The notes beneath the pieces are model-generated. The model was not told the DNA's origin and did no database searches. It worked only from the letters and a program-made list of their open reading frames with translations. A DNA stretch of 64,000 nt from an uncultured Coriobacteriaceae bacterium (GTDB lineage Bacteria > Actinomycetota > Coriobacteriia > Coriobacteriales > Atopobiaceae), in assembly GCA_902779675.1 (NCBI GenBank), contig CACZCK010000007.1, positions 1-64,000 of the forward strand, written 5' to 3'. Position 1 is the stretch's first letter. The number at the start of each line of letters is the position of its first letter. The position numbers and the translations under genes were made by a program. Below are positions 1-64,000 of the stretch, one piece after another.

Positions 1-54
1 TAGCTCGGCAGCCCGCAGCCTCATCCCAACGTCGTACAAGGCGTTTCCAGCCAT
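1..54 (-). CDS. Start of a minus-strand gene cut by the window edge
   Basis: Eighteen codons are visible, starting at the ATG complementary to 52-54 and reading M-A-G-N-A-L-Y-D-V-G-M-R-L-R-A-A-E-L. A GGGAGG Shine-Dalgarno lies 6 nt upstream, inside the right arm of a strong hairpin (60-93). The family cannot be told from so few residues. The frame is open to the edge and is divergent from the original ettA promoter region. The good ribosome site and structured leader make it more likely real than chance. Confidence 0.5.
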   Translation of the reverse strand, partial: MAGNALYDVGMRLRAAEL

Positions 55-93
55 AAAAAGCCTCCCATTTCTCGTGTCCAAGAAATGGGAGGC
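55..93 (-). terminator. 13-bp hairpin plus T5 directly before a start codon (attenuator-like)
   Basis: Arms 60-72 and 81-93 are perfectly complementary (GCCTCCCATTTCT type) with an 8-nt loop. On the minus strand they are followed by five T. The T run ends at the ATG of the partial gene, and the right arm contains that gene's GGGAGG. The hairpin could therefore end transcription or hide the ribosome site. It may be an attenuator rather than the end of another gene, because no gene precedes it on this strand. Confidence 0.6.
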
Positions 94-200
94 AGTTCAC
101 ATGCGGCGGGGGCCGGTCTGTGCTCCGAGCATGCGAAGCATAGGTAATCCGTGGGCTTCGTGGGACCAGCCGCCATTTCTGCGACACTAGGATGGTACGC
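94..200 (-). promoter_or_regulatory. Structured 5' leader of the partial minus-strand gene
   Basis: Read on the minus strand, this segment can fold into an outer helix (GCTGGTC with GACCGGC) enclosing a CGAAGC/GCTTCG hairpin and a small TGCTC/GAGCA-type hairpin. Its 5' end carries AGAAATGG (complement of 173-180). This is the same sequence as in the 3' arm of the terminator hairpin and can pair with that hairpin's 5' arm. That is the layout of a terminator/antiterminator leader. No known riboswitch class was recognised. Confidence 0.4.
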
Positions 201-240
201 ATATTTATGGCACTTATCGAGAAAGCGCAGGTAGAGGGCC

Positions 241-261
241 AATGGCAGAATTCGTGTACCA
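241..261 (+). repeat. attL core repeat
   Basis: Left copy of the 21-bp direct repeat. It covers the ATG and first six codons of ettA (M-A-E-F-V-Y). Upstream similarity to the right copy continues for 20 more bases (221-240 against 6693-6712, 14 of 20 identical), including GCAGGTA in both. Confidence 0.9.
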
Positions 262-289
262 TTTCCCGCCTTTAAAAAATAGTAGGTAG
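242..289 (+). pseudogene. Severed 5' stub of ettA
   Basis: The original ettA start codon remains here behind its native upstream region. After six genuine codons (M-A-E-F-V-Y) the frame enters element sequence and stops at TAG after fifteen codons. The full gene was reconstituted at 6714 by duplication of the core site. The stub is a by-product of integration and is unlikely to have a function. Confidence 0.8.
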
Positions 290-332
290 ATTAGGTGTTT
301 TTCTGAGCATCTAATAAAATTGCAGGTATATT

Positions 333-353
333 TATCACACAATCTATCACACA
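333..353 (+). repeat. Integrase arm-type sites, left end
   Basis: Two direct copies of TATCACACA (333-341 and 345-353), 12 nt apart. An inverted relative, GTGTGACA, lies at 371-378 just before the integrase start. The same motif is paired at the right end (6665-6686). Direct short repeats at both ends of a tyrosine-integrase element are what arm-binding sites look like. The 371-378 copy could also serve autoregulation. Confidence 0.65.
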
Positions 354-379
354 CAGGCAGATGTAGGGATGTGTGACAA

Positions 380-1534
380 GTGTTCTACACAGGCGCAAGT
401 GTAAGCAGGGTGGCCGATCGCAAGGGCAAGCCTTGGCGTGGATATTTGCAATACAAAGACGCTGAAACGGGCAAGTGGAGGAAAAAGACGAAGCTCTTCC
501 CGCAATGCAAGACCAAGAGCGAAGCCAAAAAGGCATTGGGCGAATGGCAAGCAGAGATGGAAGAAAAGGCAGCGTTAAAGAACACTGGAAGAACGGTAGA
601 GGTTGCAATTCGCGGGTACCTGAAGAACCAACGCCACCTAAACACGATCAGCATTGTGACCTATCAGAACTCTTTGCGGCTTGCAGAGACAGTGATCTTC
701 CCATTGATAGGAAAGAAGCTCTTTGTTGATCTGACAAAGATCGAGGTACAGGACTTTGTTAACGAACTTGCAAGCCAAGGTTATAAACCTAGTTCCTCAC
801 GAACAATCTTCGCTATCGTTTCAAAGGCTTACAAGGATGCTTACAAGCGTGATGAAGTCTTAAGAGATCCGACAAAAGGCATCGTTCTACCAAGAGATAT
901 CAGGGGACAGATCAATTACCTTGGGATCGGTGGAAGGCGAAAGTTTCTAACCCTCATGACAGAGGGATGTAACTTCTATTTGCCAACTATGATTGCCTAC
1001 TACACAGGGATGAGAGCGGGGGAGATCTGCGCATTACAGTGGAAAGATATCAACCTAGCCACAAGGACGATTAGGATCACAAAGACCGCAAAAGACTACC
1101 GCACGGATTCGGGAAGGCATGAGGTTGAAATCTCGAACCCAAAGACGCCAAAAAGCACTCGAACGATCCCGATCATCGACGAACTCAGAACGATCCTGAT
1201 TGCTGAAGCAAAAAGAACAAAGCCAAAGGCGAGCGCCTACGTGATTGAATGGCGAAACCCTAGGCTTTTATGTTCAAGCTTTCAAAAGTGGGCCACAAGA
1301 AACGAGGTGATGGGCGAAGCTGGCAAGCCAATCACCATGCATGGGCTGAGACACACCTTCGCCACTCTTGGAGTGCAAAGCGGGATGGATATCAAGAGCC
1401 TATCATCCATCTTGGGGCACAGCTCTACTTCAATGACACTAGACACCTATGCAAGTGACGATGAACAGGCAAAGAGATTTGCAATGAACGCGCTATCAAA
1501 CTTCTTTGCAGATGAGAGCAGTAGTGATCTCTGA
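380..1534 (+). CDS. int: Tyrosine recombinase/integrase
   Basis: 384-residue phage-type integrase that should catalyse integration and excision of this element at ettA. Residues about 1-60 form an AP2-like arm-binding region rich in Lys/Arg, 70-165 the SAM-like core-binding domain, and 185-375 the catalytic domain. Catalytic residues are visible: R212 (TGMRAGEI), H321-x-x-R324 (HGLRHTFAT), H347 (ILGHSS) and Y357 (LDTYA). The start is GTG at 380 with an AGGGAT-like ribosome site; earlier frames are closed. The TGA stop overlaps the ATG of the next gene by one base, so the two are co-translated. Trp codons here are TGG. Confidence 0.95.
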   Translation: MFYTGASVSRVADRKGKPWRGYLQYKDAETGKWRKKTKLFPQCKTKSEAKKALGEWQAEMEEKAALKNTGRTVEVAIRGYLKNQRHLNTISIVTYQNSLRLAETVIFPLIGKKLFVDLTKIEVQDFVNELASQGYKPSSSRTIFAIVSKAYKDAYKRDEVLRDPTKGIVLPRDIRGQINYLGIGGRRKFLTLMTEGCNFYLPTMIAYYTGMRAGEICALQWKDINLATRTIRITKTAKDYRTDSGRHEVEISNPKTPKSTRTIPIIDELRTILIAEAKRTKPKASAYVIEWRNPRLLCSSFQKWATRNEVMGEAGKPITMHGLRHTFATLGVQSGMDIKSLSSILGHSSTSMTLDTYASDDEQAKRFAMNALSNFFADESSSDL

Positions 1535-2127
1535 TGGACTACCTAGAGCTTCTTGAAACCCAAGAGAAGATCGTTTCCTATCACAAGAGACTGAGGAATA
1601 AGATCAGCTATGTAGATGAAAACGGCTGTAGAAAGCTCAGCAGCTACTACTTCCTATCTGCTGAAGTTGCGGCTTACAAGCTCTTGGACAACTGGCTAAA
1701 GGCAATGGATAGTGATCTGGATGAGCCTGATGATGAAATCATCCATCTCATTGACTTGATTGAGAGCCTACTTGAAGAGGACTATGAGGACTTCGACGCC
1801 TATGAAGCAGATCTAAGCATGCCACTTTGGTATCACCTAACAAAAGAATTTGAGGGCGAAGCATTCCTGAACTTCAATTTGGAGCTCTTTTTAGTGGCAA
1901 GTATGGCAGAGGTTGCAAAGGGGATGCCTGTCGAAGAGTGCCTATTTGTCGCAATGGATACCAGTGACCTAAAAGATCCGAACATGGTTTCTTATGCCTA
2001 TAGTCTCGCACATGACTACCTGATAAGCTTCTCAAATGAAAGGTTGGAAGAGTTTGCTCTAGATGGCTATGGCATCAATCCTGCTAAGAGCGAACTCTAC
2101 AAGCTACACTTCAACCTATTCCAATAA
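1534..2127 (+). CDS. Acidic orphan protein coupled to the integrase
   Basis: 197 residues, very rich in Asp/Glu and Leu, with no signal peptide and no membrane segment. The stretch around residues 55-90 is strongly acidic (DLDEPDDEIIHLIDLIE...). The family is not recognised. The ATG overlaps the integrase stop (TGATG), so expression is tied to the integrase. Roles such as directionality factor, DNA mimic or regulator are guesses. It ends with TAA. Confidence 0.75.
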   Translation: MDYLELLETQEKIVSYHKRLRNKISYVDENGCRKLSSYYFLSAEVAAYKLLDNWLKAMDSDLDEPDDEIIHLIDLIESLLEEDYEDFDAYEADLSMPLWYHLTKEFEGEAFLNFNLELFLVASMAEVAKGMPVEECLFVAMDTSDLKDPNMVSYAYSLAHDYLISFSNERLEEFALDGYGINPAKSELYKLHFNLFQ

Positions 2128-2143
2128 GAGAAAGGAACAGAAG

Positions 2144-2482
2144 ATGAACAAGCATGAAGCACAGGACAAGCTTAGGGAACTAGCGCGAGCCATTGGGGAC
2201 TTTGACTTGTATGATGCGGCACAGAGCGAGGATCTCGCCTTTGCTCTTCTTGAAAAGAAGTTTGCGGATGCGGCTACTCCTGTGATCGAGATCGCTGGAA
2301 AGCAGATCACGAACAAGAGCTGCTTTAAGAAGAATGCAGATCGCAGGAACTTCCTTAAGAGGGTGATCCGCAAGGAGAACAACGAAGAGTTCAAGACCTT
2401 GTATGAACAAGAGCTAGAGCTTATCGAGACCTACGGATTCCTGGCCCTCTACTACCTTTTCGGTGAAATCATTACCAGCTAA
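2144..2482 (+). CDS. Small orphan protein of the element
   Basis: 112 residues, mixed charge and helical (MNKHEAQDKLRELARAIG...), with an amphipathic Leu-rich C-terminus. An ATG at 2144 is preferred over the longer frame from 2063 because AGAAAGGAA lies 9-12 nt upstream and the longer start would overlap the preceding gene. It follows that gene by 16 nt, making a three-gene unit with int. The family is not recognised. The transcript ends at the hairpin 2512-2545. Confidence 0.7.
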   Translation: MNKHEAQDKLRELARAIGDFDLYDAAQSEDLAFALLEKKFADAATPVIEIAGKQITNKSCFKKNADRRNFLKRVIRKENNEEFKTLYEQELELIETYGFLALYYLFGEIITS

Positions 2483-2511
2483 TACCGATCGATCAAAACC
2501 AATCGTTTAGG

Positions 2512-2548
2512 AGTCGGGGTACGGTTTAAGCGTAGCCCGACTTTTGTT
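2512..2548 (+). terminator. Terminator of the int operon
   Basis: AGTCGGG (2512-2518) pairs with CCCGACT (2536-2542). An inner GGTACG/CGTAGCC-type pairing adds to the stem, which is followed by TTTTG. It lies 29 nt after the third gene of the int operon. Confidence 0.8.
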
Positions 2549-2567
2549 AGATGCTACAATCATTTCA

Positions 2568-2777
2568 ACCACAACCGCGAGAGCCTATCTGCAAGGACGG
2601 GTGTTCGCATCTTTGACAATCTCGCTAGCTACCGCCTTGGAGGGCACTCTGGCCTTTCGAGGTGAATGCTAGCTGTTGAAGCTGCGAACACTCGCGGTTG
2701 TGGTGACTGTGGTTGGAGTGTCCTCCAAAGTGGTTACCGCACTCCTTCCGCTTGTTTCCAGTCTTTGTTGGAAGGAG
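2568..2777 (+). promoter_or_regulatory. Large structured leader with sequestered ribosome site
   Basis: Three nested helices are perfect: 2568-2581 with 2691-2704 (14 bp), 2601-2609 with 2683-2691 (9 bp) and GCTAGC 2624-2629 with 2668-2673. After them, GGAGTG (2715-2720) can pair with CACTCC (2740-2745). The overlapping CTCCTTCC (2742-2749) can instead pair perfectly with the Shine-Dalgarno GGAAGGAG (2770-2777). The two pairings exclude each other, as in a translational riboswitch. A third option is the 6-bp hairpin 2713-2728. No known class was recognised; a weak T-box-like GTGGTTACCGC occurs at 2730-2740. Confidence 0.55.
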
Positions 2778-2782
2778 TTAGC

Positions 2783-3889
2783 GTGAAAAGAAAACGTATC
2801 GTTCTTGTTGCCGCGACAACTGCGATGGCATTGTCTATTGGCCTATTTGGATGTGGATCCGCCCCGAATACTGCGGAAGACACATCTGCGGCCGCTGAAG
2901 AATCACAGGCAACAGACGAATCTACCGATAAAGAAGAGGGTCTCAAGAAGCAGGAGTTCCAAGACGTCAAACTTGTTGACAACGAGAATGCTGAGATTGA
3001 GCTTGTGAGTCTCTTCCAAAAGGAAACGAATTGGGTGAGGTCAAGTGGATCAGCCGAAGTCATGATCGATAACGACGTATCGATTAAAATAAAGAATAAA
3101 ACTGACGGGGATTTGTACGTTTATGTTGATGGATATCTTGACGGCGAAAAATTGAAGGTCATTTCTAACTCGTTTACAGTCGCAGCAGATAAGACTTCAA
3201 ATGAGTCTTTCGGGGTCTTTAAGGATACACAGCCCGATTTTACCGAGCTTGATTCGTTTGACGATCTGACAAAGGTCGATCTTTCATTCAAGATCACTGG
3301 AAACGACTCCGAGGGTAATTATCAAGAGTACGGTACTGTTGAAACAAAGATTGGTGATGCAATAGCGGGTAAAACAGTAAGCGGAACAAGTGAAGAGAAG
3401 CAAGAAGAAGCTGATCAAGCAGCAAAAACAGAGGAAAAGGCACCGACAATTAACCCTCTGAACATTGGTGACACAATCTCAAACGACAATTGGGACATAA
3501 ATCTGGTAAGAGTTGATTTGACGGATGAAGTCTTACCCAACGACACAAGCGGTTACTACGCATCGTATGAAGCGGGTTCGGGAACCGTCATTCTGGATTT
3601 CGTTTTCGACTTTACGTGTCGAGCAAGCAAGGCAAAGTCTCTCGATGACGTGTTCGGTGGCGCTCGCGCGACGTATGCGAGTAAGTATGAGTACGAAAAC
3701 ATTGAGTGGTACTACGACGATGACGGTGGTCACTTGCGGAATGCCGTGAGGGTGTCGTTCGATCCGCTTCAGCCTTGGCAATTCCACTACATGATTTGCA
3801 ACATTCCTGAGGAAGCGCTAACAAGCGAAGAATCCCTGTCTGCGCTGATTAAGATCGATGGGCAGCTCTGGGAGTACAACTATCGTTAA
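2783..3889 (+). CDS. Lipoprotein carried by the mobile element
   Basis: 368 residues from the GTG at 2783, which has GGAAGGAG 5 nt upstream. An N-terminal KRKR is followed by a hydrophobic segment and a lipobox ending LFGC (Cys about residue 24). The protein would therefore be lipid-anchored outside the membrane. An acidic Ser/Thr/Glu linker leads to two beta-rich regions (about 55-195 and 230-368) resembling DUF4352/immunoglobulin-like lipoprotein domains. A second charged linker (EEKQEEADQAAKTEEK) joins them. No catalytic motif was seen. It may alter the host surface; this is inference. Stop is TAA. Confidence 0.85.
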   Translation: MKRKRIVLVAATTAMALSIGLFGCGSAPNTAEDTSAAAEESQATDESTDKEEGLKKQEFQDVKLVDNENAEIELVSLFQKETNWVRSSGSAEVMIDNDVSIKIKNKTDGDLYVYVDGYLDGEKLKVISNSFTVAADKTSNESFGVFKDTQPDFTELDSFDDLTKVDLSFKITGNDSEGNYQEYGTVETKIGDAIAGKTVSGTSEEKQEEADQAAKTEEKAPTINPLNIGDTISNDNWDINLVRVDLTDEVLPNDTSGYYASYEAGSGTVILDFVFDFTCRASKAKSLDDVFGGARATYASKYEYENIEWYYDDDGGHLRNAVRVSFDPLQPWQFHYMICNIPEEALTSEESLSALIKIDGQLWEYNYR

Positions 3890-3925
3890 TCGCACGGATT
3901 GACATTAACCAAGGGTTTTCAAAAG

Positions 3926-3955
3926 CGGGTGGGCAGCTCTTTGGTTGCCCACCCG
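3926..3955. terminator. Bidirectional terminator between lipoprotein and resolvase genes
   Basis: Perfect 10-bp stem (CGGGTGGGCA 3926-3935 with TGCCCACCCG 3946-3955) between convergent genes. On the minus strand CTTTTG follows; on the plus strand the tail is weaker. Confidence 0.75.
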
Positions 3956-3982
3956 TTATGATTCTGATCCAAAGTATCCTCA

Positions 3983-4558
3983 TTATCCGCGCGAGATTCC
4001 CCGATTTCGCAGCTCAGTATAAATCACGTTGCGGCTAACGCCTGTGGCTTCAACAATCTCTTTCATCGTGAGATCGCTACTGATCGCAAGGGCAACCGCC
4101 CTATTCAACTTCTCAGCAGAAACTCGCGGCCTTCCACCTGTGCGACCCTGGGCTTTAGCAGCTTCGCGACCTTCCCTTGCGCGTTCTGCGGAAAGCTCCA
4201 ATTCGAGCTGATTGAAGGCGCTCGTTACGGTGAAGAAGAACCTTCCCATTGGGGTGGAGGAATCGATGTTTTCTTTCAGGCTGACTAAGTCAACACCAAG
4301 GTTCTGAAGCTGATCGGAGAGGGTGAGAAGGTCCTTTGTGGAGCGGGAGAGCCTAGCAAGTTCGGTACAGGTGATGCTATCCCCGCTCTGAAGGATTGAA
4401 AGAAGCATTTGGAGCTGCGGACGGTTGGTGTTCTTTCCTGTGAGACCGTGATCCAAAAAGATTCGATCGTCGGTAAATCCCAACTCGTGAGCCTTGTCGA
4501 TCTGGCGCTGAAGGTTCTGGGAAGCGCTGGAAACCCTGCCGTAGAAGTAAGAAGCCAT
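3983..4558 (-). CDS. Serine recombinase (resolvase/invertase family)
   Basis: 191 residues, the usual size for a Tn3-resolvase or Pin-type invertase. The N-terminal catalytic domain has Ser10 in YGRVSS, and the helix E region follows (about 100-135). A C-terminal helix-turn-helix (MKEIVEATGVSRNVIYTEL) ends the protein. The start at 4558 is preferred to the ATG at 4600 because AAGGACGG lies upstream and the protein then begins MASYFYGRVS. It probably resolves multimers of the excised element at the res-like region just upstream, or inverts DNA. No Trp codons; stop is TAA. Confidence 0.92.
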   Translation of the reverse strand: MASYFYGRVSSASQNLQRQIDKAHELGFTDDRIFLDHGLTGKNTNRPQLQMLLSILQSGDSITCTELARLSRSTKDLLTLSDQLQNLGVDLVSLKENIDSSTPMGRFFFTVTSAFNQLELELSAERAREGREAAKAQGRTGGRPRVSAEKLNRAVALAISSDLTMKEIVEATGVSRNVIYTELRNRGISRG

Positions 4559-4592
4559 TTTTAACCGTCCTTCGCGGTTGTTTGCGTCTGTC

Positions 4593-4697
4593 AAGGACAT
4601 TCTAGTATTAGTACATATAAAAGTACACTCATTTTGTCCTTAAACTTGGCAATCTTCACAGTTTTAGGACATGTACTCAAAGCACGCTTTTAGTACG
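4593..4697. other. Possible res site / resolvase operator region
   Basis: Upstream of the resolvase are several dyads: AAGGACA (4593-4599) with TGTCCTT (4635-4641), two AGTAC motifs around 4610-4626, then TTAGGACATGTACT near 4664-4676 and TTTAGTACG near 4688-4696. Serine resolvases act at clustered inverted subsites next to their own gene, which fits. Subsite boundaries cannot be fixed by eye. Confidence 0.4.
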
Positions 4698-4783
4698 TTG
4701 CAAGGGCAAAAGGGGTTGGGCCAATTTGAAAAAACTGAAAGCCGCAAGATTCATTTTTATGTGAAGCCAAGAGTAAAAGAGAT

Positions 4784-4819
4784 CAGGGCTGTAGAGGTCT
4801 GCGGCCCTGCTTTTCTTTT
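4784..4819 (+). terminator. Attenuator-like hairpin before the RHH gene
   Basis: CAGGGC (4784-4789) pairs with GCCCTG (4804-4809), with inner wobble and AGA/TCT pairs, followed by a T-rich tail (TTTTCTTTT). It lies 45 nt before the ribbon-helix-helix start on the same strand. It could end an upstream transcript or attenuate the rep operon. Confidence 0.55.
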
Positions 4820-4863
4820 GGCTGTTTTGTTTGAAAAATTCTTTGAAGAAAGAAGGTCTGGAT

Positions 4864-5028
4864 ATGACGAAAGAACAGAGAGTAGATCGATCAAAGTACT
4901 TTTCCCATTTAGGGGTAGAGATCCCGCGCGATCAGCACGACAGAATCAGGGCGATAGCCAAGAGCAAAGAGATCTCGATTAGCCAACTTGTGCGGCGTGC
5001 GCTAAATGAGTACTTGGCTAAGTGCTAA
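4864..5028 (+). CDS. Ribbon-helix-helix (CopG/Arc-like) DNA-binding protein
   Basis: 54 residues from the ATG at 4864. The C-terminal half, VEIPRDQHDRIRAIAKSKE then ISISQLVRRALNEYL, is a typical ribbon-helix-helix: a short beta strand followed by two helices. Such proteins often repress replication or partition genes. The gene lies 12 nt before the Rep-like gene, which supports a copy-control role (inference). A longer TTG start at 4831 has no good ribosome site. Confidence 0.75.
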   Translation: MTKEQRVDRSKYFSHLGVEIPRDQHDRIRAIAKSKEISISQLVRRALNEYLAKC

Positions 5029-5040
5029 GGGGTGATCATC

Positions 5041-5601
5041 TTGGCTTCACCCAAACAGACACGTTACCCAAATCAAAAACAGATCACTATCACGAAAGAA
5101 CCCATTGGTGAGGGTGACGTTTATCTAAGGATCAGGAAAGACGTTCTTTTCAATGCGGCTCAAAGGCTGAAAAAAGGCGGATTTAAGCTGTACATCTACC
5201 TTTCATCAAACAAAGAGGGATACATCTTGAACCTCAGTCAGATAGCACTAGAAAGAGACTTTGGGATTAAGAAGAATCAGTTCTATGGGGCTGTGGAAGA
5301 ACTGATTGAAGCTGGATATCTCTATCAACCTGATCCCGCAAAGAACAATTGAACATTCTCAGAGATCGCTAAGGGTGATCCTGAGCTGAAGAACTGAGAA
5401 GCCTTCCCAAAAAAGGAAGAAAATCCAACCTTCCCAAAAAAGGAAGATGTAGTTTGGAAAAAGGAAGAAACCTTCCCAAAAAAGGAAGAAGTATTCCCAA
5501 AATCAGTAGAGAAAGATAATAAAAGAAAAGAAAATAAAGAAGATAGAATTAAGTCACAAAGAGAATTATTAGATGAATATAGAAGAGCTTTAAATTGGTA
5601 G
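5041..5601 (+). CDS. Rep-like winged-helix protein with two in-frame UGA codons
   Basis: The first 103 codons (TTG start at 5041, AAGGGG 8 nt upstream) include FKLYIYLSSNKEGYILNLS and a winged-helix like those in plasmid and phage replication initiators. TGA at 5350-5352 would end it. The same frame then reads TFSEIAKGDPELKN, another TGA (5395-5397), then EAFPKKEENPTFPKKEDVVWKKEE and on to TAG at 5599. Reading both TGAs as Trp gives one 186-residue protein with a charged F-P-K-K-E repeat tail. Either UGA is read through, or the gene has been cut by point mutations. The conventional product is 103 residues. Confidence 0.65.
5402..5489 (+). repeat. Three 19-bp iteron-like repeats inside rep
   Basis: Perfect 19-bp copies at 5402-5420, 5429-5447 and 5471-5489, each containing the inverted pair CTTCC/GGAAG around an A-tract. 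Degenerate copies lie near 5453-5469 and 5493-5502. Repeats of this kind in or beside a Rep gene are typical binding sites for the initiator. Spacings of 27 and 42 are multiples of three, so they also encode the F-P-K-K-E repeats. Confidence 0.6.
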
Positions 5602-5806
5602 ATAGCTGATCCAAAAGAAAACAGTTTTCAGGATAAAAAATATATTTTATAATTATATTAGAAAGAAAAAATCAGGCTTGAAATCGAAGACTCATTAAGG
5701 AAACTACGTTTCCTTAGCCGCGCTTGTTTCGCAAGCTTGGCTAATCCTTCCTTGTGTCGGTTGCTACGCAACCGCCACGCCTTTTCAAGAGAAAGAGGTT
5801 TTAGAA
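5602..5806. other. Candidate replication origin: AT-rich tract and three tandem hairpins
   Basis: 5637-5661 is nearly pure A/T. It is followed by three hairpins: 5696-5704 with 5708-5716 (9 bp), 5714-5719/5722-5726 with 5732-5736/5739-5744, and 5758-5764 with 5768-5774 (7 bp, extended by GTG/CAC). Hairpins 1 and 3 share a CTACG apex. With the Rep-like gene and iterons next door, this could be the origin of the excised circle. No replication initiator nick motif was recognised. Confidence 0.4.
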
Positions 5807-5995
5807 ATGAATGAAGAGAGATTCAAGATAACGATCTATGCGGACGCTAAGACGCTTGAAGTGCTCGATCTGATCTCAGACTGAACAGATCGAGAGATCG
5901 AGGAAACAGCTTCTTTGCTTCTATCGCATTCGGCCGCAAAGATCAGCGATCTTTACAGGGCATTTTCCGCAACGGCCCTAGGAGCTGATCGGTAA
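5807..5995 (+). CDS. Small protein with an in-frame UGA codon
   Basis: The ATG at 5807 has GAAAGAGG about 9 nt upstream. The frame reads MNEERFKITIYADAKTLEVL.., meets TGA at 5882-5884, then continues TDREIEETASLLLSHSAAKI.. to TAA at 5993-5995. That TAA overlaps the ATG of the next gene (TAATG), as expected if the whole 62-residue frame is translated. The sequence on both sides of the TGA looks coding. The conventional product would be only 25 residues. Family unknown; it could be a small regulator. Confidence 0.5.
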
Positions 5996-6393
5996 TGAAT
6001 TTGGTTCAGAGCATGGAAAGCTGGTATCTCACAAGGGATAAGCAGCATCATCTTTTGGGCTTAGCCAAGAGCCAACTAGAAGCAGCCTACGCGGCTGGTG
6101 TGAACGACGCTAGTTTGGGCAACTACCTAACTAACAAGTACTCTTTCTTGGCTAGCGATCTTCGCAAGTTCAGTCACTTTGAGGGGATCACATCAGCAGA
6201 GATCGAAAGACGCTTTGCGGACGATATCGATCACGTTCACCACAAGCTAGAGAGCGATATCAGATCCAATCAGGCGGATCAGGCTACAGATGAAGCCACG
6301 TTCAATGACGTTGTGCTTTGGCCTTTGGTTAAGGAAGAGCTGGAACAGATCGCCCCGCCTGAAGTTGTGATAGCACTCGATCTGAAGGCGTAG
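5995..6393 (+). CDS. Orphan protein of the element
   Basis: 132 residues, helical and soluble (MNLVQSMESWYLTRDKQHHLL...), ending acidic. The ATG overlaps the previous TAA, indicating translational coupling. Two Trp codons are TGG and the stop is TAG. The family is not recognised and no catalytic motif is visible. Confidence 0.65.
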   Translation: MNLVQSMESWYLTRDKQHHLLGLAKSQLEAAYAAGVNDASLGNYLTNKYSFLASDLRKFSHFEGITSAEIERRFADDIDHVHHKLESDIRSNQADQATDEATFNDVVLWPLVKEELEQIAPPEVVIALDLKA

Positions 6394-6712
6394 GAGCCTT
6401 TTAAGGGCCTAGAAGTGCGGGGATCGATATCTAAGACGTTGGGTTAGAAGGCACCCCGAAAACAGGCTTAGAAGTGCTCTAGTGAATTTTTTCGACGGCC
6501 AATGGGCTTTGGAGGTAACGTTTTCTTTCCAAAGCCCTAAACATGCCCCGCCCCTAGGTCGGAAACAATTAAGTTGGCTGTTGTATAATTGGTTTGCTAC
6601 TTTTTTAGAGCTTTGTTAGGTAGTTAAATAGATGATGATTGTTTCCTTTGATGAATTCAGAAATTATCACACATTATTGTCACACATATAACGAAAGTGC
6701 AGGTAAATAGGT
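6394..6712 (+). promoter_or_regulatory. ettA: Right-end region with promoter for ettA
   Basis: No gene is seen here. The region holds a 10-bp perfect hairpin (6504-6513 with 6528-6537) lacking a T tail, and two copies of a TAGAAGTGC motif (near 6409 and 6471). A perfect TATAAT at 6584-6589 lies about 125 nt before the ettA start, with no good -35. Since integration separated ettA from its own upstream sequence, this box is the best candidate for present-day ettA transcription. Confidence 0.55.
6665..6686 (+). repeat. Integrase arm-type sites, right end
   Basis: TATCACACA (6665-6673) and TGTCACACA (6678-6686), in the same orientation and nearly the same spacing as the left pair. GCAGGTA (6699-6705) follows, as it does near 227 and 322. 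Confidence 0.65.
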
Positions 6713-6713
6713 A

Positions 6714-10119
<3,406 letters not shown>

Positions 10120-10143
10120 CTTGGGCTCTGGGCGACGTCGCTG

Positions 10144-10722
10144 CTACAGGGCGTCGCTCCCCCAGATCTGATACATGCTTGCCTCGACCTCGGCGTACCA
10201 GGCGTCTGGGTCGAGCTCGTTGTAGCCCAGGGCCATGTCGTAGGTGAGGGTCGAGCCGTAGGTGCTGGCAAAGGCGCCCATCTGCTCCCAGATGGCCGTG
10301 CCCCAGTCTCCCCAGCTCTGCGTGCCCCAGCCCCAGGCGTTGCAGGAGTACGTGCAGTTCGTGCCGGAGCCGCTCTCCACGCGGGCGATGGCGGGGGAGA
10401 GGCGCGGGTCGACGCCGTTGTCGTAGGCGGCCTCGGCAAAAGTCCTGCCATAGCCCTCGAGTGGGTAGCCCGCGTTGAAGGCGTCGATGCGCTCGGCCCA
10501 GGTCGTGACAAAGACCTCGCGCTCGTCGGGTTCGGCAGGGGCGGGCTCGGGCTCTGCCGGAGCGGGTTCGGGCTCTGGTTCGGAAGCAGCCTCGACGACT
10601 GGTGCCGGCTCGGCTGACGGCTGTGCCGCTCGCGCAAACGACAGGCCCGTGGACACGAGTGCTGCCAAGGTGACGGCAAGCGCCGCCACGAGGGAGACGA
10701 AGTCGTAGGTTCTGGAGCGCAT
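10144..10722 (-). CDS. Secreted or anchored lysozyme/transglycosylase-like protein
   Basis: 192 residues. A hydrophobic N-terminal segment (about 8-32, VSLVAALAVTLAALVSTGLS) acts as signal or anchor. A Pro/Glu/Ala-rich linker with EPEPAPAEP repeats (about 38-65) follows. The C-terminal domain contains YDNGVDPRLSPAIARVESG, whose Glu matches the catalytic position of transglycosylase-like folds, then NAWGWG. The likely role is peptidoglycan cleavage outside the membrane, as in Olsenella-type glucosaminidase-like proteins. Convergent with the GH1. Confidence 0.75.
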   Translation of the reverse strand: MRSRTYDFVSLVAALAVTLAALVSTGLSFARAAQPSAEPAPVVEAASEPEPEPAPAEPEPAPAEPDEREVFVTTWAERIDAFNAGYPLEGYGRTFAEAAYDNGVDPRLSPAIARVESGSGTNCTYSCNAWGWGTQSWGDWGTAIWEQMGAFASTYGSTLTYDMALGYNELDPDAWYAEVEASMYQIWGSDAL

Positions 10723-10875
10723 GGCCGTCCTTTCGCGAGGAGGGATCCCCTTCCCATCTGACCATACCCCCTCTCAGAGTAAAATGCGATGCGTCTGCAC
10801 GACGAAACGGATGGCGTGCACATATGGCGCTCCAAGATGTCGGCGCGCCGTTCCTAGGCGTTGGAGGGTGGTCTC

Positions 10876-11682
10876 ATGGCGGGCATGAGCAGGAGGAGCT
10901 TCATCGGCCTCTCGGGCGGTACCCTTGCGGGCGCCTCGCTTGCGGCATGCGGGGCCAAGGCAAGCGCACCGCAGCCTGCCGTGGTCACCTCGAACGAGGA
11001 GGAGATCCCTGAGGCCGAATCCGAGCAGGCAGCAGAGTCGTACGGGCCAAGCGAGGACGACGCCTCGGGCTTCGTGCTGCTGACCGATGCCGTACCCGAT
11101 GCCATGCTGGACATACGCTACTACTCCACCTTCAACTTTGTGGGGGAGCGCGTCGACGGCTACGAGCAACCGGTGGCGCTCGTGACCCGCGAGGCGGCGG
11201 AGGCGCTGCGCGTTGCAAGCGACATCGTCATGGACCAGGGCTACCGCCTCAAGATCTACGACGCGTACCGCCCACAGATGGCGGTCGACCACTTCATCCG
11301 CTGGGGGCAGGACCTCTCCGATACGCGCACCAAGCAGTACTTCTACCCCGACCTCGACAAGTCGCAGGTCTTTCCACTGGGGTATGTGGCCGAGCGTTCA
11401 GGCCATTCGCGTGGCAGCACCATCGACCTCACCCTCTTTGACATGACCGCCGGGCGCGACCTCGACATGGGTGGTACCTTCGACCTGTTCAGCGAGGTGT
11501 CCCATCCCGACTACGAGAACATCTCGCAGTCGCAGTATGCCAACCGCATGATCCTGCGCGGCGCCATGCGCGAAGCCGGCTTCGAGCCGCTGCCGCTCGA
11601 GTGGTGGCACTTCGTCCTAGCCAACGAGCCCTACCCGAACACGTACTTCACCTTCCCCTCGAGCGTTGACGCGCTCTCGTAG
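10876..11682 (+). CDS. D-alanyl-D-alanine dipeptidase-like lipoprotein (M15D)
   Basis: 268 residues. The N-terminus SRRSFIGLSGG then LAAC combines a twin-arginine-like signal with a lipobox, so it is probably an exported lipoprotein. The catalytic domain (about 70-268) shows the zinc motifs of VanX/DdpX peptidases: SGHSRGSTIDLTL (His and Asp) and EWWHF (Glu and His). YDAYRP is also typical. It should hydrolyse D-Ala-D-Ala or trim cell-wall peptides. The start at 10876 follows GGAGGGTGG. No vanHA partners are nearby, so resistance is not implied. Confidence 0.88.
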   Translation: MAGMSRRSFIGLSGGTLAGASLAACGAKASAPQPAVVTSNEEEIPEAESEQAAESYGPSEDDASGFVLLTDAVPDAMLDIRYYSTFNFVGERVDGYEQPVALVTREAAEALRVASDIVMDQGYRLKIYDAYRPQMAVDHFIRWGQDLSDTRTKQYFYPDLDKSQVFPLGYVAERSGHSRGSTIDLTLFDMTAGRDLDMGGTFDLFSEVSHPDYENISQSQYANRMILRGAMREAGFEPLPLEWWHFVLANEPYPNTYFTFPSSVDALS

Positions 11683-11716
11683 CGACACGGAGATCCAGCC
11701 CGAAAGGAGACCCATC

Positions 11717-12079
11717 ATGGCCCCTGTCCTGTTTGTCGAGTATCCCAAGTGCTCCACCTGCCGCAAGGCCAAGAAGTGGCTGGACGAGCACGACGTGGCC
11801 TACACCGACCGACACATCGTTGAGGACAACCCCACGGCCGACGAGTTGGCAGCCTGGCAGCAGGCGAGCGGCCTTCCGATGCGTCGCTTCTTCAACACCA
11901 GCGGCAGGCTCTACCGCGAGCTGGGCATCAAGGCCCGCCTCGATGCCGGTATGACCGACGACGAGGCCTTCGCGCTGCTCGCGACCGACGGCATGATGGT
12001 CAAGCGCCCCATCGTGGTGGGCGAGGGCTTCGTGCTGGTGGGCTTCAAGGAGGCCGACTGGGAAAAGGCGCTGCTGTAG
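11717..12079 (+). CDS. ArsC/Spx/YffB-family thioredoxin-fold protein
   Basis: 120 residues with the N-terminal KCSTCRKAKKWL redox motif (CxxC near residue 11-14) and a C-terminal KRPIVVGEGFVLVGF, both characteristic of the ArsC-like family. Members are arsenate reductases or Spx-like regulators. No arsenic genes are close and Spx's RNA polymerase interaction cannot be judged, so the role is open. The ATG at 11717 follows AAAGGAGA and lies 34 nt after the dipeptidase gene, probably in the same transcript. Confidence 0.85.
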   Translation: MAPVLFVEYPKCSTCRKAKKWLDEHDVAYTDRHIVEDNPTADELAAWQQASGLPMRRFFNTSGRLYRELGIKARLDAGMTDDEAFALLATDGMMVKRPIVVGEGFVLVGFKEADWEKALL

Positions 12080-12195
12080 GGACCCTTCGCACAGCAGAGA
12101 CGGCGCGATGCCGACCTTACCGCTTCGTTACGGTACTGCCACTTTACCCTCTCGTATACTGAGGGCAGGGAAGTACCTGACCAAGGAGGGGGACC

Positions 12196-13596
12196 ATGAA
12201 GGACGGACTCAAGATCTGCACCATCGGCGGCGGCAGCAGCTACACGCCCGAGCTGATGAACGGCTTCATCAGCCGCTACGACCGCCTGCCCGTCAAGGAG
12301 ATCTGGCTCGTTGACGTGGAGCGCGGCCGCGAGAAGCTCGAGACCGTGGGTGCGCTGGCACAGCGCATGTGGGACAAGAGCGGCCACGACGTCAAGGTCC
12401 ACCTCACGATGGATCGCCGCGAGGCACTCAAGGACGCCGACTTCGTGACCACGCAGTTCCGCGTGGGCCTGCTCGAGGCGCGCATCAAGGACGAGCGCAT
12501 CCCCTTTAGCCATGGCATGCTCGGCCAGGAGACCAACGGCGCCGGCGGCATGTTCAAGGCGCTGCGCACCATTCCGGTGATCCTCGACATCGTGGAGGAG
12601 ATGAAGGAGCTTTGCCCCAACGCCTTCTTGGTGAGCTTCACCAACCCCAGCGGCATGGTGACGGAGTCCGTCATTCGCTACGGCGGGTGGAAGCGCTGCA
12701 TCGGCCTGTGCAACGTGCCCATCGGCGCCATGATGAGCGAGCCTGCGCTCATCGGGAAGGAGATGGACGACCTCGTGTATCGCTTTGCAGGCATCGACCA
12801 CTTCCACTGGCACCGCGTCTTTGACGGTGCCACTGGGACAGAGGTCACGGGGCAGATCATCGACGCCATGCTCAACCCCAAGACCGAGGACGACGGTACG
12901 CCGGCCAACATCCACAACATCCCGTTCTACCGCGAGCAGCTCGAGCACCTGAAGATGATCCCCTGTGGCTATCATCGCTACTACTACCTGCAGTCCGACA
13001 TGCTCGAGGACGGAATCAAGGAGTACAACGGCATCGGTACGCGCGCACAGCAGGTCAAGGAGGTCGAGGACCAGCTCTTCGAGCTGTACAAGGACCCGAA
13101 CCTCGCCGAGATGCCTGAGCTGCTCTCCAAGCGCGGTGGTGCCCACTACTCTGATGTTGCCTGCGAGTCCATTGCGGCCATCTACAACAACAGCAACACC
13201 CACATCGTGTGCTCCACGCTCAACAACGGTGCCATTCCCGACCTGCCCAGTGACGCGGTGGTGCAGGTGTCCAGCTACGTGGGCGGCGACGGCGCCAAGC
13301 CGGTGGCCTTTGGCCCCATGCCCACCGCTGCCCGCGGCTACCTGCAGCTCATGTGGAACATGCAGCGCCTGGTGGAGGAGGCTGCCGTGTACGGCGACTA
13401 CGGTGCGTTGCTTGAGGCCGTGGCGCTCAACCCACAGACGCCGTCCGGTGCCGAGGCCAAGCGTTGCATCGACGAGCTACTCGTGGCCCACGAGCAGTAC
13501 CTGCCGCAGTTTGCCGACAAGATCGCCGAGCTCAAGGCAGCGGGCGTGACCGTCGCCGACCCCGTGGCGGCCGATCTCTGCGCTCGCGGTCTGTAG
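12196..13596 (+). CDS. 6-phospho-beta-glucosidase, GH4
   Basis: 466 residues. GH4 enzymes hydrolyse phospho-glycosides by an NAD+ and Mn2+-dependent redox mechanism in the cytoplasm. The N-terminal Rossmann motif is ICTIGGGSSYTPEL, metal ligands are C172 (LCNVPIG) and H202 (GIDHFHWHR), and FTNPSGM is conserved. The overall pattern matches LicH/CelF-type phospho-beta-glucosidases. The start follows AAGGAGGGGG. TATACT near 12155-12160 is a plausible -10. It is monocistronic and ends before a 44-bp palindrome. Confidence 0.92.
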   Translation: MKDGLKICTIGGGSSYTPELMNGFISRYDRLPVKEIWLVDVERGREKLETVGALAQRMWDKSGHDVKVHLTMDRREALKDADFVTTQFRVGLLEARIKDERIPFSHGMLGQETNGAGGMFKALRTIPVILDIVEEMKELCPNAFLVSFTNPSGMVTESVIRYGGWKRCIGLCNVPIGAMMSEPALIGKEMDDLVYRFAGIDHFHWHRVFDGATGTEVTGQIIDAMLNPKTEDDGTPANIHNIPFYREQLEHLKMIPCGYHRYYYLQSDMLEDGIKEYNGIGTRAQQVKEVEDQLFELYKDPNLAEMPELLSKRGGAHYSDVACESIAAIYNNSNTHIVCSTLNNGAIPDLPSDAVVQVSSYVGGDGAKPVAFGPMPTAARGYLQLMWNMQRLVEEAAVYGDYGALLEAVALNPQTPSGAEAKRCIDELLVAHEQYLPQFADKIAELKAAGVTVADPVAADLCARGL

Positions 13597-13620
13597 GCTG
13601 CTGCCGCCTTTGTTCGCCCT

Positions 13621-13652
13621 GGCACGGGAGTTTCCTGGTGAGCTCCCGTGCC
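13621..13652 (+). terminator. Hairpin after the GH4 gene
   Basis: GGCACGGGAG (13621-13630) pairs with CTCCCGTGCC (13643-13652) over a 12-nt loop, 25 nt after the stop. It lacks a T tail and overlaps the next palindrome by three bases. Confidence 0.5.
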
Positions 13653-13744
13653 TGGAACACAAGCCTCCCGGGTGAAAAACTGTTCCACGCCGCTCCAGAG
13701 GCGGCGTGGAACAGTTTTTCACCCGGGAGGCTTGTGTTCCAGGC
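13650..13744. repeat. 44-bp perfect inverted repeat
   Basis: 13650-13693 and 13701-13744 are perfectly complementary with a 7-nt spacer, between convergent genes. The stem is far longer than a normal terminator, and neither strand has a terminal T run. It could act as a double-strand RNA processing site, a strong bidirectional barrier, or be a small mobile palindrome. Confidence 0.9.
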
Positions 13745-13752
13745 GTTGCGGC

Positions 13753-15234
13753 CTAGCGGTGGTAGTAGGTGCGCTTCTCGAACTTGGGCTCGCAGCACAC
13801 GTTGATGCCCAACTGGCGATAGATGCGCTCGTCGGTGGGCGAGATGATCACCGAGAAGTAGGCGTCGCAGCCCTTGAGCTTCTCTGCCGCATCGATAACG
13901 GAGGCGGCGAGCGGATTGGTAGCCGAGCTGATGGACAGGGCGATGAGCGTCTCGTCGGAGTGCAGGCGCGGGTTCTTGCTGTGCAGATGCGCGATCTTGA
14001 GCTTGCAGATCGGCTCGAGGGCGTCGTTGCTCACCACGTAGACGTCCTTGTCGACGCCGGCCACGCGTTTGAGGGCGTTGAGCAGCAGCGATGAGGCACA
14101 GCCTAGGATGGTGGACGTCTTGCCGGTGACCACGCTGCCATCGGGCAGAACCATGGCAGCGGCAGGCAGGCCCGTCTCCTCCTCCTTGGCAAGGGCGGCC
14201 GAGCGGGCCGGCGAGAAGTCCTCGTCGATGCCCACGTCCTTCATGAGCAGTCGGATGGTCTGCAGTTCCGCCTCGCCCACGCCGGTGCGCTCGAGGCGCT
14301 CGGCGGTGGTGAAGTAGCGGCGCACGATCTCGGCCTTGGCCGCGGTGCGGCAGGCCTCGTCGTCACTGATGCAGTTGCCCACCATGTTGACACCCATGTC
14401 GGTGGGCGATTGGTATGGACTCTCGCCTGCGATGCGCTCCATCATGCTCTTGAGCACCGGGAAGGTCTCGACGTCGCGGTTGTAGTTGACCGTGACCTTG
14501 TCGTAGGCCTCGAGGTGGAAGGGGTCGATGATGTTACGGTCGTCGAGGTCGGCCGTGGCGGCCTCGTAGGCCACGTTGACGGGGTGCTTGAGCGGCAGGT
14601 TCCACACGGGGAAGGTCTCGAACTTGGCATAGCCCGCCTGCACGCCCTGGCTGTACTCGTGATAGATCTGCGACAGGCATACGGCCAGCTTGCCCGAGCC
14701 GGGTCCCGGTGCCGTCACCACGACCAGGGGCTTGGAGGTCTTGGCAAACTGGTTCTTGCCAAAGCCCTCGTCGCTCACGATGAGGTCGACGTTGGTGGGG
14801 TAGCCGTCAATGGGGTAGTGGCGGTATACGGGAATGCCCAGCGCCTCGACGCGCGCCTGGTAGGCCTCCGCGTGGGGCTGCCCCGCCCAGCGGGTGATGA
14901 CGATGCCGCCGATGCCGATGCCCATGCCGCGGAAGATGTCGAGTAGGCGCAGGGCGTCCTCGGCATAGGGAATGCCCAGGTCGCTGCGGCGCTTGTCCTG
15001 CTCGATGTCGTTGGCGTTGAGTGCCACCAGCACCTCGGCATCCTTGGCGAGGCTGGAGAGCATACGCGCCTTGAGGTCGGGCTCGAAGCCGGGCAGCACG
15101 CGCGAAGCGTGGTAGTCGTCAAAGAGCTTGCCACCGAACTCGAGGTAGAGCTTGCCGCCAAACTGGTCGATGCGCTCGCGGATGCGCTTGGACTGCATCT
15201 CGATGTACTTGTCCTTGTCAAAGCCGGTCTGCAT
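13753..15234 (-). CDS. DUF1846 (UPF0371) family protein
   Basis: 493 residues, the usual length of the DUF1846 family, found across Firmicutes and Coriobacteriia. Conserved stretches include an N-terminal GFDKDKYIEMQSKRIRERI, VTAPGPGSGKLAVCLSQIYHEY (P-loop-like) and a C-terminal Rossmann-like region. Biochemical function is not established; a nucleotide- or thiol-related role has been proposed on structural grounds only. No signal or membrane segment. AAAGGAGTCA lies upstream of the start. Monocistronic. Confidence 0.92.
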   Translation of the reverse strand: MQTGFDKDKYIEMQSKRIRERIDQFGGKLYLEFGGKLFDDYHASRVLPGFEPDLKARMLSSLAKDAEVLVALNANDIEQDKRRSDLGIPYAEDALRLLDIFRGMGIGIGGIVITRWAGQPHAEAYQARVEALGIPVYRHYPIDGYPTNVDLIVSDEGFGKNQFAKTSKPLVVVTAPGPGSGKLAVCLSQIYHEYSQGVQAGYAKFETFPVWNLPLKHPVNVAYEAATADLDDRNIIDPFHLEAYDKVTVNYNRDVETFPVLKSMMERIAGESPYQSPTDMGVNMVGNCISDDEACRTAAKAEIVRRYFTTAERLERTGVGEAELQTIRLLMKDVGIDEDFSPARSAALAKEEETGLPAAAMVLPDGSVVTGKTSTILGCASSLLLNALKRVAGVDKDVYVVSNDALEPICKLKIAHLHSKNPRLHSDETLIALSISSATNPLAASVIDAAEKLKGCDAYFSVIISPTDERIYRQLGINVCCEPKFEKRTYYHR

Positions 15235-15501
15235 GCGCTGACTCCTTTGATGGGTTCCATAAGACGTGAACGCGCATCATTTTAGCAAGTGGCGCTGTGC
15301 CCTTGCCCAACTGGAAACGCCTCAGTAAGGCTTATGCACGAGGTGTGCACACGATGGAACGACATGCCAAGGTTGGCACGAGTTAGGCCTGTAAGCAGCG
15401 AGTAAGCTATCTTTGCCATACGTAGCGAGTTAGCATCGGTCAGCCGCCAGCGTTCGCTCTGCCCCGCCCACGCGCCACAAGCCATGGAAAGAGGACCTAG
15501 C

Positions 15502-16053
15502 GTGTCGTTTGTGTCGACCCTCAACGAGTACTGCACCTTACTCGCTTGCTCGAGTAAGGATCTCGCTGAGCGCAGCGGCATTTCACCGTCTACCCTCAGC
15601 AGATATCGGAGTGGACGACGCACGCCGTCCTACGATGGCGAAAGCGTGCGCAAGCTTGCCTCTGGCATCGTCTCCATCGCGCGCGAGCGCGGCATCGAGT
15701 CGATTGGTACCGAGGAGGAGGTCAAGGCAGACCTGCTCTCGGGGCTTAACCATAGCTCCACGGTCTTCTCGCACAGGCTCGATGCGCTCATGCGCACCCT
15801 TCAGATCTCCAACGTAGAGATGTCGCGTCAGGCGGCGGTCGATCCGTCGTACCTCTCGCGCATTCGCAACGGACGCCGGTCACCAGCAGACCCGCAGGGC
15901 CTGGCCCAGCGCTGTGCCGAGTACATCGTGAGCCACCGCGAGGACCGCGAGCTTCTGCGCGAGACGCTCGAGGTCATTGGCGGCGACGAACGCGGCGTGC
16001 GCAGTGCCTCGGAGCTTGAAGACCTCATTGCTCGGTGGCTGCTCGAGAAGTAG
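15502..16053 (+). CDS. Regulator with two Cro/C1-type helix-turn-helix domains
   Basis: 183 residues from the GTG at 15502 (GAAAGAGGA 6 nt upstream; the ATG at 15484 has no ribosome site). The first HTH is KDLAERSGISPSTLSRYRSG (about residue 20-40). The second is EMSRQAAVDPSYLSRIRNGRR (about 105-125). The two halves are similar, suggesting an internal duplication. Targets are unknown. It is divergent from the DUF1846 gene and could regulate it. Confidence 0.8.
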   Translation: MSFVSTLNEYCTLLACSSKDLAERSGISPSTLSRYRSGRRTPSYDGESVRKLASGIVSIARERGIESIGTEEEVKADLLSGLNHSSTVFSHRLDALMRTLQISNVEMSRQAAVDPSYLSRIRNGRRSPADPQGLAQRCAEYIVSHREDRELLRETLEVIGGDERGVRSASELEDLIARWLLEK

Positions 16054-16095
16054 CGCTCCCATCGCAGGAGTCCACCCGACCGTCAAACGATAGCG

Positions 16096-16130
16096 ACGCG
16101 GGGCAGACGAGAGAGTCTGCCCCGCGTTTT
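16096..16130 (+). terminator. Intrinsic terminator
   Basis: Perfect 13-bp stem (16096-16108 with 16115-16127, loop GAGAGA) followed by TTTT, 42 nt after the HTH regulator. Confidence 0.9.
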
Positions 16131-16150
16131 CATGCCTGTGGAGAATCGTG

Positions 16151-17176
16151 CTAGTCGGTGCTGATGAGCTCCACAATGCGGTCGATGGCCCACTTGGCCT
16201 CGGGAATGGGCGAGAGTGGGTAGGTGTGGTTGAGGCCGCGGCCGATGTAGATCTCGGCGTGGACACCGGTGGCATTGACGCGGTCGTAGAACAGGCGGGC
16301 GTCGGGGTAGAGCAGCTCGCGCGTACCCACAAAGATGATGACGTTGCGCAGGTTGCGCACCTCGCCGTTGACGGGGCTCACGCGGTAGTCGTTGGGATCG
16401 AGGCTCTTTGCCCAGGTGAGTCCCAGCTTCTGTAGACCATGCAGACCCAGCAGGGGGTCGGAAGCCTCGTACGAGAGGATGTCGGGGTTGCGCAGCGTCA
16501 TGTCGACCCACGGGGAGATGAGGATGAGGCGAGCGGGCTGCTCGATGCCAAGTGTGGCAAGGTGCTCGGCGAAGCTCGCGGCGATGCCGCCGCCGCAGGA
16601 GTCACCCATGATGGTGACGCTGTTGGCTCCGTACTTCTCGATGGTGCGGCAGTAGATCTCCTGAATGAAGTCGAGCGCCTCGAGTGCGCCATGCATCGGC
16701 AGAAGCGGGTAAAGCGGGACGATGACCTCGGCACGCGTGCGCTGGGCGATGGTCTCGACGAACTTCCACTGCTCGGCCACAGGCTGGGTGATGAAGCACC
16801 CGCCATGGATGTAGATGATCGCACGGTCGTTGATGGGGCGGCGGTTGAGGTGGAACACCTGGTAGCCGTTGACCATCTCCTCGTTGACGGTCACGTCGAG
16901 GTCGACGCCCGAGGGGATGGTGTAGCGGCGGTCGTTGCGGTCGGCGCTCTCGAGGATGGTGTTGTCGAGCAAGACCATATCCTTGAGCAGCTTCTTGCTG
17001 CCACCGGTTGCGCGGATGTAGAGCTCATTGGCCGTGCTGAGGTTGGAGCGATGGAAGACGGCATGCGAAATCAGCGTGTATGCGGCGGCAAATGCAGCGG
17101 GAACCCCCGCTGCCGCGCCGAGGATCTTGACTGCCTTTGGTGCCTTGCGGAGAGCCGCGAGGGTCGTGAGTGCCAT
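16151..17176 (-). CDS. Alpha/beta hydrolase, HSL-type esterase
   Basis: 341 residues. The N-terminal hydrophobic segment (about 18-38) may anchor it to the membrane. The oxyanion motif is HGG (124-126). The nucleophile elbow is GDSCGG with S193. The acid is in TRELLYPD and the His in GLNHTYPL. These are the hallmarks of the hormone-sensitive-lipase/carboxylesterase family. Small acyl or acetyl esters are the likely substrates, possibly acetylated glycosides given the surroundings (inference). Confidence 0.88.
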   Translation of the reverse strand: MALTTLAALRKAPKAVKILGAAAGVPAAFAAAYTLISHAVFHRSNLSTANELYIRATGGSKKLLKDMVLLDNTILESADRNDRRYTIPSGVDLDVTVNEEMVNGYQVFHLNRRPINDRAIIYIHGGCFITQPVAEQWKFVETIAQRTRAEVIVPLYPLLPMHGALEALDFIQEIYCRTIEKYGANSVTIMGDSCGGGIAASFAEHLATLGIEQPARLILISPWVDMTLRNPDILSYEASDPLLGLHGLQKLGLTWAKSLDPNDYRVSPVNGEVRNLRNVIIFVGTRELLYPDARLFYDRVNATGVHAEIYIGRGLNHTYPLSPIPEAKWAIDRIVELISTD

Positions 17177-17622
17177 TGGTGCCTTCTCTCGTTACGCGAA
17201 CGTCCGAAACGGATTGGTTCCTAGCGTAGCAGGATGGATGGGCGTCGGGCGTCACGCTTCGATGGAAGAGTCGTGGACGTCCGCTTTGAACATTCTGCAT
17301 GAAATATATCTAATTGTGCATACAGTCATGAGAGTCACGCGCTTGGCGTATGCACGTACAGGTGGTCATGAGCAAGAATGATGCGAGAGTACCAAAGCGA
17401 CTTTGGCGATAACCTGCACAAATGCAAAGCTGCCTGTGCTTCGCTATGCAACGGCATGTACCTCTGTGATGTATATCAAAGCGTTCTAATCACGCGAATA
17501 CAGGAATAAAGGGGAAATTAAATACAGAAATATGCCAGTACGGGCACCTTCATGCTATGATGTGCCTTGTCCAATTGCCGCGTCGCAGCCGCGACGCGCT
17601 ACCAGCTTGCAAGGAGGCAGCA
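17177..17622. other. Divergent intergenic region
   Basis: A 445-nt region, more AT-rich than its neighbours, with no convincing ORF. CTATGAT near 17555-17561 is a possible -10 for the B3/B4 gene. No repeat or RNA fold was recognised. Confidence 0.4.
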
Positions 17623-18342
17623 ATGAAGTTCGTCTGCGAGGATTCTTTCTGGGAGATCTTCCCCGAGGCGTCTATCGGCGTCGTGGTGGCTGATGGCATT
17701 CTGCCCACCGACCAGGTGAGCGACGAGAACGCCGCCAAGGCCGCCAAGCTGCTCGACCGGGCCAACGTGCTCGCCCAGAAGTGGGTTCCCAACACCACCA
17801 TCTCCAAGAACGAGGTGCCCGCCGTCTGGCGCGAGGCCTACCGCAAGTTCAAGACCAAGAAGGGCGTGCGCAGCTCGGTCGAGAACCTGCTCAAGCGCGT
17901 GCTCAAGGACAACCCCGTGGGTCACATCAACCCGTCCGTCGACATCTCCAACGCCATCTCGCTCAAGTACGCCATTCCCATGGGCGCCGAGAACGTGGAT
18001 GCCTTCGAGGGCACCTTCCGTCTCAAGGTCACCGAGGGCGGCGACTATTTCCTGCCCATCGGTGCTGATGAGAACGACCCGACGCTCGAGGGCGAGCTCT
18101 GCTATGTGGACGACGCCGGCGCCGTGTGCCGCTGCTGGAACTGGCGTGACGGCCAGCGTACCGAGGTGACCGACGAGACGCCGCACTGCGTCTTCATCAT
18201 GGAGAACATCCAGCCCGAGCGTCTTGGCGATTTGCAGGAGGCCGTCGACGAGCTGGCTGGCCAGCTCGAGGAGATCTTGGGTGCGACCGTCACCCACAAG
18301 GAGGTTCTGACGCGCGAGCATCCCGAGATGGAGCTCTGCTAG
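17623..18342 (+). CDS. B3/B4 tRNA-binding-domain protein
   Basis: 239 residues forming a single B3/B4 domain, the fold that performs editing in phenylalanyl-tRNA synthetase beta. Free-standing versions are thought to bind or edit aminoacyl-tRNA, but substrates are not well established. Family-typical segments are IPMGAENVDAFEG and the CYVDDAGAVCRCWNWRDGQRT stretch. The start follows AAGGAGGCAGCA. Monocistronic, ended by the 17-bp hairpin at 18371. Confidence 0.85.
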   Translation: MKFVCEDSFWEIFPEASIGVVVADGILPTDQVSDENAAKAAKLLDRANVLAQKWVPNTTISKNEVPAVWREAYRKFKTKKGVRSSVENLLKRVLKDNPVGHINPSVDISNAISLKYAIPMGAENVDAFEGTFRLKVTEGGDYFLPIGADENDPTLEGELCYVDDAGAVCRCWNWRDGQRTEVTDETPHCVFIMENIQPERLGDLQEAVDELAGQLEEILGATVTHKEVLTREHPEMELC

Positions 18343-18370
18343 CGACACCTCATCTGACATTTGACCTGCC

Positions 18371-18411
18371 AAGGCGCCTCGACCGTAGCTTTACGGTCGA
18401 GGCGCCTTTGC
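18371..18411 (+). terminator. Intrinsic terminator
   Basis: Perfect 17-bp stem (18371-18387 with 18392-18408), tetraloop GCTT, then TTTG. Confidence 0.85.
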
Positions 18412-18506
18412 GCTGGCGCACCAAGCGATGGCATGGGTACGCTAAAGTGGTGTGGTCGTGCCGGATACTGCGTTTACGCATGCGAATATAGCGGGAGCTG
18501 GCTGCC

Positions 18507-21500
18507 ATGGAACAGAACCAAGACGGGCTTCGGATGGTCGGGCGCTACGCGCTTATCGAGCAGATCGGTAGCGGTGGCTTTGGTGAGACGTGGCGCGCAT
18601 ACGACGAGATACTCGATACCGACGTTGCCATCAAGGCGTTCCAGTATCCCGATGTCACCGATCACGATCGCTATCTGCGGGAGGCCCGGTCGATGGCGCG
18701 CCTCTCCGGCGTGGAGGGCATCGCTCACGTGCGGGACCTTGTTGAGGAGGACGAGCGCCTCTACTTGGTCATGGACTACGTCGAGGGCGAGGACCTCTCG
18801 CAGCTGCTCGCGCGGGAGGGACGTCTCTCCCTAGGCCAGACGCTCGGCATCCTGCAGCCGGTCTCCCTGGCGCTCGAGGCGATGCATGGTCGTGGGGTCG
18901 TGCATCGCGACGTGAGCCCCGACAACATTCGCGTGACGCCTGAGGGTCGAGGCACACTCCTCGACTTTGGCTCGGTGCTCAGCGCCAGCCATGTGGGGCA
19001 CACCATGACGGTCAAGCCGGGCTATGCGCCTCCTGAGCAGTATGGCGAGGCGTCTTCGCAGGGTCCATGGACCGACGTGTACGCACTGGCAGCTTGTGCG
19101 TACCAGTGCCTGAGCGGCATGCCGCCCGCCGATAGCCTGCAGCGCATCTTCCACGACGAGCTCAAGCGTCCCTCGGAGCTTGGCGTCGCGATTTCGCCAG
19201 CAGTTGAGGATGCGCTGATGGCGGGCCTCGTGTTGGATGGCCGCACCCGCACGCAGACCGTGCGAGAGCTCATGGAAGGGCTGTCTGGTGTGGCGCCCGT
19301 TGTGGCGCAGTCACAAGAACCCCAGGCACCTGCGACGGTCATTCAGCAGAGTGAGAGCGGCACGGCTGCGTCCGAATCCCCTCAGCATGGAGCCGGTGCC
19401 GTGGCGTCAGGCAGTGTCTCTCGCAAGGGGAATCCGACAGAGGTGGCGACGCCCGCCGTCAAGGAGGTGCGGGCCGGGGGCAGCAGTTCCGTCGCAACGG
19501 CGCAGGCCGCCAGTGTGAAGAGCGCCGGCGAGCAGGGTCGTCCGGCCGAGGGACATAGTCTCGCAAGGTCGCTGCCCAAGTTCCAGCCAAAGAAGCTGGC
19601 CGTGCTGCTGGGAGCAGTGGTTGCCGTCGTGGCGGCCGTCATTCTGGGTGCCGTGCTGTTTGGCAGGGTCGGCAGCACCGATTCGCCCGCAAGCGAGTCA
19701 ATCAGCCAGCAGACGGTCAGTCCAGAGACGGCAAGCAGACTTGCCAATGACCCGGAGAAGAAGTCCGTGACCTTCACGCGCTGTGTGGTGCCCGACGAGG
19801 CGCTCGAGATACTGGCGACTTCGGAGACCATCGAGAGCATCACCCTGAACGCGTGCACCGGGTTCAGCTCCCTCGAAGTGCTGGATGGCATGAGCGGTTT
19901 GGTGAGCCTGAACCTCTCGACCATGGAGGACGTCGATCTCGATGCCCTTTTCCCAAAGACGATGCACACGCTTCAGCTGCTGCGTCTGCAGACGATGTCC
20001 ATCGAAGGAGGCGCCAGCGCACTCAGGCGCTTCCCGGCGTTGACGACGCTGGTGTTGTCGCCTGTTGAGGGCATCGATGACATCGACTTCCTCGAATCCC
20101 TGCCCAAGCTCGAGCAGCTCGACCTGTCGGGGATCGATCTCTCTGGAAGCAAGGTGGACCAGCTGTCTGCCTTGGACAAGCTTGAGGTGGCGAGGGTCAA
20201 CCTCTGCAACATCGACACGCTCGCGTGGACCCAATCGTGTCCGGAGCTCACCACACTGGAGGCCCAGGGCAACCAGATCTCCAATGTCGAAGCGTTGGCG
20301 GGACACGAGAGACTCAGGACGCTCTGGCTCTCTGGCAACCAGATCGACAGTCTGGGGCCACTGGCGGAGTGCCCCGAGCTTTCCGACGTGCTGTTGGCCC
20401 AAAACCAGGTGCGCTGGGTTGACGGCCTTGCGGGTCACAGCAAGCTCTGGCGTCTGTCCCTTGCGGACAACGAGCTGGTTGACGCCAGCGGTCTCGATGG
20501 CCTGACGGCGCTCGTGCAACTGTCGCTGGAGAACAACCAACTGACAAACATCGACTCGATCGCCGACAGCACCGAGCTCAAGCGTCTTGACGTCTCCGGC
20601 AACAATCTGGATGAGATAGACGTGTGCGAGCGGTTCATCGGGCTAGAGCAGCTCGACGCCTCGCACAACTCCCTGACCGACGTCTCGAGACTTGCCAGTT
20701 GCTCGCAACTCAAGCTTCTGTTCCTGCAGGACAACGAGATTGACAGCATTGCGGCGCTCGGCAATGACTTCCTCGACCTCGAGACGCTCAACATCGCCTA
20801 CAACAAGGTGGACTCGCTCGAGCCTCTGGCCGGCTGCTCCAAGCTCAGGTACCTGGTCGCAAGCAACAACACCATCACCTCGCTGGACGGTCTGCAGGAC
20901 AAGCCAAAGCTCGACACGCTGCTTGCCGACCACAACCAGATTGCGAGCATCGAGGCACTCGCCAGCTCTACGGGAGTCCTGCAGAACGTCGACCTCGGTC
21001 ATAACAACGTGAGCAGCATCACCGCGCTTTCGGGGATGCTCTCGCAGGATACCTACGGGGTCTATGCGTCGCTTCTGCTCGACCACAACCAGATACGCTC
21101 GCTCGACGGCCTACCAGTAGGTGGGGGCTATTACGGCCTCGCGTTGCACGGCAACCCCATCAGTGACTTCTCGAGGCTGTCGTCAGCCGAGACCAAATGG
21201 AACGTGCTCTACCTGCCCTATGCGCAAGGTGCGAGCTACAGCTCCCTGGGTGAGCTGCCGCTGATTGGCTCGACGCGCTTCGTGGGAGTGCCCTACGATC
21301 AGCAGAACAAGGTGCTGCGCGAGCTGGGCATAGCCGAGAGCGATCGCTTCTCCGCGAGGCCCAAGTTCATAGACGAGCAGACCGCCGAGGACGAGATGGA
21401 GAGCTTCCGCCAGCAGCTACAGGGCAGGGTGAGCGGTATGCCAGGGGAGCAGGGCACGCAGAATGCCGATGGCGAGGACGTATCCGATGATGATGCCTAA
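18507..21500 (+). CDS. Membrane Ser/Thr protein kinase with leucine-rich-repeat ectodomain
   Basis: 997 residues. The kinase domain is residues 12-260: glycine loop GSGGFGETW (21-29), K43 (VAIKAF), HRDVSPDN with D135 and N140, DFG 153-155 and YAPPEQY. A low-complexity Ser/Ala/Glu linker (265-360) leads to one membrane helix (about 362-388). The C-terminal half (about 415-930) is a run of roughly 22-residue internalin-type leucine-rich repeats (L..L..N.I..I). The protein would thus have an inside kinase and an outside ligand-binding surface. PASTA domains, usual in such kinases, are absent. The next two genes encode an FHA-ABC ATPase and permease. Confidence 0.93.
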   Translation: MEQNQDGLRMVGRYALIEQIGSGGFGETWRAYDEILDTDVAIKAFQYPDVTDHDRYLREARSMARLSGVEGIAHVRDLVEEDERLYLVMDYVEGEDLSQLLAREGRLSLGQTLGILQPVSLALEAMHGRGVVHRDVSPDNIRVTPEGRGTLLDFGSVLSASHVGHTMTVKPGYAPPEQYGEASSQGPWTDVYALAACAYQCLSGMPPADSLQRIFHDELKRPSELGVAISPAVEDALMAGLVLDGRTRTQTVRELMEGLSGVAPVVAQSQEPQAPATVIQQSESGTAASESPQHGAGAVASGSVSRKGNPTEVATPAVKEVRAGGSSSVATAQAASVKSAGEQGRPAEGHSLARSLPKFQPKKLAVLLGAVVAVVAAVILGAVLFGRVGSTDSPASESISQQTVSPETASRLANDPEKKSVTFTRCVVPDEALEILATSETIESITLNACTGFSSLEVLDGMSGLVSLNLSTMEDVDLDALFPKTMHTLQLLRLQTMSIEGGASALRRFPALTTLVLSPVEGIDDIDFLESLPKLEQLDLSGIDLSGSKVDQLSALDKLEVARVNLCNIDTLAWTQSCPELTTLEAQGNQISNVEALAGHERLRTLWLSGNQIDSLGPLAECPELSDVLLAQNQVRWVDGLAGHSKLWRLSLADNELVDASGLDGLTALVQLSLENNQLTNIDSIADSTELKRLDVSGNNLDEIDVCERFIGLEQLDASHNSLTDVSRLASCSQLKLLFLQDNEIDSIAALGNDFLDLETLNIAYNKVDSLEPLAGCSKLRYLVASNNTITSLDGLQDKPKLDTLLADHNQIASIEALASSTGVLQNVDLGHNNVSSITALSGMLSQDTYGVYASLLLDHNQIRSLDGLPVGGGYYGLALHGNPISDFSRLSSAETKWNVLYLPYAQGASYSSLGELPLIGSTRFVGVPYDQQNKVLRELGIAESDRFSARPKFIDEQTAEDEMESFRQQLQGRVSGMPGEQGTQNADGEDVSDDDA

Positions 21501-21530
21501 CGACCGTCTCGCAGGTTTGGGGAGTCTACG

Positions 21531-22850
21531 ATGACAAGCGATGCTGGACAGGGAAGGGCGACCACGTTGCGCCCTGACGGCGTCTGCGGAGAGCCGTTGC
21601 TCGTGGGTTTCACATCGGCGGGTCACGTGCGTGATTGGCCACTCGCAGGGACGATGAGCCTGGGGCGCCTGGGGTCAGGCGCAGACATCGAAGTGCCGTC
21701 GGGAGTCGTTTCCTCTCGCCACGGTGAAGTCAGCCTGGTGCAGGGCAGGGTGTTCTACCGTGATCTGGGGAGCACCAACGGCACCTGGCTCGATGGCTGT
21801 CGCGTCGAGGATACGGTCGAGCTGCGCGAGGGCAGCGTGCTGGCTTTTGCGCCTCAGAACGCCCCCGAGAGTCCCGCGTTCTTTGTGGCGCTCGCGTCCT
21901 CTGCAGGCAAGGAGACCGATGGGGTGGGGGAGACTGCTGCGCAGGCCGAACGCGAGCGGCAAGACGGGCCGACTCCCGCCTTCGCAGAAGAATCCTCGCG
22001 CGAGGCACCTGAGGTCGTTTTGGGAATGGATGCCCTCAAGGGCTCGCTGGTCATCGATATCGAGGAGAAGAGCGTCTGGTCGCATCATACGAAGAAGGCC
22101 ATCCTGCGCGACGTGCACCTGAGCGTCGATCCTGGCGAGATGGTGCTCATCCTGGGAGGCTCAGGCGCGGGCAAGTCGACCTTCATCAACGCGGTGATGG
22201 GCAACAGCAAGGCGGACGGGCGCATCATGCTGGGCGATACCGACATCTATGCCGAGTATGAACGCATCAAGTACGAGATTGGCTACGTGCCGCAGCAGGA
22301 CCTGTTGCGTGGCAACGATACGGTGCGCGACACGCTCTTTGCCGCGGCGCAGCTTCGCATGCCCAAGGGCACATCGCATGCGGAGTGCCTGGCGCGAGCC
22401 GTCTGGGCTGGGGAGCTGCTTGGCCTCAAGCGCGAGGGGGACACGCTGGTCGGACGTCTCTCTGGCGGTCAGCGAAAGCGCCTCTCGATTGCCGTGGAGC
22501 TGGTGAGCGATCCGGCGCTGTTCTTCCTTGACGAGCCCGACTCGGGTCTCGATGGCGTCATGGCCCGCGCACTGATGGAGAATCTGCGCTCCATTGCCGA
22601 CATGGGCAAGATGGTGCTGGTTATTACCCATGGGCCAGACCGGGCAGCGGACCTGTTCTCCAAGGTCGTCGTGCTGGCCAAGGTGGAGCGTGACGGGGCA
22701 GGCCACATGGTGTTCTGTGGTTCGGTGGCCAACGCGCTGGAGTTCTTTGACACCGACTCGCTCGAGGGCGTGGTGCGGCGCATCAATCGCGAGGACGAGG
22801 GCGGCGATGGCTTGGCCGACCGCTACCTCGAGAAGTGGGAGGCGAGGTAG
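21531..22850 (+). CDS. FHA domain-ABC ATPase
   Basis: 439 residues. An N-terminal forkhead-associated domain (about 35-115) has SLGR, SSRHGEV and STNGTWLDG, which bind phosphothreonine. A Glu-rich linker is followed by an ABCG-like ATPase (about 170-439) with GGSGAGKST, LSGGQRKRLS and FFLDEPDSGLD. The gene lies 30 nt after the kinase gene and 2 nt before the permease gene. It resembles Rv1747 of Mycobacterium tuberculosis, an FHA-ABC transporter phosphorylated by a kinase (established knowledge), but with the permease on a separate chain. Phospho-control of transport is the natural inference. Confidence 0.92.
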   Translation: MTSDAGQGRATTLRPDGVCGEPLLVGFTSAGHVRDWPLAGTMSLGRLGSGADIEVPSGVVSSRHGEVSLVQGRVFYRDLGSTNGTWLDGCRVEDTVELREGSVLAFAPQNAPESPAFFVALASSAGKETDGVGETAAQAERERQDGPTPAFAEESSREAPEVVLGMDALKGSLVIDIEEKSVWSHHTKKAILRDVHLSVDPGEMVLILGGSGAGKSTFINAVMGNSKADGRIMLGDTDIYAEYERIKYEIGYVPQQDLLRGNDTVRDTLFAAAQLRMPKGTSHAECLARAVWAGELLGLKREGDTLVGRLSGGQRKRLSIAVELVSDPALFFLDEPDSGLDGVMARALMENLRSIADMGKMVLVITHGPDRAADLFSKVVVLAKVERDGAGHMVFCGSVANALEFFDTDSLEGVVRRINREDEGGDGLADRYLEKWEAR

Positions 22851-22852
22851 CC

Positions 22853-23665
22853 ATGGAGCAGCAGGCGGGACCGTTGCGTCAGACTCGGGTGTGCCTGGAG
22901 CGTTGTCTGCGCGCCTTTGTCAACGACCGTGGGTGGAAGACCTTCCTCTCGGTGGCGCTCATCACCGTGCTCATTGGCATGGTGATGGGCAAGGATACCT
23001 TCGAGGGCTACGCGGCCACGAGGAACGGAGCGTTTGCGTTGGTCTGCGCCTGCATCTGGATTGGCATCTTCAACTCGATCCGTACCATCTGCCGCGAGCG
23101 CGACATCATTCGGCGGGAGCATCGCACGGGGCTCAACCTGTGGTCGTACATGGCGGCGCACCTGATCTACGAGGCGCTGCTGAGTGCGGCGGAGGCCGTG
23201 GTGGTCGTGCTCATCGTGCGCATCATGTGCTACGACCACTTTGTGACGCGTGGCGTGCTGCTGCCGCCCACGCTGGAGATGGGTGTGACCTTCTTCCTTA
23301 TCATCTTCTCGGCAGATGCGTTGGGCTTGCTCATCTCGTCGATTGTGCGGTCCGAGAACACGGCCATGACGGTGATGCCTTTCGCGCTCATCGTGCAGCT
23401 CGTCATGTCGGGCACCATCTTTGAGCTCTCCGGCCTTCCCGACGCCATCTCGAACTTGACCATCAGCCGCTGGGGGCTCGATGCCATCTGCGCGACCGCG
23501 CATGTCAACGAGATGCTCGAGGTGGGCATGGGCTACGTGGAAGCCTTGCCCGAACAGGCGGCAAGTGCAAGCAACCTGCTTGCCCTCTGGGGTCTGCTGG
23601 CATTCTTTGCGCTGGCCTACGGTGTGTTGGCGGCAGCATTGCTCCATCTGGTTGACCGGGGATAG
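22853..23665 (+). CDS. ABC-2 type permease
   Basis: 270 residues with about six membrane helices (near 33-50, 60-80, 105-130, 145-175, 180-200 and 240-262). The arrangement is that of ABC-2/ABCG permeases. A cytoplasmic RTICRERDIIRREHRTGLN stretch resembles the coupling helix before the second transmembrane segment. The ATG at 22853 follows GAGGTAGCC, nearly overlapping the FHA-ABC stop. It probably pairs with that ATPase as an exporter. The cargo is unknown. Confidence 0.88.
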   Translation: MEQQAGPLRQTRVCLERCLRAFVNDRGWKTFLSVALITVLIGMVMGKDTFEGYAATRNGAFALVCACIWIGIFNSIRTICRERDIIRREHRTGLNLWSYMAAHLIYEALLSAAEAVVVVLIVRIMCYDHFVTRGVLLPPTLEMGVTFFLIIFSADALGLLISSIVRSENTAMTVMPFALIVQLVMSGTIFELSGLPDAISNLTISRWGLDAICATAHVNEMLEVGMGYVEALPEQAASASNLLALWGLLAFFALAYGVLAAALLHLVDRG

Positions 23666-23836
23666 CTTCGGCCCCGCCTCCGGTCTTTTGCACGGATCTC
23701 GTCATGGCGATGCCTGTCTCTTTCGTGTTCACCGAGCGTACCAGCGCCTATGCCGACGGCCAAGGCACGGGTCGAATGGTTGTTTCACAATTGAACTGTC
23801 TTTAGTACGCGCGGACGCTCGAGGAGAGGGGTATCC

Positions 23837-25801
23837 ATGTACGAGAAGCTGTTCGAACCCGTCACGATCAACAAGATGGTGGTTCCCAACCGTCTGGTCT
23901 TTGAGCCGATGGGCAACTACTATGCCGAGCTCAACGGCGATGCGAGCCAGCGTGACTGCGACTTCTACGCCGCGCGTGGTGCCGGCGGCTGCGGTCTGGT
24001 AATCACCGAGATCTGCTCGGTCAACCGTACGACCGCCCGTGGCGACGCCCGCAACCTGGTCATCGACAACGACGAGGCCATTCCGAGCTTCCGTCGCATG
24101 GCCGAGGCCGTGCACGCGACCGGTGCCAAGTTTGCGGTCGAGATCTATCATCCGGGCTGCCAGGGCGTCCCGCCGCTGTGCGTCGACGGCATTACCGTAA
24201 GTCCGTCCGGCCAGCCCTCCAAGCTCACCAACGCGCCTACCCGTGCGCTCGAGCACGATGAGGTCCTCCAGACGATCGACGACTTCATCCAGGCGGGCAT
24301 CCGCGTGTGGAAGTCGGGCGCCGACGCCGTCGAGCTGCACTGCGCGCATGGCTACCTGCTCTGTCAGTTCCTGAGCCCCTACACCAACCATCGCGACGAC
24401 GAGTTTGGTGGCAGCCTCGAGAACCGTGCCGAGATCGTGCGGCGCATCATCGAGGGAGTCCGTCAGGGCACCAGTCCCGACTTCCCCATCATCGTGCGCC
24501 TGACCGCCGACGAGTACCTGCGCTGCATCGGCATCGATGACGGCATCACGCTCGACATGGCCGTGGAGTACTGCAAGCTCTTCGAGCAGTGGGGTGCCGA
24601 TGCCATCGACGTCAGTGCGGGCAACTATGAGACCATGAACTGGGCCTGGGAGCCTGTGGGCTTCGACGAGGGCTGGAAGTCCGTCAACGGCAAGACCATC
24701 GCTGCCGCGGTCGACATTCCCGTTATCGCGTGCTCGGTGGTGCGTCATCCCGAGACGGCCATGGACCTCGTGGATAACGGCGTGGCCATGGTGGGCTCTG
24801 CGCGCCAGTTCTTTGCCGATCCCGACTGGGGCAACAAGGTGCGTGAGGGCGCAAGCAAGCTCATCCGTCCGTGCATCAGCTGCATGCGCTGCATCGAGAG
24901 CTTGATGGCTGCGCACGAGGACCCGTTCAGCCCCATGGTGTGCTCCGTCAACCCCGAGGCTGGCCGCGAGTGCGATCTTGCGCCGCTGGCCAAGGACGGC
25001 GACGGTCGTAAGGTCGTGGTGGTGGGCTCCGGTCCCGCCGGCCTCGAGGCCGCCCGCGTGCTGGGCATCCGCGGCTTCGACGTGGTGGTGCTGGAGAAGG
25101 CCGATGAGGTCGGTGGCCAGCTGGTCTTTGCCGCCAAGCCGCCCAAAAAGTGGCGCCTCGACTGGCTCATCCGCTACTACGAGGCTGCGCTGGCAGATCT
25201 GCCGGTTCAGATCCGCTGCGGCGTGGAGGCCACGGCCGACGTCATCAAGGCCGAGGACCCGGTGGCCGTGATCTGGGCGGCGGGCTCGCAGCCGGTGAAG
25301 CCTGGCAGCATCCCCGGGCTCGACAGCGAGCTGGTGCTCACCCCGCCCGAGGCCATCATGGCCAACCCGCCGCTCACGGGCGAGAAGGTCGTGGTCGTGG
25401 GCTCCGGTATGACGGGCATCGAGGTCGCCGAGATGCTCTCGTCCGAGCAGGAGTGCCACGTGGACCTCTACGAGATGGTGGACCAGATTGGCCCGGGCAT
25501 CTTCTTCCAGAACATGATCGACATCATGGGTCGCCTTGGCCAGACCGATACCACGCTCAACCCTGGGCACAAGCTCCTCAAGGTAGAGGGCAATGTGGCC
25601 ACCTTCGAGAAGGCAGACGGCGAGCAGGTCGAGGCGGAGTTTGACCATCTGGTGCTCTCGCTGGGCATGAGGCCCATGGCAGCGCCGGAGTGGGCCGCCG
25701 AGCTAGGCGTTCCAGTCATCGTGGCGGGCGACTCCGAGAAGGTCGGTCGCATCCAGGAGGCCGTGACCGGCGGCTACGACGCGGCGCGCTCCATCGGGTA
25801 A
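23837..25801 (+). CDS. Old-yellow-enzyme/FAD/Fe-S oxidoreductase (2-enoate or dienoyl-CoA reductase family)
   Basis: 654 residues. An FMN TIM barrel spans 1-340 (HCAHGYLLCQFLSPYTN.. and R..DEFGGS). A 4Fe-4S motif follows (CISCMRCIES with a Cys about 12 residues further). The C-terminus has FAD and NAD(P)H Rossmann domains (VVVVGSGPAGLEAARV and VVVVGSGMTGIEVAEM). This is the layout of 2,4-dienoyl-CoA reductase, enoate reductase and BaiCD-type steroid reductases. It reduces activated C=C bonds in the cytoplasm. The substrate cannot be told. The start follows GAGGAGAGGGG. Confidence 0.9.
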   Translation: MYEKLFEPVTINKMVVPNRLVFEPMGNYYAELNGDASQRDCDFYAARGAGGCGLVITEICSVNRTTARGDARNLVIDNDEAIPSFRRMAEAVHATGAKFAVEIYHPGCQGVPPLCVDGITVSPSGQPSKLTNAPTRALEHDEVLQTIDDFIQAGIRVWKSGADAVELHCAHGYLLCQFLSPYTNHRDDEFGGSLENRAEIVRRIIEGVRQGTSPDFPIIVRLTADEYLRCIGIDDGITLDMAVEYCKLFEQWGADAIDVSAGNYETMNWAWEPVGFDEGWKSVNGKTIAAAVDIPVIACSVVRHPETAMDLVDNGVAMVGSARQFFADPDWGNKVREGASKLIRPCISCMRCIESLMAAHEDPFSPMVCSVNPEAGRECDLAPLAKDGDGRKVVVVGSGPAGLEAARVLGIRGFDVVVLEKADEVGGQLVFAAKPPKKWRLDWLIRYYEAALADLPVQIRCGVEATADVIKAEDPVAVIWAAGSQPVKPGSIPGLDSELVLTPPEAIMANPPLTGEKVVVVGSGMTGIEVAEMLSSEQECHVDLYEMVDQIGPGIFFQNMIDIMGRLGQTDTTLNPGHKLLKVEGNVATFEKADGEQVEAEFDHLVLSLGMRPMAAPEWAAELGVPVIVAGDSEKVGRIQEAVTGGYDAARSIG

Positions 25802-25880
25802 TCAAGTAGACTGAGACGGTACGAGTCTTGGGTGGCGCTCTCGCACGCGGGGGCGCCGCCTCATGCGGAGAGGGAGTCCC

Positions 25881-26498
25881 ATGAAGGTCCTGATGATCAA
25901 TGGCAGCCCCAAGGTCAGGGGCAACACGGCTCGCGCGCTCGACGAGATGCGCACGGTCTTCGAGGCCGAGGGCGTCGAGGTCGAGTGCGTGCAGGTGGGC
26001 AACCAGGCGGTGCGCGGCTGTGTGGCCTGCAACGGCTGCGCCAAGAAGGGCGCCTGCGTCTTCGACGACGTGGTCAACGAGCTTGCTCCCAAGTTTGAGG
26101 CGGCCGACGGCCTAGTGGTGGGGTCGCCCGTTTACTATGGCTCCGCTAACGCGACGCTCGTCGCGGTTCTCGACCGCCTGTTCTACTCCATGCAGTTCGA
26201 CGCCACCATGAAGGTCGGTGCCGCCGTGGCGGTGGCGCGCCGCGGGGGCCTGACGGCTACCTTCGACGAGCTCAACAAGTACTTCACCATCAGCGGCATG
26301 CCTGTGGCTTCTGGCCAGTATTGGAACGGCGTGCATGGCCGCCTGCCCGGCGAGGCGGAGCAGGACGGCGAGGGCCTGCAGCAGATGCGCACCCTCGCGC
26401 GCAACATGACCTTCCTGATGCGCTCGATCGAGCTGGGCCGCGAGAAGTACGGCCTGCCCGAGCGCGAGGAGGGCATCTGGACGCACTTCATGCGATAA
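25881..26498 (+). CDS. NAD(P)H-dependent FMN reductase, flavodoxin-like
   Basis: 205 residues. MKVLMINGSPKVRGNTARAL is the phosphate-binding loop for FMN, CVACNGCAKKGAC is a Cys-rich motif common in iron-sulfur flavoproteins and related reductases, and VGSPVYYGSAN completes the FMN site. It lies 79 nt after the OYE-type enzyme and could act with it. The start follows GGAGAGGGAG. Confidence 0.88.
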   Translation: MKVLMINGSPKVRGNTARALDEMRTVFEAEGVEVECVQVGNQAVRGCVACNGCAKKGACVFDDVVNELAPKFEAADGLVVGSPVYYGSANATLVAVLDRLFYSMQFDATMKVGAAVAVARRGGLTATFDELNKYFTISGMPVASGQYWNGVHGRLPGEAEQDGEGLQQMRTLARNMTFLMRSIELGREKYGLPEREEGIWTHFMR

Positions 26499-26538
26499 GA
26501 AAGGGTCCGAGGCGATCCCTGATCAGATAGGAGAGGCT

Positions 26539-26760
26539 ATGCTCGTTCCCTTCTCGTATACGCGCTATGCCAACTCCAGGCTCGCCACCTGCGTGAGCTT
26601 CTTTGGCGGTTTGATGATTGCTGGCGGCCTGGCTACCGCCGTCTTGACGCTCGTGGAAGGCGAAATGGAGGGAATCGCTGCTGGTGCGGTAATTGCCCTT
26701 GTAGGGTTTGGTCTCAACAAGCTGACAGAGTCCATCGCAAACAAGAAGAACAGGGCCTGA
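26539..26760 (+). CDS. Small two-helix membrane protein
   Basis: 73 residues with two hydrophobic segments (about 16-40 and 45-62) and a basic end (NKKNRA). Preceded by AGGAGAG. Family unknown. It follows the FMN reductase by 40 nt and is ended by a strong terminator. Confidence 0.65.
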   Translation: MLVPFSYTRYANSRLATCVSFFGGLMIAGGLATAVLTLVEGEMEGIAAGAVIALVGFGLNKLTESIANKKNRA

Positions 26761-26783
26761 CCATCATACCTGCGCACAAAAGA

Positions 26784-26821
26784 GGGTCACTCCTTTCTGC
26801 TTCAGCAGAATGGAGTGACCC
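26784..26821. terminator. Long hairpin between convergent genes
   Basis: GGGTCACTCC-x-TTCTGC pairs with GCAGAA-x-GGAGTGACCC (26784-26800 with 26805-26821) around a TTCA loop. It separates the small membrane protein gene from trpB2. Confidence 0.8.
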
Positions 26822-26841
26822 CTATTTGTATGCTCGGCTTC

Positions 26842-28251
26842 TTACAATGCGAGGCCGCCCTCGGCCTGGATGCCCGGCACGGCGGGTATGGTGGCAAAGC
26901 CCAGCTCCAGCTCCTCGTCGGTTGGCTCGTGGTCGACCATGGTGCCGCTGTTGAAGGCCTCGTATGCGGTCAGGTCAAAGTAGCCGGTGCCCGTCAGGCC
27001 AAACAGGATGACCTTCTCCTCGCCGGTCTCCTTGCACCTGAGGGCCTCGTCGATGGCCACGCGGATGGCGTGCGCGCTCTCGGGCGCAGGCAGGATGGTC
27101 TCCAGCTTGGCAAACTGCTCGGCGGCGGCAAAGACGTCGGTCTGTGCCACGGACACGGCGTCCAGGAAGCCATCGTGCTTGAGCTGGCTGATGATGGGGC
27201 TCATGCCGTGGTAGCGCAGACCGCCGGCGTGGTCGGGGCTGGGGATGAAGCCGTTGCCCAGCGTGTACATCTTGACGAGCGGGCAGGTCTGGCCGGTGTC
27301 GGCGAAGTCGTAGGCAAAGCGGCCGCGCGTGAGGCTGGGGCAGCTCTTGGGCTCCACGGCGATGAAGCGCGTGTTGGGCCGCTTGCCCGTGAGCTTGTCG
27401 CGCATGAACGGGGCGATGAGGCCACCCAGATTGGAGCCGCCACCTGCACAGCCGATCACGACGTCGGGGTACTCGCCGAGCTCCTCGAGTGCGGCGTAGC
27501 TCTCCAGACCAATGATGGACTGGTGCAGCAGCACCTGGTTGAGCACCGAGCCCAGCTGGTAGCGGCCGCGGTTCTCGGGCACATGCAGCGCGCGCTCCAC
27601 GGCCTCGCTGATGGCGGTGCCCAGCGAGCCGGAGCGGTTGGCCTCGTCGGCATACATCTTGCGGCCGATCTCGGTCTCCTGGCTGGGGGAGGCGGTCACC
27701 TGCGCGCCGAAGGTCTCCATGACGCTGCGGCGGAAGGGCTTCTGCTCGTAGCTGGCACGCACCATAAAGACGTCGCAGTCCAGGCCAAAGCGTGCGGCGG
27801 CCTCGCTGAGGGCGGTGCCCCACTGGCCGGCGCCCGTCTCGGTGGTGATGGTGGAGAGGCCCTGCTCATGGGCGTAGTAGGCCTGTGCCAGGGCGGAGTT
27901 GAGCTTGTGCGAGCCGGAGGTGTTATTGCCCTCGAACTTGTAGTAGATCTTGGCGGGCGTGCCCAGGGCCTGCTCCAAGCTGTAGGCGCGGCAGAGCGGG
28001 CTCGGGCGGTAGATCTTGTACATCTCGCGGATGCCCTCGGGGATGTCGACGTAGGCCGTGTCGTCGTCGAGCTCCTGGCGCACCAGCTCGTCGGCAAAGA
28101 CGGGGGCGACGTGCTCGAACTGTGCCACCACGCCGTTGGGCAGGCGCATGGGCTCGGGCTTGTTGGGCATGTCGGCGCGCAGGTTGTAGTACTGGGTGGG
28201 GATCTGGTCCTCGGACAGGTAGATGCGGTACGGGTCCTTCTTGGCAGCCAT
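26842..28251 (-). CDS. TrpB-like PLP enzyme (TrpB2), tryptophan synthase beta
   Basis: 469 residues, longer than classical TrpB, with the TrpB2-type N-terminal extension. The PLP lysine is K116 in NNTSGSHKLNSA. CAGGGSNLGG binds the cofactor phosphate. It makes Trp from indole and serine, or salvages indole. No trpA or other trp genes are adjacent, and TrpB2 is often a stand-alone indole-salvage enzyme (family knowledge). The start at 28251 follows AAGGAGGCC. A tRNA-Trp T-box precedes it, so it is induced by Trp starvation. Confidence 0.93.
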   Translation of the reverse strand: MAAKKDPYRIYLSEDQIPTQYYNLRADMPNKPEPMRLPNGVVAQFEHVAPVFADELVRQELDDDTAYVDIPEGIREMYKIYRPSPLCRAYSLEQALGTPAKIYYKFEGNNTSGSHKLNSALAQAYYAHEQGLSTITTETGAGQWGTALSEAAARFGLDCDVFMVRASYEQKPFRRSVMETFGAQVTASPSQETEIGRKMYADEANRSGSLGTAISEAVERALHVPENRGRYQLGSVLNQVLLHQSIIGLESYAALEELGEYPDVVIGCAGGGSNLGGLIAPFMRDKLTGKRPNTRFIAVEPKSCPSLTRGRFAYDFADTGQTCPLVKMYTLGNGFIPSPDHAGGLRYHGMSPIISQLKHDGFLDAVSVAQTDVFAAAEQFAKLETILPAPESAHAIRVAIDEALRCKETGEEKVILFGLTGTGYFDLTAYEAFNSGTMVDHEPTDEELELGFATIPAVPGIQAEGGLAL

Positions 28252-28310
28252 CGTGGCCTCCTTCCTGCGCCGGTTGGCGCGCTGAGGACGGCCGGCCATC
28301 TCTGGCTAAC

Positions 28311-28560
28311 AAAAAACGCCCGTCCTCGACCTATGGGTCTCGAGGACAAGCGCGATAGTCTACGCCTGCGGTGCCACCTCGATTAGCGGGCACGAGGCCC
28401 GCTCTCTCTGTGGGAGCCATCACTCCCTGCCCGATGACGGCGGGCTGCCGTCGCGACTTCCACCCAGTGGTTGGGTTTCTTCGCGCCCTCAGCGGGTCCA
28501 TTATGCCTGCCAGCTACCGCTCGGATCTCAGCTGCCCGTGCTCTCTGTAGGCGCCTCTGC
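28311..28560 (-). promoter_or_regulatory. T-box riboswitch, tRNA-Trp specific
   Basis: On the minus strand, Stem I is closed by GCGCC/GGGCGC and contains an AGAGAG box. The specifier TGG (complement of 28498-28500) is in ATAATGGACC. The T-box sequence GAGGTGGCACCGC lies at 28380-28368. A terminator hairpin (TCCTCGA/TCGAGGA, 28347-28322) and TTTTTT (28316-28311) follow. Uncharged tRNA-Trp should favour readthrough into trpB2. A -10-like TATACT is the complement of 28611-28616. Confidence 0.9.
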
Positions 28561-28681
28561 AGGTTTTACTTCCGCTTCTTAGGTTTGGTGGTGCTATGCG
28601 ATTGGTTGGCAGTATACGGGAGGCAACATATCGTATCGAGACGTATTAACGGTGTCGTAACGTTTGGAGCAGGCACACCAA

Positions 28682-28710
28682 AGGCGACCGGGAGCTCGTC
28701 CCGGTCGCCT
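28682..28710 (-). terminator. Terminator after the EIIC gene
   Basis: Perfect 12-bp stem (28682-28693 with 28699-28710, loop 5 nt) 28 nt after the EIIC stop on the minus strand, with a short TTT tail. Confidence 0.7.
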
Positions 28711-28737
28711 GAGAGGAAGGGCTTTGCGCTTGGGCTC

Positions 28738-29655
28738 CTACGCCTCGGCGGCTGCCTTCTGGGCTGCGATGGCCTTCTCTTCCTCGAGCGCCTGGTTGTC
28801 GGCAATCTTGAAGAAGGGGTACCAGATGACGCAGGTGACCGCGATGCAGATCAGGATGACGATCATATAGAGCGGGCCGCCCTGCATGAGAGCCGTGATG
28901 AAGGTGGGCATGACCCAAGGAAGCTGTACGGTGGGGTTATAGGCGATGGGCAGGATGTTGAGCAGCGGCAGAGCCACGAGGCCCGGGACGATGCAGGAGA
29001 GCAGCATCGGGATGAAGAAGAGCGGGTTGAGCATGACGGGCACGCCGAAGATGACCGGCTCAGTGATGTTGAAGAGGTTGGGCAGCAGCATTAGCTTGCG
29101 CATGGCCTTGAACTTCTCGGACTTGGCAAAGAGCATGTCCAGGCAGAGGCAGATGGTGTTGCCGGTGCCGCCAAAGTACAGGCAGTTGTAGAGCATGAGG
29201 TACTTGGCGTCGGGCAGGGGGTCGCCGGCCTGGAAGGCAGTGATGTTGGCCATGGTCACGGTGATGAAGACGGGCACGTACACAGAGGTCACCGAGCTGG
29301 GGTGCACGCCAAAGCACCACACGAGGTTGGCGATCGTCATGATGGCGATCATGGCGGCGGGGGTGGCGCCAAAGTTCATGAGTGGGGCGGAGATGACCTG
29401 CTTGATGAGCTCGAAGACGTTGCCGAATGAGGTCATGGTGAGGCCCCACTTGATGAAGAACACGGCGGCAAAGATGATCATGGCGGTGAAGGCGGGGGAG
29501 AGCGAGTCGGCGACCATGGGCGGCACGCTATCGGGAAGCTTCAGCTTGATGTCCTTGCGGGTGAGCCAGCCAAAGGAGGCGGCCACGAGAATGGCTAGGA
29601 TGATGGCCACGAACAGACCGTCGGAGCCCAGATAGTTCTGCATGTAGGCGTTCAT
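28738..29655 (-). CDS. PTS cellobiose/lactose EIIC, N-terminally truncated
   Basis: 305 residues against about 420-440 for full-length family members. What remains corresponds to the second half: GLFVAIILAILVAASFGWL onwards, the FNITEPVIFGVPVMLNP substrate-site motif and the final helices. The first helices are missing and the upstream frame has no EIIC similarity. A GAGGAAACC ribosome site precedes the ATG at 29655. The product probably cannot transport by itself. A rearrangement is likely; the neighbouring ROK gene is also damaged. Confidence 0.8.
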   Translation of the reverse strand: MNAYMQNYLGSDGLFVAIILAILVAASFGWLTRKDIKLKLPDSVPPMVADSLSPAFTAMIIFAAVFFIKWGLTMTSFGNVFELIKQVISAPLMNFGATPAAMIAIMTIANLVWCFGVHPSSVTSVYVPVFITVTMANITAFQAGDPLPDAKYLMLYNCLYFGGTGNTICLCLDMLFAKSEKFKAMRKLMLLPNLFNITEPVIFGVPVMLNPLFFIPMLLSCIVPGLVALPLLNILPIAYNPTVQLPWVMPTFITALMQGGPLYMIVILICIAVTCVIWYPFFKIADNQALEEEKAIAAQKAAAEA

Positions 29656-29672
29656 GGTGGTTTCCTCGTGTC

Positions 29673-29714
29673 CGAAAGTTGGACAAGGAGAACCGTCCCC
29701 GATGTCCGAATGGG
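29673..29714 (+). repeat. Fragment of an intergenic repeat shared with 41030-41072
   Basis: The stretch GTCCGAAAGTTGGACAAGG..AACCGTCCCCGATGTC is nearly identical to the right half of the hairpin at 41010-41064. Here only the right half is present, just upstream of the truncated EIIC. Confidence 0.7.
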
Positions 29715-29845
29715 AGAAAGCTCCAGCTGGGTGACCAGGTTTCGGCCTCCGCCCTGAGACTGGGAACCCAAGTCTTTCCTGACCATTCCTGACGCTCGCC
29801 CCAACAGGCAAACTCGGGTCAAGACGACGACCGAGAGAGGTTGGC

Positions 29846-30736
29846 ATGGACAAGCGACTGGCAATCGACGTTGGTGGAAGCTCCATCAAGTATGCGCTGA
29901 TGGGAGAGGACCACCAGATTCTGGAACAGGGCAAGGTTCCCGCTCCGCGCGAGGTTAAGGAGGAGTTCATCGAGGCGGTAGGTCAGCTCTACGACCGCTA
30001 TGCCGAGCAGATCAGCGGCATGGGCATCTCGATGGCGGGCAAGGTCAACCCGCACACCGGATACGTAGTCTCGGCGGGCAGCTTCCCCTTCTTCACGGGC
30101 ACCAACATGATCGAGTCTCTGGCCAAGCGCTGACCGACGCACATCACGGTGGACAACGATGCCCGCTGCGCGGCACTGGCAGAGCTGTACTACGGTGTGC
30201 TGGCTGACGCAAAGAATGCGCTGGTCATCGTGCTGGGTACCGGTATCGGTGGCGCCGTGATCGTCAACCGTCAGCTGTTGGACGGCGCGCGCTTCTGTGC
30301 GGCGGAGCTCTCGTTCCTGCGCGTGGGCGGCCAGGCTGACGTCTCGGATTGCTGGCTGTGGCGTGGCGGGGCACAAGGCCTCTGCCTCATGGCAAAGCAG
30401 GCGCTGGGCACCGAGGATGACATCGACGGCTTCAAGGTCTTCGAGCTGGCAGATGCTGGCGACAAGCGCATCCTGGCCATGCTGGACGAGTACGCGCGCA
30501 TCGCCGCGGTGCAAATCTACAACATGCAGTGCTTGCTCGACGTGGAGGCTGTGGCCATCGGTGGTGGCATCTCCGCGCGCGAGGACCTCATCGACCGCAT
30601 CCGCACACAGTTGCAGGCCATCTTTGATGCCGAGGCAGCCTACCAGATCCCGCCCACCATGCCGCGCGTGGTGGCCTGCCAGTTCCGCAACGACGCCAAC
30701 CTCATCGGCGCCTGGCACGACAACATGAGCCGCTGA
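29846..30736 (+). pseudogene. ROK-family sugar kinase with an internal TGA
   Basis: Both halves lie in one frame. Residues 1-95 begin MDKRLAIDVGGSSIKYALMG (ATP site). TGA at 30131-30133 then replaces one codon, and PTHITVDNDARCAALAELYYG.. continues with the GTGIGGAVIV motif to 30736. Relatives commonly have Cys or a similar residue before the THVTVENDA segment, so a single-base change is likely. The zinc-binding Cys cluster normal for ROK is weak here. The enzyme would phosphorylate a sugar next to the damaged EIIC. Confidence 0.85.
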
Positions 30737-30860
30737 CGCTTGCGCAACACAGCCCTTCCTTTCCGGGCCCGCCGTCATCTGTCCTGACGGCGGACCTGTC
30801 CGTTTGCCGCAGGGTTATCTGCAAGAGTTGGCTCTCTGGCGCGCAGGTTCGTATCATTGA

Positions 30861-32306
<1,446 letters not shown>

Positions 32307-32352
32307 GTCGTTGCCGGCGAACGAGGCTGAGCTGTCAAGGCCTCTCGCGAGA

Positions 32353-32450
32353 CAAACTACTCACAACCTTGTTGGTTGTGAGTAGTTTGACGGCAAAACC
32401 GCAGGTACTGATGGAGGAATTACTCACAACATATGTGGTTGTGAGTAATT
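32353..32450. repeat. Paired palindromes left of the nuclease-like gene
   Basis: Two hairpins: 32353-32368 with 32374-32389 (16 bp, ACTACTCACAACC type) and 32418-32430 with 32438-32450 (13 bp, ATTACTCACAAC type). Between them is AAAACCGCAGG (32395-32405). They mirror the pair at 33641-33736. Confidence 0.9.
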
Positions 32451-32493
32451 TTGCATCATACGAGATCTTTGCAATGATGGATGCCTGCAGCGC

Positions 32494-33603
32494 CTATTGA
32501 CACATGAGCAGGGTGTGCAGCTTGCTCCTGCGGATGCGAAGCTCCTCGCTGGGCTCGGAGAGACCTCTGCCCAGTCGCTCAGCTACCTGCGCGGCGAGTC
32601 GCTCGATGTCTGTCTGCGACTGCATGTTGAGTGTGGTCATGCGGAGCACGGTATACCCCAGCGCAGAGAGAACGTTGGACCTGGTAGCGTCACCTGCCAG
32701 CTTGCGGGGGCCAACACTGCCATGCATCTCGTCGCTGTCGTACTCGACGACAAGCTTGGCATCCTCCCAAAGCAGGTCGGGGGTGATTGCCTCACCGCCG
32801 TCCCACAGTTGTTCATGGTTGGTAACGGGGCACGAGCGGTTCAGCTGCGGCTGAGGGAGCCCGTAGCCTCCATGGGCTTCTGGTAGGCTCAGCATGAGGG
32901 CGAGTGCCGTCTCCATGGGGGATGCCGAATGCGGTAGGGCCAGGTTGAGGACGGTGTTCAGGCGGTTTTGGCCGTACACGCGAGGAACTCTCGTCAGAAA
33001 GTCCCTCATGTCCGTCGCGGTGAGCAGCGGCGGCTGCTGATAGCGGGTCGAGCTGCCGGGCACAGCCAGCCGATAGGTTCCCATGAGTTCCATGGCAACA
33101 AGCGCAAGGTTTACCAGCCTCGACGATTGTTCCCAGGCAAAGGGGTCATCGTAAGCGACGGGTCCCTCCGCATTTGCCATGGCGTGGGCTTCGCGCGCGG
33201 CGCGCAGCTCTTTGACAAACGCCTCTTCGATCGGTTGAAATCTCGTGTGCCAGCCTGCCATCTGCAGCAGGATGAATGGGGGCGAGCTGACAAACAGCGA
33301 CTCCTCAAGTCTGATCATCGAACCTGTCGGAACGTCGCCCTTCCATGCGTGGAAGCGCGCCGACGCACCTCTGCTGCGCTGGCTTGCCTTGGGTACGAGC
33401 AGGTCGACGGGTATTCTGGTGATGCCGTATGAGGCAAGGTTGCACGACGCGGCAAACTCCTTGAACATGCGCTGGGTCGTCACGGTGTTCCTGTGGCGAG
33501 GAAGCTCGCGTGGCTCAACGGGCCAGAGAGGCATCCCCATGCCACCACCTTCAATCGTACGCAGCACGTCCAGAGCTGAGGTGTGTGACAGGAAAGCGTA
33601 CAT
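32494..33603 (-). CDS. PD-(D/E)XK-like (DUF559/Vsr-type) protein, possibly AbiEi-like
   Basis: 369 residues. The C-terminal third contains ITPDLLWEDAKLVVEYDSDEMHG then D.TR...L..LGYTVLRMT. That is the pattern of the DUF559/very-short-patch-repair endonuclease fold (P-D...E-x-D with downstream R). The N-terminal 200 residues are not recognised but resemble the helical front half of AbiEi-like proteins. The start follows GAGGAG. No partner nuclease or methylase is adjacent. The gene is bracketed on each side by two related palindromes in mirror order. Function unknown. Confidence 0.7.
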   Translation of the reverse strand: MYAFLSHTSALDVLRTIEGGGMGMPLWPVEPRELPRHRNTVTTQRMFKEFAASCNLASYGITRIPVDLLVPKASQRSRGASARFHAWKGDVPTGSMIRLEESLFVSSPPFILLQMAGWHTRFQPIEEAFVKELRAAREAHAMANAEGPVAYDDPFAWEQSSRLVNLALVAMELMGTYRLAVPGSSTRYQQPPLLTATDMRDFLTRVPRVYGQNRLNTVLNLALPHSASPMETALALMLSLPEAHGGYGLPQPQLNRSCPVTNHEQLWDGGEAITPDLLWEDAKLVVEYDSDEMHGSVGPRKLAGDATRSNVLSALGYTVLRMTTLNMQSQTDIERLAAQVAERLGRGLSEPSEELRIRRSKLHTLLMCQ

Positions 33604-33640
33604 GATCGGCTCCTCGCCTTTTGGGAGACATACACGTCAA

Positions 33641-33736
33641 AATTACTCACAATATAGTTTATTGTGAGTAATTGCATCGTAAAACAGCAGGAAAGAATGA
33701 GCTAACTACTCACAACATAGTAGGTTGTGAGTAGTT
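33641..33736. repeat. Paired palindromes right of the nuclease-like gene
   Basis: 33641-33654 with 33660-33673 (14 bp, ATTACTCACAA type) and 33704-33716 with 33724-33736 (13 bp, ACTACTCACAAC type). AAAACAGCAGG (33681-33691) lies between them. Relative to the left pair, the inner and outer types are mirrored around the gene. Confidence 0.9.
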
Positions 33737-33772
33737 TTCTTGTGCGAGAGAACCGAACCCCTTGCAACCACC

Positions 33773-34597
33773 CTACGCTCCGTGACGCTTGAGCTCCTTG
33801 AGCAGGCGCTTTGCCATCTCGTCGAAGCCCGAGCCGGTGACAAAGCCCGAGACGATGCCTCCCACCACGGGGATGGCCTTGCCGGCCACCTGACCACCGA
33901 GGCGCTTGGCCATGCGACGGGTGAGCTCCTCCGAGATCTGGTTGACCTCGCTTTGCATGCCGTGTGCAGCGAGCGCAGTGCGCAGGCGTGCGTCATCGGC
34001 GACGCTCGCCCGCAGGCGCGCGAGGCGGGCGAGGGCGTCATCGGCCCGCCGCACTCCCGCCATCACGCCCAGCAAGATGACGAGTGCCGATGCCGTGGCC
34101 ACGTCTGTCTGGCTGGCGTCGACGTGCACGAGGTCGCGCCAGCCGTACAGGTAGGTGAGCTTCTGGATGGAGCGGACGAGGTAGCCATAGAACTGCACGA
34201 GGTCGGCGGGAATCGTGACCGCGCCAGCGACACCACCGGGTATGCCCGCGGCAAACGAGAGCGCGGTCGTGCGGCGACCATCCTTGCCCAGCGACTTCTT
34301 GGCGATCTTCTCGATGTCGCGCGGCGAGAGCCCAGCACGAGCGGGCGTGGTCTCGATCGCCTGTCTTACCAACTGGGCGTGCTTGCGGCCTATCACCTCG
34401 GTGAGGTAGCTCGTTCGATTGACGCCAGTGCCAGGAAGGCGAATGGCCTGTGCGAGCACCTCGTCGAAGGTGGGCAGACGGTCCTGAACGTCTTGGAACG
34501 CCTCGCGGTAGGCGTCGCCGGCTCCGTCGATTGCCTTCTTGGTGGCATCGACGACTTGGGCAAACAGGTCGTCCTGATTCGGCTCGTTGGCTTGCAC
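33773..34597 (-). CDS. EcsC-family protein
   Basis: 274 residues from the GTG at 34597 (AAGGAG 6 nt upstream). The central segment AAGIPGGVAGAVTIPADLVQFYGYLVRSIQKLTYLYGW and a second glycine-rich hydrophobic stretch (AGKAIPVVGGIVSGFVTG) are typical of EcsC-domain proteins. These are membrane-associated and of unclear function. It lies 16 nt after the HAD phosphatase gene and is last in a three-gene minus-strand operon. Confidence 0.82.
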   Translation of the reverse strand: MQANEPNQDDLFAQVVDATKKAIDGAGDAYREAFQDVQDRLPTFDEVLAQAIRLPGTGVNRTSYLTEVIGRKHAQLVRQAIETTPARAGLSPRDIEKIAKKSLGKDGRRTTALSFAAGIPGGVAGAVTIPADLVQFYGYLVRSIQKLTYLYGWRDLVHVDASQTDVATASALVILLGVMAGVRRADDALARLARLRASVADDARLRTALAAHGMQSEVNQISEELTRRMAKRLGGQVAGKAIPVVGGIVSGFVTGSGFDEMAKRLLKELKRHGA

Positions 34598-34613
34598 CGC
34601 AGTCTCCTTGGGA

Positions 34614-35465
34614 CTAGGCCATAAAGGCGGGCAGCACCTCGACGCCTGTCTCGTGCGTCTGGCGTGCTGCGGCGGCAATCTGCTCAAGCGCGATGGCCAC
34701 CCCGTCGTCGGCGGAGGCGCCCACGTGCCAGCGCGCAGCGGCGAGGACCTCGGGCACGGCGTTGGCAACGGCGCACGAGTGCGTGACGTGCGCAAACATG
34801 GGTAGGTCGTTCTCTGCGTCGCCAAAGACGCAGATCTCGTCGGGGGTGATGCCCAGCGCTTCCTCGAGCACCTCGATGCCACGGACCTTGCTCCATCCGT
34901 GGGGGATGATGTCAAACCACTGGGGCACCGTGTTCATGAAGTCGAGCTGCGGACATGCTGCGGCGAGCTCAGCCTGAAGCGCGAGCTCCTCGTCGCGGGG
35001 GAGCAGGGCTGCTATGCCCGCCTTGACCACGGGGTAGGAGGGTAGCGTCTCGTGCCGCTCAGAGCCGTTGTGCATGGCGTCGAGCGTAAAGTTACCCAGC
35101 TGCTCGGGTTCGTCTCCCATCCAGTCGCAGAAGCCGTCTGGCCGATAGACGAGCAGCGCGCAACGCTGTCTGCCACGGACGAGTTCCTGCGCGACGCAAA
35201 GCGCTGCGGGGTCGAGCGTGACCTCCTGCAGCAGCCTGCCGTGTAGGTAAACCTGCTGGCCGTTGACCAGCACGCAGGTCTCGTAGGCGGTCTCGTCATA
35301 GCAGAGGAAGCCAGCTACCTCGGTGCGGTTGCGGCCGCTTGCGGGACCAAAGGCCACGCCGGCCTCGCGGCAGGCGTGAATGGCCGCCAGCGTGCGTTCG
35401 GACGCGCAGGGGAGGCCAAAGGGAATGAGTGTGTTGTCCATGTCGGAGAGCACGAGCTTGATCAT
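34614..35465 (-). CDS. HAD-IIB sugar-phosphatase-like hydrolase
   Basis: 283 residues. Motif I is DMDNTL with the nucleophilic Asp at residue 8, and motif IV is FGDAENDLPMF. The cap is C2B. Members remove phosphate from sugar phosphates or related metabolites. It follows another HAD gene by 53 nt; the two share only moderate similarity. The frame is open further upstream but the ATG at 35465 starts at the conserved MIKLVLSDMDNTL. Confidence 0.88.
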   Translation of the reverse strand: MIKLVLSDMDNTLIPFGLPCASERTLAAIHACREAGVAFGPASGRNRTEVAGFLCYDETAYETCVLVNGQQVYLHGRLLQEVTLDPAALCVAQELVRGRQRCALLVYRPDGFCDWMGDEPEQLGNFTLDAMHNGSERHETLPSYPVVKAGIAALLPRDEELALQAELAAACPQLDFMNTVPQWFDIIPHGWSKVRGIEVLEEALGITPDEICVFGDAENDLPMFAHVTHSCAVANAVPEVLAAARWHVGASADDGVAIALEQIAAAARQTHETGVEVLPAFMA

Positions 35466-35518
35466 GGTGGCTCCTCGGGGCCGGTGGCGGGGCATACCCG
35501 TGGGACGTGTCTGCGTTG

Positions 35519-36340
35519 CTATGAGAAGAAGCGCTCGACGACCTCGGCAATGCCGTCGTGGTCGTTGTCGGCAACCACCACATCCGCCAGGGCTTTGACC
35601 TCGTCTGCCGCGTTGCCCATGGCTACCGACAGCCCCGCCACACGCAGAACGTCGAGGTCGTTGAGGCCGTCTCCCACGGCAACGGCGCTCTCTATGCCAA
35701 TGCCCACGTGGTCGCAAAGCATCTGGAGTCCGCTTGCCTTGCTGACCCCGAGCGGTGAGCACTCGAGCGAGGCGGCCTCCGAATAGGCGGCCTGTATGGG
35801 CAGCTTGGCCAGCTGTGCGGCCGAACGATCTCGCGCATCCTGGCTGGGGTGGTAGAGGTTGACCTTACAGACCTCCTGCCTATGATCCGCGATGAAGGCA
35901 AGGACGTCGTCGCACATGGTGCAATGCCTGCGGTAGAGCGGCTTGTAGATGCCCAGTCCAAGCTGGTCCATGCGCTCCACGTCTTTGGCCAGTGTGGCCG
36001 TCTGCGTGGTGGTGAGCACAACCACCATGGCATTCTCCCTAAGGCCCTGCTGTGCGATGGCGAGGGCGGTATCGGTCTCGAACGGGAGTGCCGCGATGGT
36101 CGTACGGCTTGCCAGGTCCAGGATGTGCCCACCGCTCAGCAGAGACGCAAGGCCGATCGTGCCCTGCATGTCGTCGCGGTAGTCCTCGAGTTCGACCGCG
36201 GCCCTGCCGGTGGAGAGACAAACGTGCACGCCGCGATCGGCGATGCGATGCAGGGCTTCGATTGTGCGGGCGGACATGCGCTTGTCGGAGGTGAGCAGCG
36301 TGCCGTCCATGTCGAGAGCAAGTAGTTTATAGGTGGTCAT
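35519..36340 (-). CDS. Cof-type HAD-IIB hydrolase
   Basis: 273 residues. MTTYKLLALDMDGTLLTSD gives motif I, LSTGR motif II, and VAVGDGLNDLDVL motif IV. It is a cytoplasmic phosphatase for sugar or nucleotide phosphates, first gene of the HAD-HAD-EcsC operon. AAGGAGGCAC precedes the ATG at 36340. Confidence 0.9.
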   Translation of the reverse strand: MTTYKLLALDMDGTLLTSDKRMSARTIEALHRIADRGVHVCLSTGRAAVELEDYRDDMQGTIGLASLLSGGHILDLASRTTIAALPFETDTALAIAQQGLRENAMVVVLTTTQTATLAKDVERMDQLGLGIYKPLYRRHCTMCDDVLAFIADHRQEVCKVNLYHPSQDARDRSAAQLAKLPIQAAYSEAASLECSPLGVSKASGLQMLCDHVGIGIESAVAVGDGLNDLDVLRVAGLSVAMGNAADEVKALADVVVADNDHDGIAEVVERFFS

Positions 36341-36536
36341 GTGCCTCCTTGGGTCAATCGTCTTTTCTACTGTAGCGTTCAGTGGCCCGTTGCAAGGCGT
36401 TCTTGAACGATAGGCTGGGGTCTGTCCAAAAACCACGCACACGTGGCGGCGCCTCGACGTTCCTGCATGCCTCGCCAACGTCCAAGCGTGCGCAAAGGGT
36501 GTAAGGTCTTTACGGGGATCAAGGAGAGGAGCATGC

Positions 36537-37688
36537 ATGAACTATCGAAGGCTTGGCCGTACGGATCTGCAGGTGTCCGAGATCGGCTTTGGCGGGGAGT
36601 GGCTCGACCGCATGAGCGCCAATGAGGCGCGCACCATCACGCTGCGTGCCGCCGAGCTGGGCATCAACATCGTGGACTGCTGGATGAGCGATCCCGAGGT
36701 TCGCACGCGTTTGGGAGACGCTTGTGCCGAGAACCCTGGGCATTGGATTGTGCAGGGTCACATTGGCTCCACCTGGCAAGACGGCCAGTACGTGCGCACG
36801 CGCGACGTGGAAAAGTGCAAGGTTGCCTTTGACGACCTGCTCACGCGCTTCCACACCGATCACGTTGAGCTGGGCATGATGCATTACATCGACGACCTCG
36901 ACGAGCTCAAGCGCTGCCTGGAAGGACCCTACCGCGACTATGTGGAGCAGCTCAAGGCCGAGGGCGTCATCCGTCACATTGGCATGTCAACGCACAGTGC
37001 CGTATGCGGCAGCTATGCCGTGGAGCAAGGTGCGGTGGAGATGATGCTCTTCTCCATCAACCCTGCCTACGACATGCAGCCGGGCAGCTACGACATCATG
37101 ACGTTGAGCAGTTCGGCCGGTGACGAGTATGCGGGCTTTGATGCGGACCGCCTCGAGTTCTATCGTGCCTGCGAGCGGGCGGACGTGGGACTGACGGTGA
37201 TGAAGGCCTTTGCGGGCGGACGCCTGCTCGACGCCGAGAGTAGCCCCTTTGGCGTGGCAATGACGCCAGCCATGTGCCTCCACTATGCGCTCACGCGCCC
37301 TGCCGTGGGCAGCGTGATGTGCGGGTTTGGGAGCGTGGCGGACCTCGAGGCGGATGCGGCCTACTGCGACGCCTCGGAGGAGGAGCGCGACTACGCGAGC
37401 GTGCTCGCCACGGCCCCACGCAACAACGCGAGCGGCCTCTGCACCTACTGCGGACACTGTGCGCCATGCCCCGTGGGCATCAGCGTGGCACAGGTCAACA
37501 AGTTCTATGATCTGGCCGAGGTGCAGGTGGCAAAGGGTGGTGTCGTGCCGCCCCTCGTACGCGATCACTACCTGGCGCTCGACCACCATGCCGACGAGTG
37601 CGTGGGTTGCGGTGGCTGCGAGAGCCGTTGCCCGTTTGGCGTGGGCGTCATCGAGCGCATGGCCAAGACCGCCGAGCTCTTTGCCTGA
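36537..37688 (+). CDS. Aldo/keto reductase with two C-terminal 4Fe-4S clusters
   Basis: 383 residues. The N-terminal AKR barrel starts MNYRRLGRTDLQVSEIGFGG. The C-terminus holds CTYCGHCAPCP and CVGCGGCESRCP, two ferredoxin-like cluster motifs. Such fused enzymes are common in anaerobes and probably use reduced ferredoxin or pass electrons between cluster and NAD(P)H. The usual AKR Tyr is not obvious (VDCWMSDPEV where D-x-A-x-x-Y would be), so the chemistry may differ. Confidence 0.87.
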   Translation: MNYRRLGRTDLQVSEIGFGGEWLDRMSANEARTITLRAAELGINIVDCWMSDPEVRTRLGDACAENPGHWIVQGHIGSTWQDGQYVRTRDVEKCKVAFDDLLTRFHTDHVELGMMHYIDDLDELKRCLEGPYRDYVEQLKAEGVIRHIGMSTHSAVCGSYAVEQGAVEMMLFSINPAYDMQPGSYDIMTLSSSAGDEYAGFDADRLEFYRACERADVGLTVMKAFAGGRLLDAESSPFGVAMTPAMCLHYALTRPAVGSVMCGFGSVADLEADAAYCDASEEERDYASVLATAPRNNASGLCTYCGHCAPCPVGISVAQVNKFYDLAEVQVAKGGVVPPLVRDHYLALDHHADECVGCGGCESRCPFGVGVIERMAKTAELFA

Positions 37689-37718
37689 GGCGCATCTGGT
37701 CACACGAGAGCGAAGTGC

Positions 37719-37755
37719 GAGCCTTCCCTGGGGACCGCGACCCTCGGGAAGGCTC
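37719..37755 (+). terminator. Terminator after the aldo/keto reductase
   Basis: GAGCCTTCCC (37719-37728) pairs with GGGAAGGCTC (37746-37755), followed by a weak TT. Confidence 0.65.
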
Positions 37756-37893
37756 TTGCGCATGGTTTCGATGGTGTAAAGCTGCGCTGGGCATCGTGTG
37801 ATGGGTCGGGGCTTGCCAGACAGTCATGCTACCGTTTATCTGCATGGGGGCGCCTCAAGGCAGGCGCCTCACGCATATGAGGGAGTGGTTGGC

Positions 37894-38370
37894 GTGGCGT
37901 ACACCTTTGGCCGGGCAAGCCTGAGCGACATCGCGCAGCTGGTCGAGCTGCGCATCGGATACCTGACGGCCGACTTCGGCGAGCTGGAGCCCCAGCAGGA
38001 GCAGGACCTGTGGCGCGAGCTTCCTGCTTATTTCGAGCTGCATCTGGACTTTGACCTGCTGGCCTTCGTGGCTCGCGAGGAGGAGACCGGGCGCATCGTA
38101 TGCTGCGCGTGGCTGCTGCTTGTTACCAAGCCGCCCAGCCCGCGCTTTCCGCACGGGCAGACGGGCACGCTCTTCAACGTGTATACCGTGCCCGACCACC
38201 GGCGCCAGGGCTTGGCACGTCAGGTGATGCTCCGGCTGCTGGATGCGGCGCGCGAGCTCAAGCTCGACGTGGTCGAGCTCAATGCCACCGACGACGGCTA
38301 CCCGCTCTACCAGTCGCTGGGCTTTGCCGACGACAGCTCTACACACAAGCCCATGCGCCTCATGCTATAA
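37894..38370 (+). CDS. GNAT acetyltransferase
   Basis: 158 residues from the GTG at 37894, with GGGAGTGG 7 nt upstream. FNVYTVPDHRRQGLARQVMLRLLDAA is the acetyl-CoA-binding motif A (V..xxRxxGxA), and YPLYQSLGFADDS ends the domain. Substrate unknown. Confidence 0.82.
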   Translation: MAYTFGRASLSDIAQLVELRIGYLTADFGELEPQQEQDLWRELPAYFELHLDFDLLAFVAREEETGRIVCCAWLLLVTKPPSPRFPHGQTGTLFNVYTVPDHRRQGLARQVMLRLLDAARELKLDVVELNATDDGYPLYQSLGFADDSSTHKPMRLML

Positions 38371-38432
38371 GGGTCGATACACGAGTCTCCCAACCTGGCG
38401 TTGGGAGGCCGCCCTTTTGTCGGGTAAGTGCA

Positions 38433-38472
38433 AAGCCCCACCGCCTCGCAGTTCACAGAGACGGTGGGGCTT
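38433..38472. terminator. Terminator between convergent genes
   Basis: AAGCCCCACCG (38433-38443) pairs with CGGTGGGGCTT (38462-38472). Confidence 0.75.
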
Positions 38473-38492
38473 CTCAGGCAATGAGCCGTTGG

Positions 38493-38966
38493 CTACTCCT
38501 CGGCGGCGGCCAGCTTCTGGGTCTTCTGGATCTCGTCAATCATGTCGATGCGCACCTGGTGACGGCCCCCCTCGTACTCGGCGCCGAGCCAGGCGTCCAC
38601 GATGTCCTTGGCGGTCTCCACGCCAATGACGCGGGCGCCAAAAGCCACGATGTTGGTGTTGTTGTGCTGGCGGGAGAGGCGTGCGGAGTAGGGCTCGGAG
38701 CATACCACGGCGCGAATGCCCTCGACCTTGTTGGCGGAGAGCGAGATGCCCACGCCGGTGCCGCAGATCAGGATGCCACCGTCGACCTCGCCGTCGGCGA
38801 CCATGCGGGCCACCTTGTAGCCGCTGATGGGATAGTTGAAGCGGTCGGTGCTGTCGGTGCCGACGTTGATGACCTCAATGCCCTTCTCCTGGACGTAGGC
38901 CATGATCTCGTTCTTCATGTCGACGGCGGTGTGGTCGTTGCCGATAGCGAGCTTCTTGAATGCCAT
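38493..38966 (-). CDS. rpiB: Ribose-5-phosphate isomerase B
   Basis: 157 residues, normal for RpiB/LacAB. IGNDHTAVDMKNEI, CGTGVGISLSANKVEGIRA with its catalytic Cys, and NNTNIVAFGARVIG are diagnostic. It interconverts ribose-5-P and ribulose-5-P, or allose-6-P and allulose-6-P in the alternative pathway. The gene follows the epimerase gene by 81 nt in the same direction. LacI-like operators lie in the promoter region, so it is likely sugar-controlled. Confidence 0.9.
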   Translation of the reverse strand: MAFKKLAIGNDHTAVDMKNEIMAYVQEKGIEVINVGTDSTDRFNYPISGYKVARMVADGEVDGGILICGTGVGISLSANKVEGIRAVVCSEPYSARLSRQHNNTNIVAFGARVIGVETAKDIVDAWLGAEYEGGRHQVRIDMIDEIQKTQKLAAAEE

Positions 38967-39047
38967 GGTGGGTTCCTTTCCCTTTGGTACGAGCCTTTTT
39001 GATTATACGTTGCCAGCCTTGATCGGGTTGTGGGAGCTGGGAAGGGT

Positions 39048-39719
39048 CTAGAGTGCGCGGAGCTTGTCCATGCTCTCCTGGTAGGGGCCATGGCCAAAGA
39101 GGCCAGCGGTGCCCAGGACAAAGCCCTTGACGCCCATCTGGGACGCCTCGGCGATGTGCTCGGGGCTGCAGTTGCCGTCCACGATGACCTCGTAGTTGTT
39201 GCCATTCTTGTGGCTGGCCTCGACGAGCTGCTCGATCTTGGGGTTGACGAAGTCGAGCCACTTCTGGCCGGCAAAACCAGGGTTGACGGTCATGACCAGC
39301 ACGTAGTCGCACAGAGGCAGGATCGGCTCGACGGCGGCAAAGCTGGTGCCTGGGTTGATGGCGATACCCGCCTTGACGCCGAGCGCACGGATGGCTGCGA
39401 GCGTGCGGGCCACGTGCACGTCGGCCTCGGGATGGACGTAGATGACCTTGGCGCCAGCCTTGGCAAACTTCTCCACGTAGCGGCCCGGATCCATGGCCAT
39501 CATGTGCACGTCGCAGGGGATGCCGGCGTTGGCGCAGAGCCACTCGATGTCCTGCAGGCCCATGCCGTAGTTGGGGACGTAGGTGCCGTCCATGAGGTCG
39601 AGGTGCAGGCCGTCGGCGCCCGATGCCACGAGTGCGGCGGTGTCGTCCGCGAGGTGGCCGAAGTCGGCGCACATCATGGAGGGGAGGAGGAGCTTGTCGG
39701 TCGTGGCGGTGGCGCTCAT
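39048..39719 (-). CDS. Ribulose-phosphate 3-epimerase / allulose-6-phosphate epimerase family
   Basis: 223 residues, a TIM barrel. LPSMMCADFGHL, HLDLMDGTYVPN, CDVHMMAMDP and VMTVNPGFAGQKW carry the metal ligands (His, Asp, His, Asp) of the Rpe/AlsE family. Paired with rpiB under a shared LacI-type region, it may serve allose or another pentose/hexose-phosphate route rather than housekeeping Rpe. That choice is inference. Confidence 0.88.
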   Translation of the reverse strand: MSATATTDKLLLPSMMCADFGHLADDTAALVASGADGLHLDLMDGTYVPNYGMGLQDIEWLCANAGIPCDVHMMAMDPGRYVEKFAKAGAKVIYVHPEADVHVARTLAAIRALGVKAGIAINPGTSFAAVEPILPLCDYVLVMTVNPGFAGQKWLDFVNPKIEQLVEASHKNGNNYEVIVDGNCSPEHIAEASQMGVKGFVLGTAGLFGHGPYQESMDKLRAL

Positions 39720-39964
39720 GGGGAACCTTTCTTTCGTGTCAGTGTGTAACCGTTTAACTGAGGACATAGTAGCGTGGTCTGGCGTGTTAATTAACCGATT
39801 ACGTAACCCTTCACAATCTGAACATAATCGGTTAACTAGCGAGATGTGCTGGATGCAGGTGGCATTTTTGCTACCTGCGGTTTTACGCATCATTTGTCGC
39901 AAAGACTGAGTGATAAACGATTACGTGGTACAGTTAAGCCATCAACTCGACGACAGGACTTCTC
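39720..39964. promoter_or_regulatory. Divergent promoter region with four LacI-like operators
   Basis: Similar sites of the form TAA(A/C)CG-TTA lie at 39746-39758, 39792-39803, 39834-39846 and 39913-39925, between the epimerase-rpiB operon and the divergent lacI-type gene. Each has the central CG of LacI/GalR operators. The last is near the regulator start, suggesting autoregulation. Confidence 0.7.
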
Positions 39965-40987
39965 ATGGCAAAGCGCACCGTATCGATCTATGACATCGCC
40001 AAGCTGGCCGGCGTGAGCACGGCCACCGTCTCCAACGTGCTCAACAACAAGGGCAGCTACTCCGAAAAGACGCGCGACCTGGTGATGCGCATCGCGCGCG
40101 AGCAGGGCTATGTGGCCAACTTTGCCGCCAAGAGCCTGCGCGAGGCGTCCACCAAGACCATTGCCCTGCTCACGCCCGACGTGAGCAACGACTTCTTCTC
40201 GACGCTGGTGCTCAAGGCAGAGGGGCTGCTGCGCGCCGCCGGCTACACGTCCTACATCTGCAACACCGCCAACGACGACGAGCGCGAGGCAGAGTACCTG
40301 CGCAGCCTGATTTCCAAGCAGGTCGACGGCATCGTGCTCATTGGCGGCGTCACGCGCGACCGCATCCAGCTGCCGGTCGACGTGCCCGTGGTGCACATCG
40401 ACCACATGGGCGCGCTGGGCATGAGCCGCGAGGTGTACGTGGGCAACGACATGCCTCAGGTGAGCTACGACATGACGGCCGCGCTCTTTGCGCATGGATG
40501 CGAGCATGTCGCCTTGGTGAGCGTCTCGGCGTCGCTGTACCGCACGGCCGAGCACGATCAGGCAGCTGGCTACTACCGCTACCTCGAGGAGCAGGGCATC
40601 CGTCTGGACAAGAACCTGGTGCTGGAGGGCCCACACCGGCAGACGAGCCTCATCGAGGCAGCGCAGCTCGTCGACGAGTGCCTCGATGCGGGCTATGCCT
40701 TCGACGGTGTGGTCGCGCTGGGCGACCGCGTGGCATTGGGCGTGGTCAATGCGCTTAAGGCGCGCGGCGTGACTGTGGGGCGCGACGTGCGGGTGATCGG
40801 CATGGACGACTCCATCTACTCGCGCATCTCGAGCCCGGCCATCAGCACCGTGCGCCGCAACACGGGCCAGATGGCCGAGCGCGGTGTGGAGGCTCTGCTC
40901 GCGATGCTGCAGGGCAACGTCCCCGCGCAAAAGAGCATCGTGGTCCCGCACGAGGTCATCGAACGCGCCACCACCCTCGGCGAGTAA
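39965..40987 (+). CDS. LacI/GalR-family transcriptional regulator
   Basis: 340 residues. The N-terminal HTH is VSIYDIAKLAGVSTATVSNVLNNKG with the hinge FAAKSLRE. The periplasmic-binding-like effector domain (about 60-340) contains GDRVALGVVNALKARG and VIGMDDSIYSRISSP. It is divergent from the epimerase-rpiB operon. Matching operators recur before the GH1 gene at 43685, so it probably controls that gene too. The effector is likely a sugar phosphate, not identified. Confidence 0.93.
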   Translation: MAKRTVSIYDIAKLAGVSTATVSNVLNNKGSYSEKTRDLVMRIAREQGYVANFAAKSLREASTKTIALLTPDVSNDFFSTLVLKAEGLLRAAGYTSYICNTANDDEREAEYLRSLISKQVDGIVLIGGVTRDRIQLPVDVPVVHIDHMGALGMSREVYVGNDMPQVSYDMTAALFAHGCEHVALVSVSASLYRTAEHDQAAGYYRYLEEQGIRLDKNLVLEGPHRQTSLIEAAQLVDECLDAGYAFDGVVALGDRVALGVVNALKARGVTVGRDVRVIGMDDSIYSRISSPAISTVRRNTGQMAERGVEALLAMLQGNVPAQKSIVVPHEVIERATTLGE

Positions 40988-41009
40988 CCCTCCTCAACCG
41001 AACGTTGGT

Positions 41010-41064
41010 CATCGGGGACGGTTGCCCCTGTCCGAAAGTTGGACAAGGGGAACCGTCCCCGATG
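41010..41064. terminator. Long hairpin between convergent genes
   Basis: 41010-41033 pairs with 41041-41064 (22 of 24 positions, loop GAAAGTT). Its right half recurs at 29673. Confidence 0.75.
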
Positions 41065-41084
41065 TCTGAATTGCGGGTTGGGCT

Positions 41085-42128
41085 TTACTTCAGGCCTTCG
41101 GTGGCCTCCTCGAGGATACGCAGCTGAGCGATGGTCTCCTCGGGCTTCACCAGAACGGGGGCACCGTTGGCCACCGTCTCGTAGAGGGCCTCGTAGAAGC
41201 CGCTGTAGGTGCTGCGCACGGTCTCCACGCGCTCCTGGTGCATGATGCCGTCCTCGTCGTAGTAGCGCAGGGTGCCCCACTGCTCGGGGGCGTCCAGGCC
41301 AAAGTCGGGATGGCCGGCAGGCAGGTAGAACTTCTTGAGGTCGCGTTCCTGCTGGTCCTTCTCCACCTTGATAAAGGTGCCGCGGGTGCCGTAGACCTCG
41401 AAGCTCGGGCGCTGGATGGCCGCATGGTAGTTGGACGCCGCGGTGGCCTTGATGCCCAGCTCGTCGTAATACAGGTCAAAGTCGTAGAAAGTCTCGGGAT
41501 GGCCCTCGCCAAACAGCTGGCGGGTCTCGGTGTGCCAGCGGTCGGGCACGCCAAACCAGCTGATGAGCTGGTCGACGCTGTGGCAGGCATGGCCGTAGCA
41601 GATGCCCACCAGGCGGTCGAAGGTGCCTTCCTGGGCATAGCGCAGGTACTCCTCGCGCCAGTAGTCGTAGTGAGTCACGACCTCGAAGACCTTTCCCAGC
41701 TTGCCCGACTCCATGACCTTCTTGGCGGTCAGCAGGTCGGAGTCGAAGCGTCGGTTCTGGTAGCACTGGACCGTGACGCCCTTAGCCTCTGCCAGGGCAA
41801 AGAGCTCCTCGGCCTCGGCGACGGTGCCCACGAAGGCCTTGTCGCAGACCACATGCTTGCCAGCTTCGAGGGCCGCCTTGGTCAGGGAGTAGTGAGTGAA
41901 GTGCGGGGTAGAGATCTCGACGACGTCGATCTCGGGGTCGGCGAGCATTGCTGCCATGTCGGTGGTGTACTCGACGCCGGGAATCTGGGGCCAAGGGCCT
42001 CCAAGGTGCCGGGCCTGGATGGTCTTGATGCGGAACTTCTCGGGCAGCGCCAGGGAGAACGGCGCATGATAGCGGTTGGATCCCTTGCCGTTGCCGATGA
42101 AGCCAATGTTCAAGATGCGGTCTGCCAT
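41085..42128 (-). CDS. Gfo/Idh/MocA-family oxidoreductase
   Basis: 347 residues. The Rossmann start is LNIGFIGNGKGSNRYHAPF, and the conserved VVCDKAFVGTVAEAEEL corresponds to the usual EKP motif with DKA instead (the catalytic Lys is kept). These enzymes oxidise or reduce sugars, inositols or sugar acids with NAD(P). The ATG at 42128 is used; the frame upstream is not family-like. It is divergent from a second family member. Confidence 0.87.
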   Translation of the reverse strand: MADRILNIGFIGNGKGSNRYHAPFSLALPEKFRIKTIQARHLGGPWPQIPGVEYTTDMAAMLADPEIDVVEISTPHFTHYSLTKAALEAGKHVVCDKAFVGTVAEAEELFALAEAKGVTVQCYQNRRFDSDLLTAKKVMESGKLGKVFEVVTHYDYWREEYLRYAQEGTFDRLVGICYGHACHSVDQLISWFGVPDRWHTETRQLFGEGHPETFYDFDLYYDELGIKATAASNYHAAIQRPSFEVYGTRGTFIKVEKDQQERDLKKFYLPAGHPDFGLDAPEQWGTLRYYDEDGIMHQERVETVRSTYSGFYEALYETVANGAPVLVKPEETIAQLRILEEATEGLK

Positions 42129-42289
42129 GCGCTGCTCCTGTTCCTTGATGATGTGCTTGTAGCTATAAAGTACATGAGGCAGCTTGGCTGGCAAGCCGTG
42201 ATCGCTCGGATTGGATGCGAGTTTCGGATCAAGCGGGCGTCGGGCGTCGTGAAGCGAAAAGGGGTTCCGCTTTGCCACCAACTGTCGCC

Positions 42290-42317
42290 GACTCAAAGGG
42301 GATGCTCCCTTTGAGTC
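42290..42317. repeat. 11-bp hairpin in the divergent region of two dehydrogenase genes
   Basis: GACTCAAAGGG (42290-42300) pairs with CCCTTTGAGTC (42307-42317). An operator or a terminator is possible. Confidence 0.5.
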
Positions 42318-42464
42318 AGCGGGTCGTTGCAACTGTGTTCCAGCAAGTCATGTCTGTGAGGCTCGATTCTGGGACTTTGTTTCCCGTGTGTCTGATGGGG
42401 ATGGCACATGGGTCGTAGATTGCGCGACAATGCGGTTGTCGCAAACCAAAGAAAGGGGTACGCC

Positions 42465-43451
42465 ATGAAGGTCGGAATCGTCGGTACTGGTGCCATCGTA
42501 CGCTGGGTCGCTCCCAACATGAAGGGCTGGGGCATCGAGGTGACCGCAATCGCCGGCACTCCCAACTCCATGGATGAGGTCAACGAGCTGGCCGACGAGT
42601 ACGGCGCGGCTGGCCGCTACAGCGACTATCACGATCTGATGGCCGATCCCAACGTGGACACCGTCTACGTGGCCGTGCCCAACTTCCTGCACTATGCCGT
42701 GAGCGAGGCGGCGCTGCGTGCCGGCAAGGACGTGGTGTGCGAGAAGCCGCTGGCCTCCAACTACAAGGAGGCCCAGAAGCTGGCCGACATCGCCCACGAG
42801 GAGGGCCGCTACCTGTGGGAGGCTGTCGTGACCACGCGCCAGCCCAACTTCAAGCTGATACGCGACGAGCTGCTGCCCAGGATCGGCACGGTCAAGCAGG
42901 CCTTTGTCAACTACAGCCAGTACTCCAGCCGCTATGACGCCTTCCGCGCCGGCGAGGTCCTGCCCGCGTTTGACCCGGCCAAGTCGGGCGGCGCCATCAT
43001 GGACCTGGGCCTGTACACCCTCACCTACACCATCGGCCTGTTCGGCGAGCCCAAGAGCGCCACGTACCTGCCCAACATCGAGCGCGGCATCGACACCAGC
43101 GGCATCGCGATACTGGAGTACGACGGCTTCCATGCCGTGAACATCTGCTCCAAGGACTGCGGCGCGCCGTGCGTGTGCCAGCTCCAGGGCACCGACGGCT
43201 ACATCGTGAGCAACTCGCAGCCCAACAGCTGCGGTGCCATCACCCTGCACCTCAACGACGGTACCGAGGAGCACTACGATCTCTCGCTGCCCGTCATGTG
43301 GGAGGGCGAGTTCCGCGAGTTCCTGCGCCAGCAGAACGAGGGCGACCTGGAGGAGTGCTACCGCCAGCTCGACGAGTCCCTGGTGGTGAGCCGCGTGCAG
43401 AACACCATCCGCTACGAGAGCGGCGTGGTCTTCCCGGCCGACGAGGCATAG
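42465..43451 (+). CDS. Gfo/Idh/MocA-family oxidoreductase
   Basis: 328 residues from the ATG at 42465 (AAAGGGG upstream). MKVGIVGTGAIVRWVAPNM is the dinucleotide fold, VVCEKPLASNYKEAQKL carries the catalytic Lys, and GGAIMDLGLYTLTY corresponds to the GG.. D.G.H motif, with Leu in place of the His. It probably acts on a sugar or cyclitol feeding the neighbouring phosphate-sugar pathway. Confidence 0.88.
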   Translation: MKVGIVGTGAIVRWVAPNMKGWGIEVTAIAGTPNSMDEVNELADEYGAAGRYSDYHDLMADPNVDTVYVAVPNFLHYAVSEAALRAGKDVVCEKPLASNYKEAQKLADIAHEEGRYLWEAVVTTRQPNFKLIRDELLPRIGTVKQAFVNYSQYSSRYDAFRAGEVLPAFDPAKSGGAIMDLGLYTLTYTIGLFGEPKSATYLPNIERGIDTSGIAILEYDGFHAVNICSKDCGAPCVCQLQGTDGYIVSNSQPNSCGAITLHLNDGTEEHYDLSLPVMWEGEFREFLRQQNEGDLEECYRQLDESLVVSRVQNTIRYESGVVFPADEA

Positions 43452-43483
43452 GGGCGCGCTCCACATCGACGCAAACACGGTCC

Positions 43484-43522
43484 GAGACGGGTCTGGGCAG
43501 GTTGCCTAGACCCGTCTCTCTT
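43484..43522 (+). terminator. Terminator
   Basis: GAGACGGGTCT (43484-43494) pairs with AGACCCGTCTC (43508-43518), followed by a T-rich tail. Confidence 0.75.
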
Positions 43523-43593
43523 GCATGGATGGGCTCCACTTATGGCCTGAGTGACATCGCATGTCCCACTATACATATGTGAAGCTGCGGTGA

Positions 43594-43664
43594 AGCGTTT
43601 ACGTAACCCTGGATCCAGCTATATCCGCCGGCCAATGTGTGGCACTATAACGTAAACGGTTAAC
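43594..43664 (+). promoter_or_regulatory. Two LacI-like operators before GH1
   Basis: AGCGTTTACGTAAC (43594-43607) and CGTAAACGGTTAAC (43651-43664) match the sites flanking the LacI-type gene, and flank the likely promoter. Confidence 0.65.
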
Positions 43665-43684
43665 CAAGATGGGAGGGCGTCACC

Positions 43685-45136
43685 ATGGCATTTCCGAGCA
43701 AGTTTCTGTGGGGTGGGTCGATCAGTGCGGCCCAGGTCGAGGGCGGCTGGAACGAGGGCGGCAAGAGCCCCGTGCAGATCGACTACGCAGGTCCGGATGC
43801 CGGCATCGGCCTGCGTCCCATCTACTATCGGGCGGCCGATGGTAGCAAGGCCGTCATGCAGCAGTTCGACCGCCTGCCCGAGGGTGCCTCGTACGTCCTC
43901 TTCGACGACGTGGACTACACCAATCACGAGGCGAGCGACTTCTACCACCGGTGGCGCGAGGACCTCGACCTCTTTGCCGAGATGGGCTTTACCACGTTCA
44001 ATACCACGGTCAGCTGGGCGCGCATCTACCCGAACGGCGTGGCGGGTGGCGTCAACGCCGAGGGCGTGGAGTTCTACCATCAGGTCTTTGCCTACGCGCG
44101 CGAGCTGGGCATGGACCCGGTCATCACCCTCTACAAGTACGACGAGCCCACCTACATCGAGCTCACCTACGGTGGCTGGGAGAACCGCGCGGTCATCGAC
44201 GAGTTCGTGGCCTTTGCCACCACCTGCTTCACCGAATACCGCGGCCTCATCGACAAATGGCTCACGTTCAACGAGATCAACGTGCTCACGCACTTCCGTG
44301 ACACCCCCGAGAACTACGTCAAGATCCACAACCAGATGGTGGCGTCTGCGCGTTCGGTGCTCGCCGCGCACGAGATCGATCCCGATATCAGTGTGGGCTG
44401 CATGATCGCGGGCATGTGCATCTATCCGCTCACCTGCGACCCGGAGGACGTCTTTGCGGCATACAAGGCGTTCCAGGACGGCTTTGCCTACTGCGCGGAC
44501 ACTATGGTGCGCGGCGCCTACCCCGACTTCGCGTCGCGCGTCTGGGCGGAGAGGGGCGTAGACACCTCGACCTTTGCGCAGGACGCCGACGTGCTTGCCA
44601 AGGGAACGACCGACTTCCTGGCCTTCTCGTACTACAGCTCCAGCGTGGTCACCACGCATGACGTCGAGGCGAGCCTCGCCGGCAACCTCATCTCCAGCGT
44701 CAAGAACCCTTACATCGAGGCCTCGGAGTGGGGCTGGCAGATTGATCCCAAGGGCTACCGCTACTTTGTGAACGTGCTCAACGACCGCTACGACGTGCCG
44801 CTGTTCGACGTAGAGAACGGCCTGGGCGCTCTTGACGAGCTGGTGGTCGAGGACGGGCAGGAGCGCGTGCACGACCCGTATCGCATCGACTACCTGCGTC
44901 GTCACATCCAGAACCTGCGTGCGGCCATCGAAGAGGACGGCGTACGGCTCTTTGGCTACACCACCTGGGGTCCCATCGACCTGGTGGCCTTTACCACCGG
45001 TCAGATGAAGAAGCGCTACGGCTTCATCTACGTGGACCGCAACGACGACGGCACGGGCGACCTGCACCGCGTGCGCAAGGACTCGTTCTGGTGGTACAAG
45101 AAGGCCATCGCCAGCAATGGCCGCGACCTGGACTAG
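43685..45136 (+). CDS. GH1 beta-glucosidase/6-phospho-beta-glucosidase
   Basis: 483 residues. Acid/base E197 in LTFNEIN and nucleophile E377 in VENGLG. The phosphate region is [13 protein letters not shown] longer insert after residue 25 (IDYAGPDAGIGLRPIYYRA..) distinguishes it from the others here. It is probably in the regulon of the LacI-type protein at 39965. GGGAGGGCGTCACC precedes the ATG. Confidence 0.88.
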   Translation: MAFPSKFLWGGSISAAQVEGGWNEGGKSPVQIDYAGPDAGIGLRPIYYRAADGSKAVMQQFDRLPEGASYVLFDDVDYTNHEASDFYHRWREDLDLFAEMGFTTFNTTVSWARIYPNGVAGGVNAEGVEFYHQVFAYARELGMDPVITLYKYDEPTYIELTYGGWENRAVIDEFVAFATTCFTEYRGLIDKWLTFNEINVLTHFRDTPENYVKIHNQMVASARSVLAAHEIDPDISVGCMIAGMCIYPLTCDPEDVFAAYKAFQDGFAYCADTMVRGAYPDFASRVWAERGVDTSTFAQDADVLAKGTTDFLAFSYYSSSVVTTHDVEASLAGNLISSVKNPYIEASEWGWQIDPKGYRYFVNVLNDRYDVPLFDVENGLGALDELVVEDGQERVHDPYRIDYLRRHIQNLRAAIEEDGVRLFGYTTWGPIDLVAFTTGQMKKRYGFIYVDRNDDGTGDLHRVRKDSFWWYKKAIASNGRDLD

Positions 45137-45156
45137 GCTTGCACGACAGTATGGTG

Positions 45157-45212
45157 CAGAAGGGGGTAACCCCCTAGTGTTCGGCTGAACACTAGGGGGT
45201 TACCCCCTTCTG
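45157..45212. terminator. 26-bp perfect hairpin between convergent genes
   Basis: 45157-45182 and 45187-45212 are perfectly complementary with loop GGCT. It lies between the GH1 stop and the GltD-like stop. It is unusually long and has no T tail, so factor-independent termination is uncertain. Confidence 0.8.
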
Positions 45213-45227
45213 TTACGCTCGGCGCTG

Positions 45228-46445
45228 TTACGCGATGCCCATGTAGGAGAGCATGCCTTCCACGGCGATCTTGGTCGCCGCGACGGCGTGCACCACGGTG
45301 TTGGGGCCAGTGACCACGTCGCCTGCGGCAAAGACGCCCGGCACCGTGCACATGCCCTGCTCGTCCACGATCAGCAGGCCGCGGTCGTCGCCCTCGAGGC
45401 CCTCGGTGGTGAGGATGAGCTTGTTCTTGGGCTTCTGCGAGACGGCCACGATCACCGTGTCGCACTCCACCTGGTCAAGCTCTTCCTCATAGCCCGTCAC
45501 GCGGTCGTCCTCGTCGAAGATTGCCGTCTTGAAGACGGGGCCCGTTTCGTTGATCTCGCAGATAGCCTTGCCCTGCATCAGCTCGGCGCCGTCGAGCAGC
45601 GCATACTCCAGCTCGTCGGAGCTGGCGGAGATGTGCTTGCTGCGCGCGTAGAGCGTGACCTCGTTGGCACCCTGGCGGATGGCGGTACGCGCCACGTCCA
45701 TGGCGGTGTTGCCCGCGCCAATGACGGCCACACGCTCGCCGATCTCGGCCGTCTCGGGGCTCATGAGGTAGTCCAGGCCAAAGAGCACGTTGCCGCCAGC
45801 CTCGCCCGAGACGCCCAGCGTCTGGGCGCGCCAGGTGCCGGTGCCCACGAAGACCGTGTCGTAGCCATCGCGGAAGAGGTCGGGGATGGTGAGCGACGAC
45901 CCGATGGCGGTGTTGTGGCGGATCCTGACGCCGAGGGTCTCCAGGATCTCTTGGTAGCGGTCGAGCACGCGCTTGGGCAGACGGTACTCGGGAATGCCGT
46001 AGCGCATGACACCGCCGAGGCGCGGGTTCTGGTCGAAGATCGTGACGGCCACACCCATCTGCGCAAGCCTCATGGCTGCGACGATGCCGGCCGGGCCGCC
46101 GCCGATGACGGCAGCGCGCTTGCCGGTGGGCTCGGGCTTCTCGAAGCGTGCGCGCTCGAGATAGGTGCTCGACACGTAGTTTTCGATGGCCGAGAAGTGG
46201 ATGGGCGTGCCCTTGCGGCCGCGCACGCAGTGGCCCTCGCACTGGGCGCCGTGGTTGCAGATGAGCGAGCAGACGGCGCTCATGGGGTTGTTCTGGAAGA
46301 GCACGGCACCGGCCTCGTCCATCCTGCGCTCGCGGAACATCTGGATGACCAGTGGGATTGCCGTTCCCACGGGGCAGCCCTTCTGGCAAAGGGGCTTCTT
46401 GCAGTTGAGGCAGCGCTCTGCCTCCTCGACGATGTGCAGTGCCAT
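45228..46445 (-). CDS. GltD-like NAD(P)-dependent Fe-S oxidoreductase
   Basis: 405 residues, the size of glutamate-synthase small subunit-like enzymes. Cys motifs at the N-terminus (CLNCKKPLCQKGCPVG and CSLICNHGAQCEGHCVRG) bind two 4Fe-4S clusters. An FAD site (VIGGGPAGIVAAMRL) and an NADPH site (VIGAGNTAMDVARTA) follow. No GltB partner is adjacent, so it may be an NfnB/SudA-type electron-transfer protein or stand-alone GltA-like enzyme. Short for the family by about 50 residues. Confidence 0.88.
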   Translation of the reverse strand: MALHIVEEAERCLNCKKPLCQKGCPVGTAIPLVIQMFRERRMDEAGAVLFQNNPMSAVCSLICNHGAQCEGHCVRGRKGTPIHFSAIENYVSSTYLERARFEKPEPTGKRAAVIGGGPAGIVAAMRLAQMGVAVTIFDQNPRLGGVMRYGIPEYRLPKRVLDRYQEILETLGVRIRHNTAIGSSLTIPDLFRDGYDTVFVGTGTWRAQTLGVSGEAGGNVLFGLDYLMSPETAEIGERVAVIGAGNTAMDVARTAIRQGANEVTLYARSKHISASSDELEYALLDGAELMQGKAICEINETGPVFKTAIFDEDDRVTGYEEELDQVECDTVIVAVSQKPKNKLILTTEGLEGDDRGLLIVDEQGMCTVPGVFAAGDVVTGPNTVVHAVAATKIAVEGMLSYMGIA

Positions 46446-46617
46446 GGTCCTCTCCCATCCCTTTCCTGCCTGTTGTCGCTATTCACACAATACACGGTGG
46501 ACGGCGGCGGTAGTTTGCCGTTTTGGCAAGGTGGCATGCGGTTTCGACATGCTCGGCCTGTGCTCCCAGCTCATTGAAACAAAGTTTCGGAGAGGTCGGC
46601 AGAGGGTCTGGGATGCG

Positions 46618-48234
46618 CTATCCACGCGCCACGTGCGCTGGGTACCAGCGCTGGAAGACCACCGTAAAGATGGCTGCTGGCAGGGGCAGCAGCTCGCTGA
46701 TGATGGGCGTGGCGCCGGGGGCAACGAGTGCGGCGACGGCCGCCACCAGGTAGGTGACGCCCCAGACCAGGCAGATGATGCGGTTGGTCTGGACAAAGAT
46801 GGCGTTGCGCAGCGCCTTGTTGCCGCCGTAGGAGCCGTTGACGTAGTAGGCGCTCAGCGGCATGAACCAGAGCGCCGAGACCAGCCACATCAGGCCGAAG
46901 GCGACGAATGAGACGGGGAGCAGAGTCGCGAGTGGTGCTCCGGCGAGGGAGGCCGCCACCAGGGCGAGCACCGCCGCGAGCGACAGCGTGTCGTAGATGG
47001 TGCGCTCGTGCCTGCAGAACGCTAAGGCCGTGGCGGCGCAGGCAGCGATGGTGATTGCGGGACTCATCGTGGGGCTGATGGGCATGGCCGTCCAGAAGGC
47101 CACCCAGGGGATGAGCATGGCCAGCATCACTGGCGGCTTGGTCGTGGTCTGGTGCCCGACGGTAGCGTCTTCGACGTCCGTGTCGGTTCCGCTCCCAAAG
47201 ACCTCGTCCCACCGGATCATCAGGTCAAAGTCGCCAGTCACGCTGTAGCGGTGCTGTGCCAGCGCATCCACGCCGCTGACCTCGCCACGGGCGATCTCCT
47301 GCCATACGGAGTACGGCGTGTGGATGGACGTGGTGGGCGAGACCGAGCCATCGGTAACCACGGTGGCTCCGTCTGGGCCCAGCACGAGACAGCAGCTCGC
47401 ACCACGGTCGGTGTAGTCCATCTCCAGCACGCGCGTGGTGCCATCGTAGGAGGAGGGGTTGTAGAGGGCGGCCATCTGCCGGGTAAAGGAGATAGCCTCG
47501 TCCTCGGCCTGTCCTGTCTCGCGCGAGATGCCCCAGCTGGCGTCGGCCATGGCCTCGAAGGTCTGACGTGGATACAGCAGCTGCCCGAGCTCCTGGGAGG
47601 TCTGCCGAGCGATCCCGCCCCGCGCGAACTCGCTGCCGGCACGCCGCACCAGCTGCAGGTATGCGTCGGTACGCTCGCGCAGCTCAGGAACTCGGAAGAG
47701 TTCGCCCTGTCCGCACAGGACCTGCTCGTAGTTGCCACTGCCGCACATGTGGTCGAAGAGGGACGTCACGCCGTCGTAGTTGCCCTCGGCGGTGTAGAAC
47801 CCGCAGGTAGAGATGACCACCGTGCGCTTGCCAGCCATGCCGTAGCGTGAGGGGTGGCTGCCGTTGCCCACGCCGTCGGTGCGCTCCTCCATGAAGGGCA
47901 GCGCCATGGGCAGCTGGCGGTCGATGAGGTTCTTGAGCGGTCCTGGCACCGAGAAGTAATAGAGCGGGAAGCTCCAGATGGTGACGTCGGCCCACACGCG
48001 GCTCTCGATGATGGAAGCCATGTCGTCGTGTAGGCAGCAGGCGCCTTCCTCGTTGTGCCAGCACCTGAAGCAGCCGAGGCAGGGATGGATGTCTGCCTTG
48101 CTCGTCTCGACGGTCCGCACCTCGACGGCGCCTTCGCCCAGCTGGTCGGCGATGCCAGCTAGGAATGCCTGTGTGAGCTGCCAGGTGTTGCTGCGCTCGC
48201 CCTTGGGGCTGCCGTTGATGACGAGGATCTTCAT
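46618..48234 (-). CDS. Flavodoxin-like FMN reductase fused to a membrane domain
   Basis: 538 residues. Residues 1-215 are an FMN reductase (MKILVINGSPKGERSNTWQL, then CLGCFRCWHNEEGACCLHDDM and SFPLYYFSVPG). About 225-375 is a soluble region with SCP2-like features (sterol-carrier fold suggested by weak pattern only). About 385-530 holds four to five membrane helices. The fusion would place a flavin reductase at the membrane and is unusual. The ATG at 48234 fits the conserved start. Confidence 0.8.
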   Translation of the reverse strand: MKILVINGSPKGERSNTWQLTQAFLAGIADQLGEGAVEVRTVETSKADIHPCLGCFRCWHNEEGACCLHDDMASIIESRVWADVTIWSFPLYYFSVPGPLKNLIDRQLPMALPFMEERTDGVGNGSHPSRYGMAGKRTVVISTCGFYTAEGNYDGVTSLFDHMCGSGNYEQVLCGQGELFRVPELRERTDAYLQLVRRAGSEFARGGIARQTSQELGQLLYPRQTFEAMADASWGISRETGQAEDEAISFTRQMAALYNPSSYDGTTRVLEMDYTDRGASCCLVLGPDGATVVTDGSVSPTTSIHTPYSVWQEIARGEVSGVDALAQHRYSVTGDFDLMIRWDEVFGSGTDTDVEDATVGHQTTTKPPVMLAMLIPWVAFWTAMPISPTMSPAITIAACAATALAFCRHERTIYDTLSLAAVLALVAASLAGAPLATLLPVSFVAFGLMWLVSALWFMPLSAYYVNGSYGGNKALRNAIFVQTNRIICLVWGVTYLVAAVAALVAPGATPIISELLPLPAAIFTVVFQRWYPAHVARG

Positions 48235-48429
48235 GGGGGCGTCTCTTCCTGTCTTGGTTTGGGTGCGCACAATTCGTGCCGCACGCGACCATTATGCCGC
48301 ACGCGTGCATGGCGCGATGGACGATCGGCCCCCTTTGTCAACTTGTGGACGCAGTCGCCTTTCCGTTTGTGGCATGGCGTGGACCCCGTCCGTACAATGG
48401 AGCCAAGCCACGACAGAAGGGGAGTCATC

Positions 48430-49257
48430 ATGAGCGTACAGATTCGTCGCAGCGCATCCGGACAGGCCATGCCGAGGGAGACCGTGCAGCTGCCGGCCGA
48501 GGCCTTTGGCCCCAGTGACACCACCACCGTCTACTGGCTGGGCAACGCGGGCTTCCTGCTCAACAGCCGCGGCACGACCATCATGTGCGACCCGCTGCTG
48601 GTGGGCTTCGACATGCCCGTGCTGGTGGAGCCTCCCATCCTGCCCGAGGACGTGCCCGCCTTCGATGCGCTGCTCTACACCCACATCGACAACGACCACT
48701 TTGCCCGCGAGACGCTGGCGGGCATCAAGGACAAGGCCGGAGAGGTCCATGCCAGCCACTACGTGGCCCAGGTTGCACGTGACGAGGAGCATGTGACCGG
48801 CGCTACCGGCCACGATATCGGTGAGCGCTTCTGCGTGGGCGACGTGGACATCACGCTCACCCCCACCTGGCACAACTGGCAGCAGCATATGACCAGCGAA
48901 AAGTACCAGCACCGCACCTGGGAGCGCAAGGAGTACTGCGGCTACTGGTTTGACACGCCCGACGGCTCCATCTGGCTACCCAGCGACAGCCGCCCGCTCC
49001 CCGAGTTCCTGGAGTGGGAGAAGGCACCCGACATGATGCTCTTCGACTTCGCAGACAACATCTGGCACATCACCTTTGCCGGCGCCGTGGAGCTGGCCAA
49101 CCACTACCCCGAGTCCGAGCTGCTGCTCATCCACTGGGGCTGCGTGGACGCGCCTAACTACACGCCCTTCAACGGCGACCCGGAGCGCCTGGAGGCAGCT
49201 GTCAAGAACCCCGAGCGCGTGCACGCGCTGGCGCTGGGCGAGGGCCTGTCGCTGTAG
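48430..49257 (+). CDS. Metallo-beta-lactamase-fold hydrolase, UlaG-like
   Basis: 275 residues. YWLGNAGFLLNSRGTTIMCDPLL and THIDNDHF are the metal motifs. The usual HxHxDH is modified to H-x-D-x-DH, as in UlaG lactonases. GYWFDTPDGSIWLPSDS and LLLIHWGCVDAPNY complete the fold. A lactonase acting on sugar-phosphate lactones is plausible. The start follows AAGGGGAGTCATC. Confidence 0.85.
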   Translation: MSVQIRRSASGQAMPRETVQLPAEAFGPSDTTTVYWLGNAGFLLNSRGTTIMCDPLLVGFDMPVLVEPPILPEDVPAFDALLYTHIDNDHFARETLAGIKDKAGEVHASHYVAQVARDEEHVTGATGHDIGERFCVGDVDITLTPTWHNWQQHMTSEKYQHRTWERKEYCGYWFDTPDGSIWLPSDSRPLPEFLEWEKAPDMMLFDFADNIWHITFAGAVELANHYPESELLLIHWGCVDAPNYTPFNGDPERLEAAVKNPERVHALALGEGLSL

Positions 49258-49340
49258 ACAACGACGTTTGAGACGCACCGGGGAGGGCTGGCCTTCCCGG
49301 TGCGCTGCTTTGGGGAATGGGGAGAGAAGAGGAGCGGGTT

Positions 49341-50330
49341 ATGCAGTACACCACCATCGGGCGCACGGACATCGAGGTCAGCCGCTTCTGCCTGGGCTGC
49401 ATGGGCTTTGGCGAGGTGCGCGAGAACGCCCTGCACAAGTGGACGCTCGGCCCCGAGGACACGCGTGCCATCATCGGCCAGGCGCTCGACGCGGGCATCA
49501 ACTTCTTTGACACGGCCATGGCGTACTCGTTTGGCACGAGCGAGGAGTACGTGGGCCAGGCCCTGCGCGAGCTCGCGCCGCGCGACCAGTGGGTCATTGC
49601 CACCAAGTACAGTCCGCGTCCCGCCGCTCAGGTCGACCCTGCCGTGAGTGGTGCCGAGTGGATCCGCACCTGCATCGACAACAGCCTGCGCCGCCTGGGC
49701 GTGGACACCATCGACCTGTACTACATGCACAGCTGGGACTACGCCACGCCCATCAAGGAGTCGCTCGAGGCGCTCAACGAGGCCGTGGCGGCCGGCAAGG
49801 TGCGGGCGCTGGGCGTCTCCAACTGCCACCCGTACCAGCTCGCTCGCGCCAACGACATTGCCGCGGCGCACGGCTGGGCCCGCTTCGAGGCCATCCAGAG
49901 CCACATGAACCTAATCTTCCGCGAGGACGAGCGCGAGCTGCTGCAGCTCTGTGCCGAGGACGGTATCTCGACCATGCCCTACAGCGCGCTGGCTGCCGGG
50001 CGTCTTTCTCGCAAGCCTGGCGAGACGAGCAAGCGCCTGGAGATGGACACCTTTGCCAAGGGCAAGTACGACGCCACCGCCGAGCAGGACAACGTGATCG
50101 TGGGGCGTGTGGCCGAGGTTGCCGAGCGTCTGGGCACGTCCATGACGGCCGTCTCGCTCGCGTGGCTGCTCACCAAGGTGACGAGCCCGGTGGTGGGTGC
50201 CACCAAGCCGCACCACCTGGAGGGCCCTGCCGCTGCGGCAGATCTCGTGCTTTCGGTCGAGGACATCGCCTACCTGGAGGAGCCTTACGTGCCGCATGCA
50301 CTCGTGGGCGTCATGGCACAGAGGCGATAG
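49341..50330 (+). CDS. Aldo/keto reductase
   Basis: 329 residues with the catalytic set D/Y in FFDTAMAYSFG, K in VIATKYS and H in YYMHSW. SHMNLIFREDE and GVSNCHPYQ are typical of the YdhF/YgjR-like AKR group. It follows the UlaG-like gene by 84 nt and may belong to the same sugar-acid transcript. NADPH-dependent reduction of a ketone or aldehyde is expected. Confidence 0.9.
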   Translation: MQYTTIGRTDIEVSRFCLGCMGFGEVRENALHKWTLGPEDTRAIIGQALDAGINFFDTAMAYSFGTSEEYVGQALRELAPRDQWVIATKYSPRPAAQVDPAVSGAEWIRTCIDNSLRRLGVDTIDLYYMHSWDYATPIKESLEALNEAVAAGKVRALGVSNCHPYQLARANDIAAAHGWARFEAIQSHMNLIFREDERELLQLCAEDGISTMPYSALAAGRLSRKPGETSKRLEMDTFAKGKYDATAEQDNVIVGRVAEVAERLGTSMTAVSLAWLLTKVTSPVVGATKPHHLEGPAAAADLVLSVEDIAYLEEPYVPHALVGVMAQRR

Positions 50331-50358
50331 GGCTGAGCTATTAAGAGTCTGATACTAG

Positions 50359-50393
50359 GCGGGGGATGGTCTCAGTGACCGCCCCCCGCTTTT
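50359..50393 (+). terminator. Terminator
   Basis: GCGGGGG-AT-GGTC pairs with GACC-G-CCCCCGC (50359-50389) followed by TTTT. Confidence 0.8.
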
Positions 50394-50405
50394 GCTGCGC
50401 GATTG

Positions 50406-51356
50406 CTAGAGCGTGCGCTGCATGAAGCGCTCGTGGCGAACGAACCCACACGAGCGGTAGAGGTGCGTGCCCGCCTCGGACGCAGTGATGTGCACGGCGC
50501 CACAATCGCGCGCCTTCGCTTCGTCGACTATGCGAAGCAGCAGGTCGCGCGCGATGCCCTGGCGACGGAGGTCCGCTCTCACATACATGCTGGAAAGCAG
50601 CCCGATGCGGCCGGTGGGACAGCCGAAGTACGGCGGCTTCTCCACGACGGAGAGTCCGCTCGTGGCAACGATGTCGCCGCCAGAGAGCGCAAGCCACGAG
50701 ACGAAGGTCCCGTCCGCAAGGTGGCGCTGGTAGTAGTCGCGCAAGGCAGGACGCAGGTCGCAGCTCTCCCGCGTACCTTCTTCGAGCAGCTGCGCGATGC
50801 GCATCTCGATGAAGGTGGGGACGTCAGGTACCTGGAGCTTGCGGAGCTCGAGGGCGGCAGCGCGGCTGGCGTCGAGCCTGCGCACCATCAGCCACTCGCT
50901 CTGGTCCGCCCCATCGCCTACGATGCGAAAGCCCATCCGCTCATAGAGCCGCAGTGCCGGGTTCTCCTTCTGCACGGACAGCGAGGCACGCACATACCCC
51001 GCCTCCCGCAGCTCGGACAGCATCCCTTCGAGCAGGGCGCCTCCCATGCCACGTCCCCGATACGGCTTGAGCAGCGATATGGAGAACGAAGGCGTCTCGC
51101 CGTCTATGTGGCCATACTCGTCGGTGGTGCGCACCCAGCACGCACCGACCACCTGACCATCCACCTCGGCTACCAGCGCACGGTCGTCCGTTCGCGAGCC
51201 AAAGCCCTCGAAGGCGGCCCGGCACTTGGGATTGTCGTAGATGACGGAGTAAGGGACCTCGCCCTCGAAGCCTTCGGGGACATAGATGGCCTCGTAGAGG
51301 AAGCGCTCGAGGACCGGCCATTCGACGGGTGTCATATGTCGGATCACGTACTGCAT
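50406..51356 (-). CDS. Tandem-domain GNAT acetyltransferase
   Basis: 316 residues with two GNAT domains. The first (1-150) has LLKPYRGRGMGGALLEGML, and the second (170-316) has MYVRADLRRQGIARDLLLRIV. Both keep the R/Q-x-x-G-x-G/A acetyl-CoA loop. Such twin-GNAT proteins include mycothiol synthase-like and antibiotic or metabolite acetylases. The substrate is not recognisable. Confidence 0.85.
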   Translation of the reverse strand: MQYVIRHMTPVEWPVLERFLYEAIYVPEGFEGEVPYSVIYDNPKCRAAFEGFGSRTDDRALVAEVDGQVVGACWVRTTDEYGHIDGETPSFSISLLKPYRGRGMGGALLEGMLSELREAGYVRASLSVQKENPALRLYERMGFRIVGDGADQSEWLMVRRLDASRAAALELRKLQVPDVPTFIEMRIAQLLEEGTRESCDLRPALRDYYQRHLADGTFVSWLALSGGDIVATSGLSVVEKPPYFGCPTGRIGLLSSMYVRADLRRQGIARDLLLRIVDEAKARDCGAVHITASEAGTHLYRSCGFVRHERFMQRTL

Positions 51357-51385
51357 GCGTCTGAGTATAGTGGGAGAAGGCAGAC

Positions 51386-52225
51386 GTGTCGGGAGGGATG
51401 ATGGCAGAGGCAACGAAGGCTGCCGGTGCGGTAAACGTGCTGGCACGGTGGTGCGCGCTGCGCGACGTGAGCGAGCTGAGGCGCGAGACGTTGTGCACGG
51501 AGGCGGGGCTTGCCGATGGAGTGGCCGACCTGTTCGTGCTCTTTGGCGGCGGCGTGACCGGGACGGTGGAGACGCTTGCGGCAGCTATGCGCGCTGGCGT
51601 GGCACGACGTTATGCCATCGTGGGTGGGCGCGGACATGCGACCTACTGGCTGGATGGCGCGATCAAGCAGCTGCGCGAGGGCATCGACTTGCTGCCCGAG
51701 CCTGGCGTGGTCAGCGAGGCCGAGATGCTCGATGCCTTGCTCCTCGCGCGACACGGCCTGCATGCGGACCTGCTGGAGACGCGCTCCACCAACTGCGGGA
51801 ACAACATCGCCTACCTGCTCGACCTGCTGGAGGGGGAGGGGGACGTACCTGCGAGCGTCATCCTCTGTCAGGATGCGGTCATGCAGCGGCGGATGGACGT
51901 GACCTGGCGGCGACAGGTGATGGATCGGCCTGCGTTCGCGTCGACACACGTGATCAACTGGCCTGCGTACGAAGCGGAGCTGGCCGACGCGGAGGGCGGG
52001 CTTGCCTGGCGCAAGGCGCCTGAGGGCATCTGGCCCATGGAGAAGTATCTGCAGCTCCTGCTGGGCGAGGTCGCCCGCCTGACCGACGACGAGGCCGGCT
52101 ACGGTCCGTGCGGGCGCGACTTCGTGGTGCATGTGGACGTGCCAGCCGAGGTGCAAGCAGCTGCTGCGACCCTGCGCGCGGCCTGCGGCGAGGCAGGCCG
52201 TGCTCCCGACGAGCGCTTTGGCTGA
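51386..52225 (+). CDS. YdcF/DUF218-family protein
   Basis: 279 residues. [19 protein letters not shown] and the [15 protein letters not shown] stretch match the DUF218/ElyC-YdcF pattern (G-G-G and S-T-N). There is no clear signal or membrane helix. The start is uncertain: GTG 51386 has AGAAGG 5 nt upstream, while ATG 51398 or 51401 have GGAGGG very close. Divergent from the GNAT gene. Confidence 0.75.
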
Positions 52226-52545
52226 CCTCTTCAAGGTGACCTATCCGCGTACCTGCGACCCAGCCGACGTGATTGCTGCCGAGTGCGAGATGCAGGAGAT
52301 GAACTGGTACACCTCCGACGTCTACGTGCGCGGACACTACCCGGCCTTTGCGCAGCGCATGCGGGACGCCTACGGCGTGGAGCTTGACTGTCAGGAGGGC
52401 GAAGCGGAGCTACTGTAGGACGGTGTGGAGCACATCCACGACCCGTACCGCACCGACTACCTGCATGCTAATGTCAAGGCGATGGGCGAGACCGTAGACG
52501 GTTCGGGCGGGCTTGGCCCCGCCGCGGATACGTCTGGCGCGTAAA
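52220..52545 (+). pseudogene. Decayed GH1 phospho-glucosidase
   Basis: The frame reads [44 protein letters not shown].., which matches the middle of the GH1 at 30894 ([16 protein letters not shown].. and QCRGAYPA). After ..EGEAELL a TAG follows. DGVEHIHDPYRTDYLHANVKAMGE then matches the later [18 protein letters not shown] region. Both catalytic glutamate segments and all flanking parts are lost. Confidence 0.85.
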
Positions 52546-52645
52546 GAGCTGGTGATTCTTGCGGGGTTTGCCCTGCGCACCCACAGCGTCTCTTTGCTAT
52601 GGTGTGAGCGGTTTATTGGGCATATCGAGCAGTGAGGACCATGCC

Positions 52646-53584
52646 ATGAAGGACCTTGCCGACGTCTGCAGTATTGCCGTAGTGCAGTCTCGTCCATCGC
52701 TCTTCGACCGTGACGCCTGTGTGGCTCATGTGGTAAAGACGGTCGAGCACATTGCGCGTGAGCACCCGAGCGACCTTGTCGTCTTTCCCGAGCTGCTCAT
52801 ACCGGGATATCCGCATGGGCTGACCTTTGGCTTTGTGGTTGGCGCACGTACGGCTGACGTGCAGGCCGACTGGAAGCGCTACTACGACGGCTCGATCGTG
52901 GTGGGTGGCGCAGAGACCGAGGCCATGGCCGAGGCAGCCCGTCGTGCGGGTGCCTGGGTGAGCGTGGGCGTGTCCGAGCGCGACGCGGCGAGCGGTACGC
53001 TCTACAACACCAATCTGGTCTTCTCGCCAGAAGGCAAGCTCGATGCCTGGCATCGCAAGCTCAAGCCAACCGGTGCCGAGCGCTGCGTATGGGGCGATGC
53101 GCAGGATCGCTACTTTCCGGTCAGCCAGACTCCGTGGGGACCGATGGGAACGCTCATCTGCTGGGAGAACTACATGCCGCTGGCGCGCGTGGCGCTCTAC
53201 CAGAAGGGTGTGACCATCTACCTGGCGCCCAACACCAACGACAATCCCGAATGGCAGCACACCATCCGTCACATAGCCCTCGAAGGCCGCTGCTACGTGG
53301 TTAACTGCGCTCCCTACTTCTGTCGCGCCGATTATCCCGACGACCTCTCGCTGCTCTCCAAGCGCGAGATTGCAGGTCTGCCCGAGGTGGTCTATCGGGG
53401 TGGTAGCTGCGTGGTTGATCCGCACGGCCATTATGTGGAAGGCGCGGAGCCGCTGTGGGATACCGATGGCATCCTGTATGCAGAACTGGCCATGGCGCGT
53501 GTGGCGGCGGACAAATGGGACTTTGATGCTATTGGTCACTACGCCAGGCCGGACGTGCTGCGGCTTGAGGTGAATGACTCATGA
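52646..53584 (+). CDS. Carbon-nitrogen hydrolase (nitrilase superfamily)
   Basis: 312 residues. The catalytic triad is visible: E49 in FPELLIPGYP, K138 in HRKLKPT and C172 in LICWENYMP. The CWEN and YPHG contexts favour the aliphatic nitrilase/cyanide hydratase branch over amidases. Cytoplasmic. The stop overlaps the next gene's ATG (ATGA), linking it to a YczE-like membrane protein. The start at 52646 follows GAGGACC. Confidence 0.9.
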   Translation: MKDLADVCSIAVVQSRPSLFDRDACVAHVVKTVEHIAREHPSDLVVFPELLIPGYPHGLTFGFVVGARTADVQADWKRYYDGSIVVGGAETEAMAEAARRAGAWVSVGVSERDAASGTLYNTNLVFSPEGKLDAWHRKLKPTGAERCVWGDAQDRYFPVSQTPWGPMGTLICWENYMPLARVALYQKGVTIYLAPNTNDNPEWQHTIRHIALEGRCYVVNCAPYFCRADYPDDLSLLSKREIAGLPEVVYRGGSCVVDPHGHYVEGAEPLWDTDGILYAELAMARVAADKWDFDAIGHYARPDVLRLEVNDS

Positions 53585-54234
53585 GCAAGCAACGCGTCAT
53601 AGGCCAGTGGGTGCAGATTGCCTTGGGCCTGCTGGTGTTCTCCTTTGGCGTACACCTCACTATCTTTGCCAATATCGGCCTGGCGCCGTGGGACTGCCTA
53701 GGCATGGGCATTGCGGCGCACACGCCGCTCAACTACGGCCTGGCCATGACCGCGACGAGCGTAATCATTCTGGGCATCGACCTGGCCCTGCGCGAGCGCA
53801 TCGGCTACGGCACCATCATCGATGCACTGCTCACGGGCAACTTCGTGCAGGCGTTCAACGACCTGAGCCCGCTCGAGCCTTGCGGCGACCTGTGGTCTGG
53901 CATCGTGATGATGCTCGTGGGCTTTGCGTTCATGGCGGTGGGCATGTGGATCTACATGCGTGGCGAGCAGTGCTGCGGCCCGCGTGATGCGCTCTTGGTG
54001 GGCCTGGGCAAGCGCCTTCCGAGCGTGCCCATCGGTGCGGTGCAGATCATCTTGTGGTCGGCGGTGACGGTTGTGGGCTGGACGCTGGGAGGTCCCGTGG
54101 GCGTGGGCACGCTGCTCTCTGCCTTTGGCGCAGGTGCCGTGATGCAGGCTGTCTACCAGCTGCTTCGCTTTGAGCCGCGCGACGTGGAGCACAGGAGCGT
54201 CATCGAGATCAACCGACAGCTTCTCGAGCAATAG
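53581..54234 (+). CDS. YczE/YitT-like integral membrane protein
   Basis: 217 residues with five to six membrane helices (about 8-28, 50-68, 100-125, 140-165 and 170-190). GLAPWDCLGMG and RIGYGTIIDALLTG are hallmark YczE-family segments. Translationally coupled to the nitrilase. Substrate unknown. Confidence 0.85.
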   Translation: MSKQRVIGQWVQIALGLLVFSFGVHLTIFANIGLAPWDCLGMGIAAHTPLNYGLAMTATSVIILGIDLALRERIGYGTIIDALLTGNFVQAFNDLSPLEPCGDLWSGIVMMLVGFAFMAVGMWIYMRGEQCCGPRDALLVGLGKRLPSVPIGAVQIILWSAVTVVGWTLGGPVGVGTLLSAFGAGAVMQAVYQLLRFEPRDVEHRSVIEINRQLLEQ

Positions 54235-54376
54235 GGACGGTTCGTCGCTCGTCTGACGACGGGTGGGAATCGGTTCTCGTCCGAGTGTGTGCCCACAACC
54301 ATGGGAACTATCTCGCGGGTATATGGTTCAAACTGTTATAACGTGGGAGTGACGATCGTCGGCAAAGGAGCCTCCT

Positions 54377-55330
54377 ATGACCATTCCATCGATTGACGTC
54401 CATTCCCACGCGTTGCCACAGGCCTATCTCGATGCCCTTACCGAGCTGGGCGTCAATTCCGTCGAGGAGGACGGCTTCCCCATGCCCGCGTGGAGCGAGG
54501 AGGCTCACCTGCGTTTCATGGAGGAGACGGGCCAGGAGTTCTGCATCCTTTCCATCTCAACGCCACACATACACCGCGGCGACGACGCTGTGGCGGCACG
54601 CCTCGCGCGTGCGGTCAACGACGAGCTCGCCGCCGTCTGCCGGCGCCACCCAGACCGGCTGGGCTTTGCAACGACGCTGCCCGTGCCTGCGGTGCAGGCC
54701 TCCATCGAGGAGGCTCGCCGCGGCTTTGACGAGCTGGGAGCCCTGGGCGTCAAGCTCCCGAGCAATGGTGCGGGCGTCTACCTAGGCGATCCCAAGCTCG
54801 AGCCGCTTATGGCCTTCCTCGACGAGCGCGCCGCCGTGGTGACCATCCACCCGTCGCTACCGTCGGCTGTGCCTCAGGGCATCTTTACCGCCGGTCCCGC
54901 TCCGCTCTTTGAGTACATCGCCGACACCACGCGAGCGGTGCTCAACCTCATGGCGTATGGGGTCATCGACCGTTATCCGCACATCCGCTGGGTGGTGCCG
55001 CACGCGGGCTCCTTTGTGCCGTCCGTCGCGCATCGCCTGACAGGCATCTCGCAGATTCTGGTGCCCGCAGGCCTCATGGAGCCCATCAATGTGATGGACA
55101 ACCTCCGCAGCCTCTACTGGGACCTCGCGGGGGATGCGCGCCCGGTCATGCTCGAGGGGCTTATGCACATCGCCGACCCTGCGCATCTGCTCTATGGCAG
55201 CGACACGCCCTACACGCCGGTGCCCATCACGGCGCGCAACAAGGAGGGCCTGGCGTCCGATCCACTCATTGCTCCCATCGCGCAGACCGTGTTCCACGAC
55301 AATGCCGCACGACTGTATGGACTGGCATAG
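54377..55330 (+). CDS. Amidohydrolase (ACMSD-like, amidohydrolase_2)
   Basis: 317 residues. IDVHSHALP gives the first metal His pair, VTIHPS the third, and VVPHAGSF the fourth. LLYGSDTPYTPV supplies the Asp. These match the decarboxylase/hydrolase group around ACMSD and gamma-resorcylate decarboxylase. It would act on aromatic or cyclic acids in the cytoplasm. AAAGGAGCCTCC precedes the ATG. Confidence 0.87.
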   Translation: MTIPSIDVHSHALPQAYLDALTELGVNSVEEDGFPMPAWSEEAHLRFMEETGQEFCILSISTPHIHRGDDAVAARLARAVNDELAAVCRRHPDRLGFATTLPVPAVQASIEEARRGFDELGALGVKLPSNGAGVYLGDPKLEPLMAFLDERAAVVTIHPSLPSAVPQGIFTAGPAPLFEYIADTTRAVLNLMAYGVIDRYPHIRWVVPHAGSFVPSVAHRLTGISQILVPAGLMEPINVMDNLRSLYWDLAGDARPVMLEGLMHIADPAHLLYGSDTPYTPVPITARNKEGLASDPLIAPIAQTVFHDNAARLYGLA

Positions 55331-55357
55331 GCTGCGAGTGTGGGCAAAGGTCACCAA

Positions 55358-55535
55358 AAGTGGCAAAAAATCGGAGATATGGCAATCTCACTTTTGACTG
55401 ACCGCAGAACGCTTGTCTGCTGGTTCTCAAAACAGCAGGTCAAACACCTGAGCAATTGAGTCTCAGAAGCAAAAATCTGGCTTTGGAGGCATATCTCCAA
55501 AGCCAGATTGCCATATCTTCGAATTCTTGCCACTT
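55358..55535. repeat. 178-bp unit with 31-bp terminal inverted repeats
   Basis: 55358-55388 and 55505-55535 are inverted repeats matching at 28 of 31 positions. Inside is a 15-bp perfect terminator-like hairpin (55474-55488 with 55495-55509), whose minus-strand side ends in TTTTT and would serve the GH1 gene at 55589. It may be a small non-autonomous element. Confidence 0.75.
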
Positions 55536-55588
55536 AGAGGCACTTTTGCCTCACGCCGAATCTGCCGAGCGCTGCGCCTGTGCGTTAT

Positions 55589-57019
55589 CTACCCCAGATC
55601 GGCCCCGTTGCTCTTGCAGACCTTCTGATACCAGAAGAAGCTGTCCTTGCGGTAGCGCTTCATCTCCTTGAGGTCGAACTCGTCGCGGTCCACATAGATC
55701 AGGCCGTAGCGCTTGGTGATGCCCTCGTGCGTTGAGATGAGGTCGAAGGCGCTCCAGGGGCTGTAGCCCATGAGGTCCACGCCGTCGGTGATGGCCTGCT
55801 GGCAGGCAACGATGTGCTGGCGCAGGTAGTCGATGCGGTAGTCGTCGTGGATGCGCGGCTCGCCGTCCTCCCAGACCAGCTCGTCGCGTACGCCGCAGCC
55901 GTTCTCGGTGATGAGCAGCGGCAGCTGGTAGCGCTCCCACAGCTGGCGCAGGGTGATGCGCAGGCCCACGGGGTCCACGCCCATGCCGTAGCTGGTGGTC
56001 TTCTGCAGCGGGTTGCTCACGTTGGCCGCGAGGCCAGGGTAGGTCATGAGGCCTGTCATGAAGGCGATGCGGCCGCCAGCAGCCTTGGCCTCGGCGACGA
56101 CGCGCTCGCCCTCCTCGACGTCAACGTACTTGGCGCAGCCGGCACCGTAGTAGTTGAATGCGATGAAGTCGGGCTTGGCCTCCTTGAGGGCCACCCAGTC
56201 CTCGTCCTCCACGTCAGGCGCGATACCCTGGTCGCTCCACCAGTTCCACAGGGCCTCGGGGTACTCGCCAAACACGGCGGTGTCGAGGAACAGACGGTTG
56301 CGCAGCTGGTCCCAGTCCATGGCGGCCAGGTTGTCCTCGGGGCTCGAGCTGGCCGGGTAGATGGCCGTGATGTTAGGCGCCGGGGCGATCCAGACGTCGG
56401 GGCACATCTCGTGGCACAGGATCATGGCCTTGGCCTGCGCCACCAGCATGTGGTGGTTGGCCTGCCACTGGCCCTTGGGTCCGCCGTACTGGGCACCCTG
56501 GAAGAGCGCCATCATGTTCTGCTCGTTGATGGTCAGGAAGTACTTGACCTTGGAGCCGTACTCCTTGAAGCAGATGCGGCAGTACTCCACGAAGTCGTCG
56601 ATGCACTGGCGCGAGGCCCAGCCGCCGTAGCGGTCCTGCAGGCATTGCGGCAGGTCAAAGTGGTAGAGGGTCACCACGGGCTCGATGCCGTGCGCGTGGC
56701 ACTCGTCGATGACCTCGTGGTAGTGCTGGATGCCCAGCGGGTTGGGCTCGCCGTCGCCGTTGGGCAGGATGCGCGGCCAGGCGATGGAGAAGCGGAACTC
56801 GGTGAAGCCCATCTCGGCCATGAGGGCGATGTCCTCGCGGAAGTGATGGTAGTGGTCCACGCCGTCGTTGAAGTCCGTGTAACCTTCGGGCACCGGTGCG
56901 GTGTCCGACACGCAGAGCGTGCGGCCATCCTCGAGGTAGGCGCCCTCGCACTGGTAGGCTGACGACGACGCGCCCCAGAGGAACCCATCGGGGAATGCCT
57001 TGAGCTGCTTGAAGTCCAT
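55589..57019 (-). CDS. GH1 beta-glucosidase/6-phospho-beta-glucosidase
   Basis: 476 residues. Acid/base is E166 in LTINEQN, a variant of the usual TFNEP. The nucleophile is E372 in ITENGCG. The C-terminal ITKRYGLIYVD keeps the K-R-Y-G phosphate region. It is more divergent than the other three GH1 copies here, so its substrate range may differ. GGGAGATC precedes the ATG at 57019. Confidence 0.88.
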   Translation of the reverse strand: MDFKQLKAFPDGFLWGASSSAYQCEGAYLEDGRTLCVSDTAPVPEGYTDFNDGVDHYHHFREDIALMAEMGFTEFRFSIAWPRILPNGDGEPNPLGIQHYHEVIDECHAHGIEPVVTLYHFDLPQCLQDRYGGWASRQCIDDFVEYCRICFKEYGSKVKYFLTINEQNMMALFQGAQYGGPKGQWQANHHMLVAQAKAMILCHEMCPDVWIAPAPNITAIYPASSSPEDNLAAMDWDQLRNRLFLDTAVFGEYPEALWNWWSDQGIAPDVEDEDWVALKEAKPDFIAFNYYGAGCAKYVDVEEGERVVAEAKAAGGRIAFMTGLMTYPGLAANVSNPLQKTTSYGMGVDPVGLRITLRQLWERYQLPLLITENGCGVRDELVWEDGEPRIHDDYRIDYLRQHIVACQQAITDGVDLMGYSPWSAFDLISTHEGITKRYGLIYVDRDEFDLKEMKRYRKDSFFWYQKVCKSNGADLG

Positions 57020-57243
57020 GATCTCCCTTTCTCCCTTGACAACCTGTCACGACGAGCATAACAGAGGGGGACGATGCGCTGGGCCATGTCATCGCGGAGC
57101 GCGGGAGCGCGTCAGGGGAGGGGCCGAGTTGGCAGGTGCGGTGCTTGCGCCGTCAAAAGTCGTTCTTTCATGCCTGTCGCGTTGCCTCTGCTGGCAAACG
57201 TTATCATTAATTGACGTACTCACTTGCATAAGGAGTACCCGCT

Positions 57244-58614
57244 GTGGCGCAGACCAGCACCCATGACATCGACATGCTGCACGGGCCATTGGTGCCCAAG
57301 ATCATCGCCTTCGCCCTGCCGGTGGCGGCGAGTGGCTTTCTGCAGCAGCTCTTCAATGCCGCCGACGTCGCGGTGGTCGGGCGGTTCGCTGGCTCCGATG
57401 CGCTGGCCGCCGTCGGCGCCAACACCTACCTCATCAGCCTGATGGTCAACCTCTTCGTGGGCGTCTCGCTCGGAGCCAACGTGACCATCGCCAACTGCTT
57501 TGGAAGGGGAGACGAGGAGGGCGTGCGTCGCGCGACGCACACCTCGATCGCGCTGTCGCTCGTCTGCGGGTGCGTGCTGTTGGTGGCGGGCCAGCTGCTG
57601 GCACGTACGGTCCATCAGGCCATCGGCACGCCCGACGAGCTCATGGACCAGGCCATGCTGTACTTCCGCATCTACTACCTGGGCATGCCGTCGATCATGC
57701 TCTACAACTTCGCCTCGGCGGTGCTGCGCTCCAAGGGGGACACGCGCCGCCCTCTGGTGGTTCTCATCATCTCGGGCGTGCTTAACGTGCTGCTCAACCT
57801 GTTCTTCGTGGTGGGGCTCGGACTGGATGTTGCGGGCGTGGCGCTGGCGACGCTGCTCTCCAACGTGGCGAGCAGCCTGGCACTTGTCCAGATGCTGCGG
57901 CGTGAGGAGGGCCTCTATCACCTGAGCCTGCGCCAGCTCTGCATCGACCGGCGAGCGCTGGGAGGCATTGTGCGTGTGGGGCTTCCTGCAGGCATACAGT
58001 CGTCGATCTTCTCGCTCTCCAACATCGTCTTGCAGGCGGCCATCAACTCGCTGGGCCAAACGGCCATGGCGGCCACTACGGTGGCCACCAACTTCGAGTA
58101 CTTCACCTACAACGCCATCCTGGGCTTCAGCCAGGCGGGCACCACCTTCGTGAGCCAGAACGACGGCGCGGGCAACGAGGTGCGCTGTCGGCGCGTCACG
58201 CGGCTCACGTTGCTTCTGGGTCCGGCGTTCACACTGGCCGTGGGTGTCTTCTTCTACGTGCTGAGAGTGCCGTTCGTGGCGCTCTTCACGACCGACGCGG
58301 CCGTCATGCCGCTCGCGTATCAGCGCATTCTGCGTGCCACGTGCTTCCAGTGGGTCAATGCCATCAACGAGATCCTCTCGGGAGCCATGCGTGGCTACAA
58401 GCTATCGGTCGTACCGGCCGCCATCAGCATCATCGGCATCTGCGGCACGCGCGTCCTGTGGGTGCATACCGGTTTTGTGGCGCTTCCCACCTACGCGCAC
58501 CTGGTGCTGGCCTACCCCCTCAGCTGGGCAGTGACAGCAGTGGCGCAGGGCGTGGCCTACGCGCTGGTCATGCGCAAGCGGAGTCGTGCGACTGTGGAGA
58601 CGGTCGCCGCCTGA
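57244..58614 (+). CDS. MATE-family multidrug/metabolite exporter
   Basis: 456 residues with about twelve membrane helices in two similar halves. HGPLVPKIIAFALPVAAS at the start and FNAADVAVVGRFAG are typical of DinF/NorM-like proteins. A GTG start at 57244 follows AAGGAGTACC. Coupling to Na+ or H+ cannot be told. Divergent from the GH1 gene. Confidence 0.92.
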   Translation: MAQTSTHDIDMLHGPLVPKIIAFALPVAASGFLQQLFNAADVAVVGRFAGSDALAAVGANTYLISLMVNLFVGVSLGANVTIANCFGRGDEEGVRRATHTSIALSLVCGCVLLVAGQLLARTVHQAIGTPDELMDQAMLYFRIYYLGMPSIMLYNFASAVLRSKGDTRRPLVVLIISGVLNVLLNLFFVVGLGLDVAGVALATLLSNVASSLALVQMLRREEGLYHLSLRQLCIDRRALGGIVRVGLPAGIQSSIFSLSNIVLQAAINSLGQTAMAATTVATNFEYFTYNAILGFSQAGTTFVSQNDGAGNEVRCRRVTRLTLLLGPAFTLAVGVFFYVLRVPFVALFTTDAAVMPLAYQRILRATCFQWVNAINEILSGAMRGYKLSVVPAAISIIGICGTRVLWVHTGFVALPTYAHLVLAYPLSWAVTAVAQGVAYALVMRKRSRATVETVAA

Positions 58615-58702
58615 GACAAAGCTCAATGGCTTGCCGGCATTGATCTCCTGATGGCAAGAAACATGCGCTAGGCTCAAGGAAACCACCGTCGATTGGAGTG
58701 CC

Positions 58703-59224
58703 ATGTCCTTTCTCGATCTTGCCACCTCGCGTTATTCCTGCCGTGCCTTCACCGACGAGCCCGTGACCCAGGCTGAGCTCGACCAGCTGCTGGAGGCCGT
58801 GCGCGTGGCTCCCACGGCAAAGAACACCCAGCCCGTCAAGGTGTGGGTCTTCCGCAGCGAGGAGGCGCTGGCCAAGATTCGCAGCTGCACGCGCTGCCAC
58901 TTTGACGCGCCACTGCTGGTGCTGTTTGGCGCGGACTCCGCCGCCGAGGGCGTCTTTGTCCGCCCGTCCGACGGCCAGAACGCGGCTATCGGTGACGCCT
59001 GCATCGTGGCTACGCACTACATGCTCGAAGCTGAGGACCTGGGTCTCAACACTTGCTGGGTTGGCTTCTTCGACACGCCGGCGATCAACGAGGCCTTCCC
59101 GCAGACCTGCGGCTACGATCTGGTCGGGCTCTTCCCCACGGGCCATGCCGACCCCGAGAAGGGCGGCCCCAGCCCAAGGCATCCCCAGCGCAAGGAGCTG
59201 AGCGAGTACGTCGAGGAGCTGTAA
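58703..59224 (+). CDS. Nitroreductase-family protein
   Basis: 173 residues. SRYSCRAFTDEPVTQAELDQLLEAVRVAPTAKNTQP binds FMN. HYMLEAEDLGLNTCWVGFFD and LFPTGHAD are also family-typical. It reduces nitro compounds, quinones or enones with NAD(P)H. The ATG at 58703 has only a weak ribosome site (ATTGGAGTGCC). Confidence 0.9.
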   Translation: MSFLDLATSRYSCRAFTDEPVTQAELDQLLEAVRVAPTAKNTQPVKVWVFRSEEALAKIRSCTRCHFDAPLLVLFGADSAAEGVFVRPSDGQNAAIGDACIVATHYMLEAEDLGLNTCWVGFFDTPAINEAFPQTCGYDLVGLFPTGHADPEKGGPSPRHPQRKELSEYVEEL

Positions 59225-59259
59225 GGTAGCAGCGCCGCGCTCTGGAGGAAGTCTGTCTC

Positions 59260-59302
59260 CACAGGGCCGTGCGCAACCGAAGTGGTTGCGCACGGCCCTG
59301 TG
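59260..59302 (+). terminator. 19-bp hairpin after the nitroreductase
   Basis: 59260-59278 pairs perfectly with 59284-59302 over a 5-nt loop. It has no T tail. Confidence 0.75.
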
Positions 59303-59696
59303 ACGTGTAAACGGCTCGAACTGAAGCTGAGGGATCGGGCATGGACGAAGCTTCGGAAGTACTTCGTTCGCCGTACAGCAAATCGACGAACCGATGCCAT
59401 AATTTTCAAGTTTTCAGTGAAATCAAACTGCCTTTCCAGAGACCCCTTCTCAGACGGCAACTGCTACCTCGTCTTTTGCAGGTGTCGATACTCCCCATAG
59501 AGCGATACGACACCCCATATTTACTGATAAGTCGAAATTTATGGCATCGGTTCGTCGATTTGCTGTACGACTCTGTTGGATGGTTCTCGAGTGGGCCTAG
59601 CGGTGTGACCAAGAAGGCGAGGCCTGCTACGCAAGCGCAGATAGTCAGGCTGTGAGTGTGCCCACGGTAGAGAACTCGTCCTTGCCCTACCTACCG
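59303..59696. other. Non-coding stretch with inverted-repeat unit
   Basis: No convincing gene. It holds the 196-bp unit with 30-bp inverted ends at 59373-59568. The rest shows nothing recognised. Confidence 0.5.
59373..59568. repeat. 196-bp unit with perfect 30-bp terminal inverted repeats
   Basis: 59373-59402 and 59539-59568 are perfectly inverted, and partial complementarity continues inward (9 of 12). An inner GGTGTCG/CGACACC hairpin lies near 59480-59514. The interior is AT-richer than the flanks. No ORF of note. It looks like a MITE or a long structured RNA. Confidence 0.75.
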
Positions 59697-60429
59697 TTAC
59701 CGGCAGTTGGCATCGCGGTATTGCCGCGGTGTGAGGCCGGTCTGGCGTCTAAACACCTGCGTGAAGTTGCTTTGATCGCAGAATCGCAAGCGGGAGGCAA
59801 TTTGGGCAATGCTGCGCTCGTCTGCTACAAGCAGATGCTGGGCTGCCTTGATGCGCTCGGCAGCGAGGTAGGCGCGCATCGTGTGTCCGGTAGTGCGCTT
59901 GAACAGTCGGCTGAGGTAGGCGGGGGGAGAGGCCTATGGCATCCGCAACCTCGGTGACGTGTATCTCCTGGGTGAGATGGGTGGAGAGGTAGCGCTTGGC
60001 CTGCTCCACATAGAAGTTACCTGTGTCGGTGCGTTTTGACGCCGCGACCAGCTCGCAGAGCTCAAGGCCCGCATCGTAGGCAATGGGTACGAGCTCGTCG
60101 AGCCCATCGAAGGTATTTAGGCGACGCAAGGCGCGGTCGGCGATCCAGTTGGCTTCGGGTGGGTAGGCACCGCCCTGGATGGCGGCAATCATGAAGGTGT
60201 TGACGAGGCTCACGGTGAGGTATTCGTACTATTTGCGCTGGTTGTCGGTGATGCGTCCAGTGGTAGTAAAGGCCTCGAACCTGATGCCGAACCTCTCTAG
60301 AAACCCTTCGGCATTGCCGTCTTGGACCAGGGGAAAGAGCGGATTAACGTCCCAAAAGGTCGTATTGAGATAGTCGTGCTCCGAGTCCTCTACTCTTTGG
60401 AGCTGCGAGCCTTGTGAGGTTGATGTCAT
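59697..60429 (-). pseudogene. Broken AraC-family regulator
   Basis: Three pieces in order: 60429-60229 (MTSTSQGSQLQRVEDSEH..), a TAG at 60231-60229, then the same frame to about 59928 (..VTEVADAIGLSP). A frameshift in a run of six C (59922-59927 on the plus strand reads G) follows. The second HTH then continues (MRAYLAAERIKAAQHLL.. ..DQSNFTQVFRRQTGLTPRQYR). An intact ancestor would be about 243 residues. It lies upstream of the rhamnosidase, which it may once have controlled. Confidence 0.88.
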
Positions 60430-60770
60430 GCCACGCCTTTGAAAAGGTTAAATAGACACTAAAGTATGCATTTGCCCTCCATCAACAACATCGACCTCGA
60501 CGCCATCCTGCAGATGGCCATGACGCGCGCCCAGCAGCAGGGATAGCATCAGGTGGTCATGGGGCTCGCGTACCAGTTCGCGCAATCCTGATTGAGACCG
60601 GGTACTCGTTTGTGATGAGCGAGTGCCCGGCCTTGCTATGCCAAGGCCGACTCGCGAGATACAGTCCTACTTTTTCGAAAATCGATACTGCTATGTAAAA
60701 ACACCTTCCGTGCCTGCTCGCGCATATCGTATAAAACGATTAACACCAGATACAGTAGCAGGAGGGCACG
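60430..60770. other. Intergenic region before the rhamnosidase
   Basis: There are two hairpins: CCGGGTACTCG with CGAGTGCCCGG (about 60598-60630) and GGCCTTG/CAAGGCC (60629-60648). The LacI-like site ATAAAACGATTAAC lies at 60731-60744. A short frame ending TRAQQQG (to 60546) looks like a gene remnant but is too small to assign. Confidence 0.5.
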
Positions 60771-63551
60771 ATGAAGATCACGAGGATGCGCGTCAACCAC
60801 CTGAAGGAAGCGCTTGGTTTTAGGCTTTCCAGCACCATATTCTCGTGGGTGGTCGAGGAGTCCGCCGGCATGCGCGCCACGGCATCGCGCATTGTGGTGA
60901 CGAGCGAGGGCGCCACCGTGGCCGACACCGGTTGGGTGGACCTCGACTCGCTTGCCGCCAAGGTGGATGTTCCCCTTCGCGCCCGCACCCGTTACGAGTG
61001 GACCGTGGCCGTGCGCACCGATGCCGACGAGGAGGCCATCTCTCCCGTCGCCTCCTTCGAGACAGGCAAGATGGACGAGCCCTGGCAGGCCCAGTGGCTC
61101 TCCTGCGATGGCGAGGAGTCTCCTCGCCATCCGATCTTCTCGACTGAGCTCGCCCTGGCCGGTGAGGTTGCCTCCGCGCGCCTGTACACTTGTGGCCTGG
61201 GCTTCTACGATGCCAGCATCAATGGCGAGCGCGTGGGCAACGAGTATCTTGCCCCCGGCACCAACGCCTACGACCGCTGGCTGCAGGTTCAGACCTACGA
61301 CGTCACCGAGCAGCTGCAGGCGGCGGGGGAGCGTGCCGAGCTCTCCTTCCTTATGGGCAACGGCTGGTGGAAGGGCCGCTTTGGCTTCATCCCCGAGGAC
61401 CGCGGCTTCTACGGCAACGACTGGCGCCTGATCGCCGAGCTGCACGTGACCTACGCCGATGGTAGCGAACAGGTCTTTGGCACCGGCGAGGGCTGGACCA
61501 TGACGCGCTCGAACATCACGGGCTCCAACATCTACGACGGCATGTACGTGGATGACACGCTGCCTGCCGTGGCTCCGGTGCCTGCGGCGCTGCTCGACGA
61601 GGACGAGGCGGCCAAGTCCACCGCCAAGCTCACCGACCGCCTGTCGCTGCCCGTTTGTGCCCACGAGACCTTTGCGCCGACGGTGGTCGACGTCCCCTCG
61701 GGCGAGCTGGTGCTCGACATGGGCCAGGAGTTTGCCGGCACCTTCCGCCTGCACGTGAGCGAGCCTGCGGGGACGCGCATCCACGTGCAGCTGGGTGAGC
61801 TGCTGCAGGGCGGCGAGTTCTATCGCGACAACCTGCGCTCCGCCAAGCAGGAGTTCGTGTACGTTAGCGATGGTGCCGAGCACATCCTGGAGCCGCGCTT
61901 CACCTACTACGGCTACCGCTACGTGCGCATCTCTGGCCTCTCGCACTTCGAGCCGGCCGATCTTGTCGGCGTGGCGCTCTATTCGAGCTTCGAGGAGGCG
62001 GGCAGCCTCACCACGGGCCACAAGCTGGTCAACCAGCTGGTCTCCAACAGCCGCTGGGGCATGAAGAGCAACTTTGTGGACACCCCCACCGACTGCCCGC
62101 AGCGCGACGAGCGCATGGGCTGGACCGGCGACGCGCAGGTCTTTGCCCCCACGGCGCTCTATCTGGCCGACCAGCTGCCCTTCTACCGCAAGTTTGCCTA
62201 CGACATGGCGCAGGAGGCCGCCAAGCACGACGGCGGTGCGCCGCTGGTGGCCCCGTCGTTCATGCTGGACGGCCCGGGCTGCGCGGTGTGGGGCGACGCC
62301 ACCTGTTTCATTCCCTGGCAGAGCTATGTGTTCAGCGGTGATGCCTCGGTGCTCGAGGAGCACTACGAGACGATGCGCGCCTGGGTGGACTACATCGAGC
62401 GCACCGACGAGGGCGACAAGCACGTGTGGGGTGGTCTCCACCAGCTGGGTGACTGGCTGGCCCTGGATGCCCCCAAGAACGACCGCACCGGTGCCACCGA
62501 TCCGGACTTCATCTCGTATCTCTATTGGTGGCGCAGCGCCTGCGAGGTCGCGGCGGCCGCCCGTGTGCTGGGCTATGACGAGGACGTGCGCGCCTACGAG
62601 GCCATGGCCCAGCGCATCTCCGACTACGTCTATGCCGAGTACTTCTCGCCCAACGGCCGCTGCGCCGTGACCACGCAGACCGCCTACGCTCTCTGCCTGT
62701 CCTTTGGCTTCGGCTCGCCCGAGTTCTCGGCCTTCGCGCTCGACCGCGCGCTCACCCGCAACGAGGGCAAGCTCGTGACCGGCTTTGTGGGCACCAACTT
62801 CCTGCCGCGCGCCCTTTGCCTGGCTGACATGCCCAACAAGGCCTACGACCTGCTGCTCAACGAGGAGTACCCGGGCTGGCTGCGCGAGGTCAAGCTTGGC
62901 GCCACCACCATCTGGGAGCGCTGGAACTCGCTCGACGACGAGGGTGTGATCACCGGCATCGGCATGAACTCGATGAACCACTACTCCTACGGCTCCATCA
63001 CCGAGTGGCTCTTTGGCTACGCCGCCGGCCTGCGTCCGGTGGAGAGCGAGCCGGGCTTCCGTCGCGCCATCGTGGCGCCGCTGCCCAGCTGGCGCCTGGG
63101 TCACCTTGAGTGCGAGCGCACGAGCTCCGCCGGTACCTGGCGTGTGGCTTGGGCCTGCGTGGACGAGCGTCACCTGCGCGTCGAGCTGACGGTGCCCTTT
63201 GGCTGTACGGCCGAGGTCGAGCTGCCGCTTGCGCCGGCAAGCGCCTACGACGAGCTCGGCGGTCGCGAGCTGGATGCCGGTACCTACGTGGTGACGTATG
63301 AGACCACCACGCCGCTGCGCCGCGTGCCCTCCGTGGACTGGCCCATCGGCGACCTGCTGGCGGCCCCCGACACCGACGCCATCGTGCGCGCCCACTGCAA
63401 GCCCGACTGGGTCGCCCCCGACGAGCTGGGCATCTCGATGCGCGATCTGGCCTACAAGCTCGCTCGCGGCTCGCGTCCGATGAGCGAGGAGGCGCTTGCG
63501 GCCTGCGATGCCGAGCTGCGCGCCCTGGCCGAGAAGGGCCCCGAAGACTAG
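60771..63551 (+). CDS. Alpha-L-rhamnosidase, GH78
   Basis: 926 residues, typical for bacterial GH78. Beta-rich N-terminal domains (fibronectin-like about 1-110, then LYTCGLGFYDASINGERVGNEYLAPG) precede the (alpha/alpha)6 barrel. The barrel has the signature DTPTDCPQRDERMGWTGDAQVF with its acidic residues, and GATTIWERWNS later. The C-terminus is a jelly-roll domain. There is no signal peptide, so it acts in the cytoplasm on imported rhamnosides, for example plant flavonoid glycosides. The start follows AGGAGGGCACG. A PTS gene follows 117 nt later. Confidence 0.93.
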   Translation: MKITRMRVNHLKEALGFRLSSTIFSWVVEESAGMRATASRIVVTSEGATVADTGWVDLDSLAAKVDVPLRARTRYEWTVAVRTDADEEAISPVASFETGKMDEPWQAQWLSCDGEESPRHPIFSTELALAGEVASARLYTCGLGFYDASINGERVGNEYLAPGTNAYDRWLQVQTYDVTEQLQAAGERAELSFLMGNGWWKGRFGFIPEDRGFYGNDWRLIAELHVTYADGSEQVFGTGEGWTMTRSNITGSNIYDGMYVDDTLPAVAPVPAALLDEDEAAKSTAKLTDRLSLPVCAHETFAPTVVDVPSGELVLDMGQEFAGTFRLHVSEPAGTRIHVQLGELLQGGEFYRDNLRSAKQEFVYVSDGAEHILEPRFTYYGYRYVRISGLSHFEPADLVGVALYSSFEEAGSLTTGHKLVNQLVSNSRWGMKSNFVDTPTDCPQRDERMGWTGDAQVFAPTALYLADQLPFYRKFAYDMAQEAAKHDGGAPLVAPSFMLDGPGCAVWGDATCFIPWQSYVFSGDASVLEEHYETMRAWVDYIERTDEGDKHVWGGLHQLGDWLALDAPKNDRTGATDPDFISYLYWWRSACEVAAAARVLGYDEDVRAYEAMAQRISDYVYAEYFSPNGRCAVTTQTAYALCLSFGFGSPEFSAFALDRALTRNEGKLVTGFVGTNFLPRALCLADMPNKAYDLLLNEEYPGWLREVKLGATTIWERWNSLDDEGVITGIGMNSMNHYSYGSITEWLFGYAAGLRPVESEPGFRRAIVAPLPSWRLGHLECERTSSAGTWRVAWACVDERHLRVELTVPFGCTAEVELPLAPASAYDELGGRELDAGTYVVTYETTTPLRRVPSVDWPIGDLLAAPDTDAIVRAHCKPDWVAPDELGISMRDLAYKLARGSRPMSEEALAACDAELRALAEKGPED

Positions 63552-63668
63552 GCCAGGCGGGCAAGGCCCGCACGCATCTCACAGAACTACCGATTAAGGC
63601 ACTGCTCGCGCAGTGATGATCCACTGCGCGCAAAAGAACCGGAACACCGGAAGAGAAGGAAGGGAATC

Positions 63669-64000
63669 ATGGCTCAGGATTGGAACAAGCTCGCGACTGA
63701 CATCATCGAGCTCGTGGGCGGGGAGGACAACATCACTTCCATCACGCACTGCGTCACGCGTCTGCGCTTCATGCTCAAGGACGAGAGCAAGGCCGACGAC
63801 CAGCGCATCGGCCAGCTGAACGGCGTCATCCAGGTGATGCACGCCTCCGGCCAGTACCAGGTGGTCATTGGCAACAAGGTGGGGGAGGCCTACGACGCGG
63901 TGGTCGCACAGCTGCCCAACCTCGCTGCCGGCGAGGTGGAGGCCGAAGAAGAGGAGAAGGGCGGCTTCAGCCTCAACGCTCTCTTTGACATCGTCTCGGG
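63669..64000 (+). CDS. PTS beta-glucoside-type EIIB(C), cut by the window end
   Basis: 110 codons visible. WNKLATDIIELVGGEDNITSITHCVTRLRFMLKDE is the EIIB domain of the glucose/beta-glucoside superfamily, with phospho-Cys C28. It runs to LPNLAAGEVEAEEEEKGGFSLNALFD, where a linker leads to EIIC. It likely imports the (rhamno)glucoside used with the GH78 enzyme. The ATG at 63669 follows AAGGAAGGGAA. Confidence 0.92.
   Translation, partial: MAQDWNKLATDIIELVGGEDNITSITHCVTRLRFMLKDESKADDQRIGQLNGVIQVMHASGQYQVVIGNKVGEAYDAVVAQLPNLAAGEVEAEEEEKGGFSLNALFDIVS

What the first reader, a model, noticed from the sequence alone, without database searches (positions are those of the whole stretch)
18507..23665. 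LRR receptor kinase with FHA-ABC ATPase and permease: a phospho-gated transporter
One operon joins an inside Ser/Thr kinase, a single membrane helix and an internalin-like LRR ectodomain with an ATPase bearing a phosphothreonine-binding FHA domain and a matching ABC-2 permease. The design implies that an extracellular ligand or peptidoglycan signal alters kinase activity, and FHA binding then switches transport. The FHA-ABC part recalls Rv1747/PknF in mycobacteria, but an LRR sensor in place of PASTA is unusual. The cargo is unknown.
Basis: partly seen in the sequence, partly recalled or inferred. Interest (0 to 1): 0.72.

Follow-up and report, generated by a model that had tools for sequence, protein, structure and literature searches.

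The report
Receptor-kinase cassette gating an exporter
Three side-by-side bacterial genes encode a membrane kinase with a predicted outside sensor arm, a transport motor with a domain that reads phosphate marks, and the matching pore, so an outside signal would likely switch export of a still unknown cargo.

Summary
The three genes are real: kinase-TM-LRR (18507-21500), FHA-ABC ATPase (21531-22850), ABC-2 permease (likely 22853-23665). Catalytic and phosphothreonine-pocket residues are kept. The set behaves as a unit: in 140 family genomes the LRR kinase and this FHA-ABC occur in the same 9, adjacent in 8 (contig ends part them in one). Of 23 LRR-kinase loci in named genomes, out to Clostridia, 14 carry the triad, 1 is cut, 8 lack it. 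Relatives can add a PP2C gene, mostly have two FHA domains, and swap ectodomains (LRR, PASTA, SH3). The window's single FHA is likely a secondary loss. New here: a threonine ahead of FHA1 is kept in 64 of 71 non-redundant relatives, never serine there; in two it sits in TEVFRAD, in register with the GarA/OdhI phospho-switch TSVFRAD. The window keeps only a weak version (RATTLRPD). In its genus the triad comes and goes at one neighbourhood, and its LRR is 44-47% identical between genomes whose flanking genes are mostly 90-94% identical. Best reading: a phospho-gated ABCG-type exporter, like Rv1747/PknF but with a variable LRR sensor. Ligand, cargo, phosphorylation and direction of the switch are untested.

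The parts
18371..18409 (+). 17-bp hairpin, likely terminator of the upstream B3/4 gene, marking the start of a separate transcription unit
   Evidence: read; fold of 18360-18416 -39 kcal/mol, z -7; not listed by the pattern scan
18507..21500 (+). Transmembrane Ser/Thr kinase with LRR ectodomain: kinase 8-260, disordered linker 263-364, TM 362-384, LRR about 396-930
19002..19004 (+). Thr166 of the kinase activation loop (HTMTVKPGY)
   Evidence: Thr in 30 of 30 rows of A2; but Thr in 10 and Ser in 11 of 21 locus kinases
19689..21296 (+). predicted extracellular LRR solenoid (residues about 395-930)
   Evidence: best folds Roco LRR and internalin A
21531..22850 (+). FHA-ABC ATPase: disordered tail 1-18, FHA 22-123, linker 126-166, ABCG-type NBD
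21561..21566 (+). Thr11-Thr12 of the FHA-ABC tail (RATTLRPD), candidate phospho-acceptor
   Evidence: aligned Thr column T in 64 of 71 representatives
21666..21779 (+). phosphothreonine pocket residues of the FHA: Arg46, Ser61, His64, Asn83
   Evidence: R46, S61, H64 invariant and N83 at least 90% in A1, 38 rows; letters checked
22853..23665 (+). ABC-2 (ABCG-type) permease, 270 aa from ATG 22853
   Evidence: ABC2_membrane 78.5 bits, cut-off 26.9

Best explanation
Three adjacent genes encode a membrane Ser/Thr kinase with a predicted outside LRR domain, an ABC ATPase with an FHA domain and an ABC-2 permease, and the kinase likely switches this exporter by phosphorylating it. Shown from sequence: the gene set, the intact kinase, FHA and ATPase motifs, its gain and loss as a unit, and a conserved threonine in the disordered tail before FHA1. 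Inferred: the LRR binds an outside ligand; this changes kinase activity; the kinase, perhaps docked to the FHA by its own phosphothreonines, phosphorylates the tail threonine; the phosphothreonine then docks on an FHA domain in the same or the partner subunit, as in GarA/OdhI, and thereby opens or assembles the NBD dimer of an ABCG-type exporter; a PP2C enzyme resets it. In the window, where the second FHA is gone and the threonine motif is weak, the switch would have to run through the one FHA. Cargo: most likely an amphipathic envelope or small hydrophobic molecule, judged from the ABCG class only.
For: Co-occurrence: LRR kinase (at least 268 bits) and FHA-ABC (at least 328 bits) in the same 9 of 140 family genomes, the other 131 with neither at that level; next to each other in 8 of 9, the ninth split by contig ends. 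14 of 23 LRR-kinase loci among 78 from named genomes carry kinase, FHA-ABC and permease in this order. PP2C gene directly upstream of the kinase in 5 of those 14 (L015, L033, L043, L044, L048). FHA pocket R46, S61, H64 invariant, N83 at least 90% in 38 rows. Kinase K43, E59, HRD, N140, D153, G155 invariant in 30 rows. Tail Thr: 64 of 71 representatives, the most conserved of the scored columns upstream of the FHA1 GR; no Ser in that column; T.[VILMR][FYWL] in 43 of 71 tails against a shuffle mean of 4.5 (max 14 of 1000), the Ser version in 1. TEVFRAD in L019 and P0175 against SDEVTVETTSVFRADFL of GarA (PMC8546545, passages). The 9 FHA-ABCs whose kinase has Ser in the activation loop all keep the tail Thr. 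Tail is disordered in the model.
Against: No phosphorylation, binding or transport data. The window's tail has no aromatic at +3 (RATTLRPDG). In its single-FHA sister clade the Thr is shifted, lost or Ser (P0126-P0130, P0132), and the aligned Thr is kept in 2 of 5 single-FHA against 58 of 62 two-FHA representatives (Fisher 0.007; related sequences, small n), so the Thr may serve FHA2, which the window lacks. 8 of 23 LRR-kinase loci have no FHA-ABC. Motif patterns were chosen after seeing the sequences. The FHA may instead bind the kinase activation loop or another protein. No PP2C gene was found next to the triad in the window; the genome has 3 elsewhere.
Confidence: 0.55

Rival explanations
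1. The FHA is only a docking site: it binds the phosphorylated activation loop or linker of the kinase, holding kinase and transporter in one complex, and the regulatory phosphorylation falls on the ATPase linker, the permease or other proteins.
For: Thr166 in the activation loop is Thr in 30 of 30 rows; FHA-dependent recruitment by PknG phosphothreonines is described for GarA/OdhI (PMC8546545, passages); Rv1747 is a PknF substrate and both its FHA domains are needed for the interaction (PMC3908365, passages). Fits the window's weak tail motif.
Against: In 11 of 21 locus kinases the loop residue is Ser, which FHA domains do not favour (recalled), yet the tail Thr persists in all 9 of those with an FHA-ABC.
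Confidence: 0.25
2. The LRR kinase is a general envelope sensor with many targets, and the transporter is only one client that shares its operon.
For: 8 of 23 LRR-kinase loci stand without FHA-ABC, for example Blautia parvula L013, where a small FHA protein follows. The own genome has 8 kinase and 9 FHA matches.
Against: Within the family the two never part (9 of 9), and they enter and leave the genus neighbourhood together.
Confidence: 0.12
3. The variable ectodomain is a target or recogniser in conflicts between strains or with phages, and the exporter gives self-protection or releases a toxic product.
For: LRR 44-47% identical while the flanking genes are mostly 90-94%; patchy presence; two insertion points near the same genes.
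Against: No toxin, immunity or biosynthesis gene was seen as a constant neighbour in the triad loci listed; annotation there was by similarity to the three queries and by eye only.
Confidence: 0.08

Closest known systems
Rv1747/PknF of Mycobacterium tuberculosis
   Same: Operon of a Ser/Thr kinase and an FHA-bearing ABCG-like exporter; Rv1747 FHA1 is the best bacterial solved match of the window FHA (6cah, E 8e-4). Kinase-dependent regulation is shown there (PMC3908365, passages).
   Different: Rv1747 has two FHA domains and NBD plus membrane domain in one chain; the window has one FHA and a separate permease gene, and its kinase carries an LRR ectodomain. Rv1747's phosphothreonines lie in the linker between the FHA domains (recalled; Spivey 2011 is not held), not in a tail before FHA1.
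GarA/OdhI FHA phospho-switch
   Same: Short disordered tail with a kinase-targeted Thr ahead of an FHA domain; relatives share T-x-V-F-R-A-D in register.
   Different: GarA/OdhI are free-standing inhibitors of metabolic enzymes; here the FHA is fused to an ABC ATPase, mostly as a pair, and the window motif is only RATTLRPD.
PASTA kinases (PknB, Stk1, PrkC)
   Same: Hanks-type kinase, disordered juxtamembrane, one TM helix, outside sensor.
   Different: No PASTA domain; 159.7 bits against the 450 cut-off of NF033483.
Class 1 internalins
   Same: 22-residue LRR repeats, InlA among the best sequence and fold matches.
   Different: Anchored by the kinase's own TM helix, no internalin cut-off met (107.9 against 1600 bits for InlA).
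FHA-FHA-ABC-permease fusion of the same genome (G000 contig 26, locus L125)
   Same: Two FHA domains, ABC_tran and ABC2_membrane in one chain; also a tail Thr (GPQTILVQ).
   Different: Fused like Rv1747; no kinase match in the 14.3 kb held around it (tblastn).

Membership tests
Hanks-type Ser/Thr kinase | catalytic Lys, Glu, HRD, DFG | tested here: met
   K43, E59, H133-R134-D135, N140, D153, G155 invariant in 30 rows; Pkinase 107 bits over cut-off
Functional FHA domain | GR, SxxH, NG phosphothreonine pocket | tested here: met
   R46, S61, H64 invariant, N83 at least 90% in 38 rows; binding itself not tested
Active ABC ATPase | Walker A, Q-loop, signature, Walker B, D-loop, H-switch | tested here: met
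   GGSGAGKST 209, YVPQQD 252, LSGGQ 310, LFFLDEP 330, SGLD 338, VITHG 364
Rv1747-type FHA-ABC exporter | two FHA domains before the NBD | tested here: not met
   one FHA in the window; two in L119, L121, L044 and L014, L017, L019, L029, L038, L064; one also in L011 and P0126
Rv1747-type FHA-ABC exporter | NBD and membrane domain in one chain | tested here: not met
   separate ORFs in the window
Rv1747-type FHA-ABC exporter | linked Ser/Thr kinase gene | tested here: met
   30-base gap; same 9 of 140 genomes
Rv1747-type FHA-ABC exporter | phosphorylation by the linked kinase | not testable with these tools
   needs protein
GarA/OdhI-like tail switch | conserved tail Thr ahead of the FHA | tested here: inconclusive
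   met in the family (64 of 71); window has RATTLRPD without an aromatic at +3; single-FHA sisters have lost or shifted it
GarA/OdhI-like tail switch | phosphothreonine binds its own FHA | not testable with these tools
   needs protein; the tail is disordered in the unphosphorylated model
PASTA kinase | PASTA repeats outside | tested here: not met
   no PASTA match; NF033483 159.7 bits, cut-off 450
Class 1 internalin | curated model cut-off | tested here: not met
   InlA 107.9 of 1600, InlH 102.1 of 1050 bits
ABCG-type exporter | ABC2_membrane permease and ABCG-like NBD | tested here: met
   ABC2_membrane 78.5 bits; ABCG25, ABCG16, ABCG5 lead the fold search of the ATPase; export itself not tested

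The most novel reading that the evidence does not exclude
Gut Coriobacteriia and Clostridia carry a family of receptor-kinase-gated exporters built from exchangeable parts: an outside sensor (LRR, PASTA, SH3 and others) on a Ser/Thr kinase, an ABC ATPase whose tail threonine is phosphorylated and captured by its own FHA domains in a GarA-like switch, a permease and often a PP2C eraser. The LRR sensor diversifies so fast that strains with near-identical surroundings listen to different ligands.
Probability: 0.33. Interest if true: 0.78.

Novelty: new variant of a known kind. Interest (0 to 1): 0.58.

Why it matters
How a bacterial Ser/Thr kinase controls an FHA-bearing ABC exporter has been studied mainly in Rv1747/PknF, in a dangerous germ and with an unsettled cargo. 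This family offers non-pathogenic gut relatives, kinase, phosphatase, motor and pore in one operon, and one named threonine and one named pocket to mutate. If the tail switch is right, a known metabolic FHA switch (GarA/OdhI) has also been built into membrane transporters. The fast-changing LRR makes outside ligand recognition by bacterial receptor kinases directly testable.

Tried and rejected
Internalin or surface adhesin: rejected, because the LRR chain is a kinase with one TM helix and no internalin cut-off is met. PASTA kinase: rejected. Part of a larger operon with the B3/4 gene upstream: unlikely, hairpin in between, and the order of triad and neighbours differs between genomes. FMN oxidoreductase and flavodoxin-like genes downstream as cargo makers: unlikely, they sit at the same neighbourhood in genomes without the triad. 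Recent foreign origin by base composition: weak only, third-position GC 0.79-0.84 in the triad against 0.76-0.92 in its neighbours. Known RNA element in 15000-27000: none reached Rfam gathering scores. A look for the tail motif in solved structures with a 27-residue query found nothing useful. A plasmid search with the kinase found partial matches only, none covering 80%. My first count of LRR-kinase loci (21) was recounted over all 78 loci and is 23. Papers: searches listed no paper on an LRR kinase linked to an FHA-ABC transporter; abstracts and passages only were seen, none read whole, and subscription journals are mostly not held. A Pseudomonas aeruginosa kinase with LRR is mentioned in PMC1262709 (passages).
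Full report
Observation. The three genes exist as described. The kinase-LRR has a kinase domain, a disordered, poorly conserved linker (mean majority-residue share 0.19 against 0.66 for the kinase), one TM helix and a long LRR solenoid. The closest folds are the Roco LRR, internalin A, and for the kinase PknA, PknB and Stk1. The FHA-ABC has a disordered 18-residue tail, an FHA, a disordered linker and an ABCG-like NBD. The permease is ABC2_membrane. Spacing is 30 and 2 bases; a strong hairpin separates the set from the gene upstream.

A unit. I searched 140 genomes of the window's family with each protein. FHA-ABC relatives over 300 bits are in 9 genomes (the next best matches are at 164 bits or less), and LRR-kinase relatives over 250 bits are in 9 (next best 150 bits or less); they are the same 9: G000, G062, G064, G069, G070, G074, G132, G135, G137 (per genome only the first 12 and 5 candidates were scored). 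Kinase and FHA-ABC adjoin in 8; in G070 each lies at a contig end. In a sample of 396 genomes of the class, 7 have the kinase, all in this family. The records are Coriobacteriaceae and Atopobiaceae MAGs, Blautia, Lachnospiraceae, Ruminococcus and other Clostridia, mostly from gut or rumen by their titles.

Parts that vary. In 5 of the 14 triads a PP2C gene ends 3 bases or so before the kinase. Four loci have the ABC with kinases that lack an LRR match: L029 (PP2C, FHA-FHA-ABC, permease, two kinases), L038 (permease, FHA-FHA-ABC, kinase with SH3_3), L080 (PASTA kinase, another gene, a two-FHA gene, an NBD gene, permease, PP2C cut by the contig end) and L053 (F5/8-C kinase, with an FHA-ABC-permease fusion about 5 kb on and WXG100-like small genes upstream, the last by eye). 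The ectodomain thus looks exchangeable on a constant kinase-transporter core.

FHA number. By Pfam, 9 of 9 tested two-FHA candidates (L014, L017, L019, L029, L038, L044, L064, L119, L121) show two FHA stretches, and the window, L011 and P0126 show one. By the distance from the first FHA to Walker A, 5 of 67 representatives are single. The window's state is therefore probably a loss, shared with its sister clade (P0126 to P0130, P0132).

The tail threonine. From 120 FHA-ABC homologues (best 120 of 7790 listed) and 23 locus proteins I removed 4 fragments, clustered the 139 left at 80% (74 representatives) and removed 3 that begin at or inside FHA1. In the 71 left, one tail column is Thr in 64; other letters are A, M, E, I and a gap, never S. 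It is the most conserved column upstream of the FHA1 GR motif among those with at least 35 letters (0.91; the next are Leu 0.83 and Gly 0.82, in the FHA fold itself). Thr followed by x, [VILMR], [FYWL] occurs in 43 of 71 tails against 4.5 in within-tail shuffles (maximum 14 of 1000); the same with Ser in 1. The patterns were chosen after looking, and the sequences are related, so these figures are descriptive. In L019 and P0175 the motif reads TEVFRAD; the GarA peptide used with PknG is SDEVTVETTSVFRADFL (PMC8546545, passages), with the second Thr in the same register. Structure 2kfu, named Rv1827 pThr 22, is in the listing, and the title of Nott 2009, seen in reference lists, calls it an intramolecular switch. 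That FHA domains prefer phosphothreonine over phosphoserine is recalled.

Against it in the window. The window reads RATTLRPDG, with no aromatic at +3. In its sister clade the site is RVRATR, RVRAAC, MHASR or CERAR, one of them with Ser. Single-FHA representatives have the aligned Thr in 2 of 5, two-FHA ones in 58 of 62 (Fisher 0.007). So the tail Thr may be read by FHA2 in the family, and the window may be in transition to another ligand, for example the kinase activation loop. There Thr166 is Thr in 30 of 30 rows of a hand-picked alignment (30 of 120 homologues plus window) but Thr in 10 and Ser in 11 of 21 locus kinases; the 9 of those 11 that have an FHA-ABC all keep the tail Thr, while L011 has the loop Thr and no tail Thr. 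The tail Thr is therefore the better conserved candidate ligand of the two.

A variable cassette. In the genus (18 genomes) the neighbourhood HTH, hydrolase, B3/4, oxidoreductase, flavodoxin-like, TrpB-like is recognisable. The triad lies upstream of the oxidoreductase in G000 and G137 and between the flavodoxin-like and TrpB-like genes in G132 and G135. It is absent there in G133, G130, G127, G123 and the short G139 contig, and the kinase is found nowhere in those genomes at E 1e-30 (G139 and G123 are only 73 and 83% complete). Identity to the window in G137, G132 and G135: oxidoreductase 91-94%, TrpB-like 91-93%, B3/4 90-94% (two genomes), flavodoxin-like 90-91% (two genomes), but hydrolase 76-77% and HTH 80% (one genome); kinase domain 57-62%, LRR 44-47%, FHA 55-58%, NBD 75-80%, permease 76-78%. 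Fast divergence or exchange of alleles would both explain this; selection was not tested.

Mechanism and confidence. I commit to phospho-gating of an ABCG-type exporter by the linked receptor kinase (0.55). The tail-Thr-to-FHA step is the most specific proposal. Cargo and ligand are open. Rv1747 loss is tied to cell-envelope changes and lower PIM levels (PMC3908365, PMC5549992, passages), and phosphorylated Rv1747 FHA-linker forms condensates reversed by PstP (PMC9312465, passages), which would be an alternative way for phosphate to cluster transporters.

Literature. Eight searches listed nothing on an LRR kinase linked to an FHA-ABC transporter or on a tail phosphosite in such transporters; only listings, abstracts and passages were seen, in an open-licence library.

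Noticed in passing
window 17557-28299 and loci L165-L174: The triad's neighbourhood is a presence/absence site in the genus, with two different insertion points for the same module.
   Followed up: partly
G000 contig 26, locus L125:5177-7885 (-): A second transporter in the same genome: FHA-FHA-ABC-permease fusion of about 900 aa, close to Rv1747 in architecture, with its own tail Thr; relatives L126 and L127 lack a kinase match too, and L126 has a PP2C gene beside it.
   Followed up: partly
L053:1164-16651: Kinase with F5/8-C ectodomain, PP2C-like and FHA genes and an FHA-ABC fusion near WXG100-like small genes, hinting at a link of this signalling set with type VII secretion; the WXG100 label is by eye.
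   Followed up: no
L013:7824-12160 (Blautia parvula): LRR kinase followed not by a transporter but by a small protein with a hydrophobic start and one FHA domain, then a PP2C-like gene (PP2C by eye).
   Followed up: no
L016, L067, L083: Tandem arrays of several kinases, some with LRR ectodomains, without FHA-ABC.
   Followed up: no
G000 contig 21, locus L128: Kinase, FHA, FHA, PP2C and another kinase clustered near a gene read by eye as a cell-wall polymerase, like the usual actinobacterial division cluster.
   Followed up: no
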